Positions 1-64,000 of a stretch of DNA of 64,000 nt are shown here, piece by piece. The translations under genes and the position numbers were made by a program. Under the pieces are notes generated by a model. That model saw only the letters and a program-made list of their open reading frames with translations, was not told the origin of the DNA and made no database searches. The stretch spans positions 28,635,449 through 28,699,448 of the forward strand of contig NC_079491.1 of NCBI RefSeq assembly GCF_020520425.1, in the 5' to 3' direction. The first letter of the stretch is position 1. Each line of letters begins with the position of its first letter. This DNA comes from Spinacia oleracea. Taxonomy: Eukaryota; Streptophyta; Magnoliopsida; Caryophyllales; Amaranthaceae.

Positions 1-611
1 AACTTAACAACGGCTAATCATCATTACTTATCCAAATTTACTTGAACTTGTTATTAAACTTATTCTATATTTATTTTTACCTGAACAAGGTTCAAAATTC
101 AAGGGTCTATAAATTATAAAGTTGAGTTTTTGTTACAAGCTTGTCATTATTAGTTATCTATGGAATTATTGATTATCGGTTATATACTTTTAGATAATCG
201 GATAAACTATTTATTTTTTTGACTGGATAAAATGTTGCTAGTTTACGAGTGAATATTAATTATATTCGATAGGAAATATCTTAGTCCAACATTTACTTAA
301 GAATTTTGAGTTACAAGAGGAGCAGAAGCATTGATTCAAAATTTCTAGGTCTAGAATTAAAGAAGAAAGCCACTAACTAGGGATGGAATAAATACCATAT
401 TCACCCAAATGGATAAGCTCATCATGCGCAGTTGAACTATGCATGCTCCTACGACTCTACGAGTATTGTTTCTTGATATGGTATAATGAAAATGTGATTA
501 GTTGTTTATAACTTGGCAAGTTTTGAAGTTTTGAAGTTTTGAACAATTACTAAAAAAAAGGGAAATTTGGTGAAACAATATCTTAAGTTGAGATTTTGTG
601 AATAGCAATAA

Positions 612-642
<31 letters not shown>

Positions 643-915
643 CCTAATAATTTAACTACCTTATATGTTTGGTTTGCTTGACCAACACTATCATTTGGCA
701 GTTGACGTTTTCCGTTAATATTTTTTGTCGTGTATTTCTTCTATTCTTTTAAATAGCTCTCTTCTAGGAAAGATGGATAAATATAATAGAAGATGGATAA
801 AATAAGAGATATTTGTAAAAAGATGGGTATGTTAGTATGTGTAAAAAAATGAATAAGGTAAGTAAAATTGAGTGGAAGTTGTAAATGTTGTGAAGTAAGA
901 GGGATCACAAATTCT
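1..915. other. AT-rich spacer
   Basis: No gene is recognisable here. The only structure is a run of about 15 T directly followed by about 16 A near 612-642, which could form a simple hairpin, and AT-rich text. No open frame resembles a known protein. Confidence 0.6.
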
Positions 916-1225
916 TATTTACATGGGGTGTACGATAAATATTGTACACTGAAGTTAAAATTGACGTAAAATGCTTAAAAGTTACCCTTATATATGTAAA
1001 AGTTATCTACTATTTAGTAATAAAAAATTTCATTTTAATAAAAAAATTATTTCTTCAAAATCACTAATAATGTATAAAATTAAGCATTTAACACTTAAAA
1101 TGTTTATCTATTAACTTTTTTTTAATAATATAAAAGTTAGAGAAAACTGAGTAAAAGTTAGAGAAAACTGGGTAAAAGTTATGTTGGTGCACAATAAATT
1201 TATTGTACACCTTGTGCATGCAAGA
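916..1225 (+). mobile_element. MITE, GTGTACAATAAAT family, copy A
   Basis: About 300 bp, AT-rich and non-coding. Both ends carry the inverted motif GGTGTACAATAAAT (left near 929, right near 1187-1210). Near-identical sequence recurs inverted at about 16.50-16.77 kb and direct at about 23.76-24.03 kb, so this is a dispersed family. A short unit with AGTTAGAGAAAACTG is tandemly doubled near 1137-1175. The superfamily is not settled because I could not define a clean target-site duplication. Confidence 0.6.
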
Positions 1226-1229
1226 CCTT

Positions 1230-3400
1230 TTGAAGAAGGATATGATATTATATTTTCATGTCCAAAAATAGCATAAAGCGTAATGTAAAAGACATTATAA
1301 AACAGACTAAAACGTAAAGTGTAAAAATCATTTTGAAATGAAGGTAGTAAAGAAAAAAAAAGATAATGAAAGATTGAAAGCACACATACACACGATCACC
1401 TTAAATTATGTGGTCTCCTTTAGAAGATATGGAGATGGGAGGCAATCCCATTTTGACAATAACAAAAAGAAAAGGAGTCTTTTTTTATTTGATTCACCAA
1501 GTAAGATGATAAGCAAATTAAGTAGCAAAATGTCATACGCATAAAGCCATAAAACAAGATTGTTTTATAGTGCCGAAAGCTTTCGTTGTTAGTTGCTGTT
1601 TGGCTTGGCTTGGAAATTGGAATTGGCTGGTGTGATTATATTTCAACTTTCATGTATGCTTAAGATTGCTTACTAGTGATTCACAATCTTGTTTCCTTTT
1701 CTGCCTCTTTTTACTTTCTAGTCCTCGTCTTTTGTTGTAATTTGTGTGGCTACACATTCACTTTTTATGATCAAAAACTGCATGCAATGCATATCTTGGT
1801 TTTCCTAAATGTACTTGGGTTTTTGTCTTTTTATAAGATGGGGGAAGAAAATGTATTAATTAAGAGACCTTGCTCTCAAAGTAGAACACCTAAGTAATCA
1901 TTACGTAGTACTTAGGAGCGAGAGGAGTTGCGGGTTATTACAATATTCTATGTACATCGAAGAACTCATTAAAAACTATTAATGGGAAAATAAAGTTTGC
2001 ATTCTCCAACACGACGAGGAAAACTCTTCAATGTAGATTTCTCGCTCAACTTATGACAATTGTTCCAAGGGAAACAATGCAAGGTTTATAAGACTACGGA
2101 TTATATATTCTTGGATGTCAGTGTGCAATGATCTGAAAACAAGAAGTCAAGAACAGGTGAACCAAACTTCAAGTACAAGTAGTTATTGGGATACGTACGG
2201 GTCAATTAGTTGAAATCCGCAACAATAAAGGAAATTATCATCACTAAGGAAATTTGTGAGTAGCTACTACATATATAGGGATATGGACCTCGACCCCGAG
2301 GCTGGTTGATTCCAAACTCTCTTACATTTCGTCAACAGGACAACTACCCTTTTCGTTTCTCAATATTGATTCTGAAACACATAATCACCGCAACACCAAG
2401 GTCGATCATGTCGGATTAAAGTTGGAAAAGACGTCGTCTGATGGGACCGGGCGGAGTAATATGACCGGGAACGAGTGTTGAGTAAAAATTGGAAGGTTAA
2501 TGAGCCTAATCGGGTGGGCTCGTCCGATCAAGCAAATATATTTAGTGATTTTATTGTTGCATTCATGTCTGGCTAGGCGAATTACACGACCTTTAGGTCA
2601 GTGACGTTCAACCAAAGGTCGCGATATCCGATTTTGCTTGCCTCCTCGTGATTCCTTAGCTTTGTAATACGTAGTAGTTAATAAACTCTTCATTAGCATA
2701 CTTAAGTCTATTGATGATGGTGATTGAATTCTTTTGAGTCTCTTGGCTTCCTTGGGTTGTCTTGATTCATCGTTAAATTCTATATATACACTCCTTTTCT
2801 GGCTTTGTATATACAACATTGTTATCTCCTATTCTTTTTTTCTATTCTCTCTTTTGGGCATAAGTTCTAGTGACTCATCACACACCTAATAGTGCCATTG
2901 TGTGTTGAGAATTGCGTAAACCTTTAGGGAATGAATCGGTAAAGACTATTGAACACCTCATTTTCAAGGCAGTGGTTTCATTATCACGGCATAACCATTT
3001 TCGTAAGATCATTCTACTATTTTGTTCTACATTTATTCTTGAAAACCTTTATTTACAACAGATCCCACCTATGTTACTTCATCTATGGTGAAAAATGGGG
3101 AATTATCAGAAGCGTTTATCCTTTTTTTCAAGGTGGCATTGGTGACAAATGAAAATTGACACCGCGTGTTTATAGTCATTTTGAAAGCAATGTTATCAGA
3201 AAAAAAAAAGAGCTCGTAGTAGTTATTCGATTTCTCTTTGTATGCGTTGGTTGTTCACTTAGCCTTTATAAAAAAAACAAAAAATGACTCACATTTATTA
3301 TCAAATCAGTGTCGCCCTTTTAATTAGCCTTCATATAAATATGTTGTACGAAGCATAATGTTTAATATATGTATTTGACATACTTGTGTACAGACTATGA
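1230..3400. other. Spacer without recognisable gene
   Basis: Short open frames here have no family similarity and unremarkable composition. The stretch at about 2280-2600 is richer in GC than its surroundings but shows no recognisable domain. Nothing else is supported. Confidence 0.5.
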
Positions 3401-3404
3401 TGTA

Positions 3405-3612
3405 TTCCCTCCATTTCAAAATAATGGTTACCTTTGCCATAAATATGTATTCCAATTTAATGAGGATACTCTACTTTATCTCATTTTGGGTAGATGGTCC
3501 ATCATATTTAATGTATTCACACTCTTCTTTTTCCCACTTTACTTACAACATTTCACTCTATCTATTTTTATATTCTCTATTACTCATAACTTTTCACTCA
3601 CCCTAAATTTTT
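3405..3612 (+). mobile_element. Degenerate Stowaway-like MITE end
   Basis: ATTCCCTCCATTTCAAAAT near 3409 resembles the common Stowaway terminus CTCCCTCCGT. The opposite end is not visible and the next repeat begins right after it, so this may be a MITE broken by that insertion. Confidence 0.35.
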
Positions 3613-4780
3613 TTATCGGATTTTTCATGAAATAACCCCCAAATTTTGTCATAATTCACCAACCGCTCATCAAGTTTCAATTTTACATAAAATACCCCAA
3701 GTACCTTAATGACGTTATCAACCCCAATTTAACCCACCCATCAACCCATCCCCCCCCCCCTCCTTTTTTTTCTCTCTCCCCCTTTCTTCTTCCCTAGCCT
3801 TTTCTCCATGGATGCCCCCTTCCACTCTCTTCCCAGATCCCCAATTGACCACCACCAACGTTTTCGGCGCCTTCACCGCCCAAAATCCATGTTTAGGTTT
3901 CCGCTCAAAATACTCGCCGCCGGAAACGTTTGCCTTCTCTCTGATTCTGATTTGGATTTAACAAACAAAAATGAGCGACGGCGATGTGAGGAAGAGAGGG
4001 AGACGAAGCTCAAAAAGTTGTTCCTTTATACGGGGAGTTGGTATCGGATGAGTTGGGATTTTGAGTTGGAATTTTTATATTTAATTTTTGAGTTGGGATT
4101 TTTATATTTAATTTTTGCAGTGTGGGTATTCATCCCCAACACAATCTTCCATCATGAAGATCTTGACCTTAAAGGGAAGGAGCTAGCCAACAATGACGAT
4201 TGTCTTACAATGGATGAAGTCAGTGCTGACCTTGATGCCTGTCAATGGCGAGATTTCAATGACGATAACGATGGCGACGAAGATGATGATAATGAAAGTG
4301 TGAATATGGAGAATTTTTATCCCAGAAGAGGGAGAAGAGTGAATCTAAGAAAGGTGTTTGACCCAGTGGAGGAGAGAGAGTGGAAGGCGGGGGAGAGAGA
4401 GTGGAAGGCGGTGGTTGTTGTGGTGGCGGATTGGCGTTTGTCGATCAATGGTCGGTCAATGGAAAAAGGGAAGAAGGAGATAGAGGGAGAAAAGAAAAGG
4501 AAAATGGGTGAGTTAGTGGGTTAATGGCTGGGTTGATTAGGTTTGTTGATGGGTGGGTTGATTAGGGGTGTTAATTAGGGATTAGGTGGGTTGATTATAT
4601 GTTAATGGGTTGATTATGGGGTTGATGACGTCATTAAGGATATTTGGTGTATTAAGTTTTGAAATAGGGGTATTTGGTGTATTATATTTTCAAATAGGGG
4701 TATTTTTATGTATTATTGAAACTTAAGGACATTTGGTGAATTTCCTTAAAACTCTGGGCATTTCATGAAAAATTCGTGAT
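3613..4780. mobile_element. DNA element with inverted ends (family shared with 61.3 kb), possible gene-carrying MULE
   Basis: The left end near 3617 has ATTTTTCATGAAAT followed by AATTCACCAA, CATCAAGTTTCAAT and a TACATAAAATACCCC-like segment. The right end near 4640-4780 repeats the same words in the same order on the opposite strand, so the element has long, diverged terminal inverted repeats of about 100 bp. The left-end pattern recurs near 61.3 kb. The interior holds a 238-codon open frame at 3808-4524 with an acidic middle and no recognised domain. Direct GGGTTGATTA repeats crowd 4530-4620. Long TIRs and a gene-like interior suggest a Mutator-type element. No target-site duplication was found. 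Confidence 0.5.
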
Positions 4781-4784
4781 AGTT

Positions 4785-6095
4785 CAGTAGGAACACTTGA
4801 CAAGAGGGGGGGTGAATTGTTTCTTGGGAACTTGGGTAAGTTTCTTGCGGAATTCAAAAAATAAAGAGACTGTGAACAATGAGCGAAGAAAGATATAAAA
4901 CTGAGGAACCTTCTTGATCCTAATCAAGAAGAACCTCATAACTCTTTGGTATTAATGCAATAACTCTATTAAAAATACACTATTTAACTCGAGTTCCTCT
5001 CGAACACGAGTTCCCCACAACAATCCCCTTCGATTACTGTGCTACTCTTTCTCTCTCTGACTTAACTCTAAGTCTCTCTTTTTCTCTTTGACTTAACTCT
5101 AAGTCGCTCTTTTTCTCTTTGACTTAAGTCTAAGTCGCTCTTTTTCTCTTTGACTTAACTCTAAGTCACTCAAGGATCACTCAACCCTTAAACCCAAAAT
5201 ACAATATGATAGATAAACTCTAGTACATAATAAAGCTTTTAGCAATAAGGAACTCAAGGAACACTCTATTTTGCAAATTGATTCTTTTAAAACGTTTAAG
5301 CTCTTTAAGATATATTTTGTAGAAATCAGTTGTGTGTTTTGAAAAGCAAAAACTCTTCTCCTTTTATAGAGGAGTTTTACCTAAGGTTGGGTACCCATGT
5401 TCTCCTCAACTACCCACTAACTGTTACTGCTCAGTAACATGGGCATAGTTGGAGAGAAACAGGGGAGACCAAATCAAAACACTAATTGCACGTTTAAACA
5501 GAAATACGTGGGAGAGTTTCAAGGATCATGGAAAATCTTTTACTTGAGAAACAAGGAGAATGAAAACAAAATCCTATGTTTACATTTATTAATTAAATTC
5601 ATTTTATTTATTAAAAACGATTTTCTATTTTAAAACTCTTTTATAATTACAGTTAATATATTTCAATTTAAAACGCACCAAAATACTTAGGTTCCTTTCG
5701 TTCCAAATTACGTATAAACATTATTAAATACTTACATAAATCCTAAACATAAACTCATATGATATAGTCTTCATGCTTGCACCTTTAGGAAGCTTCACTC
5801 AAAGTCTTCATAGTTTGTTCCTTCTCTGGAACTTCGAGGATCCACATAATATATGAGGATCTCGCCTTAGGAACTCGCTTAAGGATCTCGCCTTGCAAAC
5901 TTGCTAGATGATTAATTCTTCAACGTAGTGTCTGACATGGATCAAATACTTGCATATATTCCACGTTGCTTAGTTTATCCAACTCAGGATCTCCTTAACT
6001 TAGCATTATCCCTCTAAAGATCTCAGAACCTATTATGCATAATAACTTAACCAATAGTCATGAGTTTTCTTTGTCATCATCAAAACTTTAGGGTC
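4785..6095 (+). mobile_element. LTR-retrotransposon remnant, possibly Ty1/copia (SIRE-like)
   Basis: Fossil. The segment opens with GACAAGAGGGGGGGTGAATT and closes with TTGTCATCATCAAAACTTT, words I associate with terminal regions of SIRE/Maximus-type copia elements in plants. No coding domain is present, so this looks like LTR or solo-LTR material. Family assignment is tentative and limits are approximate. Confidence 0.35.
5059..5170. repeat. 31-bp tandem repeat, about 3.6 copies
   Basis: A unit beginning GACTTAACTCTAAGTC and continuing with a CT/T-rich half starts at 5059, 5090, 5121 and 5152, an exact 31-bp period with few differences. It lies inside the LTR-type remnant. Confidence 0.85.
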
Positions 6096-6299
6096 AACAA
6101 TTCGTTTTTTTTATTATTATTCTTTCTTACTGCATTACGCTTTTCTCATACTTATTCCTTACTGTCCAATCATTTACGAAATATCTTGATCGTTATAAAA
6201 TGTATAAATGTCTCTATTATTTCAAACCGGGGGAGTACACGTTGTACAAGGTGCATTTGTCTATAACAGAAATCGAACTTAATAATAAGTTGTAATCGT

Positions 6300-6510
6300 A
6301 ACCAAAATATCTTGGTCTTGCGGAAAAGACATCACCTCCCAACCAAAAAGTTGTGAGTCTAACCCCCCACCAAGGGCACTTTGAGCGAGGGTTCCCCTTA
6401 CCATCCCTCACACTCTCAATATATCTAGCCGGTCAATCCGGGTCGAGTTGACCTATAAGAAAACCCGATAGTACACTTTATCTTAACTTATTAAGAAAAG
6501 AAAAAAAAAA
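6300..6510 (+). mobile_element. tRNA-derived SINE (degenerate)
   Basis: TTGGTCTTGCGG followed by AAAAGACATCACC stands where a pol III A box should be. GTGAGTCTAACCC about 45 bp further resembles a B box (GGTTCGANTCC) with changes. An A-rich tail (AAGAAAAGAAAAAAAAAA) ends near 6510. The layout matches plant tRNA-derived SINEs. No target-site duplication was found, so it is probably old. Confidence 0.45.
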
Positions 6511-6749
6511 TGTAGAAAACATGTTTACTTGTTTAGTGCTAAACTTTTGATCACAATTCACCAGTGCTAAACATTTGACAATTGACAATTATCCCAAAAC
6601 AACTTCATATCACCAATCCACCAGTAATAGCATCATACTTACTTTTTTTGAAGGTATACAACAAGATAACTTAAGAATTAGCTAAGGAAACAAAATCTAA
6701 AATCAATCAACCATGGTTGACAATAAATATTTTTATACACTCTCATTAC

Positions 6750-7661
6750 TCATTCATCCAAAGCACTTTCCAAACTCAACCTTAACCGAATTGGCAACAA
6801 TTTGGAGGTGGCCGTCGACTTGGAAGTAACCGATGATGACGATTTGGACGCCGAAGAGCTCGAAAAACTCGGGGTTGGACTCTCTGCAGTGCTGTTTTCA
6901 CTCACCATTTCCTCCTTATTCCCTCCTGATTTCTCACACTCATTCTACAAAAACACAATTCAATTTTACAATCTCAAAATAAATGAAATTGTTTTAGATA
7001 CAAGACTGAAAGTTAAATGCAATTACTTACAACAAGTTTTGGTTCTTTGTTTTTCTTCTCCATTTCTTTGTCTCTCAGTGACCGAATTGGAGACATCCTC
7101 TGCTTTCAAAAATCCCCAGAATTAAAACCCCCGAATTCAGCTCAATATTCATTCAAATATAATATCATGCTTTAATCGATTGAGAAAGTAAATGCATTAA
7201 TTACATACCGTGCAAGCAAGCTTGAGATGCTTCAATCGATAAAGCCGATCGACCTCGATTTCAAGCTCTTTCTGGAACTCTCCGCGGCGATGGAGCTCAG
7301 TCATTTGAATCTCAAGAATACGGTCCCGTTCTTGAAGCATTCTCTCAGTGTTATCTCTCTCAAACTTTAGCCGCTCCAGCTTCAGCTTCACCGCGGTCAG
7401 CTCATCAGCCAAGGAAGCATCCATGGGTTCAATGATGTGGGTGTTGTTGGGAGTGAGATCCCAATAATTCTCTTTATTAGATTCACTGATGATCGGTGAT
7501 AATGGGAAGGGAAGTTGGTGAGTTATTTTTGGTGGGTTTGATTTTGGGGGTTCATAAGTGTTGTTGATTAAAATGTTGTTTTTGGGTTGTAAAGGTATTC
7601 GGCCACCGGGTTTTGGGTGGCGGAAGTGGGGAGATGCGGTGGGGGGTTCCGCGGCCAGCAT
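6750..7661 (-). CDS. Coiled-coil protein of unknown function, 238 aa, 3 exons
   Basis: Exons on the minus strand: 7661-7209, 7099-7031 and 6944-6750, joined in phase 0 at GT-AG junctions with one open frame. The N-terminal third is proline- and asparagine-rich and probably disordered. Residues about 80-150 form a charged coiled coil, starting near MDASLADELTAVKLKLERL and running through a heptad-like stretch to EIEVDRLYRLKHLK. The second exon encodes RMSPIRSLRDKEMEKKNKEP, which I recall as a conserved plant motif without a name I can give. The tail is a long Ser/Thr/Lys tract ending LLPIRLRLSLESALDE. No signal peptide, membrane segment or enzyme motif is visible. The start is the first ATG of the frame, just downstream of a (GAT)n run at about 7737-7760 that would lie in the 5' leader. 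Confidence 0.8.
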
Positions 7662-7999
7662 TGAGGATGGATGAGGGGAGAGATTAGGAGTTGTAGAGGG
7701 GAGATTGAAGAGAGGAGATGGTCAAAGAAATAGAGGTGATGATGATGATGATGATGACTGATGAGCTATATTCTCCAATTATTTAAAAGTGGTTGTTAAT
7801 TTCATAATTTGAATTTGAATTGGGAGGGGGCGGGCAACGGCTATGTACCAATTTTTGGGATTAGGTACGATGTCTTTTCCGTAAAACCATTTTTAGTGTC
7901 GTGTATTACGACAAAAAAAAAACACATTATTAGATTCTTTTAAACTTAAAAAAACCAGATAAGTTTCAGAAATAAGAAGTCCAAAGCTCGTCCCATGAA

Positions 8000-8073
8000 G
8001 GCCTATTAGCTCAGCTGGTTAGAGCGTCGTGCTAATAACGCGAAGGTCGCAGGTTCGAGACCTGCATGGGCCA
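8000..8073 (+). tRNA. trnI-AAU: tRNA-Ile (anticodon AAU)
   Basis: A 74-nt cloverleaf. The 7-bp acceptor stem GGCCTAT pairs with ATGGGCC and A is the discriminator. The D arm has GCTCAGCTGGTTAGAGC. The anticodon loop is CTAATAA, giving AAT, on a 5-bp stem with one G-T pair. The T arm is GCAGG TTCGAGA CCTGC. No intron is present. A T-rich run (TTTTTCTTTTTCTTTTT) shortly downstream is a plausible pol III stop. Confidence 0.97.
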
Positions 8074-8346
8074 AATTACATATTTGTTTTTCTTTTTCTT
8101 TTTTTGGACAAGGAGTTTTCACTATTGAATTACATATTTGTTCAATATACTGAGCGGTGAAAAACGAAATCATTGTAAGCACTGCACTGGTTAAAACAGC
8201 TTTCCATGAGGACCATGAGTGATCTTTACTGGTAGATATAACAGATTTATTACATGAAGCTATGTTTTATTTTACAAACACAGGGAAGAACAGGAGGAAT
8301 GTAAAAATAATTAAAAAGGGAGGAAATATATCGCTATTAACATTTT
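8074..8346. other. Spacer and 3' flank of the PRC-barrel gene
   Basis: Lies between the tRNA-Ile and the stop codon of the minus-strand gene. It probably includes the 3' UTR and poly(A) region of that gene. No clear poly(A) signal can be singled out. Confidence 0.4.
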
Positions 8347-11300
8347 CTACATGTAATCCATAGGGAGCTCAAAGTCGTTGTCCAGATCTTTACTTGTTGG
8401 GTAGAATTTCCGCTTACTAGATTTCTTTCTCGATTTGCTTTCTTTAATAGGTTGGGTGGTTTCTAATTCCATGTCGCGGTTCTTGAGACTGTTCTTTGTG
8501 CCCAAAAAACCCTGGAAAGAGAACATGAATAAGATATTCTACCAACATGGATGCATCAAAACTGTGCATATTTGTCTAGTTTAAAGGTTCAGCAACAACT
8601 TTCAATGGAAATTATTGCCTCCCTTTCTAATAAAGCATGTTGGGTATGCAGATGTTATTTACTGGTATTACTTCAATACTTTGTACCATTGCTACTGTGA
8701 AAGGAAAAGTACTACTGGTGCATTGGTATATTGAATAACATTCATATGAAGTAGGAAAATGTAATCAAGTAGACACTTGTTTTTCGGCAGTAAAGGGAGC
8801 ATCCCTATCATCCTTTGCATGAAAAAGGGGTGAGGGAAATCAGCCATAAGAACCCCGAAGGTTTGTGTAAAGTTCATCTTTGCTGCAGTAATCTTCTCAG
8901 GTCAAACAACAAGCCTATAATTGGTGGAAGTAGCCAAATTTACCGCTTCACGGCCAAATAAAATGGAAAGGAGAATTGACAAGCCTAAATCCTTGGAAAA
9001 TACATCATAGCCTATAGAGAAACCCTAAAATATTGAATATGAGCCTGCGAGGAGACAATATATTGACCAACTCTTTAAATGAATGCTGACTGCACATCAA
9101 AATTTTGTTCCTTGCAGTAAGAAAACTAAAGAGTCATTACCTTGGTTAGCCTTTGAATACGTGAGGCTGCTGCTTCATGTACTATGATGACATCGGAGAC
9201 TACTTCTAGTATATCTTCAGTGAACAAGGCATACGTACTTACCTGCAAATAACAATATGAGACTATGAGTCCTAATTACTCATAAAAAATAGGACAGCTT
9301 TATCTTCCACCTACCCCTTCCGGCCTTCCTGCCTTTCTTTCAAGCCTTTGGAGTTTGGATATACCATATTTTTCGTTTATAAATAATAGTGATAAAAGGT
9401 TACTAACTTACTAATGCAGTGTTTACATGAATAAGACTAACACGTGATTGTTAAATTTGGATTTGGATAGACATTGGAGAGTGAGTAAAATTATCTCTAA
9501 TGGAAAATGGAATCTTGATTCAATTTCTCACATTTTCCATTTATCCCCCATAACATTCAACTTCAGATTCTTTGCATTCCTTTTCCAAGGTTTACACAAG
9601 TTAAAGATATTTTGCACCAGAGTTTTACTTCATCAGGAAATATTACAATCAAGTCATGCTACAACCTTATCCTTGACCCCTCACATGTGTTAACAAACAA
9701 TGTTGGCTCCTGAAAAACAATGTGGAAGATAAGAATTCCCTTTGAATACAAAATGCTCCTTTGGAATGTTTCTCATTGCATCCTTCCCGTTGCTTCACAG
9801 TCCTATCTCAGAAGATGGAGAATTTCAACCTATTTGTATAATATGCCTCCAACACACAGAAAATCACCTTCATCTTTTTAGGGACTACCCTAACTCTTCA
9901 GCTTTCTGGTCTTTGGTTTTTGAGAAAAAAGGTGTAGAATGATCTTTTAACTTCCATGCTTTTTTAACTGTTCTTGGGAAGACTGGATTTCTTAAAACTT
10001 GAACAGGAAAGCTTTGTAAGTTTGTTTGGCGTAGTTATTTGGTATCTTTGGAGAATAAAAAATTTGGCAGTGTTTGAGAAAAAATGGAATTTCAAATCTT
10101 CTTCCTGTCGTTTCTCCTTAGATCTGGCAGTGACTAATGTTGCTTTCCAGAATGATGTCAAACGAAAGAGGAAGATGATTGCTTACTCGAAATTAGTGTG
10201 GACCCTCCCCGAGCAAGGAAGCTACAGGCTCAATGTGGATGCAGCATGGATTGCACCAGGCAAAGCAAGCGCAGGTTGTGTTATTACAAAAGATGATAGC
10301 TCTTGGGAAATGGGCCTATCTGTTAAGCTCTCAGGCTTCACAATAAGAACACCAGCTGAAGTGGAACTGGAGCTCATTGTTTTGAGGGATGGCCTGCACC
10401 TTGCCAAGGAGCTGAACATACAGCAGCTGGAAGTTGAGACTGATGCAGAGGGAGTTAAAGATCCGCTTGATATCAACAATGAATTTGGTGTGGCCATTGC
10501 TGATGTATCTAGCCTCTTTAACAGCAGTTGGAAAGTCTCTCTGCCTCTATGGGAGACGTAGGCAGAGATGCCAACAGGCCTACTGAAGTTGAAGGAGATT
10601 ATGAGAGGGATATGGAAGGCATTGTCTTGCAAAATTAGACCTTTCCCAGCTTCCATCATCTGTCTTTGTAATATGGCTACTAGCTGTAATCTTAGTTTTT
10701 TCAGTTTATCTGATCTTCTCATGCTTTCCCTAAACACTAGTGGTCGCCTCTCATTTTTTCTTTGTGTTAGATTCCTACCGGCTTTTGTACTTGATGTTTT
10801 AACATATTAATATAAGTAGGTGATGATGGGATTGAAAAAATGTACATCTAGTGCCTCATTCTCACTAAAAAATAAAACCTCTATGCTAATAAATGAAAGG
10901 ATGAAAACAATGCATTCTATTTTCAGCCTGCACACGAACCTATTCATTTTATGTAAGCTTCTTTTTTTCTTTTGGTAATTGATTAATATTTCATGATTGC
11001 TGGACATGTTCAAAGGCTTGGTAGGCACCAATTGCAATTATCACTATAAAAGCACAAATGACTTACCAAACTTGAAGGAATAAGCGAATATCCAAATGCA
11101 TCGAGTTCAAGAGACTCCACAATGCCAGAGTTGATGTCGAAAGTGTAGCCACGGACCTAAAACAATGAACAGAAAGTCAGAAAGTAAATGTAATTGATCC
11201 ACGAGTGAGTATGGTCCCTTTTAATCAAACTTGGAGCAGACAGTTACCTTTCCCAAATTTCTTTGTCCAGGTGTTACAACATTATACCCTACCTAACAAA

Positions 11301-14300
11301 AGGCAACAGTCAAATCTCACAGCATAAACCGGAAGCAAATATTACAAGAACTCAAATATATAATGACGAAGCCTCCTACCTACTACGTATTACACAAATT
11401 ACTTATGTAATCTATCACACTTCATATTCTGTAAAAAGCACTTCAACAGTAAAAAGTATATTCTTGTATTAGTAAGCAGTATCTTCTTCCCAGCAATTTT
11501 TAAGAACAGTAAATTGTATATTCTTGCTACTCCCAATTCTCTGAACCACCCCCCCCCCCCCCCCTCTCGAACAAGACTAATATCATATGTTTGCACCATC
11601 CTTCCTCCCCTGAACAAATATAATCATAGAGTGAACTGTAAATTGGTTCCCTTCAGCACTATTCTATCCACTACAACACATCGACTCAATGCCAATCCTG
11701 CAATCCTGCTGTTCAAGTACTTTATATGACCATACTTCCATATACTACAATGCATTTAACCATGCTAACATCAAAGTTTGTCAGCCACATCCTCCCTTTT
11801 TCGCCAAAATAACCAGTTGGTTCGCACTTCAAATGTAGTTAGAAGAGAAACCGCAGAACATACCAAGGTTTCCAGTCCAATTGTTTTAAATTCATTCTGT
11901 ATACAGTTCTCCTCCTGTACAAGGACCACATCACCAACCTGTAGACAGTTGGAAAATTCATACATGATTGACAAGAGCATAATTACTTCAACAAATACTA
12001 CATAGTATTACTTCTGTTGTTTCAATTACTTCTGTTAATGTGAAACACATGATGCAAATGGCCTGTAGGTGAAATAGGTGAATCTCGTGACCAAGGGAAA
12101 CATAATTGAAGTATGTTAAGCGTCACAACACTTGTGCTTCCACTAATATAAAATTGAATACTCTGAAGAGTGAACTGGGCCAACTGGCAAAGATAAAAAG
12201 TTTGCATCCATGCTACTTTTAGCATATAATCTGACATAAATTTCATTTCAAAAAGCATCCATGGTTGAAAACAAAATAACTAACTGAATCAAGAGAGTAA
12301 GTAGCTTTCAGCCACATATTTTTCTTAATATAGTACAAGTAAATTTTTTGTCACAACAACCACCACATAGAACAGTATGAACAGTAGCTGAAATACAAAC
12401 AAGTGAAGCAGAATCATAGGACAGTCAAACCTACATCACATTCGTGATCTAAGCATGATTCCAGCTATAACTCTATAAGAGTGATTAAGTATTTAAATCG
12501 CATAATCTGGAGTGGACGAGAGTAAAAGAGAGCCGATGTGGTGGTACATGTGCATGCAAACAACAGGCAGCTGAACGGTTCAATTTGTGTGCTACTTGGA
12601 CATTATCATAACCTAAACTTACAGAAAAGGGAATTCATATACCTTATTAATATCTCCAATAAGAAACTTTAACGACTCAGAAGAAAGCAAGTTTGGCCTG
12701 ACTTCTACCTCCAGTACTGCCCACTGAAATGCATAAACAACAAAAACACAGGGTTGTTGAAAGGCACAAGTGTATACATCATGTAAAGAAGGAGGCGAAA
12801 CAAGGGTAATAACAAAAAGTTAAAAAGGCTTGTGCAGTTTTACAGGTATGTATATGATCACAGAAATATCGGATACCACAAAATGACTTTATGAACTGAA
12901 CTACTAATGCTTCAGAGAGTGCTAGTTTTGCTCTACTAACAATGTTTTTGGTAAACAACCATAAAGAAAAACGGAGGTGAGGGAAAGAGAGGGAAGGAAA
13001 GGTAGGGAGAAAGAGGATACTTGCATTTTCTCCCTAAATCATTCCAACCATAGAAATATTTGGTTTATAAAAACGGGAAGAAAATAGATCCTCCGACTCT
13101 CTTCCCTCTGTCCATTCTTCATCTAAACAAGTGAAAATAGAATAGTGGAGTCTTATCCTCTCCCTTCCTTCCATAATCCTTCAACCAAACACAATGCAAA
13201 TTAGGATTTAGGAATCATGAATGTAATGCGGTTAATTCTATGTCACCCGGACTCTCTCGTTTGAAGTATCCAAGATGGATAAAAAAAAAATCCCCAGTGC
13301 TTTCTTTTGTATTTCAAGGATCAAACCTAATTACCGTATCCATTTGCGGTGTGAAATATGTGTATGTGTCACACACAAGTAGACGAAGTAGTGCAAGTTA
13401 ATTGGAAAAGTAAAAAATGTACATAGTAGAGATGGTTACTGCGATTCTTAGGGCCAAATTACGACTCAATCTTTCAAGAAAGCAAAGGGTGGATGTAAGT
13501 TATAATGATGTACTGATGCTTTGATTCAGTGTTTGGAGAGCAAGACTTAATTTCAAGTAAAAAAAGATAGGGGCATCGACAAAATATATATATGGAGAAT
13601 CTACACAGATTTAAATAAAGGATCGTATGAACTTACAGTTGCAGTGTCAACCCACAGCTGCGAGACAAATCCCAAGCTGCAAGCCGACATAATCCCGATC
13701 ACTTGCTTTGCAAGAATGCTTGATCTCCTCATTAACTGTTTTCTACTCCGAGATTCCAGCTTCCTCTTTGGCTTATATTTTGGCTTTGGCTTGGACTGTA
13801 GAGTCTCCTCAACTTGGTCATCACCGAACTCCAAATCCTCATTCTCCCCATCACCTTCAATAGACATAAAATCTTCAGCTTTTGAAACTCTTCCTTCACC
13901 TCCCGCCTGTAAGCCATTCTCGGAATTCAAACGCCCAAACTTACCATTTTCATTTTTCTCGCTATTTAAGCTATCACTCGCATAGCCAAAAGCTTCTTTT
14001 TCACTGATTAAACCTAGCTCTAAGTCTTCGAGCTTCTCTTCACCATTTTGCAAACCCAATTCAAAATGGTCATCCCCTCCCTCTTTCAACCTCAACTCAG
14101 AACTCAAATCAAATGCATTTGAGCCGAACACACCCAAATTTGTCACAAGTCTCTGATCCATAATAAGCTTATCATGCCTAAAAATCCTTCTAAATTTGCG
14201 GTTGGATAAACTTTTCATAACAGAACAAACTTTATACCCAGTTAATATTTCTGATGCCAAAAGTATTGGCTTGTTGTTCCAACTACATTGGCCCTGACCT

Positions 14301-14359
14301 AATTTTCTAAACCGAGTGCCGATATATTGATTTGCTGCTGACTGAACACAGTCACACAT
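8347..14359 (-). CDS. PRC-barrel domain protein, probably plastid-targeted, 426 aa, 7 exons
   Basis: Minus-strand exons: 14359-13637, 12723-12643, 11938-11864, 11292-11248, 11156-11067, 9242-9141 and 8511-8347. All junctions are GT-AG and phase 0, giving 427 codons with stop. The first 240 residues look like a transit region followed by an acidic linker (GDGENEDLEFGDDQVEE) and a basic patch (KPKPKYKPKRKLESRSRK). The conserved part begins near SLGFVSQLWVDTATWAVLEV and continues with GDVVLVQEE, VGYNVVTPGQRNLGKVRGY and the helix VHEAAASRIQRLTKGFLG. This is the pattern of the photosynthetic-reaction-centre (PRC) barrel fold in plant and cyanobacterial proteins, and no catalytic role is known to me. 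The ATG at 14359 is preferred over an in-frame ATG at 14419, because a likely 3' splice site (TTGCATATTTCAG) lies between them. A non-coding first exon ending near 14792 would splice to it. Confidence 0.8.
9437..10745 (+). mobile_element. LINE (non-LTR retrotransposon) 3' fragment in an intron
   Basis: It lies in the 9243-11066 intron of the PRC-barrel gene, in the opposite orientation. Near 9448-9940 are the words of the zf-RVT region (RHWRVSKIISNGKWNLDS, then CIICLQHTENHLHLF with a degraded RDYP). Near 10200-10560 is an RNase H-like (RVT_3) domain, seen as SYRLNVDAAW, AGCVITKDD, PAEVELELIVLRDGLHLAKE and VETDAEGV. This order is typical of the 3' part of plant L1-type LINEs. Reverse transcriptase and endonuclease are absent, so the copy is 5' truncated. 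The zinc-finger part and the RNase H part are in different frames. No target-site duplication was identified. Confidence 0.8.
11549..11564. repeat. Poly(C) run, 16 bp
   Basis: Sixteen consecutive C in an intron of the PRC-barrel gene, followed by CTCTCG. Such runs are prone to length error in sequencing. Confidence 0.8.
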
Positions 14360-14751
14360 GACTAAACTTTGATTCAGGTAATAAGGATGTAACAGGCTGA
14401 AATATGCAAAATTCTTCAACTTTGAATTACAATTTCAGTTCAACTTCGTATTTAACCCTTAATCCTGATCAACAACAGAAGCAAAGAGGCAACCATTTGA
14501 TAATTGAATAAATTCTTCAACTTTGAATTACAATATGTAAATGAAATTGATTGTCACACTTATAAGAAATTGAAATTAAATCCCAGTATTTCACACTAAT
14601 CAATAAAAAAAAACTAGCATCAAATAGTTATGTTTAAATTTCAATTTGGAAACCTATCTCAGTATTATTCTAAAGAAATTAAGAGAGGGATAAGCTTAAA
14701 AAACAAAACTTCGAGATAATTTTGCAGATAAACATATGTTATGGAGGTTTT

Positions 14752-14790
14752 GGATGGAGGGAGGGAGGGAGGGAGGGAGGAGAGAGAAAA
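14752..14790. repeat. (GGGA)n microsatellite
   Basis: About eight GGGA/GGAG units run into AGAGAGA. The run lies in the presumed first intron of the PRC-barrel gene, next to its non-coding first exon (about 14792-14870). Confidence 0.8.
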
Positions 14791-14939
14791 TACCGAAGGC
14801 AGCGACTATTGCAGGAGGATCCTGAAACGGGATGGAAGGTAATCGAACTGCGCGGGCACAGCTGCAACAGAAATTCGAGTTAATCTTAATTGGGAAAGTT
14901 TACTAATCAAATGGCAATTTTGTAAATATATGGCCGGAA

Positions 14940-15360
14940 ACTTCATTTCTTTTTGTTGTATCCGTTTCCATTTTAAGCGTTTCTTTTTGTTGTATCCGTT
15001 TCTATTTTTAGACATACATTTTATCCTAAAATACCCTTACATTTCTATCTAATTACCAAAATACCTAAAGATTCTACCCATATTCCCACCTAAATTTCCC
15101 CACCCCTATTATTTAATTCTTTTCCCTTCCCCATATACCCACTCTCTCACCACCTTTATCACCCATCATTATCACTCCTCTCTCTTACCTTATTTCTTTA
15201 TTATTTTCTCTCTTCTTTTTTTTTTATTATAATCTCTTACATACAATCATTTTTTTTACATCCAATCATTACACTTATACCAATACAAACCAAGATTCCA
15301 ATTTTCTTAAAAACTCCCCACTTTCTGAAATGGATACATCAAAAAGAAATGGAGGGAGTA
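14940..15360. mobile_element. Stowaway-like MITE
   Basis: The right end reads TTTCTTTTTGATGTATCC on the minus strand just inside a terminal TACTCCCTCC (plus strand GGAGGGAGTA at 15351-15360). The left end near 14943 carries the matching inverted text CATTTCTTTTTGTTGTATCC, and part of this is tandemly doubled near 14981. The interior is AT- and C-rich with no gene. The left terminus has lost its CTCCC motif, so its exact limit is unclear. Confidence 0.6.
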
Positions 15361-15384
15361 GTATAAATCTATCCGTTGATCGTA

Positions 15385-16440
15385 TATTTATTGTTTTTTT
15401 TGAAAGGTAAGATGAATAATACATTAAGAGCCCCTCCGCTCGAGGGTCACTCCTGAGTAATCACTATAGAGAATTTAGATGCCCAACATTGGCAATCCAT
15501 TCAGCTGCTCTATTAGCTTCTCTGAAAATATGCTTGATGTCCCACATGTCGAACGAGAGGACGAGTCTTTTAATATCGTTGATGATGTTGTGAAGTTTCC
15601 AAGGGATAGACCAGATTCCTTTATCTGAGTTGATAATGAGGAGGTTGTCACCTTCAATGTAAAGTCTTCTGATGTTGAGTCGCTTGGCTTCTTGGATACC
15701 TTTGTGAAGAGCACTAGCTTCAGCCATAAAAGCTTGGGAATGACCCAGATTGTAGGTATAGGCCGTAAGAGGTTGTCCATTGTTGTCTCTGATTATGACT
15801 CCAACTGCTGCTGAGGAAGATTTGCAAGAACCATCAAAATTGAGTTTAAAGGTATCCATTGGAGGAGGATACCAACGAACCATCACCGGAGGAGGATGAT
15901 GATGAGGAGTGGTGTGAGTGTGTGAGGTGAAAGGGGTACCCTCAAGTTGGTGATGATCAATTTGCAATCTAAATTGCCATTCATGGAAGGCTGAGACACT
16001 CGATGTGGATTGAAAGATGCATTATTGAAAGTGCAATCATTTCTTTCCTTCCAAAGAGACCAAACGGTAAAAATAAATTTACAAATCGTTGATGGATATT
16101 TTCTTAAATATTGAATAGTATCAAAGAAGTCGTGTTGAGTAATGGAAAAATCCAACCAAGTTTTGGTGAGATTGAGATGCCAAACTTTTTTTTGATGATG
16201 GGCATTGAAGAAAAAGATGATTAATTGTATCAACATAAGTATCACAAAGTGGGCAGACATCAAAGGGAAGGATATTTCTCCTGTGGAGTACATCTCTAAC
16301 CGATATGCTTTTGTGACAAATTTGCCATAAAAAGATTACAAGCTTTGGAGGAATATCAAGTTTCCAAATCCAATGAAAATCCCATTTTTTTGTATTTCCT
16401 TGGATGTCGTGGGCAATCCAATCGTTATTCGACGTCCGCG
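15385..16440 (-). mobile_element. LINE 3' fragment (zf-RVT and RNase H)
   Basis: Reading on the minus strand, a zf-RVT segment (SVRDVLHRRNI, then CPLCDTY and HLFLQCPSS, about 16190-16310) precedes an RNase H-like domain at about 15470-15880 (TFKLNFDGSC, VGVIIRDNNG, AFMAEASALHKGIQEAKRL, YIEGDN, FREANRAAEWIA). The Asp of FDGS, Glu of AEAS and Asp of EGDN match the RVT_3 acidic residues. The two parts are in different frames. A short A-rich tail lies near 15390 (T run on the plus strand). The 5' part with reverse transcriptase is missing, a usual truncation. Confidence 0.8.
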
Positions 16441-16494
16441 TACGTTAATATCGCCCGCGTCATTAATGTGAAAGTACAAATATGCCCTTATAAA

Positions 16495-16770
16495 AAAGTT
16501 AGAGAAAACTGAGTAAAATTTATTGTACACCAACATAACTTGTACCCAGTTTTCTCTAACTTTTATATTATTAAAAAAATTGATAGATAAACATTTTAAA
16601 GAGAAAATAATTAATTTTATACATTATTAGTAATTTTGAAAGAAATATTTTTTATTAAAATAAAAAAATTTATCACTACAAAATATATAACTTTTATAGA
16701 TATAAGGGTAACTTTAAGCATTTCACGTCAACTTTAACTCCGGCGTATAATATTTATTGTACACCCCATA
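16495..16770 (-). mobile_element. MITE, GTGTACAATAAAT family, copy B (inverted)
   Basis: Inverse orientation relative to the copy near 0.92 kb. It shares AACATAACTT, CCCAGTTTTCTCTAACTTTT and the TTATTGTACACC ends. It lies just upstream of the TDP1-type gene and could supply promoter-proximal sequence. Confidence 0.6.
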
Positions 16771-17061
16771 TAAATACGGAGTAAATAAAATACTTATAAA
16801 TCAGAATTTTGATTTTCCATAGTTCTAATATGAATCCGATAACCCCAACTCTCTTCCCTTAGTAAAAGCTGCGGAGTTTGGTGAGTTAGTAAAATAAATC
16901 AAAATACAATGTTAGCGTACTCGGGAAGTCGAGGCTTCTCTTGTACTGTTATTCCCTTAGCAGTTTCGTTATTTTTCCCTCCAAAATTTGTTTTGCCATT
17001 TTTTCTTCTTCAATTAGGCAATAGTTTTCTAAATTAGGGATTCCTGTAATTCAATAATCAA

Positions 17062-20000
17062 ATGAATTCGAACAATAAGAGGATTAATTTCAGAGGCGAT
17101 GTCAATTGTTCAAGCAAAAAGAAGAAGATTTCTGCTGCTTGGATTGACCTAATTCAATTAGGTGGTATAATTGTTGACAACGGAGACGGCGGCGATGACG
17201 ACGGCGGTGACCGTCTTTTGGCTTGCGATTCTCTCTCATCAGTGCTAGAACCTGATAAACCTTACACAATTGGGCGGTGCAATCGGGTCGCCCATTTCAT
17301 ATTCAGTGACCCCCGTGTAAGTAAGCAACACTGTCAGATTTTATTTGATTCTTTGGCTAAGAAATTGTACCTTTTTAATGGTGCATTTTCTGCCTCTACT
17401 TTTAATTGTAATAATCGCAATAGTTATTGTATTGTTAACCAATTTAGGGATAGATTGATTGTTAAGGATAATACAAATGAGCAAAAGGATGTTTCGTGTA
17501 GTAATTGTACATGTAATTTTAAGGTTTCTTTGAATGGAGTGTTTGTTAATGGTGTTAAGATTAAAGAGGGTATGACTGTGGAGTTGTGTGTTGGAGATGA
17601 GGTTATGCTTGTTTGTACCAACCGAAATGGTGATTGTGGCGGTTTGAAATCTTGGATTGGGTTTATGGTTCGGAGGGTCGTTTTCCAAGAGGAGCTTGTG
17701 AAACCGGGGTTTAATGAATTACAGATTCAGAGGCCGAGATTGATTAGATCATTGTTGCCGGGTAAGGTGAACAAGAGGGTATTTGCCTTGAGAGTGAGGG
17801 ATTCAGAGTCCTTAAGTTTGGGATATGATGGAGTTATTGGAAGAGCGAAGTCTCTCTTGGCTCGCTGCAATCAGATAGTGCAAAGTGATGATCCTGTTTC
17901 TTGTATTAGACGGTGTGTAGCTTCCTGCTCTTCAGTTGCTGGGCCGTATGATTGCATCATCGGGGGAAAATTGTTGGAAGGGTTTGAGCCTAGTAGTAAT
18001 ACTAAATCTCTTACAAGTGTTCCAAATGTCTCAGTTGTGAAGCAACAGCATTTTGTGACTTCTGATGTCAAGGACATCAGAGATTTGCAGCGTACTGTGG
18101 TACAATCAACTACTAGTACTGCAATTTTAGGTGAGAAGATGGTATCGTCAATGTTAAAAGCTCACACTTCATATCCAAACGGGTGTACTGGTGTTGGCTT
18201 TATTAATAACCCTTCTAATTCTTCAGAACCAATCTGCATGGATGGAAAGAACACTTCTCCTTGTGAAGCTATGAGTCAGAATGATTGTCAGGAGAAGGTT
18301 CCTTCACCACCCGGGAAGAATTTTTACTTGAATGACCTGAAAAGCATGCATCAGGGTTCATCTAAACAAAAGAAAGTTGTTTCCTTGCCAGAACTCCTGC
18401 ATCCTGTCGATAGCATCCTTAGAATGTTCATTGCAACTTTTACAAGTGATATTGAATGGTAAAGTGTCTTGTTCTTTTTCTGTGGACCTAATGTTCTCCC
18501 TTTTTAGTAACTGCATATTGTGATTTACTAGTCTAATACCGTATCAATGGCAGGTTTTTGTCATATTGTGATATTCCTTCCGATCTTCCAGTTACAGTGG
18601 CATGCCATAATACTGAGAAATGCTGGAGTGGGGACCCCAGTATGAGATCCTGTGCGCCTAATCCCAACTTCCCCAATCTAGTTGTAGTGTGAGTTACCTC
18701 CCGTCAATTATTTTTCCCGAAAACTGTAACTAACTGTTATATCCTGAAGTGACTGCTTGATGTTATGCATCTACCAACATACAGTATTGACTCTTTGTTG
18801 TGATAGGTACCCTCCTTTTCCCGAGGCAATAGCCTTTGGCAAGGATCGGAAGAATCGAGGTGTTGGTTGTCATCATCCGAAGTTGCTTGTTTTGCAAAGA
18901 GAGGATAGTATGCGTGTCATAATAACATCTGCTAATCTGGTGGCTAAGCAGGTAGGTGATCACTAAGTTTAAGTTAAATTTTCATTATCCTTTAGAATCC
19001 ATTGCATTTTGGACCTCCCCCACAACACACGCACACACACACACAAAAACAGATGTAACTTCACAATCAAAAAACACCCACTGGTTATGACAAGATACTT
19101 TCATGAGTGTTTATTTATTTTCAGCAGGGAACAGCACTAACATAATTACAACAGGATCAAAAAGCTTATTTTTTTTATATTTTTCTGTTCTCCAATTCTG
19201 TCAATGTCTTATCTAACATCTGCAGCTTATTATTTTCTATGAGTAGTTTATATCAGTCCATTGTGGACGGCTTTTTCAGATTTTAGACACCTGCAGCCTG
19301 TCCCACTTTGCAAGAAACTTTAATTGTCGAATTGTGAAAAAAGCTGGTTTTAGTTTAAATTGCAAAGCACTTGATGATTATACATTGAGTTCTGCTACAA
19401 TTGTTTCTTTTGTTACTCTTTTTATCACTTACTACGTATGTGTTCAAATTTTTTATATTTCTTTATGCTCCTAAAATTATATTTGCAATTCCATTTCCAT
19501 CTAATACGCCTTTTATTTTGAATCTGCAGTGGCAGAGTGTAACCAACACCATTTGGTGGCAAGACTTCCCATACAAAAAATCCCCTGACTGCAAATCCCT
19601 TTTTAACCAGCTTAATGGAAGTATGGATAATGATTTGAGATCCGATTTTGCTGCTCAGCTAGCAGGATTTATGGCCACTCTTGTGACTGATGTTCCTAGT
19701 GAGGCCAACTGGATTGTTGAGTTAACCAAGTATGACTTTGGAGGGGCTAGCGGCTATCTAGTTGCTTCAGTTCCTGGAATTCATTCATATAGATCTCTGT
19801 CTGCAACTTCACCTGTAAGTTCTTCTCAAGTTAGTAAGTTACAATAGTCCACACAGTTTCTACTTATGAGGTTTGATTTACATTGATGCTTGTATTCACT
19901 GTTCACTGTTCACTGTTCACTGAATGACTATTTGACTGATTTATGTTGTCAGAATGCAGAAATGAATAGATTTTTACTTCATAATATTTGGATATGGAGC

Positions 20001-23000
20001 CAACTTTCTACATCCTGCTAATTTAATGACAGAATGATTTTTATCTTCCAATAGTCAGATTCTATTAGTAGTCTCATACTACCTTATCTTTTTCATGTGA
20101 TACAGCCGAAGAGTGGGCTTCTTCCTCTCCATTTTTTTTGGTCAATGATTTGTAATGGGATTTTTGGAATCACGCTTCATGCTTAGACAAGTTTAGGAGC
20201 AGGATTTTCTGATTTATTCACATATCTGGTCTTGTGCTTTATAAGACAAGTCTGATTTGGTTTTCATCTTGTGGCAGGCCTGTAAATTAAAATGCAGTGA
20301 GATGTTGCTTGGGTCAGTTGAATCATGTGTTGTTGGTTTAAGTTATATTTTCCGGACATCAGCTGACTCAAATGGTATACAGCTTAAGAAACTGGCTTCT
20401 TATCTTGGTAAATCTTCTGAAAAAGGAAGCGGGGTGTCAGAGATTCTACTAAGAAGAGAAAAAAATGTACCTTCGGATTCCAATGCTGTGAGTGTTGTTG
20501 TTCCTAACTTTACAGAATTATCTAAAGGAGGTAAGACCCACACTTTTTTCTTTTCATTTTTTTTTTCAGTTATTACTTCTGTATGTGTGTGTTGCAAATG
20601 ATGGTTCATTGAGTTCACTAGATTGCCAAGTATCTTTGCATTCTTGGGTTGCCTCTTAACATAGCCAATATTTAGATAAATAACTCTATCCAGTCTTGTT
20701 TGAGCAAGATTATGGATGATAATATTTTATCTGGAACAAACTGTTCGATACTTTGTATTGATTACGCTGTTTTTGAATTGTTGTGATTGCTTATTGCATT
20801 AGGTTGTTAGCATATGTCCTTGTGGTCTATTGATTTTCCTTTTTGTTTCTTTCTCTAGATTGTGTACAACTCGGCTTCCTTCCTCGAGCTGTTGCAAAGT
20901 GGGTTTCTCCACTATGGGATGCGGGATTTTTTAGATTTTGTGGACATCTGTGTTCCAGGGAAGCTCTTGCAGCTGCTTTAGGAGAAAACAGCCTAAAAGT
21001 GCAATTGATTCTTCATGTATCTCAGGCATGGTATTTGGTGCTAATCAAAGACTGTATCCTTTTGTTCCATCAGCATTTGATAATAGCATGTTTAGATTTG
21101 GACTGTTCATCAAAGGTGTATTGACTCCTACAGGGTCCCAACTTTTTAGACATACCAAAGATGATGGAACCTGAACATGCTGTTGCATTTTGTTCTCTTG
21201 TTGCTTCACTTCGGAGGTGTACTGGTCTGAGGCGAATTGAAGAGGTAATATTCTATAGAATTTGAATTTAGAACTGTGCTTCCCCTGTGACCAATTTTGC
21301 TGCGGATGTCAACTGACGTGCTGCCTTTTTCAGGTGCTACATCAATATAAATGGCCTGAACCTTTGGAGTCAGATTTCATATATGGTAAGCCTTGAGTTT
21401 TTTCTTAGAATTCACATGTAAGAGGTTGAAAGTTTTCTTGAATTAGTTTTTCTTGCAACTCCTGTATATTTTTTTAGGTTCTTCATCGATAGGGACTTCA
21501 ATCAGTGCACAATTTCTAGCAGCATTTTCTGCAGCTGCTGGTAAGAGATCACAGCATCTGTATGATTCAGAAGAATCTGATCCGAAGGTGACATATCTTT
21601 GCTGTTTTTGGACCTGGTTTTTCTAAAAGTTATATGAAAATCTGTTCTATACACTTAGCTGTTGGAAGTGAAAGGCCTCTTGATTATAAATTAAATATAT
21701 CTCCTTGCTTAAGCTTTTCAATCCAATGGCTAAGGTAACATTTTTAAAGAGAATATTTGTAGTAGCAATATCCACCATTGTGTCTATCCTTGTGCGTATC
21801 TTAGCTTTGTTATGGACTTATGGTACTCTTGGCAGTGGGGATGCTGGACTTTAGCACATGAATTGAAGCATCCATCCATAAGAGTCATTTTCCCAACCAT
21901 TGACAGAGTGAAGAGTGCACATTGTGGAATATTACCTTCAAAACATCTCCTTTGCTTTTCAGAGGTATGAAATATGTTACTTTCATCTCCTCCTTTTGTG
22001 TTTTCGTATTTGTGCATTTCGTTAGCTTGTGTTAAGTTCTGATTGAGCACATTTGGAATGAACCCCGACCAGTCATTTGCAATTAGTAGTGTAGTTATTA
22101 CAAGTGGATAGACACGCTGCCATAGATAAGTAGGTAATAACGGAACGCTTCTGTCTCTCCTCAGTGATATCAGAGAAAGTTTAGAATTCGAAACAGTTTA
22201 ACATTCTCAAACGTATAATTTATTTCAGTTTGTCATCATATCTGAGCTGATTATGATTTCATATTTGTTTGCTATGATCCCTTGTTTCCTCCTGACTTTT
22301 GGGGGAGTTTTTTCTGCTTTAATTTTGTCTTACAATGGGGCATTTCATTTTTCTTTTATCCAGAAAACATGGCAAAGATTGAAGATGGTGAACATACTCC
22401 ATGATGCTGTTCCTCAACCCAGTGAAAGAGTAGGATATCCCATGCATGTCAAGGTAAAAACGTTTTTTTATTTGTCTAACACTAGTTTGTTAACCGTAGC
22501 TTGAGAAGGAAGGTAATTAGTTAGAGGAGAGAGATGGGAAGTAGGGAGGAGATATGCTGTAAATAGAGAATCAGACAAGAGAGGAGCATTCAGAATAGTG
22601 AATTGTTATCTTAGCTTTGTTAGCTTCTGGGAGTAAATCAGACAACTAGAAAGCTTCATAACCCATCCATTAGTTTTCTGATTCCAAGAAATGTCAATCT
22701 AATTCATCATGTTTTCGTTTTAACAATTAATTTTTATTTTTTTTGAGAGAATTCATAACAATGAAATTTAGACGATAGAAGTGTGAATTGAGGCGGTTTT
22801 CCTGTTTAGTCAGTGGTGTAATCATTCTATTTTCAAGTTCCTCTGATCCCTCGCATTTATTCATGTCATCTCATTTTTTAAATGACCATACAGTGCATCT
22901 TCTTATATGCAGGTCATAATATTTTTGCCTTCCACCATCTCATTTACCCTTCCTCCTCCCCTCCCCGTCTTTCTATTCCTCTCTTCCCTCCAAGGCTCCA

Positions 23001-23651
23001 ATTGTTAATGACAAAACTGGAAGATGCCACAATATCACAGGAAGGAATTATGTCTTAGTAGCACCTGAAAAAATGATTTAAAGACTATTTCTAATTTGAT
23101 GTCAGTTAATGCTGTCAAAAAATGGTAAGATGAGTAAATTTTGCAAGCAGGTAGCAAGGAGGCGTTTCAAATCGAAGACAGATGGATCTTCATTTGGCTG
23201 GATTTATTGTGGGTCACATAACATGAGTGCTGCTGCATGGGGACGACAAATTTCAAGCCAATCAGACCAATCTCCTGTTTATAGGCTTCATGTATGCAAC
23301 TATGAACTTGGTATTATATTTGTCTTTCCTCCGCCAGAGACAGAGGCCAGTAATCCAGACAACTCCCCGAATTTGGATGATATTATCTTGCCCTTTGTGG
23401 AGGCTGCCCCAAGATATGGGCCAAAAGATAGGCCAGCAACGAAACGTGCAATGAGCGAGGCCTTAACAGAGCTTGCCAAGGAGGGAAGGGCTTTTGACAT
23501 TGCAGCTGCTGTACAAGAGGCAATAGAAGAAGAGGTTCCTGATGAAGATGATGAAGTTGAAGTGGTGAATTGTGTGGTACATGAGGAGGAAGAGGAAAAT
23601 ACCTATGCTGATTTATTGTGGCACCAGGTTCACTCATCTCAGGGTTGTTGA
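17062..23651 (+). CDS. TDP1B: FHA domain plus tyrosyl-DNA phosphodiesterase (TDP1-beta type), 1124 aa, 12 exons
   Basis: Exons: 17062-18458, 18554-18688, 18807-18951, 19530-19814, 20278-20530, 20859-21025, 21134-21244, 21334-21385, 21478-21587, 21836-21964, 22364-22453 and 23151-23651. These sum to 1125 codons without internal stop. Residues about 60-190 form an FHA phosphothreonine-binding domain (YTIGRCNR, then DPRVSKQHC with the SxxH motif). From about residue 450 comes a TDP1 fold with two HKN catalytic motifs: HHPKLLVLQ with ITSANL, and YPMHVKV with CGSHNMSAAAWG. The enzyme class hydrolyses 3'-phosphotyrosyl links left by trapped topoisomerase I, so a nuclear repair role is likely. The C-terminus is strongly acidic (EEEVPDEDDEVEVV). 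This matches the Arabidopsis At5g07400 architecture as I recall it. Exon 6 seems to end at a GC donor (CAG|GCATGG). Other junctions are GT-AG. Confidence 0.9.
19894..19922. repeat. (TTCACTG)4 tandem repeat
   Basis: Four 7-bp units lie in intron 4 of the TDP1-type gene. A short (CA)n run is also present in intron 3 near 19029-19046. Confidence 0.85.
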
Positions 23652-23756
23652 ACCTTTCTTACCTCAACAAACATCATTCGTCAGTCTATCAAAAGATTAG
23701 TCTTGTAAATCACTAGTTGTACAATATGAGTACATTTATACATAATTCATTTCAAA

Positions 23757-24035
23757 AAAGACACAAATTCTTATTTAAATGTCATGTACAATAAATATTG
23801 TATAGTATGATTAAAAGTTAACCAATACGGAGTATAATGTAAAAGTTATTTATTTTTTAATGATACTTTTTTTTTTTGTATATTCCTTCAAAATTACCAA
23901 TAAGGTAATCATTTAACCCTTTTATCCATTAATATTTTTTTTGTGATATAAAAATTAATCAAAATATGTAATTTTTTTTTTTTAAAGATGGATAAAATTA
24001 TTCTGCTGTACACCTTTTGCAAGTATTATTTCTAT
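23757..24035 (+). mobile_element. MITE, GTGTACAATAAAT family, copy C
   Basis: It begins near ACAAATTCTTATTTAAATG, as copy A does (ACAAATTCTTATTTACATG), and has CATGTACAATAAATATTGTA. It ends with CTGTACACCTTTTGCAAG, matching the opposite end in inverted form. More diverged than copies A and B. It lies just after the 3' end of the TDP1-type gene. Confidence 0.55.
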
Positions 24036-24425
24036 CATTATCAATAATCACACATTAATAGAGGAGACTGGATCCGTCAAAGGCAACTCGAATATGCGGA
24101 CGTTGTAAATTTTGAATTTTGATCGACGAGTTAGCGTAAATCAAAACTTTTCTAAAATGAGGTTTTTGGTCCATTTGAGTCACCACAAATTTAACTTTGT
24201 TTCAATTTTCTTGTTTACTAAGCAAACAAGAAAGTGTACAGAGTTTATAACAAAATGAATTTAAAAATTAAAGTTTGTTTTTAAAATGGTTTTGAAATCA
24301 TTTGAAGTAAAAATTTAAACTTAAGATAGTTTGAGTATGATTCTTCCGAAAACACTCTACAAAGCAAAGTTGTCGTATGCTATGAGCATAGTTATCCTAT
24401 GCGATGGTGCACTAAAATCTTAATG
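24036..24425. other. Spacer
   Basis: AT-rich spacer between two MITEs. I see no gene or clear repeat. Confidence 0.5.
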
Positions 24426-24433
24426 ATGCAGTG

Positions 24434-24729
24434 CAGGGGCGAGGCCACGAAGGGGCCAAAGTAGGCCATTATCAAATATATCCAAAATTGAGAAAAAAAA
24501 CAATTCAACTCTAAACTACAAAAATTTCAGAATTTGCACAAGTTAAAATTAGTACTCCAGTTTACTCTATATTTTTCTTTGACAAATTGAAGTCTATCCT
24601 TCGTTTCTTAAATTTGTTGAAGAAAAAAAAATATAAATATAAAAATAAAATGAGTACTAATTAAGTTTTTTTTTTAATTTTGGGAGTTATTCCGGGCCCC
24701 CTCAACTATCAAATCTGGCTTCGCCCCTG
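24434..24729. mobile_element. hAT-type MITE, 296 bp, with 8-bp TSD
   Basis: Terminal inverted repeats are CAGGGGCGAGGCCA (left) and CAGGGGCGAAGCCA (right, read inverted). It is flanked on both sides by the direct repeat ATGCAGTG (24426-24433 and 24730-24737), an 8-bp duplication as hAT transposases make. The interior is A/T-rich and non-coding. Intact TSD and near-identical ends suggest moderate age. Confidence 0.9.
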
Positions 24730-24739
24730 ATGCAGTGTG

Positions 24740-25985
24740 CGATGAAAATTTAACAATCAAGATTGACAAACAAAGTGGTCATTACCTTTCAGTTTTTATT
24801 TTTTGTGTGTTTAAGGTGGTTTGTAATAGTGAGTAGAGTTGGGTTTAGTAAGCTTTTTCTTTGTTTTGTTATTTTGAGGACTTGTAGTTTGTATTTTTTT
24901 TTTTTTTTGGTGATCTTTAAAATTCTACTTGCCAAAAAAAAAGTTAGGTTTACTACTTTGTTTGTGTAAGGATTTTAAATAGCCTCGGATTTTTTGTTGG
25001 TGTTAGTATGTTGTAATTTGTACAAGTAGTTCTTTTGTTTAATGTAATGTTTAACCAATGTTAAAAAAAAAAACCGTTGTATTTGTCCCCTATACTTTGA
25101 GAAATAGACTTAAGCAACACCAAAATAGATTAAAAAAAAAAAAAACAAATAAAAAAGGTGTATTTACAAAAAGTCAAAACATATTAGTTGATATAAATGT
25201 CATAAACTAATACATAGAAATATAATAAAAACAATTATTATTGACAATTTATCCTATAAAATTATTACAATTTAATCTAATTGAGCTAGGAAACAAAACA
25301 ATAAGATGAAATAGAATTAGGGGTTTGAGTTATACCCAAGATCTTATGGAAGGAGTGAGGCAGAGGAGAAGTAACAACACCCAACAACATCAATAACTAA
25401 AGAAATAGCAACAGCTTCAGCAATGCCACAGAGTTCAGACGATGACGACGGAGGAAGAGAGAAGGTGACGATGGTCGCCGCACCAGAACAAGAATTAAAG
25501 GAGGGGAGAGACAAACAGTGCAACAACAACATCAATCAACAACAACCACTTGCGGAAGCGACCTTATGTCGGCCGGTTAACAGCCAGCCACGGGTCCCTC
25601 GGTGGTGGCTACAATTTAGAGGAGAGAGAAAGTTAGGGTTAGAAAATTGGGTATTTTAATTCAATTCAATAAATTAGTGAATATGAGTTAAAGAGATTTA
25701 CAATCAAGTAGTGTAGTAAGCATGGAGATCCGAAACGCCACCGTCAGTGGCGGCGGTGACACGAAGAACAAGAGGGAGGCAGAGCAAGGAAGGTGGCAGA
25801 GCAAATCAACAACACAAACAACTCACATCGTCAGAAGCAAATCGGCGAGGGAGAACGAGCACGACGGAGGTGCTGGTGGTGCGTGGAGCAGGACAGAGAG
25901 GGAGAGTCGGTGAGACGAGAGGGGGAGGAAGGAGTGCGAGGGAGTTCCAGAAAATGGAAGAAAGAAGTAGAGGAGTTTTAGATAT
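24740..25985. other. Spacer with low-complexity open frames
   Basis: 24740-25330 is AT-rich with poly(A)/poly(T) runs. 25340-25980 is purine-rich and GC-richer. Its overlapping open frames give repetitive Arg/Gly/Gln/Glu text with no domain, so they are not called genes. This may be 5'-leader-like sequence or part of an unrecognised repeat. Confidence 0.4.
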
Positions 25986-25990
25986 TTCTA

Positions 25991-26938
25991 CGGCTTGTTT
26001 GTTTAGAGGGATAAAGAGTGGGGATAAGGATATTTTATCCCTTCACCCTCTTATCCCTTGTTTGTTTACAGGGATTAATTTTTTCACGGGGATAGGGATA
26101 GGGATTAAATGTTCCCTTATCCCCCTGATTCTGTACCTAGTTGGGGCAGGTATTAGAGAAGGGATTTATCCTTGCAATGTGAAAATACAATTATGTCCTT
26201 TGTTGAGATTTCCTTCCAGTCTTCCACTTCCCTGTATTCCCGCTTTTCTTTTCCCTGCTGCAACAACTTACAGCTCAATTTTGCATTTCACCGCCAACAT
26301 CAACTTGCCGGAAGACATAAGCAAGTAGCCATTAACTTCTAATTTGCTCATATTAATCCCAAAAGGCTACTCAATAACAAAAATCTTTTTAAAAATCCAA
26401 ACCTTGATCTTGTAAAATTAATATTTTAAAATCAATAAGTAAAATCAAGAATTGTCACCTTCCTGAACTTCTTCACCGGCTGCTCTTTCACCGAAGACCG
26501 GAGATGACGGTGGTCCAACGCCGGAAACTTCACCACCACCACCTCCGCCACCTCCATCGCCACCGTTCATCGTTCTCTATCTCCTTCTATTCTCCTCCTT
26601 TCTCTCTCATAGGTCAAATCAAAAGGGAATTTGGAGAAGATAAAAAGAAAGTGTTGATATGGAGAAGGTTATAAAAAGAAAGTAGACCATGGGTTCATGA
26701 ATTACAGAAATGTAGAGAAGTTGAATTGGAGGAGAAAGAAAGAAATATTTACCGAAGTTGGATGGGTATCAAATGAATAAGGGGCAGTATAGGAATTTGT
26801 TGTTTTGTCCCAATACATTTCCACTACCATGCCAAACAAGGGATAGGGATAAAACCTATGAATTCCCTATTGCAAATTCCCCATCCTTGTCCCATTTTTT
26901 ATCCTTATCCCTATCCCCATTTTGTACCAAATGAGCCG
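25991..26938. mobile_element. TIR transposon, PIF/Harbinger-like, 948 bp, TSD CTA
   Basis: The left end CGGCTTGTTTG and the right end (inverted) CGGCTCATTTGG face each other. Inside each end are GGGATAAGGATA/GGGATAGGGATA words in mirror arrangement. Both flanks carry CTA (25988-25990 and 26939-26941), a 3-bp duplication of the kind made by PIF/Harbinger transposases. The interior has a Pro/Ser-rich-encoding stretch on the minus strand (about 26460-26570) that may be captured sequence. No transposase is seen, so the element is non-autonomous. Confidence 0.65.
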
Positions 26939-26941
26939 CTA

Positions 26942-27514
26942 GAGTATTTTGGGAGGTAAAGTGAGGGTGGTGACCCATCACTCCCTTGGTCAACACCTAG
27001 AAAAAGAAAAGAGTATCGTGTGGCTTATTCCACAAGAGTTACACAATTAGGAATGCAAATTAATTTATTCTCTTATTTCATTTAAGCATTTATCTATAAC
27101 TAACTTCAGGAATAAAGTAATTAATTGCTAAAATAATCCATTTCCGCTAGTTCGTTTTAAAAAAAATGATAATCTTGTGTTTCAAAATTAATCTTCTACT
27201 TTACAAAATTTTCTAAAATAATAAAATATTTAAAGCTTGACACAAATTAGTTTTTAGGATTTTAAATTATATTAAAAGCTAAAGGTCGATTTAATAGAAA
27301 TTTTGAATCCATTTATCGGGTTAATAAAATCAAGCCTATAATGTTAAATTAGTTTCAAAAGAAATTTCCAAATATGAATTTGAGAAAATACTTTATGCTT
27401 GACAACAAATTGAGAGCTAGTCAAAATCTGAGTTATTACAATAACCAAAATCAGAAGTCTTAAAATGAAATTTTTTCCAAAATTTTAACTAGTGGTAAAA
27501 CATCGAGGTTTAAT
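26942..27514. other. AT-rich spacer
   Basis: No gene, tRNA or recognisable repeat. Very AT-rich with many short A and T runs. Confidence 0.5.
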
Positions 27515-27522
27515 CTTTAGAC

Positions 27523-27827
27523 TAGACCTGATCAAGACGAGCCCGGCCCGCCCGAATTTTTTGCGGGTTTGGGCATAAATTTTCGGCCCGGTTTCCAGGC
27601 CCGGTCCGACCCGGTCCGAAAATTTAATTTTTTTGGACGGGTTTGGGAAACACAAAAATACACTTTTTAGTTATAAATTTGGCCCGGCCCGAAAATGGCC
27701 CGAAAATCCTGGTAATTTAGGCCCGAAAAGCGGGTTTGGGCACAAATTTTTGGCCCGGATCGGCCCGACATGCTGGGCTGATATTTTATGCCCGAACCCG
27801 GCCCGGCCCGCCGTTTGATCTAGTCTA
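27523..27827. mobile_element. hAT-type MITE of the GGCCCGG family, copy 1, TSD CTTTAGAC
   Basis: Termini TAGACCTGATCAA and, inverted from the right, TAGACTAGATCAA. Both flanks carry the 8-bp direct repeat CTTTAGAC (27515-27522 and 27828-27835). The interior is packed with GGCCCG/CGGGTTTGGGCA words on both strands, so it is GC-rich against an AT-rich background. The 8-bp TSD points to hAT. Open frames in it (GPARKWPENPGNLGPKSG) come from these repeats and are not genes. Confidence 0.85.
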
Positions 27828-30800
27828 CTTTAGACTTAAAAGATGGTGATAACAAAATTATAAATTCACTCACCAACTTAATACATTTCCAAGATACTTT
27901 CTCAATTTAGTTTCAAATAATATTTTAGAAGCGAGTTTAAGAGCTGCTTGAAATCAGGGTTATTACAAAAAGCGCATCCAAATGACGCTCATGGAAGTGA
28001 GAACCTCCATCACTAATCAACGCTCTAGGAACTCCAAATCTAGGGGAGATGATCTTTTTGAACATGGAGATTACCGTTTTAGCATCGTTAGTAGGTGAGG
28101 CAACGACTTCCACCCACTTAGACACATAATCTACAGCAACAAGGATATACAAATTACCCTTAGACGATGAGAATGGTCCCATGTAGTCAAATCCCCAGAC
28201 ATCGAAGATCTCTACCTCAAGTATTCCGATATGTGGCATCTTGTGCCTCCTCGATATAGTGTCGGTCCTCTGGCACGCATCACAAGCCATAATGAAAGCA
28301 TGTGCATCCTTGAACATAGTAGGCCAGAAAACCCCAACTGTGATAGCTTAACGTTAGTCTTGGAAGGTCCATGGTGCCCTCCATAAGGTGAAGAATGACA
28401 CCTTGTGATAATACCATGGACTTCCCACTCGGGAATGCAACGCTTGTATAAACCATCTACAGTCATGCGGAACAGGTGAGGATCGTCAGAGAAGTAGTAA
28501 CGAATATCATGGAGGAACTTTTTTTTTTTTTGATATGACAGATCGTCCGGAAGAGTACCCCCCCACCCCCACCATATAGTTCGCATAGTCAACGAACCAC
28601 GGTGACTGACTGGTAACAACAAGTAGGTGATCATCTGGAAATGGATAGGTGTAGCATCTTTACCATCATCATGCCTTAATCTAGACAAGTGGTCTGCAAC
28701 CACATTCTCATCCCCTTTCTTGCCTCGGATTTCCAAGTTGAACTCTTGTAACAGTAGTATCCATCGAATAAGCCTAGGTTTTGCTTCTTTCTTTGAGAGC
28801 AGATACTTAAGAGCCGCATGGTCTGTGTATCATATCACCTTGGACCCAATAAGATAGGTACAGAACTTGTCCAAGGCATAGACTATAGCTAGAAGCTCCT
28901 TCTCAGTGGTAGCGTAATTGACCTGAACTTCATCCAACGTCTTATTAGCATAGTACATAGCATGTAAAACCTTGTCCTTTCTTTGTCCCATAACAGCCCC
29001 AACTTCATAGTCACTTGCATCACACATAATTTCGAATGGGAGATCCCACTCGGGAGAACGGATGATAGGGGCAGAGATCAATTCTTGTTTTATCCTATCA
29101 AAAGCCTCAAGACAAGAATCAGTAAACATAAATGGGGAATCCTTGAGGAGAAGTTGGGTCAGTGGTTTAATAATTTTAGAAAGATTCTTGATAAAGCGGC
29201 AATAAAACCCCGCATGACCAAGGAAACTCCTAACACCCTTCACATTAACTGAAGGGGGTAATTATTTAATCACTTGGACCTTAATTAGCTCGATCCACCT
29301 GAATGCCCTTATCATAAATTAAGTGTCCCAATACCACCCCTTTGGTAACCATGAAATGACAGTTTTCTCAATTCAACGCTAAATTACATTCTTCACATCT
29401 TTTCAAAACCTTAGTCAAGTTGATTAAGCATGTATCAAAGCAAGTACCATACACACTAAAATCATCCATAAAAACTTCCACGATTGACTCTATAAATTCA
29501 GAAGAAAAAAAAAACTCATCGTGCAACGTTGAAAAGTAGCAGGTGCATTACACAGACCAAAGGGAATCCTACGATATGCAAAAGTTCCATACGGACAAGT
29601 AAAAGTGGTCTTCTCCTGATCATCTGGATGTATGGGGATTTGGAAAAAAACCAGAATAACCATCCAGATAGAAAAATTACTTATGACATGCCAGTCTTTC
29701 AAACATCTGATCAATAAAGGGAAGGGGAAAGTGGTCTATCTTAGTAGCAACATTCAGACGCCTAGTCAATACATATACGCCATCCTGTAACTACCCTAGT
29801 TGGAATCAACTCATTTTTTTCATTTCTCACCACAGTTGTCACCCCTTTCTTTGGGACTACCTGAACATGACTAACCCACTTAGAATCAGCTATAGCATAC
29901 ACAATACCCACATCAAGTAATTTCACAACTTAACTTTAACAACATCTTGCATAATGGGGTTCAAACGACGTTGGAGTTGAATGCATGGTTTTTTATTTTC
30001 ATCTAGATGTATCCTATGCATGAAAAATTTTTGGCTAATACCCTTTAGATCATCAATACTCTACCCAATGGCTTTCTTGTGCCTTTTCAACACAGTTAGA
30101 AGTTGAGATAATTGGCCATCATTGAGTGCAATACTAACAATCACAGGGCAAAGCTCCTCCTCATCCAGATATGCATATTTCAAATTAGAGGGAAGGGGTT
30201 TGAGTTCGGGTTTCTTTACCTCTTTTGCAAAACATGCAGGTCGAACTAACCTCTTTACTTTAGTGCTCTCTTCAGGTACAAGATCTTCACCTTCAAAAGC
30301 CAATTCCAGAGCATCCACTTCAGCACTCCAAGAACTACTATCACCTGCAGAGGATTCACAACAAAGCACTGCCTCCAAATGATCCCTTTCAAGGACTTGG
30401 GAGATGTTATCTCGCATAATAAAATCAACTACATCAATTCAGTATCATTGTTCTTCTAGCATGGGACTTTTTAAGGCACTATTCAAATTAAAAGTTACCT
30501 TATCATCTCCCATAGACAAAGTCAATTTCACAATTTTTGCATCAATAATCGCCCCCGCCGTATAAAGGAAGGGTCTACCTAGAATAATGGGAATTTGAGT
30601 ATCTTCCTGCATGTCTAGGATAACAAAATCTACAGGTATGTAAATTTACCTATTCTGACGGGAACATCTTCTAAAACATCTAATGGGTATTTTACAGAAT
30701 GGTCGGCCATTTGTAGAGTAATATTGGTAACTTTCAACTCACCCATATTTAATTTCGCACAGACAGACAAGGGCATGACATACAAACTAGCACTGAGATC

Positions 30801-33800
30801 ACATAAAGTTTTATCAATAAAAATTGTGCCAATGTAACAAGGAATAGAAAAACTCTCGGGGTCCTTAAGCTTAGGTGGAGACTTATTTTGTAGTATAGCA
30901 CTACACTCTTCAGTAAAAGTGATAGTCTCAACCTCACAAAAACCACGTTTTTTGGTCAATATATCTTTCATAAATTTAGCATACACAGGAACTTGTAAAA
31001 TTAACTCAGTAAAAGGAGCAGTTACCTGCAATTTTTTGACCGCATCTAAGAACTTACCAAACTACTTTTCTATCTTATTCTTGAGTTGACGGTTTGGGAA
31101 GGGGCGTACAATAGGTGGTACTTAAATTTCAGTTCCCTTCTTAACCTCATGTGCAACCTCTTTCTCACGGGCTACCTTTTCAGCTACTACCTTCTCTGTG
31201 ACTACCTCCTCGACTACTTTCTCAACCGGGTCACTACTAGACCCTCTAGAATCATCATCAACAGGCATAGAAGGGCCTTCATACCCATGCCCACTCTGCA
31301 GTGTAATAGCATTTGTAGTATCTTTATTGTCAGGCTGTGAAGGGAGTTGACCTTGGGTTCTCCCCGCAAGACTAGTGCCCATTTGGGAAAATTGATTATC
31401 AATGATCTTATTATGAGCAGCAAGAGCATCAATTTTTGCATCCTTTTTTGCAAGAGAATTTCGCATCATAAAGCATCATATTGCGCATCTCCACTGAGGG
31501 GCCTGAGGCTGTGATGGTGGAATATGTGCCTGTGGAGGGGTATAAGATGGTCTAGAGAACCCGGGTGGTCCACCAGACTGTTGTTGTTGATTATTGTTTC
31601 CCCTAGGTTGATATTGTTGCTGTGGTGGTGGAGGGTATTGAATTTGATGTGGGTTTTGAACATTGGTACTCCTATAGGATAGGAGGGGATTATTTTTGTA
31701 TCCCTCATTATAAGTATTGGAGTACGGGTTATTCTTCTTGTAGGCCTAAAATGCATTACATTGCTCAATGGAGCTTCTACACTCCTGTGCATAATGGCCA
31801 GACACCCCACAACTATCACAGACATTCACGGTTTGGGCATTCATTACAGCTACACTAATAGGTTGGGCATATTGAGATGATGTAGCTTGCATATTATCTA
31901 ACTTATAATGTAAGGCAGTCATTTGAGCAGTGAGTTGTTCAATAGAATTTATCTTATGCTTACCACCTTTGTTGGGTAGACCCTTAGGATTCCCATACTT
32001 GGCATTGTGGATGGCCATCTCCTCAATCATCTCCACGGCTCTAGACACATGAAGTTGTATGAACCTCCCATTCATAGCATAATCCAGAATAGGCCTAGAA
32101 TCATTACACAGACCATTATAAAACTGATGAATTAAGAACCACGGTTGTAGACCATGGTGTGGGAATTCTCTCTGTAGATCCTTGAACCATTCCCAGACTT
32201 CAAACAAGCTCTCATCTGCCAATTGTGTGATGAAAATTTGACTGCTTAGACGGGATGTCTTCTCAGGTGGGAAGTATTTCACATAGAAATCAAGGGCCAA
32301 AGATTCTCGGTTAGTGATTTTCAGCTGCTCGATTGAGCCCATTAATCCATAGCTTTGCTTTTCCACTCAGTGAAAATGGGGAAAGTATTTCCATAGTCTG
32401 CTCTGGAACTACATTCTTCTGCTTGATAGTAGAGCAATATTGAATAAAAGACTGAATATGAAGATTAGGGTCTTCACCCTTCTCCCCACCGAACTGGTGT
32501 CTCTCAATCATATTTATCAAAGCAGGCTCAATTTTGAAGCTTTCGGCTGCAATAGTAGGCATGATATCCTTAGGTAGCACAAACAGACTTGACTTAGAGT
32601 AGTCTGTAATCCTTGGCTCTGTTTAGTCACCCACCTCTAAATTTGTATTAAAAATTTCGCCAACAAGATGATCAGATTCTGAGTCAGAATAATCTCCCAA
32701 CTGTTTGATAAAGTTTCTTCGTCTACAAAAGGTCCTTTCAGGTTCAGGATCAAACGGAGTAAGATCACTAGTAACTACGGTCATGGGCATAGAAAACCAA
32801 AACTAACAAACACTTGTGAGATCCGATCTCAAGGAACGGGAGTCCCTTGAGACGTAGAAAATAATCTAGAACAAACAATTAATATAGAAAATAAAACTGT
32901 TTCCCCGGCAACGGTGCGAAAATTTGATAGGCTAAAGTCGTATCACCTAATCAAAGATAACCTAAATTCACTAACCAAATAGTAAGTGAAGTCATGATCG
33001 AATCCACAGGGAAACAATGTTCTTTCCACTTTACTAAAATAAAATTCTAGATTATTGGTAACAGGAAAATGGTTTGGTTTAAGGAATTAAACTACAACGA
33101 TAATTAAACAATGAGAAAATCAATAATAAAAGGCATAGGGTATAGGTTCACCAATGAACAATATTCCGGGATGAAATACAATAATTAACAATCAATGAAA
33201 CGATTGATTAGACCAGCATGCTCTTTCGAATCGATATTAATCATAGAATTAGCAATAACGTACAGGTTCTCGCAATTTATTAGAACTAATTCTATCTATT
33301 GAAACTAGCCTTAGCATCATGTTGCATCTCTCGATTATTAACTCAATACCGCGCAACTATAACAATTAACCCTGCGCAAATCTAATTTCATAGCAATAAT
33401 ATCAATCGATCAATAGGAAATCAATAAATAACACCAACAATCAACAATAACAATTCATCCCTTCATATTCATTCATGGATCCCCAAACCCTAGATTAAAA
33501 CTACTCACACATAATTAAAGTAAGAAAAGCAATTGTATTTTATTGAAAACATAATTAAATTACAATAAGAAAATAAGGGAATGATTTAATACCGAATTGA
33601 TGAACGACGGATTAATTGAAAGGTTGAAGCTTTGAATTGAAGAATAAAATTGTTCAACAAAAGTTGAGAGAATAAAACTAAGTGAAATAAAATAAGAATG
33701 CTGAAAATTAGATGTTTTACAAAATATTAAGGGCCTAGTATTTATAGCCTTACCCAAAATTAAAATGAAAACCGGATCATTAAAACGTGAAAACGCGCCT

Positions 33801-34537
33801 GGGTTGTCGTCGTCCAATCGGGAAAAGGGGGCTCGATTGGGCGAACAACTCGATGAAATCTTCAAGTTTGCAGGCAGCAGCGCAGGCGTCCGACGTGCAC
33901 CGAGCGCCTGATCAGGCGCGTGCCAAAATGTTAATTCTCGCCCGACGGCCTGCTCTCCGCACTTTAGAAGTTGACGAGCCCAGCGCCCGATGGGCACCGG
34001 GCGGATGGCGCCCGATCGGGTGCGTGTAGAATTGATAATTTCTCATTCTTTATTGCCCGATTGGTCTCCCTTCGCCCGTAGATTGCCGGGAGACCTTCAA
34101 TATAGGCCTAGAGACTCCATTCTTCCTTCCAATCACTACAAGAAATTTACCTTTTCGTGGCGATTATTTAGTATCAAATATATAATCGCTACTATAAGTC
34201 AATATTGTTTGTTAAATTATATAAACAATTTTCGCACTTTATAATCGCTATATTACCCTTTAATTAATCAATACGAAAAACAAATTAGATATTATTCAAG
34301 TATACCGCCCAATTTTTCACAATTGCGCTCAACTTTTCCTTCGAAACTTTTCGCTAAAAAATTTCACTTCCCTCCACACTGCTATCCCGTCTTCTCTACT
34401 TAGGGTTTAGATCAGTTTTCTCTCGTCCTCCATAGATACCAAAAGCTTGAACTCGAAGCGCGAGATTCTGGGCTAGGGTGTGAATAATTTGCGCAATTTG
34501 TCATCCCTTCTCTCCTTCCCCCAAATTGAGGAGTAAG

Positions 34538-34692
34538 ATGGGAAGCTCCAACACCGGGGAAAAAGACGATTCCGGCGCTAACGCTGGTGGTAGCGACTCC
34601 TCTAAGGCGGTGTTCCAGATCCTAAGCCCGGCCTTTACACAAAAGGCGAGAAGGTCCTCGCTTATCACGGTCCTCGCATCTACGAAGCCAAG
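34538..34692 (+). pseudogene. Captured first exon of an MRG (MORF4-related) chromodomain gene
   Basis: ATGGGAAGCTCC at 34538 opens MGSSNTGEKDDSGANAGGSD, like the N-termini of plant MRG1/MRG2. Further on, a frame ending at 34692 reads YTKGEKVLAYHGPRIYEAK, the start of the MRG chromodomain, followed by a GT donor (AAG|GTTAGTC). The two parts are in different frames, so a small length change separates them, and the rest of the gene is absent. Sequence before the ATG (CTTAGGGTTTAGATC and a CT-rich leader) looks like captured 5' UTR. MRG proteins read H3K4/K36 methylation. This copy cannot make a whole protein. It lies inside the CACTA. Confidence 0.8.
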
Positions 34693-35489
34693 GTTAGTCT
34701 CTCCTCTCTTGACTTCCGCCTGTATTTTGCCGAAATTATTTTCTCACTTTTTTTGTTCTAATTCAGCGTTCTTGATTGATATCAATATGTATTTGCTAAA
34801 TTGAAGTTGTCGAATTGGATTTTCTGGTGTGTTTGCTCTGTTTGATTCAATAGGTAAAGAAATTTGGAAGTATTGGAATGTATTAATATAGTTATGGGTT
34901 AGGTTTTGCGTGATTTGAACTATTGATAATGAGCGTGTTTAGATTTCAAGTAGCTATGAAAATTTAGGAGAAATGTAGACACCGACATCAAGATTGTCCG
35001 CACTATTGAATTTGGTGAAATTTCAATTGGAATTCGAGTTTATCAGAGTGTAACCTGATTGAACATTTATTGCAACTTATTAATTTTCCGATGACTGGGG
35101 ACAATTGTAATCTTTATCGTTTGTTGTTTGTGAAAATTGATGAATTCACTTTTAAGTTATAAACATTGTGTTGATGCCAATATAAATTTCATTCGTGGAA
35201 AAATTCCCTCACGTAATTCATACTTTTAGACCATGTTAAGGACACTAGTAAGAAATCACATGGCCGGACCTAAAGTTTGTTTCGTTTGCGTGATCTAAGT
35301 GTTAAGTTTTGAAGTTCTTAATAACTATTTTAACATAACATTGAAAGTGTGAAGCAATATTTCATCTGTTGTGGCATTGTAGTAGGATTGATATTTGGTC
35401 CTGTACTCCTATTAGTTCTCTGTTTGGCAAAGATTTGCACTAAAATGTGTTTGAAATGCTTACAAACTTTGGAACTTAGAAGTTGAAGA

Positions 35490-35860
35490 AACATTATATA
35501 CTTGGGACACCCGATGGTCTCACTGTCCAACCTTGACAACACCAATTTCCATGGACTTGAGCAATGGTAGCATGTACACTTTTGACCCCAAAGTGTATTT
35601 GGGCAGCTCTGATGGTAAGCTTTTTGAGTTCTTTCTCCAGTTTCTTGATGTGGGTTTCGAGCTCATTTATGATAGCACTAAATTCGGGCACAGTTTCTTC
35701 GGCTTTTGATGCTCCCTGTTCTTTTTCCAGTTTAGCATGAACAAGGGCTTCCATATCAGCTTCAAATTTAAGTTCTTGTTTCTCTAGTTCTTCCTCCAGG
35801 TTATAGTTATGAATTTCAAAGATTACTTCAGTCTCAGCAGAAACCTTTTCCTGAACCATA
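35490..35860 (-). pseudogene. Captured coiled-coil gene fragment
   Basis: A 121-codon minus-strand frame reads, in part, EADMEALVHAKLEKEQGASK and ELETHIKKLEKELKK. The words resemble the long coiled coil of plant NT-C2/myosin-heavy-chain-like proteins, but their order differs from what I recall, so the match is weak. It may instead be an old transposon protein. It lies inside the CACTA and lacks a recognisable full gene. Confidence 0.4.
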
Positions 35861-37279
35861 AAACGAACGAAGTTTAGAACTTGAAAGTCACTTCTATGTT
35901 CAGGCCATACAGAAAGATAGAGAAAAAGTATGTTGTTGTCTGGATAACATGCAATTCAAAAACCAAGCAAAAGCAACCTGATTACTGATGTTCAGTTCAT
36001 TTTTTTCAAGGTAATTTACATCCAAGCCGGGTTAAGACTACTTATTCACCTAAATCAGCCCTAAGCTCCTTCTGCACATGTTAAGAACCATGAATCACCT
36101 AAATCAGCTGCCTTCTCACTCATTGATATGCCACGGATCATGTCAAAGGCCTTCTTAAGCAATATTTTTCTCATCATTCTCACCTTAAATGAGCACGTGT
36201 GTGAGAAAAAAAGAGGAAAGAATCAAAATCTGGAAAAACTGCAAAAAATAATCAAAAAAAGTTTGTGTCGGGTGAAAGGAGTGTCAAGTATGAGAAGACG
36301 TATGAACAGTGCTTGAACCTGTTTACTTCTCTCAGAGAGTGCGGCGTTCTTGTGCATCAGTGGTGGTGATCTTTGGTAACAGACCATACTTGAATGTCTT
36401 TTTAGCCTTTTCTTGTACTTTATCAAATGCAGTATTTACTGGTAAATGCACTTCATTTTCCTGTTCGTGTTCCACAATTAATTCTCAGTCATACATGTTG
36501 TCTTAAAAGGTTTACTTGTTAGTGAAAATTTATATTTTATTAAGTGATACCACATTCTTTGATTTATTTGTTTCATACAGGTTGTTGTTATCCTATATTC
36601 TTCCAATAATATTTCGGTTATGAATCTATGATGTACCGATTCTTCGCAATTCTTGAAGTGACCATGATACTGCAATTTCCTTTCTATGTTGGCATGAGTG
36701 AACAAGTAAGTAGTTGGAATTTTCAACATCATATACTTTATGTTTTCCATTATTCAAATTTGTACTGGTTTGCACCTTTCTTTATTGAAATTCTGCCTTT
36801 TTTTAAGAAAAACATTATTGTATCTGGCATTGGCAATTTGTAATCTATTTCTATACATAACTATAAGGTGTTGTCAAATCTTATAGGATGATGACACTTC
36901 GGCATGGGGGTCATGAAATGCAAATCTTAGGTAGCAACGCATAAGGACGGTAAGAATTGTTTACTTCTGCTCTAAATCAACATTCTATACTTCCAAAATC
37001 AGCATAAGTTCCCATTGCTCTGGTACTGAGAACATTAATGGTTTTATTGCTATTTCGTGGTCAAGTTTAGGAGAACCTACATCTTGTATGGAACATTACT
37101 GCTAGAGTTTAGCATTAGCTAGAGTAGGCGTGAATTCCGTAGTCTGGGATGTTGGTCGGTAGTTAACTGTTCTTTAGGTGAAGGCCTCTCAGTTGGAATT
37201 GTTAGATGTCAGGAGGGCGACTTATTAAGTTATTATGTTTGAAAACTTTACAAAGCACCTTAGTTAGAGTGTAAACTCC

Positions 37280-37354
37280 CCTGCGAGCAACAATGCCAGA
37301 GTAAACATCAGTTGGTTTATCCCCTGCGACAAGATTCACAACCTCTGCTCCAAT
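37280..37354 (-). pseudogene. Captured exon of a phage-type organellar RNA polymerase (RPOT)
   Basis: The minus strand reads IGAEVVNLVAGDKPTDVYSG followed by IVARR, close to the plant RPOT motif NLV..KPADVYSGIAAR. It is preceded by a 3' splice-site-like TTTTTATTCAG and followed by non-homologous sequence, so one exon was taken with part of its intron. RPOT enzymes transcribe mitochondrial and plastid genes. This fragment is inside the CACTA and not functional on its own. Confidence 0.75.
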
Positions 37355-37771
37355 CTGAATAAAAAATGATCATCATTAAGTAGAAAAATAAACTAGCATT
37401 GCAGTTCCATTTGTAGTCTTTCTATTCTTCCCCATTTTATTTTAATTTTTACTAACTACCTTTACTAATAAAAACATAACATTATTTTTCACACATGAAT
37501 TAGTCCACCATGGTTCTGTCTGCTACTTTTTGAGAGCTCTCATACCTAAATGTAATTTTACTTAACAATTATAACTTTTCTGTTTGAACACTCAAAAAAC
37601 AAAATTAGAGAAGTAATACTGAATTACTAATTGCATATCATAAACACATCATAGCTAGGGGTTCTAATCGAGTTGAGCAACTTGAACTCGGCTCGGACAA
37701 CGCTAGGTCAAAACTTGATTCCAGTTAGCTCGGCGCAAACTCGACTCAAAACCTTGGTAGTCAGTTTGAAT

Positions 37772-38126
37772 TTTGCTCAGTTGGTAGTCAGTTTGAATTT
37801 TGGTTCATGTAAACTTTTCTTAGGAATGCTGAATTATATGGAACACATAACACCCACTATTTTCATATTATCTTTTCCTTCTTATTACTTAGCTGACATA
37901 TAGAAGTCAGTTTGACAATTTTTCATGAACTGGCATGAGCTGATTTCAGTTACCTTAGCTAAGTTGGTAGAGAGGATTGTACATGAACTGGTCTAAGCTG
38001 ATTTGCTCAGTTGGTAGTCAGTTTGAATTTTCCTCAGTTGGTAGTCAGTTTGAATTTTGGTTCATGTAAACTTTCCTTAGGAATGCTGAATTATATGGAA
38101 CACATAACACCCACTATTTTCATATT
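37772..38126. repeat. Internal direct duplication of about 100 bp
   Basis: CTCAGTTGGTAGTCAGTTTG through CACCCACTATTTTCATATT occurs at about 37776-37869 and again at about 38033-38126. An extra partial unit CTCAGTTGGTAGTCAGTTTG lies at about 38006. CATGAACTGGNNTGAGCTG-like words sit between and after them. The copies differ at very few bases, so the duplication is recent or held by conversion. Confidence 0.8.
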
Positions 38127-38828
38127 CTTAGGGAAGCATAATTGTCAGATACAAAAGTTCTGATACTGCTAATGGATTCATAGATATTTCTATTCTGCTC
38201 TTGCAATCATAGTTAATGTTTATAAGGATGATGAGATTAGGATACTACAGTTGAGAAGACTATATGCGTCAATACTGTGAATTTGCCAGGTCGGATTTCT
38301 AGCATATATGGTACATGAACTGGCCTGAGCTGTAAGACTAGACTGCTAGAGCATTGTTGTCAGTGGCCTGATATTATCAGTAGGTTAGGATAATAAGGTT
38401 GAAATAAAATAATTTACTTAATTTCAGTAGATAGTACTAAGAGTCATACTAGCTGGAGTGCAGGGCAACTTCATTTTGTTGAACCTTATTATCCTAAGCT
38501 TCTTATATATTGGAACTATTTCAGTAATTGCTGAATCATGGACCTTCTTAGTCAGTTTGTATGTTTGTGGAGTAGGGTACAATCAAGATCAGCCCATATC
38601 AGTTAAAATAAAAAATACTAGACCTTGATATGGAATCTTCAAATCAAGAATAGACCTTAAAGGCTTTTTGAAGTGTGGTTCTATCAGTTATTCGGGTTAA
38701 TTACTAGTGTTCGTCAATGGAAAATATTGACATTGTTGCTGGAACTTCCACCCACCGCATTTCCTTATGCTGATAATCTGGAGCAAGTTCCATTCCGTAG
38801 TATGCTTGATGTTGAAACCAAAGACTCA

Positions 38829-39057
38829 GGGCTTGTTCGGTATCGTTGTTTGTTTCTAGTTTTCTGTTTTTTACAAAACTAAAAACCAAAATATGAAAAC
38901 CACAAAAAGTAGTTTCCAGTTTTTTGCTGTCAATTTTCAAAATTAACATGATTAAAATAGGTATGACTATTTTTTAGTCATAATTCAATCTAAATCATAT
39001 GACTTATAAAACCAAAAAACCAAAAACTGAAAACTGACAGTGATACCGAACGGGCCC
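38829..39057. mobile_element. MITE, 229 bp, TIR GGGC..GTTCGGTATC, TSD TCA
   Basis: Left end GGGCTTGTTCGGTATC. Right end inverted GGGCCCGTTCGGTATC. Flanks are TCA on both sides (38826-38828 and 39058-39060). The GGGC end and 3-bp TSD suggest PIF/Harbinger (Tourist-type), though hAT cannot be excluded. No coding content. It is inserted inside the CACTA. Confidence 0.8.
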
Positions 39058-40489
39058 TCAATTATCGGTTTGCTTGTCTTATTACTGACTAGTGTTATTA
39101 ATTATCGTACATTCTTTTGATTTGCAGATAACTCTTTATTTGGCAAACGGTGGAGTTGGACTTATTTTGGGAAGCACACGACGTTATCGACTTATACTAT
39201 ATTAGTTGTTTTATTGTTACGTTGTAGTAGTTAATTAGTTATTTATCTTGTCATCTGCAAATTATTAGACAACATTTTGTTAAGTTGTTAAGATTATTAG
39301 ACAACTAGATTTAAGCCCGTGCGATGCACGGTTTTTTTTAAATATGATTTGTTAATCGTTCTTAGAACTATACTCACTTACTATTGTGATCAAGAATTAC
39401 GTTAATCATTTATTTTATTTTATTTTAATTGTGAGATCCAATTTGTACTTTTATTTTTTTAACTCTTATTAGTTATTACTATGGATAAATAACAAACTAA
39501 AACAACTACTCCCTTTGCCTCTAATGTTACACTTTCGAATGTTAACGGTATTCATAATTGAAGAGAATCTACTAAACTCTTTCCAATACTTAAGAAAAAA
39601 CATATTCATGTAGGGTCTTGTTTGATCCATTTTTATGGGTACATTAAGAATATCAATGTTATTATTTTGTCTAATGTATTATTAGAGATTAAAGTGATAC
39701 AAAATACGTATTGGCAAACATGAAAAATAGAAACTGTAATGTCTGATTATTTGTTAAAAAACAATTTAAAGAATTTCCTAGATCATTTTTCTAAATAAAC
39801 CCGCCAAATCATTACAACATGTGTTATCATATATAAATAGGTGTTTTATAAATTACACATATAATAGAAAGTTAAAATAGATCCCTATTCAAGTTAGAAT
39901 ATAAATATTTTCTTAACATTGAAAATGTTTATGCATAAGAGTCTCATAGAAAAACCGAGTTTATAAAATGGTTAGTTCAATAATGGGAAAACTCGAGTTA
40001 GTTATTCATGTGATGCTATTAGAACTCTATTAAATACTTAATAATAATTATCATAATTAAAATTTATGATATGAATTGATCCAAATATCAAACGTTTAAT
40101 ATAAATAAAACTCTATTACATGCTTGATAATTATCTAAAAATAGAAGTTAATCGTATATCATGTGTATGTTATCGCACTTTTATAATAATGTATTAGTAA
40201 AGTAATTGTCATTACCTACTTGTTACCAGCTTTGAAACATTAGTTGTTGTTTTCTTGGTAATGTCGTGCTTAAATACTGTATACGACTATAATAATGTAT
40301 TAGTAATTGTCATTTGAATTAATTATTCGCATCTAGCACTTGAAGAGTTGTAGTCTTGTAGGGGTTTAAATCACGGGTTACACTCTATGTTACGAATATC
40401 AAAGGCTTAATGTAAGTAAAACTCTATTATGTTAAAAAGTAGAAGTACGTAGGATAAATTTACGTTGAAAATCTACTATCATTTTGTTT

Positions 40490-40775
40490 GTTATCATCTT
40501 TTCAAATATTTATCTTATCACTATGGATAATTTACACGTAGTACAAAACATGGAAGAGATAGAATATGATAAATTTTCGTTAGGATATTTTATTCGTATG
40601 GGGTATTTTAAAGATAATTAGAATGCTATTTTAGTTATCATCTTTTATAATATTTATCTTATCATTATGGGTAACATATATAGAATATAAAGCATGGAAG
40701 AGATAGAATATGATAAATTTTCATTAGAACATTTTTCATATGGAATATTTTAAAGATAATAATGATGCTATGTTA
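40490..40775. repeat. Tandem duplication of about 140-165 bp inside the Helitron
   Basis: ATCATCTTTTCAAATATTTATCTTATCA and CATGGAAGAGATAGAATATG with the following ATAAATTTTCGTTAG are repeated as a second unit about 140-150 bp further on, with moderate divergence. Non-coding. Confidence 0.75.
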
Positions 40776-41952
40776 ATTATAGACTCCTTAAAAAAGTATT
40801 AGCATTATCTGACTCAAATTCCAACTGAAAAACGCAATCCAAACTGGGAAAAAAAGTTGGATCATAATCACACCATACATTAGAGAAGTGAATACTTATT
40901 AAAAATTAATTAGAAGCTATCACACCATGCATTATTTTAATAGTTCGTCTATTGTTTCAGTATAAGACCCCAACTTTAGATTCGTTTATGTTCAGGCTGA
41001 CCATTATTTTGGTTTAGTATAATATGTTGGAGCCAACTATTAAAAACAACGTTGTTAATAGCTTAAAGTGTAGCCTAAACTATATCAATTAAAGTTGTTA
41101 CCGTTTAGGCTAAAATTAAATTGTGTTTACGTATTGGTTTACTTGTTTACCTCTTTTCATCCATCACCTCTCACGGTTGTGATTAACGGTTTTATGTGTG
41201 ATATTAGGGTAGAGTTCACCTTGCTTTTGTAGTGTACATCTTATATACGGAAAACCTATTGTTGCAGCATTAGTTTATATATGCAGCACATGATCTTGAA
41301 TCTGTTTTTGTTCTCTCTTTACAGTGCTTAAACAAATACAAATTGTTTATCTCCAACATAATGGACTTGCTTAAAAAAGGAAATATCTAGATATCTAAAC
41401 ATCTAAAGAATAAGAGGGATCTGAGAAGGTAGGAGGAGAATTGAAAAAATGAAACAATTGAGGAGTTTGGCCAAAGTCTTCCTCCTTAATTGAAGCTAAG
41501 GGAATTCTATAGTATTTTAAAGGAAAAGGAAATGCAAGCAATTAAGGAGAGAACCAATTTACTTTTATTAATCATCAGCACAGTTTTAGGATTATACTTC
41601 ATATAAACTATAATTCAAGTCACGGCATTTATAACGCAACTTCAACTAAAATTGTGAAGGCTATTAAGATGAAAGCTTCAAACACATGAAGGTTCCTTTG
41701 AACCATGCAAACTACTTCGTATACCATTATATAATAACGAAAATACTCAGTATATAATTGTGTGCTCGTATATTAATTACGGCTACACGGACCTAATTAA
41801 CTAAAATTATACCATCAACCGTGAGTTTTTGTGGATTGTTGAAGTAGGATTTTTGGTAGCCATGAGCTTATATGTATATATATACAAAAAGGTAAAAGAA
41901 AAGTAAGATAATTTTTTGTTGGAATCTATCTTTATCATATTATGTATCTATC

Positions 41953-42260
41953 TTTTTTTTTTAATTAATTAAAATATATTAATAATGATTATATTTTAAT
42001 CCAAGTAGAATTATAATGTAAATAAAATTCTAATGTAAATGTAAATAACATTCTAACGAAATTTTTAGGTGTTAGCACTCTTATGGTGTTAGGATTCCAA
42101 CATAAAGTAAGATTTTGATACCTAACATTCCAACGGAAACTTTGATCCAATGGAAATTTTAATTTATCCTTTTTTTTAATTAATTAAAATATATTAATAA
42201 TGATTTTGTTTTAATTTATCTTTTTTTTTAATTAATTAAAATATATTAATAATGATTTTG
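41953..42260. repeat. Three copies of a TTAATTAATTAAAATATATT unit near the Helitron 5' end
   Basis: The block T(n)AATTAATTAAAATATATTAATAATGATT, about 36 bp, occurs at about 41955, 42171 and 42221 in the same orientation with almost no change. Confidence 0.85.
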
Positions 42261-43186
42261 TGACTGGACATTCCTACGTGGCGCTCCGAATGCTCTCCAA
42301 AAAACTCCCATTTATATATATATATTAGATTATATATCACATATGTAATAACTTATGACATACTCTATATGAGTTGTTTATTTATAATATTATTTTATCT
42401 TATAATTATCTGGGATTTCAAATTTATATTCATGTATAATTATAATTGCCAATATGTTCTTTTTTGTAGCGATTATAATCGCCGCTATAGACTGTCAATC
42501 TGGATTTAACAAATATTAATGTATCAATTACGAAATGGATAGTATTACGTAAATATGCAACGATAAATAACCTATAGTAGTGATTATAATCGATACGATA
42601 AGTATCTAATAGCGTCTATTGCATTCGCTACTATAACTACCAATAGCAACGATTCTTTTGCCACTGAACGAATGTATTTGGTATGTGAAATTAGGAAATT
42701 ATAGCGATTATAATCGCTACAATAATCGATCCTATTACACATAGTATTTCGTATCGATTGTTTTTGTCTACCCCATTGAAGGCACTAATCGCTACTAAAG
42801 GCTATGGCAACGGTGGCTACCGCCTCGAATAACTAAATGATGGGGAATGTTTTCGTAGCGAATATATTCGTTACTAAAGGCCAAAATAATCACCACAAAA
42901 GCCCTTTTTTCTTGTAGTGAATCACCGAGTCTAACTCTTAGGGCTCAAATATAAGCATCGTAGGCTCCTAAGAGTTGACAATGATCATCCTAAATATACT
43001 CAGGATCGTGTAGTGGCCCATAATATCATGAAACGAGCCTAAAAATGCCAATTTCTCTTCAAACAACCTGAAACCTCAAGACACACTACACAACGCATAT
43101 TAGTATTAAAAGCGGCTCCTAAGAGCTCATTTAAGATAGGAAAGTACTAAGGGATGGGGTAAAATCACTATAAAGTATGCATATCA

Positions 43187-44935
43187 GGGTTTTACAAAGG
43201 TCCACCTTAAACTCACTTCCGGAAAAAACTTTGTCTTTGAATAATGTCTTGTATGTTCCATCCCTTAGCAGGAATCTTGTTTCGGGTTCCCTTTTCAACA
43301 AAGTCAGCCTAAAACTTGTCTTTGAGGCGGACATGATTGTTATCTCTAAGAATGGAGACTTTGTTGGGAAATGTTACCTTGGTGAATGATTGTTTGTGTT
43401 GAATGTTTTGAACAGTAATGAAAGTACTTCTTCTTTTGCTTATATCGTTGAGTCTATGGATGTTTGACACAATCAATTAGGATATTTAAATGTTTCATAC
43501 ATGAAAAAATTAAAAGACATGAACTTGATTTCTTTTGATAAAATTGACAAAGCCTCTAAACTAGAGCTGATCAACACTGGCCCAACCAGCTGCCCCGACC
43601 CGACCCGACCCGAAATTTACCGGGTTTTGGGCAGCCTTTTCGGCCCGGTTTCCCGGGCCCGGCCAGACCCGAACTTTTTAAAAAAATTGCGGGCTTTGGA
43701 CAACATAAAATAACAATTTTAGTTATAAATTTGGCCCGACCCAAATGTGGACCGAAAAGCCCGCTATTTTTGGCCCAAAATAGCGGGTTTTGGGCACAAA
43801 AAATCGGCCCAAAGTTTGGCCCTTCCCGGCCCGACACAATGGGCATATTTTTTTGCCCTTGGCCCGGCCCGGCCCCGCCCGCCTTTTGATCAGGTTGAGG
43901 CCAAACATACTAAGAAACCATTTAAGCAAGTGGTAACGAGAAGTACTAAATTGTTAGAGTTGATTCACTCGGATTTAGCGGACTTTAAAAATTGCACTGC
44001 TAGTAGAGGTGTGAAAAATTATTACATAACTTTTGTTGATGATTTTTCAAGGTTTACCAAGGTGTATCTTTTGAAAACTAAGGATGAGGCCAAAAGTGCA
44101 TTTTTAAAGTATAAAGCCTAGGATGAAATTCAACTTGGCCTTAAAATTAAAAGAGTTAGAACCAATAGAGGTGGTGAATATGGAAAATGGTCCTTAAAAT
44201 AATTTTGTGAAACTAATGTAATCATCCACGAGTTAAGTTCTCCTCACACTCCACAACAAAATGGTATTCCCGAAATGAAATATAAATCTTTAAAAGTGAC
44301 TATGAATGTCATTCTTCTAAGTTCCGGATTATCCAACAACATGTAGGGGGGTGCGGTTTTATCCGCTTGTTATGTACTCAATAGAGTGCCCCATAAGAAG
44401 TTGGATAAGACACCCTATGAACTTTGGAAGGGTTATAGTCTTAACATTGATATTTTGAAAGTGTGGGGGGGCTTAGCAAGGTTGTTTTTCCAGATTTTAA
44501 GAAAATCACCATTGGGTCTAAAACTTTTGATTGTGTGTTGGTTATGCTCATAATAGCGCCGCATATAGATTCATGTTTTTGATTGATCATTCTGTTATTG
44601 AATCTAGGGATGCAGTTTTCTTTGAACATACTTTCTCATTGAAATCCTCTTTGTCTTCTCATGTGCATGAGTCAAGTGTTGATGTGCCTTTGGATGTTTC
44701 TTTGCCAAGTCTTAGTGTTCCTCCTCCTCCCACTATAGTGGAAGAAGTCCAACCTAGGAAGAGTAAGAGGCTTAGAGTAGAGAATACCTTTGGACCAGAT
44801 TTCTTGACCGTTTTTCTTGTTGAAGACTTTGTTGTAGATTATTTGAGTGAAATTGTTTTTTATTTGTTTCTCTTAGAAGAAGACCCAAATACTTATAGTG
44901 AAGCTATGAAATCCATATATGTTAGTTTTTAGAAA
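43187..44935 (+). mobile_element. Ty1/copia retrotransposon fossil, internal part
   Basis: Fossil, broken, with numerous interruptions. Visible parts on the plus strand are the region before integrase (SLPEKTLSLNNVLYVPSLSR, near 43190-43560), the integrase core (LIHSDLADF, YYITFVDDFSRFTKVYLLK, near 43940-44330) and downstream polyprotein text to about 44935. LTRs and reverse transcriptase are not recognised. A GGCCCGG-type hAT MITE is inserted in it at 43562-43898. It abuts the gypsy LTR on its left, suggesting the gypsy element inserted into it. Confidence 0.8.
43562..43898. mobile_element. hAT-type MITE of the GGCCCGG family, copy 2
   Basis: Ends TAGAGCTGATCAA and, inverted, TCAACCTGATCAA. 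The interior has GGCCCGGCCCG and CGGGTTTTGGGCA words like the copy at 27.5 kb. Flanking 8-mers are CTCTAAAC and GGCCAAAC, only partly alike, so this copy or its flanks have diverged. It is inserted in the copia fossil. Confidence 0.75.
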
Positions 44936-45233
44936 AATGCCATTAAAAGTTAATTAGATTCAATCATGTCTAATCATACTTGGGACTTATGTAAATTGCC
45001 TAAGGGGTCTAAACCCATAAGTTGGTTACCACGGCACAACAAGTTCCGTTAGTCCTACTTTCCTATTCTTCATATTAGCCTGGAAAACACTTAAAATACA
45101 ACAATGACTTGATGTGGCATGTACTTTGACACTTACCCGTACTAAATTGCGGAGAACCTTTTATAAGAATTTGTATTCAAATACTCGATACCTTATATTT
45201 TGCCGCACAAAATCATATTTTTAATTGTTGAAC
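44936..45233. other. Spacer after the copia fossil
   Basis: The first part may still be copia-derived. Nothing else is identifiable. Confidence 0.4.
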
Positions 45234-45249
45234 AGTCTCAATTCTTAAA

Positions 45250-45370
45250 CCAATGAGGTCTTGTCTTAGTGGTTAAGACTGAAGTCCCGTGTAAAATAGG
45301 TCTCAGGTTCGAATCCCCCTGCCCCCATTTGTAATTTATTTGCCCTCGTGGCTCATTTGCACAACAAAAA
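45250..45370 (+). mobile_element. tRNA-derived SINE, 121 bp, with 16-bp TSD
   Basis: An A-box-like GTCTTAGTGGTTAAGAC lies near 45260 and an exact pol III B box GGTTCGAATCC near 45307. A tRNA-unrelated 3' part ends in an A-rich tail CAACAAAAA. The insert is flanked by perfect direct repeats AGTCTCAATTCTTAAA at 45234-45249 and 45371-45386, as target-primed reverse transcription leaves. No cloverleaf can be closed, so it is not a tRNA gene. Size and tail fit the short SINE families of Amaranthaceae. Confidence 0.9.
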
Positions 45371-45386
45371 AGTCTCAATTCTTAAA

Positions 45387-45790
45387 ATTATCTTTTTTCA
45401 AAAATAATATTTTCTCCATTCTTTTTTTATAACACAATTATTTAGACATGTTTGTCAATGCACATTTTAAAATATTAGGTTATGTTCTCTTCACCTTATT
45501 TTCACTTATTTCAGGTCTAATAATGTAATCCCTCATAAATTTATAAATTTTATTAATATATTTTAACGTATATTATTTATATTTAAATAGAATTTATGAA
45601 TTTTAAGTAATAAATATATAAAGTATATTTATTTTATTTTAAGTACGTTCTAAATATTTAACGAATTTTGAACTTTATTATATTTATATATTTAATGTAT
45701 ATTTAATTTCATTTAAATATATTCTAAAGATTTTAACGGTTTGTGCAATCAAAAATAATTTTAGAATTTTATGTTGAAAAGAACTTGAAT
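45387..45790. repeat. Very AT-rich spacer with imperfect tandem structure
   Basis: Two or three diverged units containing TTTAATTTAAATA-type words and a TAAAT..TTTTAACG segment recur at roughly 90-100 bp spacing between 45530 and 45750. No gene. Confidence 0.4.
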
Positions 45791-48700
45791 TAGGAAAACT
45801 CGTTGAATTTAGAAAACAATCCTAAGCAGTGTTGAATTCAAATTATAAAACAAATTCTAATCCTAGCCCAAATCGGTAAAGCCCAAATTGATAACCCACA
45901 ATTCCCTATCCATGTTTCAATTCAATTTCACGTAAAACAAGAATCTCAATTCTCTCTCCTTTATTCAACTTCACGTGAAAGAAAACCCTCAAAACCCTTC
46001 CTCCCCTTCACGTGAAATTGCTGCTTCTCTCTCCCCTTTGTCAGTCGCCACCACCAGCGCGCACCGACCTCCTGCCACCAGTCACCGGCGAGTCGCACCG
46101 CCGGTAACTCCTCTCTTTCGTTCTCCTTTTTCATCTCTCTTCTTGTTCGTTCTTCTCTTCACACAATTTGATTTCTTGCTCTTCCCCTTACGTGCGTGTT
46201 GCTTGTCTTTCGCACAGCGCCGCCACGAAACCAGCGTTCGTCGCCTTGTTTCAGCCACCGTGTCGTCGCCTGAACGTTGCCCTTTTTCACGGTAGTCCCT
46301 CTTGACTCTTGTCCCTCCTTATTTCTTCTTCGTTGTTTCTCTTTCTTTTATTTTCGCTCCCCCATTAATCGTGCTTGTGTCGCACAGCCACCACCACCAC
46401 TCGCGACCGCCGAGCAAGTTCTGCCGCCTCCAGTCGCGCCTCTCACCGCCGGCCACCTTCGTCCTCCCTTCCTTTTGGTTAATCCCTGAAAAACCCTAAG
46501 TGAATTTAATGTTTTTAAATTATGTTTAAATTATGTAATATTAACGTTTTAATAATTTAATTAGGGTTTTCATATTTAAATTATTAAATTTTGATGATGT
46601 ATTTAGAAATTTCAGATTATATGTTGTTGAAATTAATGTAATCATTTTCAGATTTGTTAATTGCGTTTAAGTTAGAGTTTTAATGAAGTTTTATTAATTT
46701 AATTCATGATTATTGAATGTAAATTATAAGTTATTATGCTTAAATTATATTTTCAGATTATATATTATGCTTAATTAATAACTTAATTTTCAGATTATGT
46801 AATTAAATTGAAATAAGGAATTTAATTATTAAAGCATGGATTTTTAAGGTTTTAATATTCTAAAATCATAATAGCATGATTATATATTATTAAAGCTAGG
46901 AAAATTTGGTAATATTAATCCAACCTTTGGCCGATTTTCTTTTATTAATCCCACCTACGACATATTTTTTAATAATCCCACCTTTACTACCCGACGACTT
47001 TTCTTGGGCTTAAGTGGCCGGTAATCGGTGAAAAAGTCAACGAGATGGTGATGAATTGATGATGATGACTGAATATATCGAGAGAGAGTACTGCCATGTA
47101 GAGAAATAATGCCGCTTACAACAGTTTTATGACCTGTTGGGCCCAATAAAAGTTGTTGGGTAATAAAGGTGGGATTATTAAAAAATATGTCGTAGGTGGG
47201 CTTAATAAAAGAAAATCGGTCAAAGGTTGGATTAATATTACCAAATTTTCCTTAAAGCTATTATTTTTATGATTTTAAGAACGTTGATTATGCTTTTTGG
47301 ACGTTTGAAATTATTTTATATTGCTGAAAATTAAAGTATGATGTTTGCAAAGAGTTTTCAACGAATTTCAATAATTAATTCAATAATTATGATGCTAGGA
47401 AATCAAATATCCGAGTTTTGATATTGCGAAAGGTTCTAAATATGTTTAGGATGCATTTAGAATGCTTTGTTATGGTTGCCAATGATTATAAATTGATTGG
47501 GATTATTTGTTGGTTGTTTAGGCGGAGAATTCTTTGTAGGCGACTTTTGAATTCGTTAAAGTGGCCTATCAGTTTGTTTACACAAGGTACGTACATACCT
47601 GTGTGCTTGAAATGTGTGTGATTTGTTGAAACCATATTGAAATGATTGAGGAACTTGGTTATGTTGAAATTGTTGATGAACTAGGTTATGTTGAAAGTGC
47701 ATGTTTAATATTGTTGGATGGACATGTTAAGCATATATATTTCGTTATGAGAATTATAACATGTTAGTGGATGGTTGATTCAAATATGTTTGGTTGGGAA
47801 CTCTAGATTATTTTATATATATACATATATATTGATTCAGATCGATTGATCTTTGTTCCCTTTTAGTTTTTCACTACTTTATGAGGGTCGTGGACCTTGT
47901 TTAGTAAGTTGAAACCTTATACCCATATAGAGGGGTTGATCAGTATTAAAGGAAAGGTTGGATTTAATTGGAATGAGTCATGCTTGATGCCTTGTGATCA
48001 CATACTTAATTCCAAGATAAAAACAGTTGTGAATAATCGTTGATTGTATGACTTATGCGATTGTTGAGTCATAACAGAGTTTAATTTGTAAATCATGTAA
48101 AGTGAAACTGAGTAGCAATAGCTTTAGACTGTGCACGTCTAAAGTGACGGACAATCAGGAGTTGGGGTCATGGGTAGCCTATGGCTTTTTCTGGGGCCGG
48201 ATTGATCACCGGTTCTATTTTATTCAAAAGTCCCTCGATATCGCAGGTCATTGGGGTTTACGGAGTCGCGCCCGTACCTCGTCTTCCTTAGTGAAGAAGA
48301 AGAAGTTTCTAGTAGCAACTCGGTCCATTGACTATTTCAATTAAAACAATGTTATTGTTATAAAAGTCTAGTCCAGTCTAGCCTAGTCTAGTCAAGTGTG
48401 GTATTCAAATTAATATGTTTTGTTTGCCCTTACTTATGTTTCATTAGAATCATGTTAGGGTTTTCGTTTATTAGTATCATGTTAGGATTGTTTTTGTTTC
48501 AGTATGTAGTACTCAACTTTGCTGATTACGTGCTTTGTTTGTGTGTGTTGATCATGGCTATGCCTTATTGATCCTGTGATGACCCATCTTTGGTGAGCAG
48601 TCTCTAAGGATCAATAAGCGTTGTCCATCTACAGGTTTGAAGATGATGCATCATGGGGATCGGGATTAGAGAGCTTGTATTGATTTTGTCTTGCTATATT

Positions 48701-48949
48701 ATTTGGGTTTTGTTAATTGGGACTTTAAACTTGTCGTACTATTTATATTCCTTTATTTTCGTTGGTTGATTTTTGGGATTAAACCTGTAATCGATTATTT
48801 ATAAACCTAAAGTTAGTTTTATGTTTTCGGCTGCAAAATTCTGAATAAGCCGTTACGTTTTCACACGGGCGATAACGCCTTGATAATTCTCTACGTATTA
48901 TATTAAAAAGTTATTTTAGAAAAGAGAGAATTGTCGGGGTGTTACAAAT
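45790..48949 (+). mobile_element. Possible long LTR or solo LTR (Ty3/gypsy type), uncertain
   Basis: Fossil candidate. The segment ends in GAATTGTCGGGGTGTTACA, the usual close of long LTRs of Tekay/Del-type plant elements. It contains a TGATGACCC word and a GC-richer, CT-rich stretch (45960-46490) whose open frames are low-complexity. No coding domain is seen and I could not fix the left end or a target duplication, so extent and identity are tentative. A Mutator-type MITE is inserted at 46899-47251. Confidence 0.35.
46899..47251. mobile_element. Mutator-type MITE, 353 bp, about 95-bp TIRs, 9-bp TSD
   Basis: The left end GGAAAATTTGGTAATATTAA continues for about 95 bp, and the right end is its inverted copy with only about four differences. 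Flanks are TTAAAGCTA on both sides (46890-46898 and 47252-47260), a 9-bp duplication diagnostic of the Mutator superfamily. The middle is unique and non-coding. Near-identical arms imply recent insertion or amplification. Confidence 0.93.
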
Positions 48950-49885
48950 AAGATAAGATAAAATAAGGCTCAAATTCCAGATAAAATTAGTTCAAATGAC
49001 ACTTTTTATAACTTCCAATAAGGGTCAATAAAATAAGATAAGAGGTAATAAGATAAGATAGTATAAGATAAGATAAATTCAGGGCTAATCTTTACCCTTT
49101 AAAAAGCCAAAACATGAAAATTAATATTTTTAACCTTAGAATCCTTCTTCAAAAAAAATAAGATTTCTCTTAAGAATAGTGGTGTGACTGATTTGCCCTC
49201 TTTGTTCTTTCTCCTCAAATTTTCATCTTCGTCCAATTTTCTTTCTCTCACCTCTTTCCCGTGCCAAATCCTCTTTCTCCATCTTTAATCATTATCATTC
49301 ATTTTAATTCTTTTCTTTTCTTATCGCAAATCCTCCACTTTGAAAAGATTTGTAGATTAACCAATTTTATACATTTAGTTTAATAATCATTTAATTAATT
49401 AATTTAAGTAGTGTATAGCGGTACATATCAGTTGCAGTACATAGCAATTAACGACATGTACGTGTAGATTCATTCCACATTCACTTTTATATAATCTCCA
49501 AAGACCGTGTAATATAAGGTCGAGTTCCGCGACTCAATACCTAGTAAGATAAAATAAGAGAAACTTAGGTGAAGAGATTGATACCTAATAAAAAAAAACG
49601 AAGTATAAAAATTATTCACCACACAAAAAGTTGGAGGGTGGAGCATACTCCAATATTTTGTATTCTTTATAAAGAAAATAAAAATGCATGGGATAGTAAT
49701 GTTTGAACTTTGAACCAATAAGAAAGGATATTCTAATATGGCGTACCTAAATAAATACGGAGTAGAGGTCATTAAAGCATATTCTTTATTTTTAAGGGAT
49801 CATCCCCACAAGCCCAAAAGCCACTAGTCCCTCCCATTGCTCATTGGAATATCATTCAATTTCACGTGTCAAAAGTACAAAAGCG
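48950..49885. other. Spacer with AAGATAAGATAA-type simple repeats
   Basis: 48950-49080 carries many AATAAGATAAGATA words. 49200-49340 is CT-rich. No gene or defined transposon end was found. Confidence 0.5.
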
Positions 49886-49887
49886 TA

Positions 49888-50215
49888 CTCCCTCCGTCCC
49901 GGAATACTTGACCTGTTTTCCTTATCGGGCCGTCCCTTAATACTTGACCTGTTTCTAAAAATGGAAATATTCTAACAATATTATATTATATCTCACTCCA
50001 CCCCTATTAACCCACTTACCCCCTACTCCATACAAAAAATAATTAAAAATTCAACCCCTACTCTCCCCCAACCCCACCCCTTTACACATTTCCCACTAAC
50101 TACATTAAAATAATACCCCACTATCAACTACTACCTATTAAATTAAATAAGTCAATTCAAGTCCCTTAAACTCTGTGCCGGTCAAACCGGGTCGAGTATT
50201 CCGGGACGGAGGGAG
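49888..50215. mobile_element. Stowaway MITE, 328 bp, TSD TA
   Basis: CTCCCTCCGTCCCGGAATAC begins the left end and its inverted copy closes the right, with about 26 bp of TIR and one mismatch. The TA dinucleotide flanks both sides (49886-49887 and 50216-50217), the Tc1/mariner signature. It sits about 100-150 bp upstream of the likely S6K transcription start. Confidence 0.92.
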
Positions 50216-50299
50216 TATTATTTAACAAACGATTAATTAATTTTCGATTAATTTTCAAAGGAATATAAAGGCGAATTGACGGGAAACGAACTTTGGAGG

Positions 50300-51438
50300 A
50301 TACGCCACATCTCTTGCTTCATTGCTTTTCCGACTCTCTCTCTTTGCAGCGCCCTCCTCCTTCTCAGGTGATCCTCTCATCTTTTATTGTTAAGAATTAA
50401 CAGTAAATTCTTCTTCTTTTTGTTAATTACAACTTGCATTTAAAGGTTTGTTTTTTCTGGGTTCTTATTTTAGGTATGTTTTCTTCACATGCTCGTGTTT
50501 ATGTTTATTTTTCTTTTTTTAAACTGTAATTGAGAAAAGATCTGTTTGAATTGATGTCCAATCATTATTGAATAATGATAATTTGGTGAAAGAATCTGAG
50601 TTGGGTTTAATCTGGATTTGATGAACTGCTCCTTGAGGTGCCGTAGATCTGTTTCCGGGTTTCGTAATTGCTTAGTTTTAATCCTTAATGCAGTTTTAGG
50701 ACTGGTGAATCGGGGTTTAAATTCGGGGTGGTATGTTTGGAGCTCTAATTTGTTAGAGCATACATTGATTGGTGCAACAAAAAAAAACAAACAAAAAAAA
50801 AGAGTGAAGTTTGATTGTATATCGGTGACTGAATACGTATAAATTGCAAATGAAACTCTTTCAAGCTTTTTATTAGTTGGTTTAATTCGTTTTTAGGGGT
50901 AAAATTTTATGAGTGGCTGATTTCAGATATACTGTTGAAATCTGTAGCTTTTTCTATGCTATGAAAGTTATAAACCATGCCATTCCATTTTACCTTGTTG
51001 AAATCTGTAGCTTTTTATGTGCTATATGTTACTGTAAGTGAACCATGGTATGTCTATAAGTGTTGCATGCTAGTGTTCATTTTTGTTATAGTTCGTTACT
51101 GTTGGCACGCCCTGATATTTCCGAGAGTTCTTTCCTCTCACTTATTATCTGAATTGTTTTCGCAGACTTGGTACCCTGTTCTTCATGAATTCGACAACAT
51201 CTGTGACATCCGTGGTTTCCTGCATTCCGGGAAACAAGAACAGTTTCTTTCTCTGGATTTTAGTTTGCCTACTGCCTAAATTTTTGGGAAATCTTATTGT
51301 TTACGTGGACTTCCTGCTAGTCCAGGCCATTGATAGGAGTCCATCAGCATTACGCCTCTTGTCTTTTGTTCCTTAGCTGTGCGTAAACTCGGACATCTGC
51401 ATCACTATCATTGTCTTGTAACTTGACAAGTTAACAGC
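50300..51438 (+). promoter_or_regulatory. Probable 5' leader of the S6 kinase gene with a leader intron
   Basis: A CT-rich stretch ends CCTCCTTCTCAG|GTGATCC at about 50369-50370, a good 5' splice site. TTGTTTTCGCAG|ACTTGG ends at 51165, a good 3' splice site. A leader intron of about 0.8 kb is therefore likely, with a second leader exon at 51166-51438 running into the start codon. Leader introns are common in plant kinase genes. This is inferred from splice consensus only. Confidence 0.55.
51185..51376 (+). CDS. Upstream ORF in the S6 kinase leader, 63 codons
   Basis: It lies wholly in the inferred second leader exon and ends 62 nt before the main start codon. The peptide starts MNSTTSVTSVVSCIPGNK and has a hydrophobic middle (FFLWILVCLLPKFLGNLIVY) that looks membrane-active. 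Translation would reduce initiation at the main ATG unless ribosomes reinitiate. No family is recognised. Whether it is conserved is unknown, and it could be chance. Confidence 0.35.
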   Translation: MNSTTSVTSVVSCIPGNKNSFFLWILVCLLPKFLGNLIVYVDFLLVQAIDRSPSALRLLSFVP

Positions 51439-53964
51439 ATGGTGTATTCTCAGTTCTCTGTTTTGAGTGAGAGTTGCAAATCCTTTCAAAGCCATTTGCT
51501 GCGTCCTGATAACCCTCCAAATGCTGTTCCTGCAGATGATGATGAGTTTGATTTTTCTGATGTTTTTGGTCCTCTACCAGGGCAGTTTCCAGTCGAAGTA
51601 AATGAAGGGATTTTGGAAACTGCAGGTGCTGATTTGAGCGAACTTGTTTATGATGACCCAGTTGTTGTGTACAGGCGATCACATTCTCTAGTTGGCCCTT
51701 CTGCTTGTGTTAGTCATTCGTTGAAGCTCAGTAAGCTCTGTCTTCGAGAGACAGAGGAAGCAGATGTCTTAGTGGAGTGTGTTAATGGGGCAACTACTGA
51801 AGAAACTTCAGAAATTTTAACGGATGACGATGTAAAGCCTTTTGATTCCCTGAATGATGATCTTTTGACAAAGGACCAAAAAGTAGGCCTTGAAGATTTT
51901 GAGATAATGAAAGTGGTCGGGCAAGGTGCATTTGGTAAGGTATACCAGGTACTCAAGAAGGGTACTTCTGAAATATATGCAATGAAGGTCATGCGAAAGG
52001 ATAAGATAATGGAGAAGAACCATGGTGAGTATATGAAAGCAGAGAGGGATATTTTGACAAAGATTGGTCATCCTTTCATTGTCCAGCTCAGATACTCATT
52101 TCAAGTAATTCCCAATTCTATTATGTTCTATGTACAATGCTTTTTTGTCTTTATATATTCTCCATCATCCATCCAACGGAAGTTTTAGGAGTGCTTCTTT
52201 AGGATAATGTACGTTTTAAAATGTTATCTGATGTAGCATTGACTGTAGATTCAGTTTTTGTTTACTTCTACTTAGCCTTTCTTTTGCTTGCCTGCAGACC
52301 AAATACAGATTGTACCTTGTGCTGGATTTCATAAATGGGGGTCACCTGTTCTTTCAGCTTGAAAAACACGGTCTTTTCAGGTGAATACCTATTTTAATTC
52401 CCGCCGCTTGATAGTTATCGATGCTCTTTGGAAATCCAAATAAACATTCATTATGCTTTCAGGGAAGATCTGGCTCGTATATATGCTGCGGAAATCGTTT
52501 CTGCAGTGTCTCACCTCCACGCGAATGGTATAATGCACAGGGATCTGAAGCCCGAAAATATCCTACTTGATGCAGAGGGCCATGTATATTTCCTCTTACA
52601 GCTTCCTTTTCTTAAAACACAGTTGCTATTCTTCAAGTTTTTTTGATTTTTTGTTTTGGTCTTACTATCTGTATGTTGTAGGTTATGTTAACTGATTTTG
52701 GTCTTGCTAAAGAACTGGAAGAGAATGGGAGGTCAAACTCTTTGTGTGGGACAGTGGAATATATGGCACCTGAAATTGTTCTGGCAAAGGGCCACGACAA
52801 GGCTGCGGACTGGTGGAGTGTAGGTGTCTTGATATTTGAGATGCTTACTGGGCAGGTATATGGCTGTGAAGACCTAAGAATCTATAATTTCATAGCTGTG
52901 GATTTTCTTCTTGCATTTAGTGAAGCAGATACACATATGAAACTTAAAATTTCAAAATCATCCACATCTATGAAGCTCTTTGCTTGTTAAAAAGAAACAG
53001 TTGAGTATCCAACTCATGATAGTTAGAACCCTTGGAAGTTTAGAATATCTCTTTGAATGGATTATTCATATGTTGTGACAGTTTATGATTAGATTTGGCA
53101 GGGGAGGAAGAGGGAGGGGGAATTATGAAGGCAGACTACTGCTGCCGACCTTTAATTTCATGACCTTAAACCATTTGCGGAGAATATATGCTTCCTCAGG
53201 TTGATTGCTCAGAAACCAAAATGGATACTGGAATCTTTGTACTTGTATTAAAATTATATGAAATGGGTTGCATTCCGGTATTACAAAGGAGATAGTAGCA
53301 GTTGCTCTAGTTATACTGCTGTTAGCATCTTTATGCATTTAGTTTTACGTATTCAAATTGCGTGTTTAATCCTTAAGCCCCAAGTGTGAAATCTTTTACC
53401 TACATCTTATAGATGATATATTGTCGGTTGTGCAGCCTCCTTTCTTTGGTGGTAACAGGGACAAGATCCAGAAAAAGATCATAAAAGATAAGATCAAGCT
53501 ACCAGCTTTCTTAACTAGTGAAGCGCATTCTCTGCTGAAAGGGGTAATTATCTTTGTTGTGTTTTAATTTTGTGTTTAATTTGGAGGCTGATTTTCCTTT
53601 CCTCTTTCCTGTTTGAGTTAGTTGTAGGCTGATTTTCCTTGTTTTACAGCTGTTACAAAAAGAGCCAAGCAGGCGTCTGGGTAGTGGAGCAACGGCAAGC
53701 GAGGAAATAAAGCTCCATAAGTGGTTTAAGCCAATTGTTTGGAAGAAACTAGAAGCAAGGCAAGTTCAACCAAGCTTCCGCCCAGAAGTTGCCGGAAAGC
53801 TATGCACTGTCAACTTTGATAAGCGCTGGACCGACATGCCTGTTGTTATTTCTCCTGCTGCCAGTCCCAATGGCAATGGGAATCTCCTCTTCAAGGATTT
53901 CACATATGTAAGACCAGCTTCGAGTTTTCTTCAGAAGATGAGTCCCCTGAATGAGCGTGTTTGA
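51439..53964 (+). CDS. S6K: Ribosomal protein S6 kinase (AGC kinase), 488 aa, 6 exons
   Basis: Exons: 51439-52104, 52298-52380, 52463-52583, 52682-52855, 53436-53543 and 53650-53964, 489 codons with stop. The N-terminus has the plant S6K words [11 protein letters not shown] and [13 protein letters not shown]. Kinase motifs: Gly loop [12 protein letters not shown], Lys in [10 protein letters not shown], catalytic [12 protein letters not shown] in [10 protein letters not shown], and activation loop [14 protein letters not shown] with the Ser that PDK1 phosphorylates. The AGC tail ends with the TOR-type hydrophobic motif FKDFTYVRP. The product should phosphorylate ribosomal protein S6 downstream of TOR in the cytosol and nucleus. 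Length fits Arabidopsis S6K1/S6K2 (about 470 aa). Initiation at 51439 gives [12 protein letters not shown], similar to the known start. A leader intron and uORF may regulate translation. Confidence 0.95.
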
Positions 53965-54482
53965 TCCCCAGCTTCCTAGTGTTATGAAAGTCTATATCTC
54001 CCGCCCGATGCATCAATTTAAGCCCTTTGGGCAATATGTATTCTCCACTTTGTGTACTTGTATCCGAAACAATTCTAACTTTCCCATTCTGAAATTCTGT
54101 GGAAACCTAATACAAGGTTGTGCAATTATTATTATATATTACCTCTGTTTAGTATTAGGTTGTTTTTCTTTGTTTTAAGACCTTAAACCATGGATTAACA
54201 AGAAGAAAATCGACAGAGACCAACAGGAACAAGACCTGTAATCTCCTTTTAAGGACCCTTGGTAGTTTGTATCCCTGGGGTCAAGGTTATAAATTATAAT
54301 GGTCCTTATCAGAAGATGCCATCAACTTTTGCGGAATTTGCTGTTTTATCTGTCTCCACATGTAATTCTTCCAGTGGATAATAGTGGGACTGGCACGTGG
54401 CAAAAGTTCATCCACTGCTGACAATTCTATTGTGTATCTCAGTTCAAAAATCAAACATCATCAAGCTTCTCTTTGGGAATCT

Positions 54483-56797
54483 ATGGCTTCTGCTCTGCTT
54501 TCTCCAGCTGCAAGTGTTCATTCTAAGTCTCTTTCTCTCTCCTCCACTAAACCCATCAACCAAACCCATTTCTTTTCCTATATTAACCGTCCCAAAAGAA
54601 TCAATGTTAAGTGCAATGCATTTCCAGAGAGTATAATAGAAGGCGTGACAGATAATGCGGCTTCTCTACCGATAATTGGTTCTGGTTTTGTAGAAATACA
54701 GAAGATTGCTGATACTTTGCCGGAGTCTGAGAAGTGGGGAATCGCGGTGTTTGCTGGTTTGGCTTGGATATACTTGACTGCAAGGCCTGGAGTGCTTATT
54801 GGAGCAATTGATGCATACATTTTAGCTCCTTTGCAACTGGGTTTTGATACCTTGATAGGCAGAAGGAGATTAAAGAGGTCTGATTTTTTAATTACTGATA
54901 AGATAGGTGAGGGTTCCTTTGGTGTGGTTTATTCTGGGGTGGTTGTGCCGAAAAGCGTAAATGTGGAAGTAAATCTGCCCAAGAGGAGCATGGCAAAGAT
55001 GATTGAATCTGACAAGAGATTCAAGGAAAAGGTTATACTAAAGCAGGTAAAATATCCCATTTCTTATTAGCATTTTTTCAACAGGTTAGCTATACGCTTT
55101 AAGAGTTAAGACATGGAAACTAGCAGCAGTCAATTTAGCAGAAAGCCGGAAACCATTGTTTCTTGTCAGCATCAGTATTGTCTACTAGGTTTTAGAGAGT
55201 TATGTTCTTTACATTTTTCATCTGTTAGGTAAAGATTGGAGTTGAAGGAGCTAAAGAATGCGGTGATTTTGAGGAGTGGTTTAATTACAGGCTATCAAGA
55301 GCTGCTCCAGATAGCTGTGCAGAATTTCTTGGAAGCTTTATATCTGACAAAACAAATTCACAGTATACAAAAGGTGGAAAGTGTCTTGTTTGGAAATTTG
55401 AGGTATTCCCTGGCAACCGAAAAAAGCTTTATTTGCAAACTTTTGCTAATTAGATAACAATACTTTGTGACCAGGGAGATCAAGACCTTGCGGATTACAT
55501 GAAAGACCGTAGCTTTCCTTTAAATTTAGAGAACATCATGTTTGGTCGGGTGTTGGAAGGTGTGGACTCTCTTGAGCGCAATGCATTGATCATCAAGCAA
55601 ATAATGAGACAGATAATCACTTCTTTAAAGAAAATACATGACACTGGTATTGTTCATCGGGATGTTAAACCAGCAAACTTAGTGGTGACCAAGAAAGGAC
55701 AGATCAAGCTAATAGATTTTGGGGCTGCAGCTGATCTTCGAATAGGGAAGAACTATGTTCCAGATCGTGGTTTGCTGGACCCTGACTACTGCCCTCCTGA
55801 ACTGTATGTACTCCCAGAGGAAACCCCAAGGCCGCCTCCAGAGCCTATTGCTGCATTACTCTCTCCTTTCCTATGGCAGGTACTTGAAATTTGCAAGATA
55901 AACTTAATTGCTAAGTTTTTGGTGTAGAACTGACACTTGGTTGACAAAACCTGTGGCTGTGGAGAATTTTCGTCATTTCTGATATAGATTCTAAAATCTC
56001 ATAATTAGATGCTGAAATTAGGATGGTTCCATGTTTCTGCAGTGGCTCTTTTAGTTACTACGAGTAAGTAATTACAGTAATCATATCTCTTCAATACAAA
56101 CAAAGGTATGTCGGTTTTCTTTCTGGGAGCCTAGAGACACCGGGCATTGTTCTTTTCACCTTATGAAAAGTTAAAAGAACTATCAGACCAGATCCAAAAT
56201 TCAGATATGGGCTACCCTAGTTCAATTCACAATTAACTAGTTAGATGAGGGTTAATAAGTTCAGATAAGGGCTAATACATTCAGATAGAACATAAAGAAT
56301 CCTAAAATGCTCGAACAGAGTGATGGTTCTAAGATTGCCTTTTATCCTACTTGTTTCCATTTGCCATAGTTGTCAAAATTCTTCCCCTGAGCTTTTATTA
56401 TTATACTTGCTATATGATAATGCTAATATCTACCGCATGGGGTTTGCAGTTCAATAGCCCTGATCTATTTGACATGTATTCAGCTGGGATAGTTCTACTT
56501 CAAATGTCTGTACCAAGTCTGAGGTCCACAGCAAGCTTGAAAAATTTCAACTTGGAATTAAGGTCTCAAGGATATGATTTAAACCGGTGGAGGGAACGCA
56601 CTCGGACAAGGCCTGACCTGAGGATTTTAGACATGGATAAGGGAAGAGGGTGGGATCTTGTGACGAGGCTCATCTCAGAGGGTGGGTCCCTTAGAAGAGG
56701 TCGTTTATCAGCTTCTGCTGCTCTTAGACATCCTTATTTCTTGCTTGGTGGTGATCAAGCAGCTGCAGTTCTCTCTAAACTGAGCTTCACCAGATAG
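54483..56797 (+). CDS. STN8: Serine/threonine kinase STN8, chloroplast thylakoid, 496 aa, 4 exons
   Basis: Exons: 54483-55046, 55229-55402, 55475-55879 and 56450-56797, all phase 0. The N-terminus (MASALLSPAASVHSKSLSLS) is a Ser-rich transit peptide. A membrane segment lies at about residues 85-115 (WGIAVFAGLAWIYLTARPGV), then a kinase domain with GEGSFGVVYSG, VILKQ, VHRDVKPAN and DFGAAADLR. The C-terminus LRHPYFLLGGDQAAAVLSKL is as in STN8. The family phosphorylates photosystem II core proteins (D1, D2, CP43) in high light. Length matches Arabidopsis STN8 (about 495 aa). An in-frame ATG at 54384 would add 33 residues, but the start at 54483 gives the family N-terminus. An overlapping ATG at 54397 is out of frame. 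The gene follows S6K by about 520 bp on the same strand. Confidence 0.95.
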
Positions 56798-57441
56798 TAA
56801 TCCTTCAGTTTTCTCAAAGCTCCTCTCATTTTTGTAAGTACCATCATCAGCAATATCATCCTACCTATTTCATTTCAAGGTATTCCAATATAAATAGCAC
56901 AAATAACCAATAGAGTTTTTGTTGAGAGTTTACCTACACTCGTTTGACAGATAACCCTTCCTGAGTCTGTTTTCTGGTCTTCAGTTTTGGAGAACATTAA
57001 ATAACTTGTTATATCTTTCATGTGTTTACAAACAAGGCAGTTGAAGATAGGTTGGGTGATCGTGCATATGGATGATCGATTGTCCGACATAAACAAGTAA
57101 ATACAACAAGATAAATGCATAGCTTTGAGGTAGGAGTGTGCATTGGTGTAATTCTACAAAGCCTCATTTAAGTAGAAATGATTTTCTCTTTCCCTCTTTG
57201 GGCATAATCATCATATAGTTTTTGATTCTCAAGGAAAATCAAATGAGCTCTGTATGTATGTATATGTACTCAAGCAAGTCTTTTCCTTGCTAAATTTTGA
57301 CTATTAGATGATCATGTACCTAATGTTTATTGTCTCTTCTTGTGTCAACCTACCAATATCATTTACTTAATGTTTAGTCTCTAATTGTGTTAACCTGCTA
57401 ATTTTTATTGACCGATAATGTTCTACTGATTTTAATACGGT
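56798..57441. other. 3' flank of STN8 and spacer
   Basis: Probably holds the STN8 3' UTR. No gene, TIR or RNA gene is evident. Confidence 0.5.
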
Positions 57442-57459
57442 TTTGATGTACGCAGTCCT

Positions 57460-57511
57460 CCCAAAACATTTTGGGACTAAGGCTTTGTTGTTGTTGTTGT
57501 TGTTGTTGTTG
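57460..57511 (+). mobile_element. Extreme 5'-truncated LINE/SINE tail, 52 bp, with up to 18-bp TSD
   Basis: The insert reads CCCAAAACATTTTGGGACTA then AGGCTTTG and a (TTG)n run. The word TTTTGGGACTAAGGCTTTG with a (TTG)n tail is the shared 3' end of plant RTE-type LINEs and their partner SINEs. Direct repeats TTTGATGTACGCAGTCCT flank it (57442-57459 and 57512-57529). So this is a complete but tiny retroposition event, not just a microsatellite. It lies between STN8 and the mannanase gene. Confidence 0.85.
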
Positions 57512-57529
57512 TTTGATGTACGCAGTCCT

Positions 57530-57757
57530 AAGGGCCAAGTATAAGCCTTAAATATAGCATTTCTTAAATGATATGCTTGTATGAGTTTAGGAAATTATGA
57601 CAAAATCACAAGTTAACTGGTGTTATTAATGTTTAGTTAGGAAACTATGACAAAATCACACGTTAAGCAGTATACACACATGAGCCTTACAAGAAGTAAA
57701 ATCAACATTGATAATTTCAATCTCCTAACCAAGTTGCCCCAACCTTAGACAACAAGG
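57530..57757. other. 3' flank of the mannanase gene
   Basis: Holds a short direct repeat (GTTTAGTTAGGAAACTATGA and GAGTTTAGGAAATTATGA words with ACAAAATCACA) at 57585-57662 that may be 3' UTR. No gene. Confidence 0.5.
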
Positions 57758-59568
57758 TCAGAGAAGTGCCTGATCCAGACCAAGCAGCCTCTTCTTGCAA
57801 CCCCAACGACAGTTCCAACCACATGCCGCACTTATAAGTTCAAGCCTTGCAGAATTAAGAGAAATCATGTCTGTTAAAGATTGGGATTCAGTCAGAACAA
57901 CAGCATATCCGTCATTCATGTACTCGGTGCCCTCAGGGAAGAGCTGCCAAAGAAGGCTTCCAGCTCCACTTCCACCTTTTTTGGCTGAAATTAGCAAAGC
58001 TTTATACACCGTATTATAAATTGTGTCCCTAAAAGAAGAGTTGTACCCAGGATCTTTGGCAGATACACCAAATTCAGAAAATACAACAGGCATCCCAAGT
58101 GTCTTCTCAGCATCTTCTATGTGGGCTTGTAACCATGACTGATAGAACTGGAGATGTGCATCAGATATTGATGGTGATATCCTATGTTTGGAAATTTGTT
58201 TCCATCAGCACAATATCAAATAAACTAGTTTGTTTTAAGATGGGGAAAATAACAATGTTACTTACCAAGAATCTGCATAAATATGAACAGAAGCAAAATC
58301 AACACCTAAAACCTGATGGTTCCTAACAAAGTCAGTTCCCACTTGTGTGGCGTATGTATTTGGATTAACCTGAGCCCTGTCAGGAGTTGAGGTACCATAA
58401 AATCCTTCCAACCCTATCTCAAGCAAGTGTTTTGGATCAATGCTTTTCACGTAGGCAGCCATTTCTTGTATCCAAGCCTATGAAAACATGGGAAATGACT
58501 TAATTAACATCCACTCGGTCTGAAAAGGTACAGGACACAAGGAATTGGTGAATTAAGCAAACCTGTAGTTTATCGCCAGAAGGATCAGAGGTGCAGCGAG
58601 GCTCATTCATCAGCTCCCAAGCGAAAATGGTTGGATCATCTTTATATGTGACATTGGTAAAGGTATTGACTCTGTTTAGAACCATCTACAGTCATATAAG
58701 AAAACCATGATATCAGAATACCAGATATTAGAAGAGAACTTTGCAGGCTATAGGAGTTATAAAGAGCTAACCTTGGTATGATTCTTGTAGTAGGTCTTGA
58801 GAGTAGCATCAGAGAAGAAGTCATCATCATCGCCCAAATTCAAGCCGGCTTCTTTTCCCCATTTAGCATATTGTGGTTTTCCACCATAGTCATTCCAGTT
58901 GTTTACCAAGGATAAAATCAGCCTGATATTGTACTTCTTTGCTTCACTCACAACAAAATCCAAGCCCTGTAACAGACATGGATTTGTTATTATCTACATT
59001 CTACTACAGCATTTTTAACTTGTAACAGAATCAAAGGTGAAAAGGACCTTGAAAACATCTTCATCATAGACAGAAGGGGACTTCTGAAGAGCTCGATATT
59101 GACCATCGTTAAAAGCCCATGTCCTGCAAACTGATAAACCAACAGAAGATGCCTGCTGAAAGACCTCAGTTACCTTCCCGCGGGTTGACTGATCTGCAGC
59201 AAAGACCATAAGCCAGTAGGTGTTGAACCCATTGAAGTAGAAAGGTTTACCATTCACAATGAACTGGTTCCCTTTCTTCTCCACCATTGTCCATGCATCA
59301 TCGTCCAATTCAGACACCCTAGTCACATATTATGGTAATACCCAGTGTTAGAAGCTGTTTTAAACATTTAAGTACAAACAAAACTAAAAGAAAATTTGTT
59401 ACAGAGATCTTTTATAGTAGTTGTTTACCCTGCATCAATCCCATTAGCAGGAGCAATTCCACACTCATTATCTGCAGTGATTCCATGCAGCAAGAAAAAC
59501 GGCATCAGTAAAAAGATAGTGAGGCAATTAATTTTTGTGAGGCTTGCCATATTGTCACACCAAGCCAT
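57758..59568 (-). CDS. MAN: Mannan endo-1,4-beta-mannosidase (GH5), secreted, 454 aa, 6 exons
   Basis: Minus-strand exons: 59568-59429, 59318-59048, 58966-58772, 58685-58563, 58477-58266 and 58181-57758, 455 codons with stop. The first 35 residues are a signal peptide (core [18 protein letters not shown]), so the enzyme goes to the cell wall. The GH5 fold shows [32 protein letters not shown], the acid/base Glu in [20 protein letters not shown], and the nucleophile Glu in [13 protein letters not shown]-terminal extension has four Cys ([12 protein letters not shown]). It hydrolyses beta-1,4-mannans in walls or seed reserves. A second in-frame ATG at codon 7 could also start translation. Junctions are GT-AG. 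It is convergent with STN8. Which MAN member this is cannot be decided here. Confidence 0.95.
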
Positions 59569-61094
59569 GTTGCATAAAAGTGGCATCTATATTTATTTAA
59601 TTTTTTTTACTCTTGAGGGAAAAGGGAGGAAGATTGCATTACTCTTTGAAGCAAAGTCTGTAAAGATTTCTTAATTTTCTGTTCAAGTGTTTGGTTGTGC
59701 TTGCATCACACTTACTAGATTCTGCAAACACAAACTTTACTTATTGCTAATTGCCTAATTGGTAACTTCTGCTTCCATCCATTGTATTTGCACACTATTA
59801 CTAAACTTGGTGTGGGAAAACTAGGCAATTTGTTAGTTTTCCTGCTTAGAATATTCAGCATTTCATCACTTACTATCGCGTTCCTATACGTACACTTAAT
59901 GTACTTGTAATATTTCATTTTCCCTCTTTTTTTTTGCTCAATTAATATGGAGTAAAAGAAAAGGAATAATATGTGTATTACATGTTTCTTTTGTCTCTTT
60001 TTTCATCTAAAATAAAGTACCAAATATACTTTTCCATTTTCAAATTCAACTTTTTTAAGATTTCTTATCAAGTTGGTCATTCAATGCACAAGAAAATCAA
60101 CAAAGTAACATATGTATAAGTCATAAAAATAAATGACAAGAAAAATTAGCCAAGTTGTAAAAAAAATTAATCCATTTTTTTTTTGTTGTTGCTGGCCAAA
60201 ACCAAGGTTTCTTTGGGCTAGTAATAAGTGTTTGGTTATATGATCTTGAGGTTGCAACGTCAAGTTCCACCAAGGTCCATTTGGGGGCAGGGAACGTATT
60301 ACTTTATCCTCAAAGATTTGTGAAAGATGAGATCTAGTTGGGTCATTGACTATACACCCAAATAACAAAACAAAACAAAAAAAAAAACACGAAAATACAT
60401 GGGATAAACATACCAACATACAATTCAAAATAAGTTATGATAGTTACTTTCAAGTTTCAAGTGATAAACACTACAAACATGTTAAGGTACCAAGTCTAAG
60501 TCACTTGGGATGAAAGGCCAAAAGGCAGAGCCTATCTAGTACTTAGATTGTGACATATAGACATACTAATTGCATTCAATTTGTTGGAAAATTAAAGTCC
60601 TTTGCTTCAAAGTGAAAGTGTAGTACATACTATTCAACTCATTTATGAGGACCTTACAATTCACTCTTTAAAATTTGCAAATTTAAGTAATGCTTGCTAA
60701 CATGAAATAGTGCTAAAATTTACGTAGTAATAACCAATTGAAAAAGGTAGGAATTACCCCAATTACACTGTGCTTGCTCTTCAAGCTTCTTTCTTTAACA
60801 CAATGCCTAACCATAGTCTAAACTCTAAAGCTAGTCGCTAGGTAGCTAATAGTAACAATGAGTTTGGTAAAAAGCGGTTTAATGAGAAACAATATGAGTA
60901 AATTATGAAAACTTGAGAGTTTTAACTTTATTTTGTTTGGTTATTAAAATGATTAAGGTATGAAAAAGAAATATCAACTTCTCAAATACGGAGTAGTGAA
61001 CATAATTACATACGGAGTATCAATAAAATGACTGGCTAGGATAAACCACATCATATTTTATATATATGTTACAGAGTAATCAATAAATGTACAA
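59569..61094. other. Promoter side of the mannanase gene and spacer
   Basis: Should contain the mannanase promoter on the minus strand, but no TATA box is convincing. A degenerate SINE-like stretch may lie at about 60190-60300. The rest is AT-rich with ACGGAGTA words near 60990 and 61012. Confidence 0.4.
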
Positions 61095-61166
61095 GCCTTC
61101 TTAGCTCAGTGGTAGAGCGCGTGGCTTTTAACCACGTGGTCGTGGGTTCGATCCCCACAGACGGCG
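61095..61166 (+). tRNA. trnK-UUU: tRNA-Lys (anticodon UUU) with one acceptor-stem mismatch
   Basis: A 72-nt cloverleaf. The D arm is GCTCAGTGGTAGAGC. The anticodon stem is CGTGG/CCACG with loop CTTTTAA, giving TTT. The T arm is GTGGG TTCGATC CCCAC. The acceptor strand GCCTTCT faces AGACGGC with six pairs and a T-C mismatch at position 4-69. G is the discriminator. A and B boxes are intact. A T run (TTTTTTT) about 15 bp downstream is a plausible pol III stop. Confidence 0.93.
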
Positions 61167-61302
61167 TAAATTTTGATTTTTTTAAATCCTTTGTTTCCCC
61201 CTCGAATCGGGTCGGAATTTAATTTGATTCAAGCTAGACTAAAAACCGAGTTCGTTTTAGCTACTGTAGAATCAAAACTAATCTAATACGGATTAGTTTT
61301 TT

Positions 61303-61584
61303 CGGATTTTTCATTAAATAACCTTGAGTTTTGGTACAATTCATCAAACGCCCATCAAGTTTGGATGATATATAAAATGTCCTTCATAATCCGTATAATA
61401 CCATTAAATGCCCTCATAATTAACAGACGTTAAGTCGCCGTTAGCATGAGTTTATCATTATACCCTTATTTTCTCTTTGAGCACCATTACCTATCCCTGA
61501 TCAACCCATTCAACAGTTCAGAAAAAACGCCATCCTTCAACTGCTTCTCTCTCTCCCCCTGTTCTCCCTCCTTCATCCACCATA
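61303..61584 (+). mobile_element. Repeat end of the 3.6-kb family (MULE-like), second copy
   Basis: CGGATTTTTCATTAAATAAC, then CAATTCATCAAACGCCCATC and AAGTTTGGATGATATATAAAATG, match the order of words at the left end near 3617. The leader-like CT-rich stretch before a short gene fragment also matches in layout. The right end was not found, so the full extent is unknown. Confidence 0.5.
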
Positions 61585-61791
61585 ATGGCATCCATTAGTC
61601 AACCAAAAACACATATCTAGAGCAAAGGTACCCCAAACTCAGCAAATCTAGAAGAAACTAGAAAACGAGTATTCGATTTCTTCAAATTTGCCCGCAGATC
61701 ACTTCCTAAAGTCATGGATATCTACAATCTCAACGATGTCGCCACTATCGCCTCTCAGCTCCGTAAGAATGTCCACATCAAAGACCCTAAG
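61585..61791 (+). pseudogene. Complex I subunit B14 (NDUFA6 type) gene fragment
   Basis: The frame from ATG 61585 reads MASISQPKTHI, a stop, then GTPNSANLEETRKRVFDFF, RSLPKVMDIYNLNDVATIA and SQLRKNVHIKDPK, and meets a GT donor (AAG|GTTTCTCC). This matches exon 1 of plant NADH dehydrogenase subunit B14, an LYR-family protein (VFDFF..ACRSLPTVMDIYNL..., HITNPK). Relative to the family it has an early TAG codon, and part of the segment between the IYNL motif and RKN seems shortened. Later exons are absent. It lies just inside a MULE-like end, so capture by the transposon is likely. Not functional. Confidence 0.8.
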
Positions 61792-62447
61792 GTTTCTCCT
61801 CTAATTTATCATTTTTTCAATTTTTAAATTTTTTAGAAATTATACTGTATTTCTAAAAGTTTTTTAGTTTTTTTTTTTCAATAAAATAAGAGGTGACCTA
61901 TAGCTGGTAGACTGTCATTTGGGTACAACAAAAGTCAATGGGGTTTAAAGGTTAGATAATCAGATAATAATCAAATGGTTAAATTATTAACGAAAAATTG
62001 CCAAAAAATTGGATTATTTAAATTAATTTTTTCTACTTATTATGCACCAAGCGCACCTAGAACAAGGTGTGCATTTGGTATTATTCCAGACGAGTGTCGA
62101 ACAAGGTGTGTATTATTTTAATGTTCATTTAAAGTAATCCAAATGAGCAAAAAAAAAACATTAAATAGAAGCAAAATAGCCTCTGGAATGCGTTGTGGAC
62201 TCTGTATTGGAACTGGCAAGAAAACTGAAGTATATATGTTGCTTATCGGCCATGGATTGCTGTTAAAGGTGCTCATGTCGAGGCCTTGCTGGATAAATAT
62301 GCTTAAGACTTCTTAATCCCAAACCTGTGTGATCCAACTTCAAGGGGGATGACTGTTGAGACGAAGCTTCAGGTGAACAGAAAAAGTAGTCCTATCTTGT
62401 GTTGTAAGTTGTAACTGTCACAAAAGGCAGAAAATAATAACTGCAGT
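61792..62447. other. Flank of the B14 fragment and 3' flank of the eIF2-beta gene
   Basis: AT-rich intron-like sequence follows the B14 exon. GTGTGCATTTGG and GTGTGTATTATTT words near 62068-62115 form a short direct repeat (AACAAGGTGTG). 62170-62400 is GC-balanced without a recognisable frame. Confidence 0.4.
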
Positions 62448-63431
62448 TTATGTCCCAGTCTTCCTACGCGCTATACGAGTACCATAAACAGCTCCAATGG
62501 GAGCCACAGGTCGTTCAGAACCACACTGTCAATAAACAAACAATTATAGCATCAAAACAGTGAAGAGAAATTACCCCCTCATGTTCAGATGGTCAAACCA
62601 GCTATACAGCAACAACCAACAAAAAATACTACTTCGTATTATTTTAATGAAAATAATCTTACCAGCTCACACTGGAGGAGGACGATGTTGTTTTCTTTTG
62701 AAAGAATTGTGTCTGGAGTTCTACAAATATTACAAAGGACATTTTCATCTGTAAACAAGAAGCAAACACATGAATCCATAGATCTATTTTATTGCCAATT
62801 AATCAATTATAACCAATTTTGTGCATAGAAGATGGGCACTCACTGATATATTCTTGCAATAAATTCTCTAAACTTTTAGGAGCAAATCTTCCCCTAAGTA
62901 TCAATTTGTTCTCGTCATCTAATGTTCCACTAGTGCCCAGTCCGATTAGCAGAAAATTTATCAGTTGCTCTGGCTGCCTATGCATCCTGAAAAATCACGA
63001 ATTTTTTTTCCAAATAAACACCCTTTCTTCACAATATGTGTAACTTTACAGGAACAGATAAATACCAACTGAAAATAGCATGATAAAATTGACAGTGTCA
63101 AGACCAAGATCAGGGAAATATGAGTTTCTTGGGCAGGGGAGGTGCCAAACAATACTTCCTACAATTTAGCAGGAAATAGGAAAGAAGACAAAAAGTTATT
63201 TAATTGAAATTACCGGTGGGTCGAAATTCGTGGCAATATAAGTATAAACTTCATTCACAAAATTCAATCAAAATAAGCACCTTACGTTTTACATAGATCC
63301 ATGATATTCACCAAGACTGTCCGTGTGGTACCTTCTGGGAGAATTTGAGGTGGCCTCAAAACTGATCTTCGCTTATCTTCAGCACGCTGAGGATTATTTT
63401 CAAGCAGAAGACTAAACACTCTTTGTAGAAG
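62448..63431 (-). CDS. eIF2-beta paralogue, C-terminal part, at least 4 exons, 5' end outside the window
   Basis: Minus-strand exons: 63431-63286, 62986-62844, 62748-62663 and 62525-62448, frame-consistent across GT-AG junctions. The product runs LLQRVFSLLLENNPQ, RRSVLRPPQILPEGTTRTVL, VNIMDLCKTMHRQPEQLINF, LILRGRFAPKSLENLLQEYI, then a C2-C2 zinc ribbon (CNIC and CELC) and SERPVAPIGAVYGTRIARRK TGT-stop. This is the conserved core of translation initiation factor 2 subunit beta, which binds eIF2-gamma and helps start-codon selection. It is more diverged than usual (NNIVLLQCEL against canonical NRLFFLRCEK), like the eIF2-beta-like paralogues known in Arabidopsis. All zinc ligands and splice sites are intact, so it may be functional. 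The N-terminal Lys-rich part was not found up to the window end. Confidence 0.88.
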
Positions 63432-64000
63432 CTGCACATTCAGCAAACAAATTATTAACCACCAAGATTGTGAATAAAGTTTATTAAGCAGTGGCAAGAA
63501 AAGGATTTTTTGAGCAGCAAAAGGCAAACTAAACAGTTATTCGGTTATACCTCACCAAGTAAAACATTGTTAATTTGAATGATTTCATCAGAAAAAAGAA
63601 GTAAAACATAGTTGAAATTGCGGCAAGAAAGTACTTAGACAAATGGATCCAAAACTGAGAAAATACACAATGTAGACATGCCAGCTTGCCTGTGAAACAG
63701 CAATACAGGCACACCAGCTTATTTGATGAATAGAAGTATAAAATAATGTGCTAATGTTCTAGGAGGAAGCCCCATTGGCATATTGCTTGTTGTTTACCGA
63801 GTTTTTGAGCTACTACAATCTTGCCAAAATCTCAATTGTAATGTAATACGGAGTAAACCAGTTAAATGGGCACTCAAATGATTGCACCCTTGATATACAT
63901 ATTTGATATTTATCAACACTAGTGACTTTGCAACAAAGCTGAAATTCTTGATCTACCTCAACATCCAAGAGGACCAATAGTCCACAAATCAACTAATTAC
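63432..64000. other. Presumed upstream intron of the eIF2-beta paralogue
   Basis: CTGCACATTC at 63432 is a good 3' splice site on the minus strand, so the gene should continue to the right. I could not identify a further exon in these 570 bp, and the next exon is probably beyond the window. Confidence 0.45.

Follow-up and report, generated by a model that had tools for sequence, protein, structure and literature searches.

RESULTS

A complete CACTA element without a transposase

The locus at positions 34134–42919 of the window (the whole 64000-nucleotide stretch of Spinacia oleracea DNA analysed) raises the question of whether a CACTA transposon has taken up host-gene DNA there and, if so, from how many genes and by which route. 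The original prediction read it as a Pack-CACTA holding exons of two unrelated host genes, an MRG gene and an RPOT gene. The ends, the target-site duplication, the donors, the lack of a transposase match and a second copy elsewhere in the genome all agree with a Pack-CACTA, and we are highly confident that the element is one, i.e. a non-autonomous CACTA (En/Spm) transposon with the DNA of at least five host genes. The count of two was too low, and the HSP90 and methyltransferase pieces, the break in the MRG frame and the later insertions had been missed.

The element is complete and has the intact ends that were expected, with CACTACAAGAAA at both ends, starting at 34134 on the left and reading TTCTTGTAGTG up to its last base at 42919 on the right, and is flanked by an AAT target-site duplication at 34131–34133 and 42920–42922. 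The left end (34134–34530, plus strand) comprises the terminal repeat CACTACAAGAAA, subterminal ATAATCGC motifs and a leader, of which 34411–34530 is common to the relative L047 and the part up to 34496 also to L019 and L021. The right end (42330–42919, plus strand) is made up of subterminal repeats and the terminal repeat, and is found at 40 places at least with an identity of 80% or more, the window copy and its sister counted in. The subterminal motif ATAATCGC/GCGATTAT occurs three times in 34134–34500 and four times in 42334–42919, and is absent from 34500–39300 and from 39305–42333. Two internal stretches of the plus strand are also CACTA-family sequence, namely a core relic at 36690–37256, in which the 149-aa ORF of the family ends and gives way to non-coding sequence, and a rearranged 3′ region with an internal duplication at 37754–39304, stretches of which are common to L012, L013, L014 and L047.

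A transposase-coding relative (L047) with the same ends and an AAT/AAT duplication lies at C6:126073909-126083822. It displays the domains Transposase_21 (E 1.9e-83), Transpos_assoc and DUF4218, its tnp2 domain being interrupted by an in-frame TGA, and its right end is 83% identical to that of the element with gaps counted (48 of the 580 aligned bases differ, with 63 gap columns besides). In keeping with the predicted lack of a transposase, the tnp2-coding part of this relative (2607–5452) has no DNA match in the element at E 1e-5, and the match of the element to the L047 core is limited to the end of the 149-aa ORF and beyond. In addition, a Pfam scan of one of the four stop-to-stop frames of at least 90 aa gave no transposase in that frame. 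An assignment of the 149-aa family ORF to Transposase_24 was dropped, as Pfam gave no transposase match. A tnp2 transposase of the family would be expected to move the element in trans.

Host-gene pieces within the element

The cargo derives from at least five host donors on four chromosomes (MRG on C3, a long coiled-coil gene on C6, HSP90 on C2, and both the methyltransferase and RPOT on C5), and, judged by sequence comparison, the MRG, RPOT and coiled-coil matches are far beyond chance. The MRG piece (34528–35621, plus strand) matches C3:147311799-147312892 at 94% (E 0) and contains 10 bp of leader, the first coding exon and a portion of intron 1; the ATG lies at 34538, and GTTAGT, at about 34693, is the splice donor. 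Captured exon 1 gave no Pfam match by itself, and the piece is therefore named from its donor gene, in which the following exons read EFRKKEWRYFVHYL and WDEWVGMDRLMKITDENIQ and an MRG-domain exon lies approximately 8 kb away on the same strand. An MRG first exon together with its leader had been predicted; the exon was borne out, but the leader was not, as the match to the MRG gene reaches only 10 bp beyond the ATG on its upstream side and the earlier part is CACTA-family sequence.

The predicted coiled-coil stretch corresponds to a piece of the long coiled-coil gene on C6, which is antisense to the leader (35619–36114, minus strand). Within it, 35619–35819 and 35826–36033 match two segments at C6:140.05 Mb (L049) in an order that differs from the donor, and 36034–36114 matches L015 and L016 only among the loci compared. 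The HSP90 piece (36113–36267, minus strand, antisense; donor C2:94960340-94960491) consists of an exon part reading VRMMRKILLKKAFDMIRGISMSE and adjoining, presumably intron, sequence. The donor's exon alone scores 12.8 bits, below the Pfam cut-off of 24.4, and the name of this piece is thus likewise taken from the donor gene. The DUF7870/FkbM-type methyltransferase piece (36269–36690, plus strand; donor C5:24578153-24578561) comprises approximately the last 33 codons, the stop codon and 3′ flank.

An RPOT exon with an intron edge had been placed on the minus strand, and 37284–37763 does match, in antisense, an RPOT gene at C5:3079982-3080594. The piece consists of one 71-nt exon (37284–37354), which stops at its donor splice boundary, and the upstream intron, with 138 bp of the donor absent at about 37405; identity to the C5 gene is 85–90%, and the longer part has an E value of 3.5e-110. 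The captured exon alone scores 19.3 bits, below the Pfam cut-off of 22, so that this piece is named from its donor, the other exons of which exceed the RNA_pol cut-off. Donors of both the MRG and the RPOT piece are therefore present in the same genome, as the original prediction anticipated. A retrocopy origin of the pieces was rejected, as MRG intron 1 and the RPOT intron are present, and the HSP90 and coiled-coil pieces also extend into sequence taken for intron. The exact exon edge of the RPOT piece at 37284 was considered as a sign of cDNA and dropped, as the intron is kept on the other side.

Movement of the cargo as a unit

A second complete copy was found at C4:156525048-156546698, flanked by a GAA/GAA duplication. 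This sister carries the same cargo, all five pieces being in the same order, and is 98.4% identical to the window copy (91 of the 5518 aligned bases differ; K2P 0.017). As it lies on another chromosome with its own duplication, the cargo appears to have moved as a unit, and from the two insertion sites we infer that the element has transposed. Whether the fragments also occur in this order outside a CACTA had been raised with the original prediction; in our genome searches and among the loci compared, the five-piece order was found only in the sister copy of the same CACTA. Every candidate was scored in three of these searches and one covered the best 40 of 3402, the latter being the only one in which MRG and coiled-coil DNA was searched genome-wide.

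These data bear on the idea that the pieces entered an immobile dead CACTA singly, as nested insertions or in the form of repair patches, which we regard as very unlikely. Such entry would suit the divergence, which differs among donors, the Helitron and small element that did insert later in the window copy, and the nested CACTA and LTR-type insertion that the sister carries. In its strong form, however, it is refuted by the sister, since the latter shares the order of all five pieces and has a duplication of its own, which indicates that the pieces were inside before the last move, and no insertion duplications were seen around the pieces in those junctions that were inspected by eye.

The later insertions account for 37% of the interval 34134–42919. 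One is a 3025-bp Helitron (39305–42329, minus strand) with a 5′ TC and a 3′ hairpin followed by CTAG, which sits between A and T without duplication; the empty site is present in the sister copy, and at least 15 further near-full-length copies, at 98–100%, are among the matches listed. The other is a 229-bp small inverted-repeat element (GGGCTTGTTCGGTATC...GATACCGAACGGGCCC; 38829–39057) with a TCA duplication, which is not in the sister copy. Helitrons capture genes and exons, and the presence of one within the element would fit a scheme in which it gathered the cargo and the CACTA merely surrounds it. We give this scheme practically no credence: it is refuted by the sister, which carries the cargo but no such Helitron. 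The five pieces lie at 34528–37763, outside the Helitron, and none of six other Helitron copies compared with their flanks (L003–L008) shows the pieces.

Junctions, divergence and proposed order of capture

On the Pack-CACTA reading, the pieces would have been taken up in several steps, probably when ends were joined via short homology in the course of repair or of an aberrant excision. The matches of two parents overlap at three junctions (GAG at 34528–34530, GCT at 35619–35621 and 2 bp at 36113–36114). Short homology is not present at every junction, there being one unmatched base between the HSP90 and methyltransferase pieces and 27 bases of unassigned origin before the RPOT piece. K2P distances from the donors (S.E. 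in brackets) were 0.042 (0.007) for the MRG intron, 0.069 (0.022) for HSP90, 0.072 (0.014) for the methyltransferase, 0.062 (0.018) and 0.121 (0.026) for the coiled coil, and 0.107 (0.032) and 0.153 (0.023) for RPOT. These differing divergences suggest stepwise capture, a reading which presupposes similar rates at the five loci and that each matched locus is the true donor. More tentatively, and with more doubt than conviction, we propose that the family piles up host pieces as an inherited, layered cargo, which would form a datable record of capture and could feed small RNAs. RPOT and the coiled coil with HSP90 would then have been early, followed by the methyltransferase and then MRG. L021 holds the coiled coil and HSP90, and other family members keep both in the same order.

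Coding potential and possible effects

The set of pieces might alternatively be a functional, selected chimeric gene and not passive cargo, given that the leader is joined directly to an ATG-bearing exon keeping its GT splice donor and that, further downstream, the methyltransferase piece supplies a stop codon and 3′ flank in sense orientation. However, the same 1-bp deletion breaks the MRG frame in the window copy and the sister, three of the five pieces lie in antisense orientation and the longest stop-to-stop frame within the element is 153 aa, and we consider a selected gene extremely improbable. As passive cargo, the pieces would give rise to no MRG or RPOT protein, and any effect would arise via chimeric transcripts or small RNAs against the donors. 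The latter are conceivable because the RPOT, HSP90 and coiled-coil pieces are antisense to the leader; with the leader in sense to the MRG exon, the element is a candidate source of small RNAs against several housekeeping genes.

Comparison with published elements

Spinach belongs to the Amaranthaceae, and none of the titles listed in our searches of the spinach literature concerned this element or CACTA gene capture in spinach. Soybean Tgm-Express1 is described as a 5.7 kb CACTA with five host fragments, located in an F3H intron. Like the present element, it has ends of the CACTA type, between which lie about five host fragments of unrelated origin that retain parts of exons and introns. It differs in species, family and donors, and its fragments are known to be spliced into transcripts. 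Multi-locus Pack-CACTAs of maize are also in print, and an account of Arabidopsis and maize Pack-CACTAs (PMC8903248) describes the same CACTACAA ends, captured coding DNA and several source loci, in other species and another family; in our case a transposase-coding relative and a small family-core relic are visible. CACTA-like elements of Chenopodium (PMC8978399) come from the same plant family and likewise hold captured host fragments, of AP2 and Neprosin, in their 5′ region, but these lie upstream of a retained transposase-associated domain, whereas the spinach element has five donors and no transposase domains.

The MRG-bearing spinach case adds another Pack-CACTA of a known kind, following the published soybean and maize elements; the phenomenon is known and not new, the element being a well-preserved instance of it, and knowledge of CACTA elements is left unchanged. 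Its value is that of a fully traceable case, with both ends, both duplications, five host loci, the sister and the transposase-coding relative held in one genome, in which capture order and relative age are measurable and competing capture models have a test bed.

Host-gene pieces in related elements

Matching 3-bp duplications were also found at L013 (TCT) and L019 (AAT), and the flanks of L012 differ (TAC/TAT). Because relatives carry other host pieces, the pairing of MRG with RPOT appears to have no evident meaning, and would be one draw among a wider range of cargo. L014 carries a candidate urease piece (PF00547, E 6.3e-14); the corresponding frame of L047 had no Pfam match. A second right-end motif lies near the L014 urease piece. 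In L021, an RPB3-like piece (PF01193, 20.7 bits against a cut-off of 24) is only suggestive.

The element and its sister copy

The element at window positions 34134-42919 starts with CACTACAAGAAATTTACC, ends with TTTTTTCTTGTAGTG and is flanked by AAT on both sides. Three copies of the ATAATCGC/GCGATTAT motif lie in 34134-34500 and four in 42334-42919, with none in 34500-39300 or 39305-42333, and this confinement to the ends matches the expectation for CACTA subterminal repeats. We searched 894,210,420 bases in 242 contigs (C1-C6 being six contigs of 115-189 Mb each) and found the right end at at least 40 places at ≥80% identity, the window and its sister copy counted (40 of 76 candidates scored); some of the places listed have the right end without its inner part. 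On contig C242, the rbcL protein agrees with spinach PDB 1aa1_L at all 474 residues of the alignment, judged by eye, and we take the plant to be Spinacia oleracea.

The sister copy is a second complete copy on C4, flanked by GAA on both sides. Window 34134-34314 aligns from its start (C4:156525048; position 549 of extracted locus L042), 34311-35125 aligns in locus L009, and 35123-38828, 39057-39310 and 42323-42919 align in locus L010, the copy ending at C4:156546698. The two copies differ at 91 of 5518 aligned bases (K2P 0.017), and the sister holds all five cargo pieces in unchanged order at 97.4-99.4% identity. Its left end has acquired an LTR-type insertion, with a 303-bp end piece repeated at 98.7% on the opposite side, and its MRG intron is interrupted by a nested CACTA with CACTACTACAAA ends and a GTT duplication. 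This nested element (C4:156536673-156542161) is 5.5 kb long and its ends differ from those of the window element.

Cargo and host loci

The MRG piece (34528-35621, plus) matches C3:147311799-147312892 at 94% by BLAST with gaps, with 42 differences in 1083 aligned bases. Exon 1 of this donor encodes MGSSNTGGKDDSGANAGGSDSSNGGVPDPKPGLYTEGEKVLAYHGPRIYEAK and gave no Pfam match alone; further exons on the same strand encode EFRKKEWRYFVHYL and WDEWVGMDRLMKITDENIQ, and C3:147304576-147304758, also on that strand, holds an exon with the MRG domain (PF05712, E 8.9e-13). The original prediction had the MRG exon captured with its own leader: the exon stands, but the leader is mostly not that of MRG, as donor similarity begins 10 bp upstream of the ATG, and the stretch 34411-34530 is common to L047, part of a transposase-coding relative on C6. 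Both copies lack one base of the exon, and the reading frame departs from MRG after ...GGSDSSKA.

The long coiled-coil piece (35619-36114, minus) has its matching gene in L049 (C6:140.05 Mb), whose 920-aa open frame gave no Pfam match and whose product we take to be an NT-C2-type myosin-like protein. Segments 35619-35819 and 35826-36033 match L049 at 94.0 and 88.9%, donor order not being kept, and 36034-36114 has matches only in L015 and L016 among the extracted loci. The HSP90 piece (36113-36267, minus) differs from C2:94960340-94960491 at 10 of 152 aligned bases; the donor copy of this exon scores only 12.8 bits, below the Pfam cut-off, and a nearby exon is HSP90 (PF00183, E 9.4e-33). The methyltransferase piece (36269-36690, plus; C5:24578153-24578561, 90% with gaps, 28 differences in 408 aligned) comprises the final ~33 codons (GERSVKYEKTYEQCLNLFTSLRECGVLVHQWW) with their stop codon and the 3' flank of a frame with DUF7870 (E 6.5e-34) and FkbM (E 2.2e-6) domains. 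The RPOT piece (37284-37763, minus; C5:3079982-3080594) is a single 71-nt exon (IGAEVVNLVAGDKPTDVYSGIVAR) with its upstream intron, differing from the donor at 12 of 121 and 49 of 354 aligned bases; the captured exon reaches 19.3 bits with PF00940 (cut-off 22), and the remaining exons of the donor gene exceed the RNA_pol cut-off.

Among the extracted loci compared (41, growing to 61), all five pieces occur only in those of the window and the sister, and searches in which every candidate was scored gave no genomic place besides these two with the pieces together; one further genome search had 40 of 3402 candidates scored.

Assembly and timing

Overlaps of GAG at the left core/MRG junction, GCT at MRG/coiled coil and 2 bp at coiled coil (as in L015)/HSP90, with ATGAG common to both sides of methyltransferase/core by eye, are consistent with short-homology joining. 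One unmatched base lies between HSP90 and methyltransferase, and the 27 bases just before RPOT (37257-37283) are unassigned. PMC13317346 reviews a model based on tandem insertion and aberrant excision.

Against the host loci, K2P was 0.042 (SE 0.007) for the MRG intron, 0.069 (SE 0.022) for HSP90, 0.072 (SE 0.014) for the methyltransferase, 0.062 (SE 0.018) and 0.121 (SE 0.026) for the coiled coil, and 0.107 (SE 0.032) and 0.153 (SE 0.023) for RPOT, compared with 0.017 for the split of the copies. If rates were alike, RPOT would have been captured earlier than MRG and both before that split; the same apparent order could also arise from donor paralogues or from uneven rates.

Transposase and family

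At E 1e-5 no DNA of the element matches the tnp2-coding part of L047, and the one scanned of its four stop-to-stop frames of ≥90 aa gave no Pfam transposase match. Its 36690-37256 aligns with the last part of a 149-aa family ORF and with the sequence downstream of it; this ORF has 20 whole or partial matches genome-wide. L047 with L059 (C6:126073909-126083822) combines AAT/AAT flanks, the window element's ends and this ORF with Transpos_assoc, Transposase_21 (E 1.9e-83) and DUF4218 domains; an in-frame TGA lies inside the tnp2 domain, where a short intron is possible. The best reading of the window element is a Pack-CACTA moved in trans.

Further members indicate that this family often carries host pieces. 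In locus L021 (C6:30.26 Mb) there are a portion of the coiled-coil gene, an HSP90 piece extending past the window's junction and a frame with a below-threshold RNA_pol_L match; the coiled-coil parts of L021 and of the window come for the most part from separate stretches of the gene, and a common capture is likely rather than certain. At C1:92.90 Mb, coiled-coil and HSP90 matches adjoin a right end in the window's order, judged by match positions only. A urease gamma frame in L014 (3000-3407; C4:187.155 Mb) adjoins an end of this family and has 14 genomic matches, of which those at C5:112.64, C4:62.09, C5:70.42 and C6:126.08 Mb sit between family ORF and right end.

Pack-CACTAs are already well known, and ones drawing on several loci occur in Arabidopsis and particularly in maize (PMC8903248); for Chenopodium, CACTA-like elements holding captured pieces of AP2 and Neprosin have been published (PMC8978399). 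Searches of the open-licence literature gave no paper describing this element or CACTA capture in spinach; the kind of element is already known and this member itself is new. Since the MRG frame is broken and three of the five pieces are antisense, a protein role of the cargo is unlikely. With the leader joined to an exon that has an ATG and a GT splice donor, chimeric transcripts of the kind reported for Tgm-Express1 (PMC1947982) could start here. Small-RNA effects on the donors are possible as a prediction.

Later insertions and surroundings

Left of the element, a retrotransposon gag frame (31746-32366, minus; Retrotrans_gag E 4.8e-7) places the CACTA close to retrotransposon remains. To its right, a frame at 43747-44121 (plus) resembles a copia integrase piece by eye; a scan of 43753-44121 at E 0.01 gave no Pfam hit.

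The window copy carries a 229-bp inverted-repeat element (38829-39057, TCA duplication) and a 3025-bp Helitron (39305-42329, minus; inserted between A and T, with TC at its 5' end and the hairpin CCGTGCATCGCACGG plus CTAG at its 3' end), both absent from the sister, where the Helitron's empty site is visible. With at least 15 other near-full-length copies at 98-100% among the matches listed, the Helitron looks young. One copy (L007, C4:170418320-170424351) has a nearly identical ~28-bp stretch on each side, which is odd because Helitrons are said to make no target duplication.
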